Source of the DNA: a virus
Reading direction: 5' to 3' (one strand)
Virus record (IMG/VR): IMGVR_UViG_3300003323_000353
Coordinates: 1-24,183 of that record
Length of the DNA: 24,183 nt
Part shown: positions 1 to 24,183 of the stretch, in pieces
How positions within the stretch are numbered: position 1 is the stretch's first letter
Layout of the letters: the number at the start of each line of letters is the position of its first letter
Program-made: the position numbers and the translations under genes
The notes under the pieces: model-generated
Database searches by the model: none
What the model was told of the DNA's origin: nothing
What the model saw: the letters and a program-made list of their open reading frames with translations, nothing else

Positions 1-408
1 CACCGAGACAGGATGGGTCTTGACCGAGCCATCAGGTTCGCGGTCGAAGAATTTGCTGACGATATCGCCGAAGCGATCTTCTTCGTACGATTTGGCGCGG
101 CGGTTGCGGACGAATTCGAGTGCTTTCTCAATCCGCGTGACGCGTTGTTCAGATTTGTGCTGCTTCCTGATCGCACGGCGCTTGTCGGCCTTGGTCGGAC
201 CTGCCGCCGGACCAGCGGTGACTTCGCCGCTCGGGCTGACCGTGGCAACGGTGGACTGTTCCGCGTATTCTTCGGCAGCCTTGGGGTTGCCTACCGTGCG
301 CGGAGGAGGCGGCTTGACGTTGGGGGAGAAATCTGCTTCAGGCAGCTTCTTACGACGGCCTTCCGCTTCGCCGCCGGTAGGTCCCTTGTCTCCTACGGAG
401 CGGGGCAT
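1..408 (-). CDS. Hypothetical phage protein, partial (C-terminus off left edge)
   Basis: The frame is open from an ATG at 408 to the window edge, giving at least 136 residues. The start lies 10 nt after the stop of the upstream gene and follows a GGGGGTGA ribosome site. The N-terminal half is rich in Pro, Gly and Lys and looks disordered. From about residue 75 it becomes basic and helical (KADKRRAIRKQHKSEQR), then ends with EEDRFGDIVSKFFDREPDG. I recognise no family. Its place at the end of a run of low-complexity genes downstream of the tail hub suggests a virion-associated or internal protein, but that is inference from order only. Codon use matches its neighbours. Confidence 0.6.
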   Translation of the reverse strand, partial: MPRSVGDKGPTGGEAEGRRKKLPEADFSPNVKPPPPRTVGNPKAAEEYAEQSTVATVSPSGEVTAGPAAGPTKADKRRAIRKQHKSEQRVTRIEKALEFVRNRRAKSYEEDRFGDIVSKFFDREPDGSVKTHPVSV

Positions 409-418
409 GACTCACCCC

Positions 419-1723
419 CTATACGTACTTGCCGTTGTACCCCACCGATTCCAGGGCGCGTCGGGTAGACTGTGAAATTTCATGACCCAAGTATAGTTCA
501 ACTGCGACCTGGATCGCGAGCGGATTGTATCCGTACTTGTTGTGGAGGATTTCCTTCACCTTGGCAGGGTTGGTCGTCACCAACTGACGCAGTTTCGGCG
601 ACTGGTGAAGCGTCTGCACGGTCGTCTCGATGTTGGCGTTGATCTGCTGATTCTTCGCCCGCTGTTTTTCATGCGACTTGGCTTTTTCGGCAGGCGTCCG
701 CTGACCTTCATGTTCAAGGTGTTTACGTTTGTTCTGCTCTTCCGCTTCAGCGACGGTCAGCTTACCTTCTTCGATCTGCTGCTTCTGTTTGCCGGTGAGT
801 TCTTTCCATTCTTGTTCTTTGGTTTCGAGGCCGAACTTGCGATTCTTGTTCTGCCGTTCAAAGTTGAATTCTTCACCTTCGCGTTTCGCCTTCGACACGT
901 CGAGCCCGAATCGTTTGGCTTCGATCGCGGCAGTGGCTTCGCTGGCGGCGATGCTCGCGCGGGCCTGAGCCTTTTCGATCTCTTTGTCGAGCGACTGCTG
1001 GTAGAATTTCGCGGCTTCTCCTGCGCGTTCTCCGCGTAGCTGCGTGCGTGAGTTACGCACGCCGGTAAGCGCTTCGTTCTGATCGGACTTACGTTTTGCT
1101 TCCTGCGCGGCGATCTGGGCAAAGTTCTCGGCAGAACCGAGGGCGGCTCCGGTCTGAAGCGTCCCGAGTTGGTCGGCGGTCGAGTTACGCTGCTCGGAGA
1201 TGTCACCCGAGGATTTGTTCGCGCCCGCAAGCAGAGCGGTGGCCGTGGCGGCGTTTTCTTCCGGGTTGCTGACCGTCCCAGCTTCCTGGGACGCACCCTG
1301 CATCAATTGACTATGAAGATCTTCCCAGCCTTTCGCCACTTCGGACTGGGCCTGTTGACCGGCGGCTAGTACCTGCTGGCGGGCGGCTTCATCGTGAGCG
1401 CCGAGCAGTTCGGACTGCTTCGTCAGCCAGTTCAGATAGTAGGAGTTGTCAGCTTTGCGCTTTTCGCTGATCGAGTTGACACGTTTTTCTTCGTTGGAAA
1501 GCTGTTCAAATCCTGGTTTGTAGAGCGTCCGCATGAGTGATGCGGCCTGGTTGCGCAGGACTTTCGCCGGGATCGGCGCGAGCGGGTTGGTGTGCCACGC
1601 GTTTTCGGCACGTTTCCGTTCGATCGCGGGCGAGTGGTTGGCGGCGCGCTTGGTTTCGAGATCGCGCTGTTCAGACCGGGAGCGGCCTCCGTGGTTCTGC
1701 TGGAATTGCGTCTGCTTAGCCAT
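419..1723 (-). CDS. Long helical/coiled-coil phage protein, possible internal virion protein
   Basis: This 434-residue protein is almost wholly predicted helix. It is rich in Ala, Gln, Glu and Lys, with long heptad-like charged stretches at about residues 210-330 and very few aromatic residues. No enzyme motif is visible. A small more globular end (about 385-434) contains NKYGYNPLAIQVAVELYLG. The ATG overlaps the stop of the upstream gene (ATGGCTAA, 8-nt overlap), implying translational coupling. In T7-like gene order the genes after the two connector/tail-tube genes encode internal virion (DNA-ejection) proteins, and this gene sits in that position. The role is therefore inferred from context; a tail-tip or scaffold-like coil is also possible. 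Confidence 0.65.
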   Translation of the reverse strand: MAKQTQFQQNHGGRSRSEQRDLETKRAANHSPAIERKRAENAWHTNPLAPIPAKVLRNQAASLMRTLYKPGFEQLSNEEKRVNSISEKRKADNSYYLNWLTKQSELLGAHDEAARQQVLAAGQQAQSEVAKGWEDLHSQLMQGASQEAGTVSNPEENAATATALLAGANKSSGDISEQRNSTADQLGTLQTGAALGSAENFAQIAAQEAKRKSDQNEALTGVRNSRTQLRGERAGEAAKFYQQSLDKEIEKAQARASIAASEATAAIEAKRFGLDVSKAKREGEEFNFERQNKNRKFGLETKEQEWKELTGKQKQQIEEGKLTVAEAEEQNKRKHLEHEGQRTPAEKAKSHEKQRAKNQQINANIETTVQTLHQSPKLRQLVTTNPAKVKEILHNKYGYNPLAIQVAVELYLGHEISQSTRRALESVGYNGKYV

Positions 1724-2555
1724 ACAATCTACCCGCGATAGCGTTGTTTGCTACTGCCACGTGGTTCGGGTTCGCTTTCTTACCCGGCGATACCGATGGA
1801 TTCGGTGGCGGAGCGGTGATCCCCCCGTTCTTGGAAGTCTGGTGACCTGGATTGAACCCGATCGGTTCGTTGACCTTGAAAGGCTTGTTCTGCTTCGGGG
1901 TCGGCGTGGCCACGTTGTTTTTTATCGGCGTTTTCTGTACGCTCGGTTCCACTTGCCATTTAGGCATGGTAGCATCAACTTCTTCGGCGTTCTGAACTTC
2001 TTTACGGTGAAGCGCTTCTTCGTATCGATGCCATTTGTTGCCCATCGCCGTCTTCTGACCCTCGTTGTAGAGAGCCAGTGACGTAAGCTGGTCGCTGAGG
2101 AATTTCTTTTTGATCTCGGCGGTCGCGTCGATGTCTGCCAGGTCGGCGTCACGGATCGAAGAGTTGAACAGTCCACGACCGGCGGCGTCCCAGTTCTCAC
2201 GGGCCTTACCACCGATGCGGCCTTTCTCGATTTCTACTTCTTCGCCTTCGTTGTTGTGTTTCTGGGATTCGTAGTTCTCATCTAGTTCTTTGAGGCCCAT
2301 TTCGTACTGTTCACGGGCTTCGGCGTATTCTTCGATGTCCTGCTGGGTCAGGAACGGCGCGACAGGTTTGTTTTCGACACCCGGAATGACGGTTTCGGTG
2401 TACTCATTGGCGCGGTTGTTCCCACTCCCGGTAGGCTGGGGCTTGGTGACAGGTTTGTTGTTCCCGACTCCATTCTTCGGCGGATTCTTCGCGGGCTGGT
2501 TGTTACCGACTTTGTTCCCGCTGGCGGGTTTGTTGTTCCCGACTTTATTGGCCAT
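1716..2555 (-). CDS. Low-complexity phage protein with N-terminal VGNN repeats
   Basis: This 279-residue protein begins with a repeat-rich, Asn/Lys/Pro segment in which VGNN[KQ]P-type units recur at about residues 5, 16, 30 and, degenerately, 43. A helical acidic middle follows (about 70-200) with the stretch GRGLFNSSIRDADLADIDA. A Pro/Asn-rich tail closes it. No catalytic motif is seen. It overlaps its upstream neighbour by 11 nt and its downstream neighbour by 8 nt, so all three are probably translated as one unit. The position after the tail hub suggests an internal virion or tail-associated protein. Its function is not recognised. Confidence 0.65.
   Translation of the reverse strand: MANKVGNNKPASGNKVGNNQPAKNPPKNGVGNNKPVTKPQPTGSGNNRANEYTETVIPGVENKPVAPFLTQQDIEEYAEAREQYEMGLKELDENYESQKHNNEGEEVEIEKGRIGGKARENWDAAGRGLFNSSIRDADLADIDATAEIKKKFLSDQLTSLALYNEGQKTAMGNKWHRYEEALHRKEVQNAEEVDATMPKWQVEPSVQKTPIKNNVATPTPKQNKPFKVNEPIGFNPGHQTSKNGGITAPPPNPSVSPGKKANPNHVAVANNAIAGRLYG
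2424..2550 (-). repeat. Degenerate tandem repeat encoding VGNN[KQ]P units
   Basis: The 5' end of the 1716-2555 gene contains several copies of a block that reads ttgttcccgact or ttgttaccgact on the plus strand. The copies are unevenly spaced. They encode the repeated VGNN[KQ]P peptide. Their near-identity at DNA level suggests slippage-type expansion. Confidence 0.6.
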
Positions 2556-2862
2556 TCGTCATCCCCCCAGGAAGCTGGAAGACGATCTGCGGAGCCTGTG
2601 GGGTTTTCCGAGGCTGCGTTTCGACGGCTTTTGCCCGCTTTTTCAGGCGGGCGAGATGGTTGGCCCAGTGGGTGTCGCGAAGATCATAGGCCAAGGATTC
2701 GATGCTGCCAGGCTCTTTCGGGAGGGCAGTTTCATTTCGCGTACGAGCAGCGTTGACCGCTCGGTTCTCGATGGTTTCTGCCGGTACCGGCTCTCGCGCG
2801 GTAGGGCTGGCACCATTGGCGATCCTACTGAGCGCGATGATCTTGTCAGGGTGCAGAGCCAC
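2545..2862 (-). CDS. Hypothetical protein, apparent leaderless GTG start
   Basis: This 105-residue basic protein starts MALHPDKIIALSRIANGA and has a Pro-rich C-terminus. No family is recognised. The GTG at 2862 is chosen because a perfect TATAAT (2869-2874 on the minus strand) ends 6 nt before it and no ribosome site is present. Transcription would therefore start at or next to the GTG, giving a leaderless mRNA. The -10 box overlaps the TAA stop of the tail-hub gene. The gene overlaps the next gene by 11 nt. It is placed between the connector genes and the putative internal virion genes. Confidence 0.6.
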   Translation of the reverse strand: MALHPDKIIALSRIANGASPTAREPVPAETIENRAVNAARTRNETALPKEPGSIESLAYDLRDTHWANHLARLKKRAKAVETQPRKTPQAPQIVFQLPGGMTNGQ

Positions 2863-2868
2863 GTATGG

Positions 2869-2874
2869 ATTATA
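2869..2874 (-). promoter_or_regulatory. Leaderless -10 box (TATAAT) for the gene starting at 2862
   Basis: TATAAT on the minus strand is followed by CCATAC and then GTG. No -35 or Shine-Dalgarno is visible. This matches five other late-gene starts in the window. Confidence 0.55.
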
Positions 2875-4960
2875 CCTTATGCCGCTGCCCGGTCACCTGA
2901 TACTCGATGCCCGTGGCATAGACCTCGGTACGGCCTGGATCGACCCCGTTGGGATATTCAAAGAAGGCGCCGCTCCGAGAGTTCGTCACGGTGACGCGAA
3001 CGTCGATCCCCTCGGCGAAGAATTCATCGTTCCATCGACGGCCGCTCATGAATCCGGTGGCCCCGAGGCCAGGGCCGAACAGAGCATCGAAGTAACTGAT
3101 CTTGCCTTGCGTCGGCAACGTCTTTTCGTAGTACGTTTCGCTGCTGGACGGCCCGGTGAGCTTGATTTTCCACGCGGTTTCGGTTTCGGCGGCATCGTTG
3201 GTCTCGGCCGGGAAACGGTAATCCTGATAGACCCGATGAAACTGAATCTTGTGCGGCGGTGACGCAAGATCGATACGATCGGTGATGTACTTCGCCGGAA
3301 TCTGCCATTCCTTCGAGAAGGTGATCAGATTAGCTTCGATGTCAAGCTGTTTGACGTTATCGAGTTCGGCAAGCTGTGGGTCGGTGAGTTTCCCCAACGA
3401 GTAGATATGAGCCTGATCGATGCCGTAGGTGATCCCGTTGGCGCGGAAAGTCACCTGGAATGGAGTGCAACCACCAGACGTAAGCGTAGACCACGTGCCG
3501 GTGCTGATGTTGTACAATGCCGTCCACTGTGGTTCGGTACTGGTTCGTTGTACCCTGGTCCGTGGATTTACTGCGGTGAACGAAACGATCAGGTAATTGT
3601 TACCGAGGTAGGAGATCGTACAACGACCGATGTCCGAAGTTCGTTCACCATCATCTCCACAAAGGAAGTTCCCCAGCGTTTTGGTGATGTTTTCGACCGG
3701 CGCATCGACATCATGGAATTCACTACCATCGAAGAACTCGACACCATTCTGGCTGAGGAAATAGACACCCTGATCGACCTCACACACCGACCAGGGATCT
3801 ATGCACCCGCGCTCGCGGGTGATGTTCTGCACGGTGAACGTTTCGGGAGATTCACCGACCAACTGCCAGATCGAATGTCGCTTGAACAAGATCAGGTTAC
3901 GACCGACCTCTGCCATCGCCACGCCGAAATCGTTTCCTCCCTCTTCGTTGGCGACGAGGATCTTGTTTATCAGTCCGCTTGACTCGTCCTGCCAGTCGGA
4001 TGCTTTGCCGTTCACGGGACCGCCGTTGATCGACCAGGTGAGCAGGTTCGGTTCGATCACCCCGGCATACTTGACGGTCACCGTGACGGTCGCGGTCGCG
4101 GTCGCCGCTTTGTTGAGTTCGATGTGCCACAACGTGGTCGTGCCGCCGGGGAACGTCATCCACGATCGTACGACCTTGGTTTCGGCAGGGATTCCCGCGC
4201 CGGTGACTTCCATCCCGACCTGGATGCCACCGAAGATCGAAGCTTCGTGGGCGGAGAGAATCGTTCCTTCGATTTCTTTTGACGTGTTGACGGTTTTCGC
4301 CGATGGCTGCCAGTAGGTCTGACCGGCGCCGATCTGGCAATTGAACACCCAAAGGCGATTCAGATGGGACTTGACCGCCATTCCGCCACGCGGCGCTTCC
4401 GTGACTTCGGCCAGTGCATTGCCGATGGTACCGTCCCATTTGAGAAGCTTGGTCTTCGGGCGGCGATATCCACGAACCGTTTCATTTTCAGCGTTCCACG
4501 AAGCAAAGCCATAGATGTAGTTTTCTACGGTGGCGCCTCGACCGGCGATCGAGGTTTCAGCGGTCCCGGTTTTTGCTTCCGACGTGTTACTTCTGATGTT
4601 ATAGTTACGGTTACCTTCGCCTTTGAGTTCACGTTCTGAACTACTTCCGAAAGCGTACTGAGCCTGCCACCACGGAATCTGTTCTTTGCCGACCGCCAAT
4701 TCGGATGCCGGTGCCGCAGTGTAGCCGACCAACGTCTTTTCGCCTTTCGTCCATACTCCCATCACGAATGGCTTTTTGAGCGTTTCAGATTCGATGAATC
4801 CACCGACCCAGATCGGCCCACGGGTGATCAGTTTGTCGGGGAACCCGGTGAGGAAGTTGTTCACCAATGGCGCGGTGCCAGGAGGACACTCTCCCGGCGG
4901 CGCGACGGTGTTCAATCCCAGATATGGTGGTTTGATCAGGAGATTACTGAGATTGGCCAT
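2870..4960 (-). CDS. Large tail hub / DNA-stabilisation-like protein (P22 gp10 or tail-tube B type)
   Basis: This 696-residue beta-rich protein starts MANLSNLLIKPPYLGLNTVAPPG. It then has an N-terminal signature of short-tailed phage connector proteins: PPGTAPLVNNFLTGFPDKL followed by RGP. The central stretch GRNLILFKRHSIWQLVGESP, followed by GVYFLSQNGVEFFDGSEF, is the propeller-like repeat seen in packaged-DNA stabilisation proteins and tail-tube proteins that close the portal after packaging. Family assignment rests on these motifs and on position directly after an adaptor-like gene, not on a database search. The start overlaps the upstream gene by 25 nt. It probably forms the hub or nozzle below the portal and adaptor. 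Confidence 0.6.
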   Translation of the reverse strand: MANLSNLLIKPPYLGLNTVAPPGECPPGTAPLVNNFLTGFPDKLITRGPIWVGGFIESETLKKPFVMGVWTKGEKTLVGYTAAPASELAVGKEQIPWWQAQYAFGSSSERELKGEGNRNYNIRSNTSEAKTGTAETSIAGRGATVENYIYGFASWNAENETVRGYRRPKTKLLKWDGTIGNALAEVTEAPRGGMAVKSHLNRLWVFNCQIGAGQTYWQPSAKTVNTSKEIEGTILSAHEASIFGGIQVGMEVTGAGIPAETKVVRSWMTFPGGTTTLWHIELNKAATATATVTVTVKYAGVIEPNLLTWSINGGPVNGKASDWQDESSGLINKILVANEEGGNDFGVAMAEVGRNLILFKRHSIWQLVGESPETFTVQNITRERGCIDPWSVCEVDQGVYFLSQNGVEFFDGSEFHDVDAPVENITKTLGNFLCGDDGERTSDIGRCTISYLGNNYLIVSFTAVNPRTRVQRTSTEPQWTALYNISTGTWSTLTSGGCTPFQVTFRANGITYGIDQAHIYSLGKLTDPQLAELDNVKQLDIEANLITFSKEWQIPAKYITDRIDLASPPHKIQFHRVYQDYRFPAETNDAAETETAWKIKLTGPSSSETYYEKTLPTQGKISYFDALFGPGLGATGFMSGRRWNDEFFAEGIDVRVTVTNSRSGAFFEYPNGVDPGRTEVYATGIEYQVTGQRHKV

Positions 4961-5619
4961 GCGTCTTCGATGTCGTATTGCTCCCAGGAGCCGGATGAAG
5001 TCACGTGAGTCGATTGACCGCGTTGTTTCATCCCGTACTGGGCCAGCATCTCGGTGAACAGTTCAGCGTACATCTGTCGGGCGAAGTTGTGACCATCCCA
5101 ATCTCGCTCACGGTACGACAACTGCATGATCATCCCGTATACCAGGATGTCGATGTGCGAGTCAGGAATCGGGACGTTTTCGGCTTTGCTCGTCAGGTTG
5201 ACGGCATTGGCGACCGTGTAGATCTTCAGTTTGTAGGCCGCATCAGGGATAGGATAGAACAAAAGATTCTGGCCGATCCGCGACCAGTAGAGCGGTTGCC
5301 CGGTGGCGCTGTTGTCGTGGATGTACTGTCGGATCAGCGGCGGTTCGATGTATTCCAGTTCAAATGGTTCGCCACCAGGTTGCGTTGCTTCCACACCATC
5401 GACCCGGATGGTGTCGGCGATCGCAGCATCCAGTGCCACCGTTTCGGTTCCGGCGGCGGTGACTTTGTTGGTGATCGTGTTGAGGAGGAAGGTCCACCGG
5501 CGGGCGTTGGTGACCCGGCGGATCACCTGATTGAGCATCAGCAATTGCGCAGCTTCGGTATCGTTCCCGTAGCCGAGAGCCTGCACACGTTCCATCACTT
5601 GTGCGCCCGTAGTTGCCAC
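4936..5619 (-). CDS. Head-tail connector / adaptor protein (tail-tube A-like)
   Basis: This 227-residue protein has the layout of short-tailed phage adaptors. An N-terminal helical hairpin (MLNQVIRRVTNARRWTFLL) leads into a beta-rich middle with GQPLYWSRIGQNLLFYPIPD. A helical C-terminus carries IPDSHIDILVYGMIMQLSYRE. These features resemble T7 gp11 / P22 gp4 class connectors. The GTG start shares one base with the upstream stop (TAGTG), so translation is coupled. It would bind the underside of the portal ring and seat the tail hub encoded next. The assignment is by motif pattern and synteny. Confidence 0.55.
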   Translation of the reverse strand: MATTGAQVMERVQALGYGNDTEAAQLLMLNQVIRRVTNARRWTFLLNTITNKVTAAGTETVALDAAIADTIRVDGVEATQPGGEPFELEYIEPPLIRQYIHDNSATGQPLYWSRIGQNLLFYPIPDAAYKLKIYTVANAVNLTSKAENVPIPDSHIDILVYGMIMQLSYRERDWDGHNFARQMYAELFTEMLAQYGMKQRGQSTHVTSSGSWEQYDIEDAWPISVIS

Positions 5620-6074
5620 TAGCGCCTACTGATGATCGGATAGATGGAGTCGTTGACGGGATCGATGAAGCCGTCATGCTGTAGCTGCCTACGCATAGGC
5701 GCTCCGACGCGCTGATAGAACTCCTCGAATTGTTCCTCGTCCAGTTCGGCCTGCATCCTGGCCTCGACTTTTTCAGCCTCCTCGATGCGCTTCTCAAACG
5801 GGACTCCTTTGAGGTATTGGGCTTTCTTGATCACACGGGCGTCAAGCTCCTCGACCCGCCAGATCAGTCGGTCCCAGCCATCGGCGCAATGCTCCATGAT
5901 CGCGAAACTCTTACCGTCTGGACTTTCCAAAGCGACGATGAACAAGGTCGGGTCGATCTCTTCCAGTCGCGTGCAGATGTCGTAAAGATCACCCTCCACG
6001 ATCGTCGCGCGCACGTCGGCGCCGAAGTGAAGGTTGTTCGGCGCGGCACTTCCAGGGATGTCTAGTCTGCTCAT
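5619..6074 (-). CDS. Conserved-looking hypothetical protein between capsid and connector
   Basis: This 151-residue acidic protein starts MSRLDIPGSAAPNNLHFG. Residues 25-75 look like a small alpha/beta fold (ICTRLEEIDPTLFIVALE, then WDRLIWRVEELDARV). A charged helix follows (EKRIEEAEKVEARMQ). The family is not recognised. The start is fixed by a TGC-TATACT extended -10 ending 7 nt before ATG, with no ribosome site, so the mRNA is probably leaderless. The stop overlaps the GTG of the connector gene by one base. The location suggests a virion morphogenesis or head-completion role. Confidence 0.65.
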   Translation of the reverse strand: MSRLDIPGSAAPNNLHFGADVRATIVEGDLYDICTRLEEIDPTLFIVALESPDGKSFAIMEHCADGWDRLIWRVEELDARVIKKAQYLKGVPFEKRIEEAEKVEARMQAELDEEQFEEFYQRVGAPMRRQLQHDGFIDPVNDSIYPIISRR

Positions 6075-6081
6075 GAGAGCA

Positions 6082-6087
6082 AGTATA
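6082..6087 (-). promoter_or_regulatory. Leaderless extended -10 (TGC-TATACT) for the gene starting at 6074
   Basis: TATACT on the minus strand, preceded by TGC, ends 7 nt before the ATG. No Shine-Dalgarno lies between. It would restart transcription after the capsid gene. Confidence 0.55.
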
Positions 6088-6093
6088 GCACGA

Positions 6094-6119
6094 TGGGCGA
6101 GCCACGCCGGACCCGCCCA
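6094..6119 (-). terminator. Possible weak hairpin after the capsid gene
   Basis: TGGGCG (6094-6099) and CGCCCA (6114-6119) form a 6-bp GC-rich stem with an internally complementary loop. It lies 17 nt after the capsid stop. There is no T-run on the minus strand, so it may only stabilise the 3' end of the capsid mRNA. Confidence 0.3.
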
Positions 6120-6135
6120 CCGTACCGCATAGGAC

Positions 6136-7398
6136 TTACTTCACGTCGTCGGTAAGACCCGTCAGCTTGAAGTGCGCACCACGATGGGTGGTGCCAAGCT
6201 GGCAATACTTGTACAGAATCGCGATGTAACGATCCTTTCGGCTCTCCCACTTGAGAACCTTACCATCTTCGTCCATCCAGTCCCAGTCGCTCATCTGCGC
6301 CCAGAACAGGCGATTGAGCGCGAGGCCGTAGACCGTGCCCAGAGGACACTGGTCGTCAACGAAGATCGGATTCTCGTCAAACATCAGCGCGGTGTAACCA
6401 CCGTGCAGCTTGACGCTTTCCGCATCGTTGAATCGCTTTACCGAGGTCAGGGTGCTGGCGTAACGCCGACGCAGACCGCGCGTGGTGACCAGCGCGAAGT
6501 CCAGGCCATTGTCAACGTCGATGCCCTGCTCGAATCCAACTTCGTCCTTGGCGAGATGGAGGATGTCATCCCCGATCGCCCCACCTTCGGTGTTGACGAA
6601 CGATTTCCACCAGGAGTACGTGGTCGGGTTAAGGCCATGTAGCGTTCCGGTGGCAGCCACGATGCTTTCCAACCCCTGGATCTCCTTGTTCTGGGAGTTG
6701 TTGGCGACGGACGTGGTGGAGTCGGAACTGGCGCGCACGGGGAAGTGCGTACCAGCGGTGACTTCAGCAGCCAGCGCCGGGGTGATCGTGATTTTTCGTT
6801 CTGAACGGTTGACGGCGGTGACTTTATGCGCTGCCGATTTGACCGTCCCGGCCGCAGCGACGAAATCGATGATCTCGCCTCCACGGAAGTTGATGGTCGA
6901 GTTGACAGGCACGACCGTCGCGGCCGCAGCCGTGTTGGTACGAACTTCGGTCAGTTTGCCCGAACCGTCGCCGTGAGCGGCGCGGTTGACATCCAGCTTG
7001 GATGCCAGAAGGGTGTCTTCCATCTCGGCTTTGAACGCCGACCGGAATGCACCTTCGTTGGACTCGGCAGCCCGAAGAAGCTGGCCCGTGATGTTGAACA
7101 CAGCATACGTGAACCGCATCGGCTCCTGAAGGTAGGTGTAGGAACTGTTACCCGGAGCAGGCAGCGTCTCATTCTCCGACCGGAAGCCTACAGCGTTGTT
7201 ACGCTCAGCTTTCAGCGGGATACGGAACTCGTTACCGACGAAATCGATGTTCTCAGCCGAAGGAAGAATTCCTTTGAACTGGGTCGGATTCGCGTCGGAA
7301 TCGCCGAACAGAAGCACCTTACCTTTCGGAAGGTTGTCTCGGATCGGGCCGATGAACTTCGTCTTCATAGCCGCAGAGAAAGTTGCGGTATCTGCCAT
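6136..7398 (-). CDS. Major capsid protein (HK97-fold type)
   Basis: This 420-residue protein starts MADTATFSAAMKTKFIGPI. Its size, position after the scaffold gene, and motifs fit a major capsid protein. Residues about 60-100 (FRIPLKAERNNAVGFRSENE) resemble the extended-loop region. About 165-225 is a beta-rich inserted domain. The C-terminal half includes the helix GLDFALVTTRGLRRRYAS and a late beta strand GYTALMFDENPIFVDDQCP. It has a strong GGAGGTGA ribosome site 5 nt before the ATG and its own TATAAT promoter with a roughly 140-nt leader, immediately after an intrinsic terminator. That setup fits the most abundant virion protein. Confidence 0.8.
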   Translation of the reverse strand: MADTATFSAAMKTKFIGPIRDNLPKGKVLLFGDSDANPTQFKGILPSAENIDFVGNEFRIPLKAERNNAVGFRSENETLPAPGNSSYTYLQEPMRFTYAVFNITGQLLRAAESNEGAFRSAFKAEMEDTLLASKLDVNRAAHGDGSGKLTEVRTNTAAAATVVPVNSTINFRGGEIIDFVAAAGTVKSAAHKVTAVNRSERKITITPALAAEVTAGTHFPVRASSDSTTSVANNSQNKEIQGLESIVAATGTLHGLNPTTYSWWKSFVNTEGGAIGDDILHLAKDEVGFEQGIDVDNGLDFALVTTRGLRRRYASTLTSVKRFNDAESVKLHGGYTALMFDENPIFVDDQCPLGTVYGLALNRLFWAQMSDWDWMDEDGKVLKWESRKDRYIAILYKYCQLGTTHRGAHFKLTGLTDDVK

Positions 7399-7544
7399 TT
7401 ACTTCACCTCCATTACAGCATCAGTTGATTTGTCTTTCAACCTCCGGGCCTTGCGTGTCTTCGTTGCACGTGTACCGCTCCGGTTGCTGCTAGGGGGTTC
7501 GGTCCTTGGCTCTGCGGCTGTAACGTTACTCCTAAGCTATCGCG

Positions 7545-7550
7545 ATTATA
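7545..7550 (-). promoter_or_regulatory. Capsid-gene promoter, extended -10 TGG-TATAAT
   Basis: A consensus TATAAT preceded by TGG lies on the minus strand just after the terminator at 7562-7585. No -35 match is seen at 16-18 nt, as is usual for extended -10 promoters. The predicted start near 7538 gives a leader of about 140 nt before the capsid ATG. Confidence 0.65.
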
Positions 7551-7561
7551 CCACAAAGTAA

Positions 7562-7585
7562 ACGACCCGCACGAAGGCGGGTCGT
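7562..7585 (-). terminator. Intrinsic terminator upstream of the capsid promoter
   Basis: ACGACCCGC and GCGGGTCGT form a perfect 9-bp stem with a 6-nt loop. It is followed on the minus strand by TTTACTTT. It lies 24 nt after the stop of the gene ending at 7610 and would end transcripts from the scaffold genes before the capsid promoter. Confidence 0.75.
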
Positions 7586-7609
7586 CGGTGATGCTCGGTG
7601 TGAGAAGGA

Positions 7610-7900
7610 TTACTCCTGCTTGTCGGCAGAAACCTGTTTCTGCTCGGCGTCCTCGGTGCGTGAAGAAGGAACGTCTGAGTCGGTGCCCTCGGCGTCCTCG
7701 TCGGAGGGGACCGATTCCTCGGCCTCCTCGCCTCCTTCGGCCTCGATGGCTCTTTCCTCGGCTACTCCACTCGGTGGTGCAGCAACCCAGGGCAGAGTTT
7801 CACCAGGTGCCAGAGTAGCGGCTAGCTCCTCATGGCCCTCGTCCTCCTCGGCCTGCCGCGCTACCTCGGCGGCATTTGGATCTGCATAGAAATCAGCCAT
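7610..7900 (-). CDS. Small acidic hypothetical protein
   Basis: This 96-residue protein is very rich in Glu, Asp, Ala and Ser (for example EAEGGEEAEESVPSDEDAEG) and is probably disordered. A strong AAGGAGGT site lies just upstream of the ATG. It is the last gene before the terminator that separates the scaffold genes from the capsid gene. No family is recognised. An acidic partner used during head assembly is possible but unproven. Confidence 0.6.
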   Translation of the reverse strand: MADFYADPNAAEVARQAEEDEGHEELAATLAPGETLPWVAAPPSGVAEERAIEAEGGEEAEESVPSDEDAEGTDSDVPSSRTEDAEQKQVSADKQE

Positions 7901-7910
7901 TCATACCTCC

Positions 7911-8246
7911 TTAGTTAGCGATGCAATGAATCTCGAACAATGCCTTGACTTTGGACAGATTTTTACCTGCTTCCAGATCTTTTCCGGTCACGGTGTCTTC
8001 GACAAGGACTTTTTCACCGTTGTAGATGAACTCGCCAGGACGATACACACCCTGTTCAGAAAGATTCTGCGTAAAGCACGTGATCGCATATCTGAACGTC
8101 GCCTCTTTACCGAACCCCGCTTCTTTCAACGAGAACGGCTCGCCGCCAGCGGTATACGATGCAGGACCAGTCCATTCGACCAGCGCAACCCAGTCTTTAC
8201 CCTCGACATATGGGGCTGCACTGACGACTTTTACGGTTCCAGCCAT
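7911..8246 (-). CDS. Putative virion/decoration-like protein
   Basis: This 111-residue protein, MAGTVKVVSAAPYVEGKDWV, appears beta-rich with little charge bias (VALVEWTGPASYTAGGEPFS, YRPGEFIYNGEKVLVED). It has a GGGAGGTG ribosome site. It lies between scaffold and capsid genes, a common place for head-decoration or head-completion genes. I recognise no specific family, so the role is inferred from position and fold-like composition only. Confidence 0.6.
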   Translation of the reverse strand: MAGTVKVVSAAPYVEGKDWVALVEWTGPASYTAGGEPFSLKEAGFGKEATFRYAITCFTQNLSEQGVYRPGEFIYNGEKVLVEDTVTGKDLEAGKNLSKVKALFEIHCIAN

Positions 8247-8263
8247 GATTCACCTCCCTTCCG

Positions 8264-9043
8264 CTAGACGGCCCCCACGGTAGGAGGCGGGGCTTTCAAT
8301 TCCTCGAACATCTCGTCCATAGCGTCCTCGAACGTCGGATGCTCTTTTTTGGTCGGCACGGTGGTACTCGCGTCCCGAGCCTTGGAGTCGATCGTCGGAG
8401 GCGGCTCATTTCCTTCGGTGCTGGTCTCCTCGGTCGCGATCCCGGCGGCTTTCCGCGCGGCCGTGATCCAGTTCTGGAAGCCTTTGTACGCCTCATCGAA
8501 GTCGCCCTCTGCCGCGACCACGAACGGATGGAACGTGTCGGCATCGAGTCGAGGATTGCCCTCCTCGTCTTTCGGAAGCTCGTCTTTGTGCTCCTCTTTG
8601 ATGCGGTCGATTTCGCCGTAGTAGGCTTTTCTCGACTCCTCAAGCCGCTGGTTCTGGATCAACTCCTGAACCTCGGGCGGAAGCTGGTCGAACTCGACCG
8701 ATTTGTCCTCCGGTGCGTTCTCCTCGGTTTTGGTCACGTCCTCGGACGACGGCTGATTCTCCTCGGACTCGCCCTGAAGGATCGCAGCGAACGCGTCGGC
8801 TTTGTCCTCGCCGTAAAGCTCTTTGATCACCTGGATGGTGGTCGCAACCGGCTCCTCATGGAACTGTTCCCAGAGCAGCGAGGCGTCCCGATCCGGTTTG
8901 CTCTCCTGCTCGATCTTGGTCACGTACGGTTGTACTTTCTCGCCCAGGAACTCACTGACTGCCTCGCGGGTGGCCTCGTCCTCGAAAGCCGCCGCAAGAT
9001 CCGAGTCCCACGGGGCCGATTTCTCATTTGAGATATCGCTCAT
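8264..9043 (-). CDS. Scaffolding protein
   Basis: This 259-residue protein is strongly acidic and helical, without Cys. Its layout is typical of phage scaffolds: an acidic N-terminus (MSDISNEKSAPWDSDLAAAF), a long charged helix (LEESRKAYYGEIDRIKEEHK), a Ser/Thr/Pro linker, and a short C-terminal helix FEDAMDEMFEELKA that could bind the coat. It has an AGGAGG site before the ATG. It lies two genes before the capsid, as is usual. The assignment rests on composition and synteny. It would guide procapsid assembly and then leave. Confidence 0.65.
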   Translation of the reverse strand: MSDISNEKSAPWDSDLAAAFEDEATREAVSEFLGEKVQPYVTKIEQESKPDRDASLLWEQFHEEPVATTIQVIKELYGEDKADAFAAILQGESEENQPSSEDVTKTEENAPEDKSVEFDQLPPEVQELIQNQRLEESRKAYYGEIDRIKEEHKDELPKDEEGNPRLDADTFHPFVVAAEGDFDEAYKGFQNWITAARKAAGIATEETSTEGNEPPPTIDSKARDASTTVPTKKEHPTFEDAMDEMFEELKAPPPTVGAV

Positions 9044-9051
9044 GGTTCCTC

Positions 9052-9309
9052 CTATGCGTTTTTACTTTTGCTGGCCGACGCCTGCATCGCTTTGTGCGTT
9101 TCAGCGGCGGCTTGGTCGATACTCGCCGGTTCATGATCAGGTTGTTCCTCCTGACCGTGACCGAGTGCTTCTACCACCTGACGGAACAGGTCGGCGCATT
9201 GACTCACGTTCGCCAGCACTTCTTCACTGGCTCCTTCCTGACCGAGTGCGGTTGCCAGCTTCTCGGCGGCTCGCTCGGCGTCTACTGCTAGTGCATGTAC
9301 GTCTGCCAT
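9052..9309 (-). CDS. Small helical hypothetical protein, leaderless
   Basis: This 85-residue Ala/Glu-rich helical protein starts MADVHALAVDAERAAEKLAT. The start is set by a TGA-TATACT box ending 6 nt before ATG, with no ribosome site. The promoter follows directly on the stop of the upstream gene. It sits just before the scaffold gene, so it may begin the scaffold transcript. The function is not recognised. Confidence 0.6.
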   Translation of the reverse strand: MADVHALAVDAERAAEKLATALGQEGASEEVLANVSQCADLFRQVVEALGHGQEEQPDHEPASIDQAAAETHKAMQASASKSKNA

Positions 9310-9313
9310 GCGT

Positions 9314-9325
9314 GCAGTATATCAG
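9314..9325 (-). promoter_or_regulatory. Leaderless promoter CTGATATACTGC for the gene starting at 9309
   Basis: The 12-mer CTGATATACTGC on the minus strand is identical to the one at 10819-10830. In both cases the TATACT ends 6 nt before ATG. Confidence 0.6.
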
Positions 9326-9513
9326 TCCGAGTCCAGGGACTTCGGTATTTCTGCCTCATGCTCCATCAGCGTCCATTTGAGTTTGGATTCGATGTCACCG
9401 AATTCGGAGGGCAGGAATGCTCCCTCCCACAGCGGGCCGATGGCAGAGATGTCACCTTTGTCGTCACGCTCGAAACCGATCAATTCCACCTTCAGTTGAA
9501 GTGGCGCTACCAT
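9322..9513 (-). CDS. Small hypothetical protein
   Basis: This 63-residue protein is MVAPLQLKVELIGFERDD and so on. It has an AGGAGA ribosome site 6 nt before the ATG, which follows the stop of the appendage gene within 8 nt. Alternating hydrophobic residues suggest a small beta-rich fold. The family is not recognised. Confidence 0.55.
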   Translation of the reverse strand: MVAPLQLKVELIGFERDDKGDISAIGPLWEGAFLPSEFGDIESKLKWTLMEHEAEIPKSLDSD

Positions 9514-9521
9514 ACTGTCTC

Positions 9522-10472
9522 CTATGCTTGCGTGGCCAGGATGATCTCGGCGCCGGTCGCGAAGATGACCGCGAGTTGAGTTTTTCCTGAGCCGTTGTCT
9601 TTGATGTAAAGTCGGGCACCATCGGCAGGAGCGACGCTCGGGGTGGCGCGCTCTGCGAACTGTAGGAAGTTGTTGTTGGCGACGATGGCTCCGGCGCCAT
9701 TTTCAACGAAGATCGCGCCTTCTTCGTGAGATCCCTTGATGAACAGTGACTTTTTTGCCGAGGAATCGTCGCGGAACGCGGCATTGATGATCGCGCCTTC
9801 GTTGGCCGCATATCCCACGTCGAACTGACGCGAGAAGCCTTTACCAATCTGGAATGCGGCGGCGGAATCAGCGGTCCCGGCAGACCCGGCGTTGATCCAT
9901 ATGCCCATCGATTTCGACGGCGCATTGGCGACGTATGAGTCTGATGCTCCTGAACTGTTCAGTACCCGGATCTCAAGACCCTGCTGACCGGCACTGGTCG
10001 CCGTCTCACGGCTGGACTCAAGGTAGAGGGGGATCGCCCGACCGACACCGTTGTTCGTGACGCGCGCTCGCGCGAGGAGCGCTCCGGCATCAGGCGAGGC
10101 TTCGCCTCCGTTCGATTCGCCGGTATGCCATGCCATGAACGACCCGGCGACGATCTGTACCTGTGACCCGGCGAGACCCTTGATCGAACTACGGAAAGTG
10201 GTTGCGCCGTCCGGGCCATCGGTACCGACCGGACCCATCGCATTGACTTCCGCGCGGGTGGTGGCGTCGAACCGGGACAGTGATGCCGAGACACCGATCT
10301 TCACCGGCGAGGTCTGCGAGCCGTCGCGGAAGTCGAGCTTGTGCGCGGCAGGCGGCGTGGTTACCCGCGTGCCGAGGAGATCGCCTTCGGACCAGTCGGT
10401 GCTGAGGTTGATTTTTTTGAGGGCGTCTTTTAGGACCCCCTGCATCACATAGGTATCATCGCCGATCGACAT
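9522..10472 (-). CDS. Beta-rich virion appendage / head-fibre-like protein
   Basis: This 316-residue protein is rich in Gly, Ser, Ala and Asn with regular beta character. A Gly/Pro stretch at about 80-90 (MGPVGTDGPDGATTFRSS) resembles a short collagen-like or linker segment. The last 40 residues contain GARLYIKDNGSGKTQLAVIF followed by ATGAEI, a terminal motif common in phage fibre, spike and decoration proteins. It probably forms a trimeric surface appendage. Its location between portal and scaffold genes suggests a head fibre rather than a tail fibre, but receptor binding cannot be excluded. The start has an AAGGGG site 9 nt after the preceding stop. Confidence 0.55.
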   Translation of the reverse strand: MSIGDDTYVMQGVLKDALKKINLSTDWSEGDLLGTRVTTPPAAHKLDFRDGSQTSPVKIGVSASLSRFDATTRAEVNAMGPVGTDGPDGATTFRSSIKGLAGSQVQIVAGSFMAWHTGESNGGEASPDAGALLARARVTNNGVGRAIPLYLESSRETATSAGQQGLEIRVLNSSGASDSYVANAPSKSMGIWINAGSAGTADSAAAFQIGKGFSRQFDVGYAANEGAIINAAFRDDSSAKKSLFIKGSHEEGAIFVENGAGAIVANNNFLQFAERATPSVAPADGARLYIKDNGSGKTQLAVIFATGAEIILATQA

Positions 10473-10481
10473 CGGCGCCCC

Positions 10482-10814
10482 TTAGTCGTACCAGAGAGTT
10501 ACAGAAAGTTCCGCTGCGGTGACGCCTTCGGCATTGGTATCGGCAAGTTTTTTGACGATCGAATGTGCGATGCCTTTATAGAACGGGAATGGTCTTGAGA
10601 AATCTCGTTCTACCGTGGTGCCAGGCGGGACCGCGATGGCAAGAACAGGTTTGTCTTCCGCCAGGACCGGCGCTTCTGCCTTGTCATACAACTTGAGGAA
10701 CCTGACTTCGGTACCACCATTGGTGACGCTGTAGCCTTTCAGGCTGGAATCTTTGGTGGAGACCGATTTGAGGTTCTGATTGCCTTCAGATGCGAGTCGG
10801 TACGGTTTGGCCAT
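10482..10814 (-). CDS. Small putative virion protein (KLYDKA...P family-like)
   Basis: This 110-residue protein contains VRFLKLYDKAEAPVLAEDKP, then IAVPPGTTVERDF and an AHSIVKKLADTNAE segment. I have seen this arrangement of strand, KLY-x-KA-x-AP and 'Gia..i...ADT' in small beta-sandwich proteins of many phages, usually near head or fibre genes. Its precise role is not known to me. The start is defined by CTGATATACTGC ending 6 nt before ATG, with no ribosome site, so it is probably leaderless. The next gene, the appendage protein, starts 9 nt after its stop. Confidence 0.6.
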   Translation of the reverse strand: MAKPYRLASEGNQNLKSVSTKDSSLKGYSVTNGGTEVRFLKLYDKAEAPVLAEDKPVLAIAVPPGTTVERDFSRPFPFYKGIAHSIVKKLADTNAEGVTAAELSVTLWYD

Positions 10815-10818
10815 GTGC

Positions 10819-10830
10819 GCAGTATATCAG
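10819..10830 (-). promoter_or_regulatory. Leaderless promoter CTGATATACTGC for the gene starting at 10814
   Basis: This extended -10 TGA-TATACT on the minus strand lies just after the portal stop. It is identical over 12 bases to the box at 9314-9325. Confidence 0.6.
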
Positions 10831-10831
10831 G

Positions 10832-12748
10832 TTATTCGATGATCCGAGGCGGAAGTCGCTCAGGTTCCTGTGGTGGTTCTTCACCGTTGAGCGGCTGTTC
10901 GGTCGCAGGCTGTTGCTGCTGACCTTGCTGTTCCTGACCGGGATTCGCACCCTGGGCCACCGCCATGCGGACTGCCTGCTTGTGAAGCTCGGCCAGCCAC
11001 AGTTCTTCATGCATCTGGCAGTGGAACTCGAACTTCTGCTTGATCTCCATCGAAAGCTGCTCGTACTCGGCGGTTTTCCGGTAGTTGTTGTGCTCCTTCA
11101 GGTGGAGTTCGTGGTTGTCCCAGGAGTTCGGTTTGATCGCCGTACCGTCACTGCCGTCGATGCCTTTGTTCTGGGCCATCGTCAGGTTCTCGGCGCGGGC
11201 GGCGCGCACGTCATACATCCTCGACGGATTGAGGCTGGCGGTCGGCAGATCCATCAGTTCCGCCATCACTTCAGGATCGCGGATGATACCCTGCTGCCAG
11301 AGTTCGGTCGCCTGCTGGATACGAGCGGCGCGGCTGTCGGCGAGGCCGGTACCCATGTTGATGCGGATGCGGACGCCAGGTTTGATCTGCTCGGCCATGA
11401 AGCGCTGAACCTCGGGTAGCCCCTCGCGGCTGTAGGTCTGGATCACGACCTCTTCATCGCGGTACTGCTTCAGCAGCATGAGCGCCTGCCAACAGCCACG
11501 GCCGAGCGCGGCCTTGATCGAGCGGCGTAGCTCGGCGAGATGTGAGTCGTCGGTGTTTTGAAGCATCTCGATCGCTTGCGCGGCCTCGACGCGCCCAGGG
11601 ACTTCGCCGTTGCTAACCTGATGCTGGCCCGCCACGTCCATCATCTCTTCCCTGATCCACGTACCATCGGTGTTCTCTGGGAAGACGCTGGGCTGAAGGA
11701 TTTCGGGTTTGTACTGTCCGCCGTTGGAGTTGCCGCGTAGGATCTGGTTCGCGCTGTCGTCCGGCGGTGCCTCAAGCTCCAACTCCTCGGGAATCCACCA
11801 CTTCGGGTTGGAGAAAGCCTGTCGCACCTGGATTCGCTGCGAGTGGTATTTGTTCAACTCCATCTGCGGTGAACGTAGGTATTTCACCGTGCAGGTGGTA
11901 TGAGGACTACCGGGCCTCGGGATGGCTCCGATGAGGGTGAATGGGAGTTGTTTGTGGGCGTAGGGGAAAGAACGAGGAGCAACGAGAATATCCTTCCCAC
12001 TCCACACCACAAACAACCCCTCTGGCCAGCGTGAGTCAGTCGCCGGTTTCACCCAAAGCTCGTTCACCAGTGCTCCTTCGAGAACCGGCGCCATGCCCAT
12101 GTCTCGCAGAAGTGCAGCTTTCTCAAGGTCCGTTTTCGAGATGCTCGTAGGTTGTACTTCGACCCCGTACATCTCTTTGATCTGTTTCACGTCCATGTAC
12201 TGCTCATGGATGATGTAACGAACCGAGCGCCAGCGTTTCGCGTACGGGTCGATGTAGATTTCCAACGGCGAACAACTCATGATGTCGGGACGTTTCTCGG
12301 TCGCGTCATACGTCCACTTCAGATAAGCCTCACCACCGGCGAGCGCCCAGAGGGCGGCGTCCGACAACTCGCCGTCGATATCGGCGACCTCAGGTTGACC
12401 GAGCCACTTCAGGTACGCCCCCGCGACCGAGGCCAGGGAGATGTCGATCGGGTCTTCGGAGGCGGGCAGCACGTCAGGTTGCGGACGATCCTTGAGCGCG
12501 GCGGCGTGCTGCTTGACCACGAAGTGCATGATCTTGTTCGCCACCGGGCGCGGCTGTTTCTGTTCGCCTTTTTTGCGAGGGATGCCTCGCAGCGAGTTTG
12601 ATTCCGCCGACCATTCGACGTATTGGTTGTCGAGGAAGAAAGCGATGTTCAGCAGCACGTCTTTGTCAAATGGCAGACGCGCGCGTGCAGCGTTCAGCTT
12701 GATCTGCTCGTACTCAAGGTTGGGATTTCCGCGACCGAAGGCTGCCAT
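10832..12748 (-). CDS. Portal protein
   Basis: This 638-residue protein has a size and layout matching P22-type portals. Features include an N-terminal helical domain, the conserved stretch ALWALAGGEAYLKWTYDATE and then CSPLEIYIDPYAKRW, a stem region near LRSPQMELNKYHSQRIQVR, and GEVPGRVEAAQAIEMLQ. It ends in a Gln/Pro/Glu-rich disordered tail. The ATG follows the upstream TAG with no gap. It forms the dodecameric ring at the packaging vertex, binding terminase during packaging and the adaptor (4936-5619) afterwards. Position after the large terminase supports the call. Confidence 0.75.
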   Translation of the reverse strand: MAAFGRGNPNLEYEQIKLNAARARLPFDKDVLLNIAFFLDNQYVEWSAESNSLRGIPRKKGEQKQPRPVANKIMHFVVKQHAAALKDRPQPDVLPASEDPIDISLASVAGAYLKWLGQPEVADIDGELSDAALWALAGGEAYLKWTYDATEKRPDIMSCSPLEIYIDPYAKRWRSVRYIIHEQYMDVKQIKEMYGVEVQPTSISKTDLEKAALLRDMGMAPVLEGALVNELWVKPATDSRWPEGLFVVWSGKDILVAPRSFPYAHKQLPFTLIGAIPRPGSPHTTCTVKYLRSPQMELNKYHSQRIQVRQAFSNPKWWIPEELELEAPPDDSANQILRGNSNGGQYKPEILQPSVFPENTDGTWIREEMMDVAGQHQVSNGEVPGRVEAAQAIEMLQNTDDSHLAELRRSIKAALGRGCWQALMLLKQYRDEEVVIQTYSREGLPEVQRFMAEQIKPGVRIRINMGTGLADSRAARIQQATELWQQGIIRDPEVMAELMDLPTASLNPSRMYDVRAARAENLTMAQNKGIDGSDGTAIKPNSWDNHELHLKEHNNYRKTAEYEQLSMEIKQKFEFHCQMHEELWLAELHKQAVRMAVAQGANPGQEQQGQQQQPATEQPLNGEEPPQEPERLPPRIIE

Positions 12749-13021
12749 CTAGATCTGGATGATCGACGCCTCGGTCTCCTCGATCACATCCTCGTCGGGG
12801 ATGTCGATGACCGGAGGCTCGTCAGGGGTCAGTGCGATGCCGCATTCCCCGACGCAATGCTCACAAAGCACTGCGTGAGGTGAAAGATTGTCGTCGGTGG
12901 TGGTCGGCGTGAAGATCACATACGGGCCGCGAGTTTCGTCACTCCCTCTCGGGTGACAGAGGCATCCCGCGCCGCCGGTGGTCTCGTTCGGATTCTCGTC
13001 GCTTATATGGAATTGACTCAT
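12749..13021 (-). CDS. Small Cys-containing hypothetical protein, leaderless
   Basis: This 90-residue protein has a Cys-rich N-terminal half (GCLCHPRG, then CEHCVGEC) that could bind a metal ion, and an acidic C-terminal half (IDIPDEDVIEETEAS). The start follows GATATACT by 7 nt without a ribosome site, so it is probably leaderless. The promoter lies inside the last codons of the terminase gene. The family is not recognised. It lies between terminase and portal. Confidence 0.6.
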   Translation of the reverse strand: MSQFHISDENPNETTGGAGCLCHPRGSDETRGPYVIFTPTTTDDNLSPHAVLCEHCVGECGIALTPDEPPVIDIPDEDVIEETEASIIQI

Positions 13022-13026
13022 GTGCC

Positions 13027-14433
13027 CTAGTATATCGCAGCTTCACGCTTGGCTGCGAGTTCCTTCTTGATCTGTCGCGTGACTTCTTCACCGAGCGTTT
13101 CCGGCGGCTTCAGCGGCTCAGGATTCCGCGTACTGACGAATCGCGACGAGAGGTACTGAGCACAGTCCACCAGGTCGTCGTCCTTCTTCAGCGGGCGCTC
13201 AGGGGCATCGACACCACGCTGCTTCATCGCGGTTGACAGATCCTCCCACTGGTAGTTCTTGATCGCTTCGTAGGTCTGTGGACACTCCTGCGTCAGCAGG
13301 AAGCGACGACCGGCGATCAACTGACCAAGCATCGGGATACGGTCTTTGTGATCCTTCGGTCCCTTGGTGAAGTTGAACCCGAGGCGGCGGTACTGTTCGT
13401 TGAGGCCCATGTTGGAGCCCCGGTCACGCGTCCACATGGCGACGGGATCGGCGACCCGCCAGCGCGGTTTCATCCGCTTGTGTGCCTCGATCAGTCGCCA
13501 AGCCTTGGCGTGCTGCTGTGCCGCCTGACCGGACTCTCGGTACTCGGCCACACCGACAAGTGAGCGCTTATGGCCTGATATCGTCCCGTCGTAGTCCACA
13601 ACGACCCAAAGCCCTGCGGTCGGATTACGGGTGCCAGGATCAACCGCCATCCAGTAAGTCTGTGCGTTCGACGTAAGTTTAAGCTCGTCGCGCAGAACGT
13701 GTTCGTCCCAGTTCCATTCCTCGTAGATCTGTCCGGCAAAGTCATCGAACGTGCAGAGCACGTATCGACGTATCCACTGCTCTGGATATTGCAGAAGGTA
13801 GTCAAAATACTCCTCGGGTAGGTAAGGGTTGTCGAAGCTGGTGGAGCGGAAGAAGTCTACCCCATCCTTTTTCGTATCCGGGTTGACTGCTCGACGCCAT
13901 AGCCAATTATGTCCCGCAGGGTTAGAAGCACACCAAACGCCTCGTCGCCCGATATCTCCATGACCGAGTGCAGCAGCCTCCGGGGTCGGCTCGCGCTGTC
14001 GAACGCGCGACAGCAGACCTTGGTAACTCTCTTCATCGAACTCATCCGCCTCGTCTATCGCCAAGAACCCGATGTTCAGTGACTTGTGTTTCTGCCAATC
14101 GTCCACCGACCTGAACAGTACCTTGGAGCCGTTGGGGAAGGTGAACGACTCTACGTGTCCGCCGGTTCGACGGATCTCCCCAGCCTTGTATAGCTCGTTT
14201 GGAAGTATCTCGAAAAAGACCTGCTCGGTGGAATCGCGAAGCTCGGGTGCGGTCTTACGTGCGACCATCCCTCGGATGCCGGGGAATTCGAGACACCACG
14301 CGATGGCCTCTGCGCAGAGCGCCCAACTCTTGCCGCTGCCGAAGGCGCCGAACAAGAATCTCTCGGGAGCGATCGATTCGTGGAAGGGCGCATGGATCGG
14401 GATCGGCCGATAGTCGAAGTTAACTACCGTCAT
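13027..14433 (-). CDS. terL: Terminase large subunit
   Basis: This 468-residue packaging motor has all expected motifs. Walker A is GAFGSGKS (residues 29-36), Walker B is FLAIDEA (123-129, Asp127-Glu128), and a coupling motif ASNP lies at 169-172. The RNase H-like nuclease domain begins at WMAVDPGT with Asp265, and a later acidic cluster DDDLVD lies at about 418-423. It cuts concatemers and pumps DNA through the portal using ATP. It overlaps the preceding candidate small terminase by 14 nt, so the two are probably translationally coupled. The length is typical of the family. Confidence 0.92.
   Translation of the reverse strand: MTVVNFDYRPIPIHAPFHESIAPERFLFGAFGSGKSWALCAEAIAWCLEFPGIRGMVARKTAPELRDSTEQVFFEILPNELYKAGEIRRTGGHVESFTFPNGSKVLFRSVDDWQKHKSLNIGFLAIDEADEFDEESYQGLLSRVRQREPTPEAAALGHGDIGRRGVWCASNPAGHNWLWRRAVNPDTKKDGVDFFRSTSFDNPYLPEEYFDYLLQYPEQWIRRYVLCTFDDFAGQIYEEWNWDEHVLRDELKLTSNAQTYWMAVDPGTRNPTAGLWVVVDYDGTISGHKRSLVGVAEYRESGQAAQQHAKAWRLIEAHKRMKPRWRVADPVAMWTRDRGSNMGLNEQYRRLGFNFTKGPKDHKDRIPMLGQLIAGRRFLLTQECPQTYEAIKNYQWEDLSTAMKQRGVDAPERPLKKDDDLVDCAQYLSSRFVSTRNPEPLKPPETLGEEVTRQIKKELAAKREAAIY
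13029..13034 (-). promoter_or_regulatory. Leaderless -10 box (TATACT) for the gene starting at 13021
   Basis: TATACT on the minus strand overlaps the end of the terminase gene (its last codons and TAG). It ends 7 nt before ATG. Confidence 0.5.
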
Positions 14434-15079
14434 GGTCTTTCAGGAACGCCTCGGCTCGGGCGCGCTGTTTCGCGTAGCAGTCCAGGCACCTGGTCGAGTT
14501 GGCGGCGAACTCGTCGGACGGTGCCTCACGTCCGCACACGTCACACGTCTTGACCACGATAGCCTCATCGACGTGCTCAGGCTCGGAGTTGTCCACGTCG
14601 CCCTCGACGTACGCAGGACGCGGAAGATCGAAGTTGACCACGATCGGCTGACTGCGATCCTCGTCGGGCGGTCGGACGATGGCCTGATGCCCGACCGTGT
14701 ACTTCATTATCAGCGTGTACGCGCGCTGCCTGATCGTGGCGTCGTCAGATGCCAGGTCATCTTCAATCGCGGCGACTGCCCTGGGGGTGAGACCGACCAG
14801 GTTGCCGATAGCTTTGAGCGTGTCTTCGGTGATGCTTTCTCGGACAACGGGCCGTACCTCCTCCTCGATCACTTTGTGGAGAACATCATCCTGTTCTCCA
14901 CGAATCCGCTCGGACAACTCTTTCTGAGCCTCCGGCAGGGCGCGTTCTTCGCCACGTTCTTTCTGCTGCCGTTTCAAGCGCCGGGAACGTTTCGATCGGC
15001 AGTTGGGCGAACAGGTTTTCGCGTGCGGACCTTTGCCCGCCAATGAAGTCCCACACTCGCTACAGGTTCGTGACGCCAT
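14420..15079 (-). CDS. Candidate terminase small subunit with zinc-finger ends
   Basis: This 219-residue protein is immediately upstream of and overlapping terL. The N-terminus has a zinc-finger-like CSECGTS...CSPNCRSKRSRR, and the C-terminus has CDVCGRE...CLDCYAK. The middle is helical (VGLTPRAVAAIEDDLASD, IRQRAYTLIMKYTVG) and resembles the helical part of small terminases. DNA recognition for packaging is inferred from synteny and the finger-like ends. ATG 15079 is preferred over an upstream TTG at 15097 because TGC-TATACT (15088-15093) lies 8 nt before it. A generic zinc-finger protein is the alternative. Confidence 0.55.
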   Translation of the reverse strand: MASRTCSECGTSLAGKGPHAKTCSPNCRSKRSRRLKRQQKERGEERALPEAQKELSERIRGEQDDVLHKVIEEEVRPVVRESITEDTLKAIGNLVGLTPRAVAAIEDDLASDDATIRQRAYTLIMKYTVGHQAIVRPPDEDRSQPIVVNFDLPRPAYVEGDVDNSEPEHVDEAIVVKTCDVCGREAPSDEFAANSTRCLDCYAKQRARAEAFLKDHDGS

Positions 15080-15087
15080 CGCGTCAC

Positions 15088-15093
15088 AGTATA
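15088..15093 (-). promoter_or_regulatory. Leaderless extended -10 (TGC-TATACT) before the terminase pair
   Basis: TATACT preceded by TGC on the minus strand ends 8 nt before ATG 15079. It lies between tRNA-Trp and the gene, so it can drive the packaging genes independently of tRNA transcription. Confidence 0.5.
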
Positions 15094-15098
15094 GCAAA

Positions 15099-15170
15099 CA
15101 GGGAAGCTGGGACTCGAACCCAGAGTTGCAGTTTTGGAGACTGCCGTGTTGACATTGACACTACTTCCCA
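15099..15170 (-). tRNA. tRNA-Trp (anticodon CCA)
   Basis: On the minus strand there is a D-arm GTGT/ACAC, an anticodon stem GCAGT/ACTGC with loop CTCCAAA, and a T-arm CTGGG/CCCAG with TTCGAGT. The acceptor stem has six pairs (GGGAAG/CTTCCC) and a T-T mismatch at the end. No CCA is encoded. Anticodon CCA reads UGG. Confidence 0.85.
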
Positions 15171-15242
15171 CTGGTCGGCAGGGATCGAACCTGCGTATAC
15201 CCGATTAACAGTCGGGCGCTTTGCCATCTAAGCTACGACCCA
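15171..15242 (-). tRNA. tRNA-Asn (anticodon GTT)
   Basis: The D-arm is GCTT/AAGC, the anticodon stem CCCGA/TCGGG with loop CTGTTAA, and the T-arm GCAGG/CCTGC with TTCGATC. The acceptor stem pairs well only at its inner five positions (GGTCG/CGACC); the outer two are G-A and T-G. It is directly adjacent to tRNA-Trp. Confidence 0.85.
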
Positions 15243-15246
15243 TCAG

Positions 15247-15321
15247 TCGCGGTGACAGGATTTGAACCTGTGGCCTCCCGCTCCCAAAGCGGGCGCTCTG
15301 GCCAGACTGAGCTACACCACG
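15247..15321 (-). tRNA. tRNA-Pro (anticodon TGG)
   Basis: The seven-pair acceptor CGTGGTG/CACCGCG is complete (one G-T pair). The D-arm is GCTC/GAGC, the anticodon stem CCCGC/GCGGG with loop TTTGGGA, and the T-arm ACAGG/CCTGT with TTCAAAT. The discriminator base is A and no CCA is encoded. It is the first of three clustered tRNAs. Confidence 0.92.
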
Positions 15322-15325
15322 AAGT

Positions 15326-15358
15326 AGCCCGACCCTACACTGAGAGTAGGGTCGGGCT
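15326..15358 (-). terminator. Perfect 13-bp hairpin between a small gene and the tRNA cluster
   Basis: AGCCCGACCCTAC and GTAGGGTCGGGCT pair perfectly around a 7-nt loop. On the minus strand it ends 4 nt before the tRNA-Pro 5' end and is not followed by a T-run. It may protect an mRNA 3' end or guide tRNA processing rather than act as a classical terminator. Confidence 0.5.
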
Positions 15359-15425
15359 AAGTAAAATGCCTTCTTCAGGACTCCTAGGCCGGAGTGGTTG
15401 GATAGGCATCACCCCCTCTCGGGGA

Positions 15426-15608
15426 TCAGGTAGCGGTCTTGATCGCCGAGGTCGGCACCGTGACTTCGATACCATTCGGCAGCGCAGCTTCGATCCGCGC
15501 TTTGGCAAGAGCCGCCCGTGCTTCGTTCTGTGCCTGGGACTGCGGCGAGGCATAGTTGGCCTTGGTCGCAGCGGCCGTATCAGGCGAAAGTACGATTGGG
15601 ACAGCCAT
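15426..15608 (-). CDS. Small Ala-rich hypothetical protein
   Basis: This 60-residue protein is MAVPIVLSPDTAAATKANYA followed by an Ala/Gln-rich helix and the end PNGIEVTVPTSAIKTAT. It has a very strong AGGAGGTGATC ribosome site and a consensus TGG-TATAAT promoter (15646-15651), so expression should be high. A perfect 16-bp palindrome sits across the predicted transcription start. The family is not recognised. It is followed by a strong hairpin and then the tRNAs. Confidence 0.65.
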   Translation of the reverse strand: MAVPIVLSPDTAAATKANYASPQSQAQNEARAALAKARIEAALPNGIEVTVPTSAIKTAT

Positions 15609-15614
15609 TCTGGA

Positions 15615-15725
15615 TCACCTCCTGTGGTTGTTCGCGAACAACGCCATTATACCAGTTACCGGCATCGCCACGCACCATGCACCGAACATGATCCAGATCA
15701 CGATGATGTTTACCGGTTCAGGCAT
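15615..15725 (-). CDS. 36-residue single-span membrane peptide
   Basis: A short frame encodes MPEPVNIIVIWIMFGAWCVA, then MPVTGIMALFANNHRR. A hydrophobic stretch of roughly 20-25 residues is followed by a basic end, as in a small membrane protein. The ATG overlaps the end of the upstream zinc-ribbon gene by 8 nt. Its TGA lies inside the AGGAGGTGA ribosome site of the next gene, so coupling is likely. A weak GGAG lies upstream. A holin-like or accessory membrane role is possible but unproven. The promoter for the next gene lies inside this frame. Confidence 0.5.
   Translation of the reverse strand: MPEPVNIIVIWIMFGAWCVAMPVTGIMALFANNHRR
15627..15642. promoter_or_regulatory. Perfect 16-bp palindrome over the start site of the 15608 gene
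   Basis: GTTGTTCGCGAACAAC is a perfect palindrome. It lies 3 nt downstream of the TATAAT at 15646-15651 and covers the predicted transcription start (about 15639). This is a plausible repressor operator or a 5' mRNA hairpin. Confidence 0.5.
15646..15651 (-). promoter_or_regulatory. Extended -10 promoter TGG-TATAAT for the gene starting at 15608
   Basis: A consensus TATAAT preceded by TGG lies on the minus strand. No clear -35 is seen. Predicted leader is about 30 nt ending in AGGAGGTGATC. Confidence 0.6.
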
Positions 15726-16128
15726 CGCCAGGGATCTCCGGCTCGGGAATGACATACTCACCGTCGATGATCTGTCTCTGTTTGCTCAGCAACGCTGCGT
15801 AGATGAGACCGCGTTTCTCGATGCTGTCCAGACATTCGACACATACCCTAACGTGCTCTCCATATAGACGCGCGTTTTTCGTGTTACAAACCCCGCACTC
15901 GCCCGTCACTCCTCCCGGCGTTGAGTACGGGTCACACGTCAGCGACACCGACTGGTTACGCTTGATCGGCGCGTACTTGTTACCCGACACACCGCAGGTG
16001 AACTTCTGCCCCTTCATGAAGTTGAGATTCCGGGCGAGCCGACAGACTTCGCAATATTTCGTGTTGGCGTACTTCGTGAGTCGCGGGCTACCGCAGTCCT
16101 CACAGTGGATGACATGTAGCTTTGCCAT
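15718..16128 (-). CDS. Protein with two zinc ribbons
   Basis: This 136-residue protein has two Cys-pair modules. The first is CEDCGSPRL...YCEVCRLARN (Cys 9, 12, 26, 29), and the second is ECGVCNTKNARLYGEHVRVC followed by VECLDS. Each resembles a zinc ribbon. It has an AAAGGAGATC ribosome site. A strong TTGACA/TACAAT promoter lies about 60 nt upstream, with a hairpin-like palindrome over the start site. Being the first gene of the minus-strand arm, it may be a transcriptional regulator of late genes, but only metal and nucleic-acid binding can be suggested from sequence. Confidence 0.65.
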   Translation of the reverse strand: MAKLHVIHCEDCGSPRLTKYANTKYCEVCRLARNLNFMKGQKFTCGVSGNKYAPIKRNQSVSLTCDPYSTPGGVTGECGVCNTKNARLYGEHVRVCVECLDSIEKRGLIYAALLSKQRQIIDGEYVIPEPEIPGDA

Positions 16129-16163
16129 TGATCTCCTTTGTCAGATATGGCTATGGCTTAGTG

Positions 16164-16186
16164 GCCTCGCCGATTTCGGTCGAGGC
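16164..16186. promoter_or_regulatory. Imperfect palindrome at the start site of the 16128 transcript
   Basis: GCCTCG-CCGA and TCGG-T-CGAGGC form a 10-bp stem with one bulge and a 2-nt loop. It is directly adjacent to the -10 box and covers the predicted start. It could be an operator or a 5'-end hairpin of the transcript. Confidence 0.45.
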
Positions 16187-16215
16187 ATTGTAGCACGGCG
16201 ATACCGCCTTGTCAA
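16187..16215 (-). promoter_or_regulatory. Strong sigma70-type promoter for the minus-strand arm
   Basis: TTGACA (16210-16215), a 17-nt spacer and TACAAT (16187-16192) preceded by TGC lie on the minus strand. This is among the best promoters in the window. It would start the zinc-ribbon gene and possibly the tRNA region. Confidence 0.75.
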
Positions 16216-16254
16216 GAACCCTATACCGTACCCCCCATCCCATGAACCTATCTT

Positions 16255-16279
16255 CTGTTACGGGCTTCGCCCGTAACAG
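16255..16279. repeat. 11-bp perfect inverted repeat with 3-nt loop
   Basis: CTGTTACGGGC and GCCCGTAACAG flank TTC. There is no T-run on either side and no gene end nearby. It lies upstream of the minus-strand promoter. Confidence 0.6.
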
Positions 16280-16330
16280 TAGAGGTAGGCTATAGGGCAC
16301 AGCCAGCATCACAAAAAGACAAGGAAACAG

Positions 16331-16351
16331 TTCGACGGCTACGCCGTCGAA
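16331..16351. repeat. 9-bp perfect inverted repeat with 3-nt loop
   Basis: TTCGACGGC and GCCGTCGAA flank TAC. It is a second tight hairpin in the same gene-free region. Confidence 0.6.
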
Positions 16352-16379
16352 AAGATGGGCAATTAACCCGTAGTCGGCC

Positions 16380-16750
16380 GCCCCCGGGGTCACAGAGAAG
16401 TGTTGCTGTGCTACGTGGTACCGCTGAATCTCGCTTATAGAGCCAAAAGTCACACCTGGAAAAAGTTTCTCGGATGTGAGGTTGAAGTAACTCTAAACGC
16501 GCAACACAGAGCGACAGGGTGCCGTACCCCGGTGTCCCGGTCTCACATGGGCACAGGGTCACATGGATGCGCGAGGGCATGATGTATCCATGTGTTGCTG
16601 TGTATATGCACTCGCGATCATGCACGCATGTGCTGCGTGTCCATACATCACATGCACACGTAGCACAACAGCACGTGACCCGAGACACAGCACGACATCG
16701 CTTGATCATGCGGTGTATCCGTGCCTCTGTATCTCGGTAGGAGAATCCAT
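16380..16750. other. Gene-free control region rich in CATG/GTG and inverted repeats
   Basis: I find no convincing gene here. Inverted repeats include CACATGGAT (16560-16568) with ATCCATGTG (16586-16594), and GTGCTGCGTGT (16630-16640) with ACACGTAGCAC (16656-16666), which pairs fully with one G-U. TGTGCTACGTG (16407-16417) and CACGTAGCACA (16657-16667) form a third, distant pair. GGGTCAC (16556-16562) and GTGACCC (16675-16681) enclose the two hairpins. The stretch lies between divergent transcription units and could be a replication origin or regulatory switch; that is inference. Confidence 0.45.
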
Positions 16751-16752
16751 AC

Positions 16753-16781
16753 TTGACAGACCGTGATCCATGCCCTAGCTT
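16753..16781 (+). promoter_or_regulatory. Early promoter TTGACA-N17-TAGCTT
   Basis: A consensus -35 (16753-16758), a 17-nt spacer and TAGCTT (16776-16781) lie about 50 nt upstream of the ATG at 16835. The -10 fits the TAnnnT pattern of high-GC Gram-positives. Confidence 0.7.
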
Positions 16782-16834
16782 GCACCCATCGCCGCTGAAC
16801 CGGCGGCACATAACCCGAATGAAAGGAGCCGAAC

Positions 16835-17182
16835 ATGGCTACCAAGGCACAGTTGGAAGCGCAGCTTGCGGAGTTGCAGGCGGCGTCGGGCAAGAGCGAG
16901 AAATCGTCCACGCCCAAGAACGTCAAGATCCCCGCGTGGGCCGCGACCAGCCCAAGCGAGGTCATCGGGCTCGACACGACCACGGGCAACCCGTACATCT
17001 GCGTTGCTCGCCGGGACGGAGAGAGCAACGCGCCGAAGATCGCGACCGGCGGGCAGCATGCCGGGGTCGGTCCCGCGAAAGCGCGGCGGTTCTCGCCCGA
17101 CACGCTCGCGTTCATCCTCGACCACGCCGACGACATGCGCAAGCTGATCGACACGGCGGCGAAGCTGAAGCCGAGCGCGTAG
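16835..17182 (+). CDS. Small, probably abundant early protein of unknown function
   Basis: This 115-residue protein starts MATKAQLEAQLAELQAASGK, a short amphipathic helix. A Gly-rich middle (DTTTGNPYICVARRDGESNA) and a C-terminal helix (DTLAFILDHADDMRKLIDTA) follow. It has an AAAGGAG ribosome site, its own consensus promoter and a 14-bp terminator. The third codon positions are far richer in G/C than in neighbouring small genes, which suggests strong expression. I recognise no family. A DNA- or protein-binding early factor is possible. Confidence 0.75.
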   Translation: MATKAQLEAQLAELQAASGKSEKSSTPKNVKIPAWAATSPSEVIGLDTTTGNPYICVARRDGESNAPKIATGGQHAGVGPAKARRFSPDTLAFILDHADDMRKLIDTAAKLKPSA

Positions 17183-17193
17183 CACGCGGCACA

Positions 17194-17239
17194 GCGCCCC
17201 TCACCCGCATGTGGCGCCGGGTGAGGGGCGCTTTTCTTT
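17194..17239 (+). terminator. Strong intrinsic terminator
   Basis: GCGCCCCTCACCCG and CGGGTGAGGGGCGC form a perfect 14-bp stem around a 10-nt loop. It is followed by TTTTCTTT. It ends the transcript of the 16835-17182 gene. Confidence 0.9.
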
Positions 17240-17259
17240 GCGCCACGCGAAAGGAACCC

Positions 17260-17556
17260 ATGAACCCCAAGCATCATCCCGCCTCCCTGGTCGTCCTGGC
17301 TGCCGCGTTCGCGCTGCTCGCCTGCATGATCTGGGCAGGCGCCAGCATGGCGACCCACACGCAGAGCGAAGCGCCGTCCGCCCCGTCGCGGGTCTGCTTT
17401 CCTAAGCAGGACTGGAGGGGCGGACCCGTCGATGACCAGTGGCGACCGTGCGTGCGGGTCACGCGGCTGTTCGAGGACGGCAGCTTTCACGTCCAGGTAC
17501 AGGACGCGAACGGGACCACGCGTTACGGATTCGGTGTGGGAGCGCGCGACCGCTGA
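17260..17556 (+). CDS. Small membrane-anchored or secreted hypothetical protein
   Basis: This 98-residue protein has a basic start (MNPKHHP) followed by a hydrophobic segment at about 8-30 (SLVVLAAAFALLACMIWAGA), then a polar domain with two Cys. LLAC could be read as a lipobox, but hydrophobic residues continue past it, so a membrane anchor is more likely. ATG 17260 is chosen for the AAAGGA site. It begins only 20 nt after a strong terminator and has no promoter of its own that I can see, so it probably depends on read-through. A UUCG-loop terminator follows it. Confidence 0.6.
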   Translation: MNPKHHPASLVVLAAAFALLACMIWAGASMATHTQSEAPSAPSRVCFPKQDWRGGPVDDQWRPCVRVTRLFEDGSFHVQVQDANGTTRYGFGVGARDR

Positions 17557-17583
17557 ACCTCACCGCATCGCAGCAGCACAGAG

Positions 17584-17610
17584 CCCCCGCTTCGGCGGGG
17601 GTTTTTCTTT
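17584..17610 (+). terminator. Intrinsic terminator with TTCG loop
   Basis: CCCCCGC and GCGGGGG (17584-17590, 17595-17601) flank TTCG and are followed by TTTTTCTTT. This is a textbook terminator after the 17260-17556 gene. Confidence 0.92.
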
Positions 17611-17668
17611 GCCCTGACCCGACGCGCTGAGAGCCGTTCTCCGGGCCGGGACCTACAGTGCCGGTGGT

Positions 17669-17983
17669 CTACACGTCAGCGGGGTCTGCGAGCGCGTCAG
17701 CGGCGCGCACAGGAGCGTCAGCGGTCACGTCTGCCAGCGGTAGCTGCGTCCATGCGCGGCGATACTCGTTCCACCTGATCTCACGCTGTTGTAGGAACTG
17801 CTCAAGGTCGGGCACGGTGGCGACCATCTGATCGCCGCGCGTTTCCTGCGTGATGATCATGCGCTCACCGCGCTCACGTCCTTCCTGTAACACGACGCGT
17901 TCACGCGCATGACGCAGATCGTCCGCGTGGATCACCCATATGCGTCCGGCCTCCACAGGTGATTCGATGCGATACCTGGGCAT
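17669..17983 (-). CDS. Hypothetical protein, third gene of a coupled minus operon
   Basis: This 104-residue charged protein, MPRYRIESPVEAGRIWVIHA, has an N-terminal alpha/beta-like part and an Ala/Asp-rich tail. The ATG overlaps the stop of the preceding gene (TGATG), and an AAAGGA ribosome site lies nearby. No family is recognised. It converges on the terminator of the plus-strand gene at 17260. Confidence 0.6.
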   Translation of the reverse strand: MPRYRIESPVEAGRIWVIHADDLRHARERVVLQEGRERGERMIITQETRGDQMVATVPDLEQFLQQREIRWNEYRRAWTQLPLADVTADAPVRAADALADPADV

Positions 17984-18195
17984 CAGTGATTCCTTTCGTC
18001 GGTCCAGGGAAAGTCTGCTCGATCATGCCACACTGCACACGCACATACGCAAGCACCGATCATGCGTACGCGCCTGGGCAATTTGTCCAGTGAAACAAAC
18101 GCTGCGCCGCACGCCACGCCAAACGAACCATGATGCACGCGCTTACCAAGCACGTACACACGTGGTCCGTTGACGTGACGTACGACGCGAAACAT
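17983..18195 (-). CDS. Small hypothetical protein, second gene of the coupled operon
   Basis: This 70-residue protein starts MFRVVRHVNGPRVYVLGKRV and has a Cys/Ala stretch (MIGACVCACAVW). Both its start and its stop are in TGATG overlaps with neighbours, which is the main support that it is real. A copy of the 13-base repeat TTTGTCCAGTGAA (plus strand 18082-18094) lies inside it. The family is unknown. Confidence 0.5.
   Translation of the reverse strand: MFRVVRHVNGPRVYVLGKRVHHGSFGVACGAAFVSLDKLPRRVRMIGACVCACAVWHDRADFPWTDERNH
18082..18094. repeat. 13-bp repeat TTTGTCCAGTGAA, copy 1
   Basis: This sequence recurs at 20696-20708 and 24125-24137. Here it lies antisense to codons of a small gene. 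A preceding A extends the match with copy 2 to 14 bases. Confidence 0.7.
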
Positions 18196-18452
18196 CAGAA
18201 CGTCAGCACCTTGACGGTCGTGGTGATCTCATGCTCGATACGAAACACGTATCGATTGACGATGCCGTAATCGTTCAGCCATTCGGCGATGTAAGCGCCC
18301 TGATCCGGCGCTGCCTCATTCGCCCATTTTGCGATGCGACGTTCGACCGTATCTGCGTTGCCGTGATCAGCGAGGATCGTCGCGTCGGGAACAGTACAGA
18401 CGAAGCCATCGTCACAGATCTCTGAGATGCTGATCGGATATCCTGGTTTCAT
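18195..18452 (-). CDS. Hypothetical protein, first gene of a coupled minus operon
   Basis: This 85-residue protein is MKPGYPISISEICDDGFVCT and so on, ending in beta-like EHEITTTVKVLTF. ATG 18452 is preferred to upstream in-frame starts because an AAAGG site precedes it and a promoter (18490-18518) lies about 30 nt further up. Its stop overlaps the next start (TGATG). It is mostly alpha/beta in appearance and belongs to no family I recognise. Confidence 0.65.
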   Translation of the reverse strand: MKPGYPISISEICDDGFVCTVPDATILADHGNADTVERRIAKWANEAAPDQGAYIAEWLNDYGIVNRYVFRIEHEITTTVKVLTF

Positions 18453-18489
18453 GTTCGTGCCTTTCGTGCGGGTTGGATTGCGATAGCTA

Positions 18490-18518
18490 CTTCTACCACA
18501 GATCGGAAGCGGTGTCAA
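18490..18518 (-). promoter_or_regulatory. Promoter for the three-gene minus operon
   Basis: TTGACA (18513-18518), a 17-nt spacer and TAGAAG (18490-18495) preceded by TGG lie on the minus strand. The -10 is not ideal but the -35 is perfect. It is back to back with the plus promoter at 18552-18580. Confidence 0.6.
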
Positions 18519-18551
18519 ATCCTGTCGATTTTCGGCTCTGGAAAGCCAAAG

Positions 18552-18580
18552 TTGCAAGGTGGCCGGTGAGATGGTAAGCT
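18552..18580 (+). promoter_or_regulatory. Promoter for the plus-strand small-gene array
   Basis: TTGCAA (18552-18557), a 17-nt spacer and TAAGCT (18575-18580) preceded by TGG lie about 50 nt upstream of ATG 18631. It diverges from the promoter at 18490-18518. Confidence 0.6.
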
Positions 18581-18630
18581 GCTGCTGCGAATCCCGGCCG
18601 ACTGGCCGATACCACATGAAAGGGAATAAC

Positions 18631-18756
18631 ATGAGCATTCGCGTAGTAGACGAGCAGACCAAGGTCGTCACGCCGTGTATCGACATGATCGACGCTGCGT
18701 TGGCGGTCAGTCAGATCGCGAAAGGTCGCGAGAATGATGCCGCGCAGGCCAAATGA
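18631..18756 (+). CDS. 41-residue hypothetical protein, first of the small-gene array
   Basis: The protein is MSIRVVDEQTKVVTPCIDMI and continues as a helix. The ATG follows an AAAGGG site; an in-frame upstream ATG at 18616 lacks one. It is the first gene after the promoter at 18552-18580. The function is unknown. Confidence 0.6.
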   Translation: MSIRVVDEQTKVVTPCIDMIDAALAVSQIAKGRENDAAQAK

Positions 18757-18844
18757 TCGTGAACTCCTGGCGACGATACTCATAGTCGTCGGAGTGGTCA
18801 CGTACCTGTACGTCCTGCACGTAATCCAGATCGGAGTGCATTGA
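18734..18844 (+). CDS. 36-residue single-span membrane peptide
   Basis: A short frame encodes MMPRRPNDRELLATILIVVG followed by VVTYLYVLHVIQIGVH. It has a basic start and one hydrophobic span of about 22 residues. An AAAGG lies 8 nt before the ATG pair. It overlaps the end of the previous gene by 23 nt in another frame. Such a peptide could act at the host membrane, for example in superinfection exclusion, but no family is recognised. Confidence 0.5.
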   Translation: MMPRRPNDRELLATILIVVGVVTYLYVLHVIQIGVH

Positions 18845-18846
18845 TA

Positions 18847-18948
18847 ATGCGAAAGCAAAAGCCAGCCTGGCTCCAGACGCATCACGCGAAGCCGAAACAC
18901 AAGAATCGTCGCGAACGTCGCGCGATCAGGAAGCTCAAGGTGGCGTGA
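18847..18948 (+). CDS. 33-residue basic peptide
   Basis: The frame MRKQKPAWLQTHHAKPKHKN followed by RRERRAIRKLKVA is strongly basic (about half Lys, Arg and His), suggesting nucleic-acid binding. A GGAG lies 11 nt before the ATG. The stop overlaps the next start (TGATG). It is too short for family assignment. Confidence 0.5.
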   Translation: MRKQKPAWLQTHHAKPKHKNRRERRAIRKLKVA

Positions 18949-19226
18949 TGGCCGAGCCAGCATACAAGACGCACGACGACGCGAAAGAGGAGAACAATCC
19001 CGGCGTCCAGTCACGACTCGCGGGCATGGCAGAACTCGGCGGCAAGCCTGCCACGTTGAAGCAACTCATGGCCGCGTGCAAGGCCGACGCCGAAAACGGC
19101 CGTGATCCGTTCGCGCAAGGGACGGTCGAGGCTGGTCTGTTCCTCGAACTGGACAAGTACGAAAGGCTGCGCGAATTCGCGAAATCGTTGCAGATCGTGT
19201 ACTCGAAACGGAGGCGATCGGCATGA
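18948..19226 (+). CDS. Hypothetical protein of the small-gene array
   Basis: This 92-residue mostly helical protein starts MAEPAYKTHDDAKEENNPGV and ends with a basic KRRRSA. The ATG overlaps the previous stop (TGATG); a GTG one codon earlier is the alternative start. It overlaps the next gene by 4 nt (ATGA). The function is unknown. Confidence 0.65.
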   Translation: MAEPAYKTHDDAKEENNPGVQSRLAGMAELGGKPATLKQLMAACKADAENGRDPFAQGTVEAGLFLELDKYERLREFAKSLQIVYSKRRRSA

Positions 19227-19477
19227 GCTACGAATTCCTCGGCGAAGTGGACGCGTTCGATTACCTGGACGCGATGTACAATGATGGCGTGACGTGTGAA
19301 TCATACATCGAAGACCATCTATACGGAACGTACGCGGAACTGGATGCAGAGGGACGGATGCGCGGCGAACGCAAAGAAGGCGCATGGACTCCGGCACAAC
19401 AGATCTCGCAGGAATTGGAGTCCACGTGGGGCGAGATAGAAATGCTACCGACTACCGAGGGGACGTGGTACCTGTGA
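19223..19477 (+). CDS. Acidic hypothetical protein of the small-gene array
   Basis: This 84-residue acidic protein, MSYEFLGEVDAFDYLDAMYN, is rich in aromatic and acidic residues, a composition sometimes seen in phage inhibitors and DNA mimics. That is only a suggestion. It overlaps its neighbours by 4 nt and 1 nt, so it is translationally coupled. Confidence 0.65.
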   Translation: MSYEFLGEVDAFDYLDAMYNDGVTCESYIEDHLYGTYAELDAEGRMRGERKEGAWTPAQQISQELESTWGEIEMLPTTEGTWYL

Positions 19478-19668
19478 TGTCACCGGAACAACGCGAAGCT
19501 CTCGCGATCGTCATGGCTCGCGAAGAGGCTGTGGAAATCTGGCAAGGTGTCGTGAAGGAGGACACGCTGATCCGCACGTCGCATCAGGACGCACTGTTCA
19601 TACGACACGAAGCACTGCGGGCAGCCAAAGCGCACGCTCGCAATCTGGGGGTGGTGATCACTGATTGA
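19477..19668 (+). CDS. Helical hypothetical protein of the small-gene array
   Basis: This 63-residue protein, MSPEQREALAIVMAREEAVE, is nearly all helix. The ATG overlaps the previous TGA; a GTG one codon upstream is an alternative. A GGGG-rich stretch at its end may serve the next gene. The function is unknown. Confidence 0.6.
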   Translation: MSPEQREALAIVMAREEAVEIWQGVVKEDTLIRTSHQDALFIRHEALRAAKAHARNLGVVITD

Positions 19669-19693
19669 CGACAAGCATCCCATAGAACAAGCG

Positions 19694-19846
19694 ATGGAGG
19701 ATGTTCGCGAACGGATGATCGCGAACGGTTACCTGCGAGGAAAAGCGGAAATCGAGGCGCGAGCCGAGGAACAGGAAAAGGAGCTATGGCGTGAACACGC
19801 AGAAGGAAAATCAGATGATCGAGATGATGGCGGAGATGGTGTGTGA
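19694..19846 (+). CDS. Charged helical peptide, start uncertain
   Basis: The frame from ATG 19694 encodes 50 residues, MEDVRERMIANGYLRGKAEI followed by a Glu/Asp/Gly-rich tail. There is no ribosome site before this ATG. The frame is open back to 19658 and includes a possible ATT start at 19664 placed well after a GGGGGTGGTGATC site. The longer form would add IDDKHPIEQA. The function is unknown. Confidence 0.4.
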   Translation: MEDVRERMIANGYLRGKAEIEARAEEQEKELWREHAEGKSDDRDDGGDGV

Positions 19847-19907
19847 CCTGAACGCAGACACCATCGAAACGTACGAAGAAATGAACGAAGATGCTCGGCG
19901 CTCGTAA
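19791..19907 (+). CDS. 38-residue acidic peptide, GTG start
   Basis: A GTG at 19791, with AAGGAG 8 nt upstream, opens a frame encoding MNTQKENQMIEMMAEMVCDL followed by an acidic helix ending EDARRS. It overlaps the preceding frame by 56 nt and the following gene by 17 nt. The good ribosome site is the main support. Confidence 0.45.
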   Translation: MNTQKENQMIEMMAEMVCDLNADTIETYEEMNEDARRS

Positions 19908-20142
19908 GCTGCTCAAGCTGGAAGATCGCCGACGCCGACGAAGCCAGCGCTTCAATCTCAAGGCACGTGGCAAGGGCACGGACAAACCAAGTACGCGCAA
20001 GTTCGGTGTGTACTTCTCGGCCGCGCCTGCGGAACTCAAGGCCGGATCGAAGTTCCGCCATGCCATCGAACCCTCGCCGGTCGCGGACGGCAACCTGATC
20101 CCGTTGCGGCGCAAGTACCGACCGATCAGAGGTGGAGCATGA
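19891..20142 (+). CDS. Basic hypothetical protein of the small-gene array
   Basis: This 83-residue protein, MLGARKLLKLEDRRRRRSQR, is rich in Arg and Lys and could bind nucleic acid. It ends with PLRRKYRPIRGGA and overlaps the next gene by 4 nt (ATGA). The ribosome site is weak. No family is recognised. Confidence 0.6.
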   Translation: MLGARKLLKLEDRRRRRSQRFNLKARGKGTDKPSTRKFGVYFSAAPAELKAGSKFRHAIEPSPVADGNLIPLRRKYRPIRGGA

Positions 20143-20426
20143 GCGATCACTTCGGTCTGGAAACCAAAGACCATGAGTGCCTGTTCTGTAACACGAACCT
20201 ACAGGGCAACCCGATCCCATTGCGCGACCGCCATCTGTTCGGTGGCTCTCATCATTTCTCACGTGTGATCGGAGTCGAATACGGATACAACCACCCTGGC
20301 CATTGGGACGGCGTGAGTGAGTGGATGTGCCCGGACTGTGGTGCTCGGGTCAATCGCTTCACCGGCGAGTACATCAAACATGACAACGAATACGCAACCA
20401 GGGAAGGAAATGTGGTGATGCAATGA
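20139..20426 (+). CDS. Small zinc-binding-type protein
   Basis: This 95-residue protein contains two Cys pairs, CLFCNTN and CPDCGARVNRF, separated by about 50 residues with several His (HHFSRVIG, NHPGHWDG). The pattern suggests one structural zinc site. It has a GGTGGAG ribosome site and 4-nt overlaps with both neighbours. The function is unknown. Confidence 0.65.
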   Translation: MSDHFGLETKDHECLFCNTNLQGNPIPLRDRHLFGGSHHFSRVIGVEYGYNHPGHWDGVSEWMCPDCGARVNRFTGEYIKHDNEYATREGNVVMQ

Positions 20427-20695
20427 GCTATCAACCAGGACAACCGATCATGGTTCATAGTACGCGAGTCATCATCACGGACGCTGGACTGGAATACTGT
20501 CCGCATGATCGACCGGCCAAGTTCATCGGGATGGCGCCGACGCCCTGGTACCCCGGCGCCTGCCTGGTCGATTACGGCAACGGGATACGCAAGTGCGATC
20601 TTGCATACTGTAGACCATTGCGCTTACGTGAGCGGGTACTACGTTGGTGCAATGAGTTCATCCCCGCATTCGTGGCCGCAGGCTCGCCCTGGTGA
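20423..20695 (+). CDS. Hypothetical protein, last of the small-gene array
   Basis: This 90-residue protein, MSYQPGQPIMVHSTRVIITD, has four scattered Cys and a beta-like N-terminal half, resembling a small barrel-like domain. A basic helix follows (PLRLRERVLRWCNEF). It overlaps the previous gene by 4 nt. Copy 2 of the 13-bp repeat starts 1 nt after its stop codon. The family is not recognised. Confidence 0.65.
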   Translation: MSYQPGQPIMVHSTRVIITDAGLEYCPHDRPAKFIGMAPTPWYPGACLVDYGNGIRKCDLAYCRPLRLRERVLRWCNEFIPAFVAAGSPW

Positions 20696-20711
20696 TTTGT
20701 CCAGTGAACGC
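20696..20711. repeat. 16-bp repeat TTTGTCCAGTGAACGC, copy 2
   Basis: This is identical over 16 bases to 24125-24140 and over 13 to copy 1. It begins directly after the last gene of the small-gene array, in the intergenic region ahead of the ubiquitin-like cassette. Confidence 0.75.
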
Positions 20712-20783
20712 GTTTGCGCGCCATGAAACAATGCCGACCAGACCAATCAACAATGGCTGTCAAACCGCTCTGGCAAGCCAAAC

Positions 20784-20811
20784 TTGACAAATCAAAATTA
20801 GCTGGTAGTCT
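20784..20811 (+). promoter_or_regulatory. Promoter of the ubiquitin-like cassette
   Basis: TTGACA (20784-20789), a 16-nt spacer and TAGTCT (20806-20811) preceded by TGG match the other plus-strand promoters here. The predicted start near 20818 leaves a leader of about 225 nt before the modifier gene. The spacer is locally AT-rich. Confidence 0.65.
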
Positions 20812-20827
20812 GTTCTGGCTGATTCGT

Positions 20828-20989
20828 TGGCTCCCGGTTTGCCAGGGAGGCCAGGTTGGGAATCACACACGATGGCAAGAGTGTGATGGTCGCCAGGTGG
20901 GCATCTGGCCGGGTCAGCCCCTCGTCAGCCACACGTTCATTCGTCGGTTCCTTTCCTGTGGGTTGTGCCGAGCGTGTGGCTGACGAGGG
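20828..20989 (+). ncRNA. Structured leader: four consecutive hairpins upstream of the modifier gene
   Basis: Four hairpins follow one another. They are TGGCTCCC/GGGAGGCCA (20828-20853, one bulge), ATCACAC/GTGTGAT (20862-20887), GCCAG/CTGGC (20892-20909), and a perfect 17-bp stem CCCTCGTCAGCCACACG/CGTGTGGCTGACGAGGG (20919-20935 with 20973-20989, 37-nt loop). None is followed by a T-run, so they are not simple terminators. The ribosome site AGGAGG lies 40 nt after the last stem. This looks like a cis-acting RNA or a processed small RNA. I recognise no known riboswitch class. Confidence 0.6.
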
Positions 20990-21044
20990 AGACGTCCAAA
21001 ACTTTCCTCAGTCAAACGAAAAACAACACAGGAGGTTACATCAC

Positions 21045-21263
21045 ATGAGCACCACCATCAGCATCGCTGGACTCGGTTTCTCGGCTCAGGTCGAGGTCAG
21101 CGAGGGCGAGTCGTACTGCGACGCGCTTCACCGCGCCGGGTTCTCGAACCCGGAGGAGCTCGACGTCACCGTGAACGGTGAGCAGATCGACAACCCCGAG
21201 GACGTGCCGGTGGAGGCCGACGCCCAGGTCGCCGCGACCCCGAAGAACGCGGCGCTGGGCTAG
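21045..21263 (+). CDS. Ubiquitin-like beta-grasp modifier protein
   Basis: This 72-residue protein has a small beta-grasp pattern: strands TISIAGLG and SAQVEVSE, a helix SYCDALHRAGF, a strand LDVTVNGEQI, and a final strand before the end TPKNAALG. The VTVNG segment and the Gly at the very C-terminus match the MoaD/ThiS/ubiquitin-like class. That Gly would be adenylated by an E1 and joined to targets. It ends LG rather than GG and has no tail to trim. ATG 21045 has AGGAGG 9 nt upstream; the frame is open further up but the leader is clearly non-coding. High G/C at third positions suggests strong expression. The E2-like, JAB and E1-like genes that follow strengthen the call. Confidence 0.75.
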   Translation: MSTTISIAGLGFSAQVEVSEGESYCDALHRAGFSNPEELDVTVNGEQIDNPEDVPVEADAQVAATPKNAALG

Positions 21264-21287
21264 TAACCTGCTGCGTAGATAAGTAGT

Positions 21288-21336
21288 ACCTGCTGCGCAG
21301 CAGTACGCGGGGCGCCGCCAATCCGGGCGGCGCCCC
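21288..21336 (+). terminator. Hairpins between modifier and E2-like genes, possible attenuator
   Basis: CTGCTG-CG-CAGCAG (21290-21303) is followed by a perfect 11-bp stem GGGGCGCCGCC/GGCGGCGCCCC (21309-21319 with 21326-21336). Only TT follows, so termination would be partial. ACCTGCTGCG also occurs at 21266-21275 and 21288-21297. Partial termination or a stable 3' end would make more modifier than enzymes. Confidence 0.55.
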
Positions 21337-21357
21337 TTCAGGTGAAAGGAGACAGGA

Positions 21358-22821
21358 ATGCCGTATTTTGACGAACGGCTAAGCCGTAATTTCTCAGCGG
21401 TAAACGTCCGTGCCATCGAACAGGCCGCGACGGAGTTGGAAACCGCCCGTGCGGCGCCGGTTCGTGTGATCGCCGGTACCGGCGACAGGTTCTCGATCGA
21501 GAACCACAATCACTGGCGCGGCTACGTACGTAGTGAGCGCTACTACTCGGTACCGATCGCGGATCACACGTTCGCCGAGAGCGGCATCACGTGGTACATC
21601 AACGCGTACCCGGAGTTGTACATCCCCGGTCACGAAGCCGAGTGGACGTACGCCACCTTTGCTCCCGACGAGGTGTTGGAGGCACGCAACGCACGCGGTG
21701 AAGAAACCGAATCATGCGAACTTGAGCTACTTCGCTTCACCGATGAGGCGATGGACGAGTTCTTGTCCGCGCATCCAGAGGTGTCGTGGCAACCGATCGA
21801 GTTGGATGACATCAACGGGAACACGGCTCGCATGGGTGAGTTGTTCGACAACGGGCGACTGATCTTCGCGGGATTCGGGGTACAGAATCTCAACTACTGG
21901 GGTATCGCGAAGTGGAAAGAATTGTTCTGCGATCCGGCGGTTCTGCTCGGTGACCCGAACCTGATGCGCGAAGCCGCCGAGCGGCAGGCCGAGGCATCAC
22001 GTCAGGCGTTCATCCGCATGATGGAAGATCGCGGTGACGCGACGATCACCGAGTGTCGCAAAGCGCGGGACAACTACGCGATCGAGGTAGCCAAAGCACA
22101 AGAGGCGATCGTCATCGCGGAAGGCAACCGCAACTCGTACGACCGGCAGTTGGAATACCTGCTCGACCAGTTGGACGGCGACGAGTTGACCGACGCGATG
22201 GTCAACGAGGAGTGGGAGGGCATCACCCGTAACGTAAACGTCGATCACTTCCTCGCCGGTGAGAACCGGGCGACGGCAGAGAACGTGTGGGGTGAACGTG
22301 AAGGTGGTCGAGAGGTTCCGAATCCGTACCTGAAGGTGTTCACGAAACATCTGTGGTTGACCAACCCGGAGAGCGGACGCAAACTCCCGCTCGGTGAGTT
22401 CGAGGTCACGATGAACTTCGGGACCAATCAGCTACGGATCAAGAACCTGACCCGACGCGGCAGTCGCGAAGGGTTGAACTGGGATCACCCTCACGTGAGG
22501 GAATCTCGACTGTGCTCAGCCGAGTACACCACGGCAATCACGACGTTGCTGCGCGACAGGAAACTGGCGAACATGACTAACATGATGTTCACCATCCTCG
22601 GCACGGTGACGTTGAATGATCCGTGGGGTCGCAATAACATCCGCATCTGGGAACAGATGGATGATGAGGAACGGCAGTCGAAAGGCTGGTCACCCTGGTC
22701 GGCGGACGAGGACGAGCATCCGCTCGCGATCCTCATGCAGGAAGAACAGGCAGCACGCGAAGCGGCAGCAGAGGCCGCACAACAGGAGCAAGAGCAACAG
22801 GAGGATGTAACGAATGAGTAG
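21358..22821 (+). CDS. E2-like (UBC-fold) conjugating protein with long N-terminal region
   Basis: This 487-residue protein has an unassigned N-terminal region (1-195) rich in Tyr, Trp and acidic residues. A charged coiled coil follows (about 200-275). The C-terminal part (about 320-440) resembles a UBC fold: strands GEFEVTMNF and QLRIKNLT, then HPHVRESRLC (His377-Pro-His379, Cys386), and a helix TTAITTLLRDRK. Canonical E2s have HPN followed by the catalytic Cys; bacterial E2-like proteins often have HPH. Here His-to-Cys spacing is one residue shorter than in UBE2D2. Cys386 is the likely thioester site. A Gln/Glu-rich tail ends it. The ATG has an AAAGGAGA site. The call combines motif and operon context. 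Confidence 0.65.
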   Translation: MPYFDERLSRNFSAVNVRAIEQAATELETARAAPVRVIAGTGDRFSIENHNHWRGYVRSERYYSVPIADHTFAESGITWYINAYPELYIPGHEAEWTYATFAPDEVLEARNARGEETESCELELLRFTDEAMDEFLSAHPEVSWQPIELDDINGNTARMGELFDNGRLIFAGFGVQNLNYWGIAKWKELFCDPAVLLGDPNLMREAAERQAEASRQAFIRMMEDRGDATITECRKARDNYAIEVAKAQEAIVIAEGNRNSYDRQLEYLLDQLDGDELTDAMVNEEWEGITRNVNVDHFLAGENRATAENVWGEREGGREVPNPYLKVFTKHLWLTNPESGRKLPLGEFEVTMNFGTNQLRIKNLTRRGSREGLNWDHPHVRESRLCSAEYTTAITTLLRDRKLANMTNMMFTILGTVTLNDPWGRNNIRIWEQMDDEERQSKGWSPWSADEDEHPLAILMQEEQAAREAAAEAAQQEQEQQEDVTNE

Positions 22822-23818
22822 CCAAGAGTCATACGGCCACGTTCATTTCGAGCCGGATACGTGGCGAATGCTACAGGAATACACGGACCTGTGCCCGACC
22901 GAGGTAGCGTGCATGGGATACGCCACGCTCGACGGGCCGATCGTCAAGGTCCATGAGGTATTCCTGGTACCACAGGTGGTCAGTGGTTCGTCGGTCGAGT
23001 TCATGGATACCGGCTTTCCGTGGGCCGTGAACAAAGCATTGCAGGAGGGACGCATCGATGAACTGCGGTTCATCTGGCATTCGCACTGCAACTTCAGCGC
23101 TTTCTTCTCATCGATCGATGAGGACATGGTGCGGAAGGTACGCAACCACGGGCCGATTCCCTGGCTCGCCGATGTGGTGCTGAACAAGAAGGGCGAGACT
23201 CACGCTCAGATCGATTACTTCGCTCTGGGTGATGGGGTCAATGAATTCTGCCAACACCTCATGTTGCCGCTTGAGGTTCAGGTCGGCGACTTCCCGGCGG
23301 ACGAAACCGAGAAACGCATCGAAGAGTTGGAAGCGATGCTGACCAAGAAACCCGTGACTACGACTACCACCACGTCAAGCAAGAGCAGTGGCGTGGTGGG
23401 TAAGTCGGGTTGTACCGCCGCCGACTGGCGTCTGCACAACCAGGCGAAATCCAAGGGCTGGGAGTCGTACGTGGATGACGAAGGATACATCCACTACTGG
23501 GACCCAAAAGAGGGCGGCAGTTACAAGGGCAGCGCGAAAGTCCCACTCAAATCGGATGGCACTCCGCATGATGGGTACTACACCACCACGGCATACGATC
23601 ACCCTGGGGTGATCGAGTGCCTGGATGGTGGACGTATCTTCACTGATGCGGAGCGTCAACCCGACTTCGAGAAAATGTCCGACGAGGAACTGGACGCGTA
23701 CTGCGACGCGATGATCGAGCACGCCGAGAAACGTGAACGTGAAGAAAGCGAGCAGAAAGGCAAAGACGACGAAGTAGATCCTCACGTGGATGCGATCATG
23801 GAGCGAGGTCAGATATGA
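22814..23818 (+). CDS. JAB/JAMM metalloprotease, deconjugase-like
   Basis: The N-terminal domain (about 1-155 of 334) has the full JAMM zinc site: Glu30 (CPTEVACMGY) and HSHCNFSAFFSSID with His89, His91, Ser99 and Asp102, exactly the HxHx10D spacing. It would cleave isopeptide or peptide bonds after a modifier. A Thr/Ser linker (about 187-201) leads to a second domain (about 205-285) with ADWRLHNQAKSKGWESYVDD and YIHYWDPKEGG. A charged helical tail follows. No signal peptide is seen. It overlaps the E2-like gene by 8 nt, with AGGAGG upstream, and the E1-like gene by 4 nt. Since the modifier already ends in Gly, removing it from targets is more likely than maturation. Confidence 0.85.
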   Translation: MSSQESYGHVHFEPDTWRMLQEYTDLCPTEVACMGYATLDGPIVKVHEVFLVPQVVSGSSVEFMDTGFPWAVNKALQEGRIDELRFIWHSHCNFSAFFSSIDEDMVRKVRNHGPIPWLADVVLNKKGETHAQIDYFALGDGVNEFCQHLMLPLEVQVGDFPADETEKRIEELEAMLTKKPVTTTTTTSSKSSGVVGKSGCTAADWRLHNQAKSKGWESYVDDEGYIHYWDPKEGGSYKGSAKVPLKSDGTPHDGYYTTTAYDHPGVIECLDGGRIFTDAERQPDFEKMSDEELDAYCDAMIEHAEKREREESEQKGKDDEVDPHVDAIMERGQI

Positions 23819-24183
23819 CCGATGCCATCATCGACATCCCCGAGATCCGGCCCGATGCACTCTACCATCGGCAGCACGGATTCTACAACCCGAGTGAGCA
23901 TCAGCATGATCACGTGACGTTCATCGGCGTCGGTGGCATCGGATCGTTCGCCGCGTTTGCGGCGGGCAAGCTCGGCATCCCCAAGATCACGCTGGTCGAT
24001 GATGACACTGTCGAGCTACACAACGCGCCCAATCAGATGCATCCGGTAGGTGATGCGTTGTTTGAACCAAAGGTACTGATCACTGCCGAACAGATTCGCG
24101 AGCACAGCGGCGGCCTGGTCGAGGTTTGTCCAGTGAACGCAAAACACGATGGCATCGATACGTATGACGGCGTGGTCGTCAGC
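23815..24183 (+). CDS. E1/ThiF-like adenylyltransferase, partial (runs off right edge)
   Basis: The ATG overlaps the JAB stop (ATGA), and the frame is open to the edge (123 codons). It starts MTDAIIDIPEIRPDALYHRQ; the YHRQ matches the N-terminal RQ of E1/MoeB proteins. The nucleotide loop is FIGVGGIGSF (GVGGIGS, 38-44). The acidic motif LVDDDTVELHN (Asp62, Asp64, Glu67, Asn70) follows, then NQ (73-74), and Lys86 in the FEPK position. It would adenylate the C-terminal Gly of the modifier. In the usual NLxRQ motif the Arg is replaced by Asn73. The adenylation domain end and any catalytic Cys are beyond the window. Copy 3 of the 16-bp repeat is inside the gene. Confidence 0.85.
   Translation, partial: MTDAIIDIPEIRPDALYHRQHGFYNPSEHQHDHVTFIGVGGIGSFAAFAAGKLGIPKITLVDDDTVELHNAPNQMHPVGDALFEPKVLITAEQIREHSGGLVEVCPVNAKHDGIDTYDGVVVS
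24125..24140. repeat. 16-bp repeat TTTGTCCAGTGAACGC, copy 3
   Basis: This is identical to 20696-20711. Here it lies inside the E1-like gene, encoding CPVNA in frame, while the other copies are intergenic or antisense to another gene. Confidence 0.7.

Follow-up and report, generated by a model that had tools for sequence, protein, structure and literature searches.

Does a tailed phage encode a complete protein-tagging pathway of its own? Tagging with ubiquitin-like proteins is familiar from cells and from the defence of bacteria against phages. The question is raised here by the viral contig IMGVR_UViG_3300003323_000353 of IMG/VR, the whole of which (24,183 nt) constitutes the window analysed, and whose right end carries on the + strand four genes, for a ubiquitin-like modifier (Ubl), an E2-like protein, a JAB/JAMM metalloprotease and a ThiF/E1-type enzyme. 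A sequence-only reading of this DNA had described a cassette of adjacent, overlapping genes for such a pathway at 20784-24183. The genes are indeed there, with a different start, 20784 falling within the leader of a longer, TTG-started ORF and the Ubl beginning at 21045; the overlap holds for E2/JAB (8 nt) and JAB/E1 (4 nt), and 94 nt separate the Ubl from the E2.

The Ubl (21045..21263, + strand; 72 aa, C-terminus ...TPKNAALG) is recognised from a SAMP2 profile match (E 6.5e-5, below the cut-off), alignment, AlphaFold2/Foldseek and HMM. Its AlphaFold2 model (pLDDT 91) is a beta-grasp with Ubl, MoaD and SAMP structures as top Foldseek matches, and we are confident in this predicted fold. The expected beta-grasp protein ending in Gly is thus found, with a displacement: Gly72 (codon at 21258..21260, placed by alignment), its only C-terminal Gly, lies two residues past the near-invariant Gly column of its relatives, which falls on Ala70 in the window. 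The E2-like protein (21358..22821, + strand; 487 aa), assigned by motif, conservation and HMM, consists of a long helical N-terminal part and a C-terminal UBC-like core, in which the active-site motif HPHVRESRLC (residues 377-386; 22486..22515, + strand, by alignment) provides both the HPH...Cys signature originally claimed, as HPHV at 377-380, and a candidate catalytic residue, Cys386. Pfam UQ_con, run over 49 viral records, gave only four matches, all inside the cassette E2 at its active-site region, and in these four relatives the match overlies the region of the window HPHVRESRLC. The E2 model has an alpha-beta4-Cys-alpha3 topology at a pTM of 0.42; a Foldseek search of the PDB with this low-confidence model returned no UBC match, and hhalign against an Asgard UBC gave the right register and the best score among the controls at a probability of only 4%. 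Of the two folds that structure prediction was expected to recover, it therefore delivered the beta-grasp of the Ubl, and the E2 model is too weak for a UBC fold to be recognised.

The third gene (22814..23818, + strand) encodes a 334 aa JAB/JAMM metalloprotease, identified by the Prok-JAB profile (0.003), a further profile match and HMM. Its zinc site is intact, as had been proposed, with alignment placing both the catalytic Glu30 (22901-22903, + strand) and the HSHx7SxxD motif HSHCNFSAFFSSID at residues 89-102 (23078..23119, + strand). The fourth gene (23815..24183, + strand) is cut by the contig end after 123 aa of a ThiF/E1-like adenylating enzyme (ThiF 3.7e-10, above the cut-off, and HMM). 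The GxGGxG motif ascribed to it is present as GVGGIG at residues 38-43, together with R19, N70 and K86, and the catalytic Cys would lie beyond the contig end.

Scanning the window proteins directly against the libraries matched the E2 to no family and gave little for the JAB, tblastn of window E2 and JAB against INPHARED returned no matches, and neither did back-translated single-protein scans of IMG/VR; what opened the family was a degenerate nucleotide pattern for the JAMM motif. HMMs built solely from the other viral contigs were then run on the 323 ORFs of the window, and singled out exactly these four, with E-values of 5.7e-6 (Ubl), 7.8e-12 (E2), 2.8e-28 (JAB) and 7.5e-21 (E1). Nearly all other ORFs scored E >= 1, the one exception being a weak E1 match (0.017). 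Motifs and leave-window-out HMMs together confirm that the four ubiquitin-type genes are present beyond chance.

The window is a genuine fragment of a tailed phage. As the sequence-only reading had stated, the set lies on one contig with genes for the terminase large subunit (13027..14433; phrog_2, 5.7e-41), a portal protein (10832..12748; phrog_156, 2.9e-31) and a major head protein (6136..7398; phrog_14242, 1.5e-68), all on the - strand. That the cassette runs on the opposite strand to these structural genes and reaches the contig edge would fit an assembly artefact, a bacterial Ubl operon fused onto a phage contig; however, the GC content is even (0.54-0.61, except for a single 0.67 kb at 17 kb) and does not jump on entering the cassette, dozens of other, independent viral contigs share the set, at least 19 of 49 such records with a terminase, and related blocks occur on complete cultured phage genomes. 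The even GC and this recurrence remove the concern of a chimera, and an artificial join of phage and host DNA, named at the outset as what could undo the interpretation, is not supported; we regard an artefact as extremely improbable for the window, and for the family it is refuted by the independent contigs and the cultured genomes.

Searching by the JAB alone detected related genes on 57 other unique IMG/VR viral contigs. All four genes stand together on one strand in 41 of the 57, 33 of them in the order Ubl-E2-JAB-E1, these counts being from first-pass HMMs with no iteration. Across the 41 loci all six gene-pair distances are correlated (permutation at most 1/999), and the E2 Cys, the JAMM residues and the E1 ATP site are kept at about 20-30% identity. 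The Cys corresponding to Cys386 is invariant in all 38 aligned E2 sequences, and the JAMM residues are fixed in all or nearly all of 54 JABs. In the E1s the GxGxxG, N and K positions are invariant in 49/49 (in window numbering G38, G40, G43, N70 and K86), R19 is near-invariant, and R, D and a Cys are present in at least 90%. Among the loci compared no single extra neighbour gene, such as an E3 or a target, is universal, and the set therefore looks self-contained. One locus (L011) matched the JAMM motif with no adjoining cassette. JAMM-pattern matches in genome contigs are mostly Asgard archaeal JAMMs outside any such set, and three or four of the cassette genes occur only on the CPR bacterial contigs L077, L094 and L106. 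A search of the open literature, with subscription papers outside its scope, found no paper on a phage cassette of this kind.

The ends of the modifiers bear on what the set does. The Ubl C-terminus is GG followed by 0-6 residues in 37 of 51 relatives as against 18 of 460 background ORFs, a tally that is partly circular because members ending in GG served to train the HMM used for weak Ubls; GG or AG is found in 45 of the 51, a few Ubls end in GA, AA or NA, and two loci, L022 and L030, carry tandem Ubls, each ending in GG. These tandem Ubls, together with tails after the GG that require trimming and an E2-like partner, co-inherited with the set, whose Cys is invariant, argue against the modifier being a ThiS/MoaD-like sulfur carrier which, with ThiF and JAB, would supply a thiocarboxylate for the thiolation of tRNA or of a cofactor rather than tag proteins. 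That explanation could draw on the E1s being single-domain ThiF/MoeB types, on ThiS matches for the Ubls of 16 of 38 members and on crAss records labelling the E1 a 'thiamine biosynthesis protein', but the recurrent neighbours include no thiamine or molybdopterin (MPT) genes and no rhodanese or desulfurase partner, and we consider it decidedly unlikely.

From the genes, their conservation and co-inheritance, their catalytic residues and their location on phage contigs we infer a biochemical cycle in which the JAB would free the terminal Gly by trimming Ubl precursors, the ThiF-type E1 would adenylate the Ubl C-terminus and then hold the Ubl as a thioester, and the E2-like protein would accept it on Cys386 and pass it to an amine of a target protein with no dedicated E3, the JAB later taking the tag off. 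It is probable, in our judgement, that the four genes form a self-contained phage-encoded cassette for Ubl conjugation and deconjugation that acts in infection. Its targets most likely lie in the infected cell and may be host factors, parts of rival phages or virion proteins of the phage itself, and in tailed phages its function probably belongs to the early or middle phase.

The cultured gut phage phiCrAss001 repeats the order Ubl-E2-JAB-E1 in gp79-gp78-gp77-gp76, whose annotations go no further than 'thiamine biosynthesis', 'metalloprotease' and hypothetical proteins; here the JAB and E1 assignments are solid, and those of Ubl and E2 are putative, at the level of motifs. Its block is grouped with primase, UDG and RNR and lies apart from the structural genes, and the main text of the virion structural atlas of this phage leaves gp76-79 unmentioned, both of which speak against the tag being placed on a head, tail, packaging or replication protein of the phage as a step of assembly or regulation. 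Such a use would agree with the related terminase gene that lies in the fetched cassette flank at eight loci, the window included, and with the Ubl/JAB pairs described from the tail-assembly clusters of lambdoid phages (PMC1779556). In lambda the pair consists of tail proteins I and K (PMC1779556), phage-borne as in the cassette, but in that cluster, for which no E1 or E2 is described, NlpC/P60 is fused to the JAB and a C-terminal domain to the Ubl. We regard modification of the phage's own proteins as unlikely.

Dozens of bacterial viruses, the gut phage crAss001 among them, carry a compact set apparently able to attach a Ubl to other proteins and remove it, machinery otherwise seen in cells. 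That phages keep the complete set, with active sites conserved across very divergent viruses, reverses the picture of a cellular defence and suggests that tagging also serves viruses as a weapon or tool. The idea is directly testable, since crAss001, which grows on Bacteroides intestinalis, is cultured and structurally characterised and carries the block in the same order. It bears also on the origin of ubiquitin systems, as among solved structures the phage JABs look most like archaeal Rpn11 (2.4e-12 for the JAB profile).

How the cassette relates to known systems can be judged feature by feature. The sequence-only reading is supported in that a real phage contig carries a ubiquitin-type set covering all four activities; its filing of the set with Bil, the ISG15-like operon classed among phage-immunity systems (PMC11354881), is not supported. 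The four activities are shared, and so is the order insofar as the gene names bilA-D reflect it; the anatomy differs. As the same source describes them, BilA has two Ubl domains, BilB a CEHH motif (Cys, Glu+6, His+8, His+13) and BilD an inactive and an active adenylation domain plus a Cys domain (PMC11354881). The window Ubl is a single domain of 72 aa, with tandem Ubls only at L022 and L030; its E2 lacks CEHH, the residues after Cys386 (CSAEYTTAITTLLR) having no E/H/H at those offsets; and the relatives' E1s, from which the comparison is read, the window E1 being partial, mostly measure about 205-230 aa and contain a single ThiF adenylation domain. These differences, the failure of PADLOC models to match the window Ubl or E2, and the need for a virion-tagging phage to spare its own proteins weigh against a Bil-like use, in which the cassette would tag structural proteins of superinfecting phages and keep the host cell for itself. 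The order of bilABCD, the classing of Bil as phage immunity and the two relatives with tandem Ubls like BilA are in its favour, and we hold it to be rather unlikely.

The E1 and JAB domains are related to those of CBASS type II (cap2/cap3) and of the 6A-MBL E1-E2-JAB fusions, in which E1 and E2 are fused, as opposed to separate genes in the cassette; no CD-NTase was found among the window proteins scanned. With the Asgard/Caldiarchaeum ubiquitin system the cassette shares the canonical HP[NH]...C active site of E2 and a JAB whose profile has archaeal Rpn11 as its best relative among solved structures, and differs in its minimal ThiF E1, in having no identified RING E3 and in an E2 with weak hhalign similarity.

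PRTRC (operon type 6d of Iyer et al. 2006, by its description) has the same order of small Ubl, E2-like protein, JAB and E1, and was compared through the NCBIfam models TIGR03735 (A/JAB), TIGR03737 (B/E2-like), TIGR03738 (C/Ubl) and TIGR03736 (ThiF). In the relatives two of these models find distant matches, PRTRC_ThiF in 46 of 49 E1s (best 1.4e-20) and PRTRC_A in 22 of 54 JABs (best 1.3e-5), the latter being alone among NCBIfam families in matching many of the phage JABs; on the window proteins the JAB had no PRTRC match and neither model was among the E1 matches. The B active site, ..QGKVCVGN, resembles the phage ..GYPCWGN, and the sole PRTRC_B match in viral records, weak and below cut-off, falls on a cassette E2. 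PRTRC_B and PRTRC_C did not match the window and gave one weak sub-cut-off match each in other records, in searches that detected the positive control G161; phage E2s are in most cases longer and have the HPH motif, and the one phage JAB searched against plasmids had no relative there. By the features tested the cassette is neither Bil nor PRTRC, and judged by profile matches PRTRC is the nearest named family for its JAB and E1. We lean towards the view that many tailed phages, crAss-like ones included, run their own tagging cycle of E1, E2, modifier and deconjugase, sometimes with a tandem-Ubl precursor, on phage, host or rival-phage proteins, and that this cycle forms a lineage separate from Bil, CBASS and PRTRC.

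The 24183-bp IMG/VR virus record, taken entire as the window, encodes at its right end, all on the + strand, a ubiquitin-like modifier (Ubl, 72 aa, 21045-21263), an E2-like protein (487 aa, 21358-22821), a JAB protease (334 aa, 22814-23818) and an E1 that starts at 23815 and runs off the contig end with 123 aa present. The motifs named in the sequence-only reading are all there: HPHV..C at residues 377-386 of the E2, E30 plus HSHx7SxxD in the JAB, GVGGIG in the E1 and a terminal Gly in the Ubl. Library scans alone firmly backed only the E1 (ThiF, 3.7e-10, above cut-off), with weak matches for the Ubl (SAMP2, 6.5e-5) and JAB (0.003) and no family for the E2. HMMs built free of the window and applied to its 323 ORFs recovered all four proteins (Ubl 5.7e-6, E2 7.8e-12, JAB 2.8e-28, E1 7.5e-21), and none of the remaining ORFs scored better than 0.016. 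The ~350-nt leader upstream of the Ubl gene holds a strong inverted repeat (20919-20989; 20-nt arms, 95%, 31-nt loop), in which a consensus scan found no terminator. The repeat TTTGTCCAGTGAA(CGC) is present in three copies (18082-18097, 20696-20711 and 24125-24140), two within a longer common context (D4) and the third inside the E1 coding sequence, and may act for the phage as a promoter or operator.

Searching IMG/VR with a degenerate DNA pattern for the JAMM motif brought up 19 contigs, nearly all with a JAB and an adjoining ThiF E1, and a JAB alignment search gave 53 loci; 57 contigs were left once duplicates were taken out. With HMMs for Ubl, E2 and E1 that were initially trained on the first set and the window only and later iterated, all four genes were found close to the JAB on one strand in 41/57 contigs, ordered Ubl-E2-JAB-E1 in 33, E1-Ubl-E2-JAB in five and otherwise in three. 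Between-locus distances were correlated for every gene pair (Mantel-type test, <=1/999 permutations), indicating that the cassette is inherited as a unit. One locus (L048) has consecutive JAB genes (6902-7942, 7959-8732), and four (L019, L027, L064, L065) have a ParB-like gene close to the cassette, reminiscent of the ParB-related part of PRTRC. Three contigs from CPR bacterial MAGs (Saccharibacteria, Parcubacteria; L077, L094, L106), which may be phage or cellular, carry JAB-E1-Ubl, with an additional E2 match in L077 and L106.

The modifier was proposed from sequence to be a beta-grasp protein, and its AlphaFold2 model, built from a 38-sequence alignment, bears this out (pLDDT 91, beta-grasp topology), the top Foldseek neighbours being Ubl, MoaD, TtuB, SUMO and SAMP (E 2.4e-3 upward, probability 1.00). 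Among relatives, 37/51 end in GG plus 0-6 further residues, against 18/460 background ORFs, and 8/51 against 11/460 end in AG, tallies that are partly circular as the HMM was trained on such ends. Tandem Ubl genes in two loci (L022:5603-6016, L030:8633-9040) close each of two domains with GG. The window Ubl has Ala70 in the near-invariant Gly column and Gly two residues further on, which makes its activation questionable.

The E2 cysteine (Cys386 in the window) is invariant in 38/38 sequences, within G-x-[FY]-x-[IV]...HPH...PC[WL]G followed by helices. Over 49 viral records, Pfam UQ_con gave just four matches (3.1e-6 to 0.0025), all inside the cassette E2 and spanning profile positions 55-121, the active-site region, where PRTRC_B also gave one weak match. 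The window E2 model (pTM 0.42) places a helix, beta strands, the Cys and three helices in its C-terminal third (pLDDT ~80-90). As Foldseek found no UBC neighbour for this model and hhalign against Asgard E2s was in register but weak, the E2 label rests on family, motif and the UQ_con matches. The cultured Xanthomonas phage PhiXhv-12 (~228 kb) has an 892-aa E2-like protein (E 4e-7) adjoining an E1 (L113:1747-5118), a stretch in which no JAB was found.

The 54 aligned JABs show no or almost no variation at the JAMM Glu, HxH, Ser and Asp and at the W, N and Q that flank them, and archaeal Rpn11 is the best solved relative of the profile (2.4e-12). GxGxxG, Asn and Lys are invariant in 49 E1s, with Arg, Asp and a Cys (PCTA) in at least 90%. 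Relatives' E1s consist of one ThiF domain each and mostly measure ~205-230 aa, and no rhodanese or second adenylation domain was seen in the 49. From these parts and established ubiquitin biochemistry, the cassette probably runs a cycle in which JAB would mature the Ubl, E1 would adenylate it and form a thioester, E2 would transfer it and JAB would take it off again.

The window also encodes the large terminase subunit, a portal, a major head protein and tail proteins, with distant kin in Arthrobacter and Microbacterium phages, and shows no GC step at the cassette. Three tRNA genes (Trp, Asn, Pro; 15099-15321, - strand) adjoin the packaging genes. A terminase was found in at least 19/49 related records (two Pfam models), and eight loci, window included, have a related terminase gene in the fetched flank of the cassette. 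In INPHARED, JAB and E1 also occur together in cultured phages, both in Bacteroides phages (phiCrAss001 and relatives) and in Flavobacterium phage FpV4. In phiCrAss001 the order gp79-gp78-gp77-gp76 gives a Ubl-like fusion, an HxH..PCxG protein, JAB (2.1e-17) and E1 (3.5e-45), the first two, outside the reach of the cassette HMMs, being assigned by position and motif alone; the block neighbours primase, UDG and RNR, and the crAss001 literature searched makes no mention of gp76-gp79. FpV4 has a similar fusion (L109:2179-3048): its Ubl-like domain, with ..KQVKSGG as its last residues, is followed by a long C-terminal region, from which JAB possibly frees it. The company of replication genes in crAss phages, and the strand opposite to the structural genes in the window, argue for use within the cell, early in infection. 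The tag may go onto the phage's own virion proteins or those of its packaging machinery, onto rival phages or onto host factors; terminases nearby in other loci make use on the phage's own virion conceivable.

The sequence-only reading had likened the cassette to Bil, whose hallmarks are a BilA with two Ubls, a BilB with CEHH and a BilD with two adenylation domains (PMC11354881). The comparison did not hold for any of these features: the window lacks the first two, and the third, judged on relatives because the window E1 is truncated, is not seen in their E1s. The PRTRC JAB and ThiF models match the window's relatives distantly, whereas its B and C models do not match. We therefore class the cassette, as a new form, with the Ubl-E2-JAB-E1 operons of bacteria that Iyer et al. 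(2006; PMC1779556) were the first to describe and for which the phage example given there comprised only Ubl and JAB in tail clusters.
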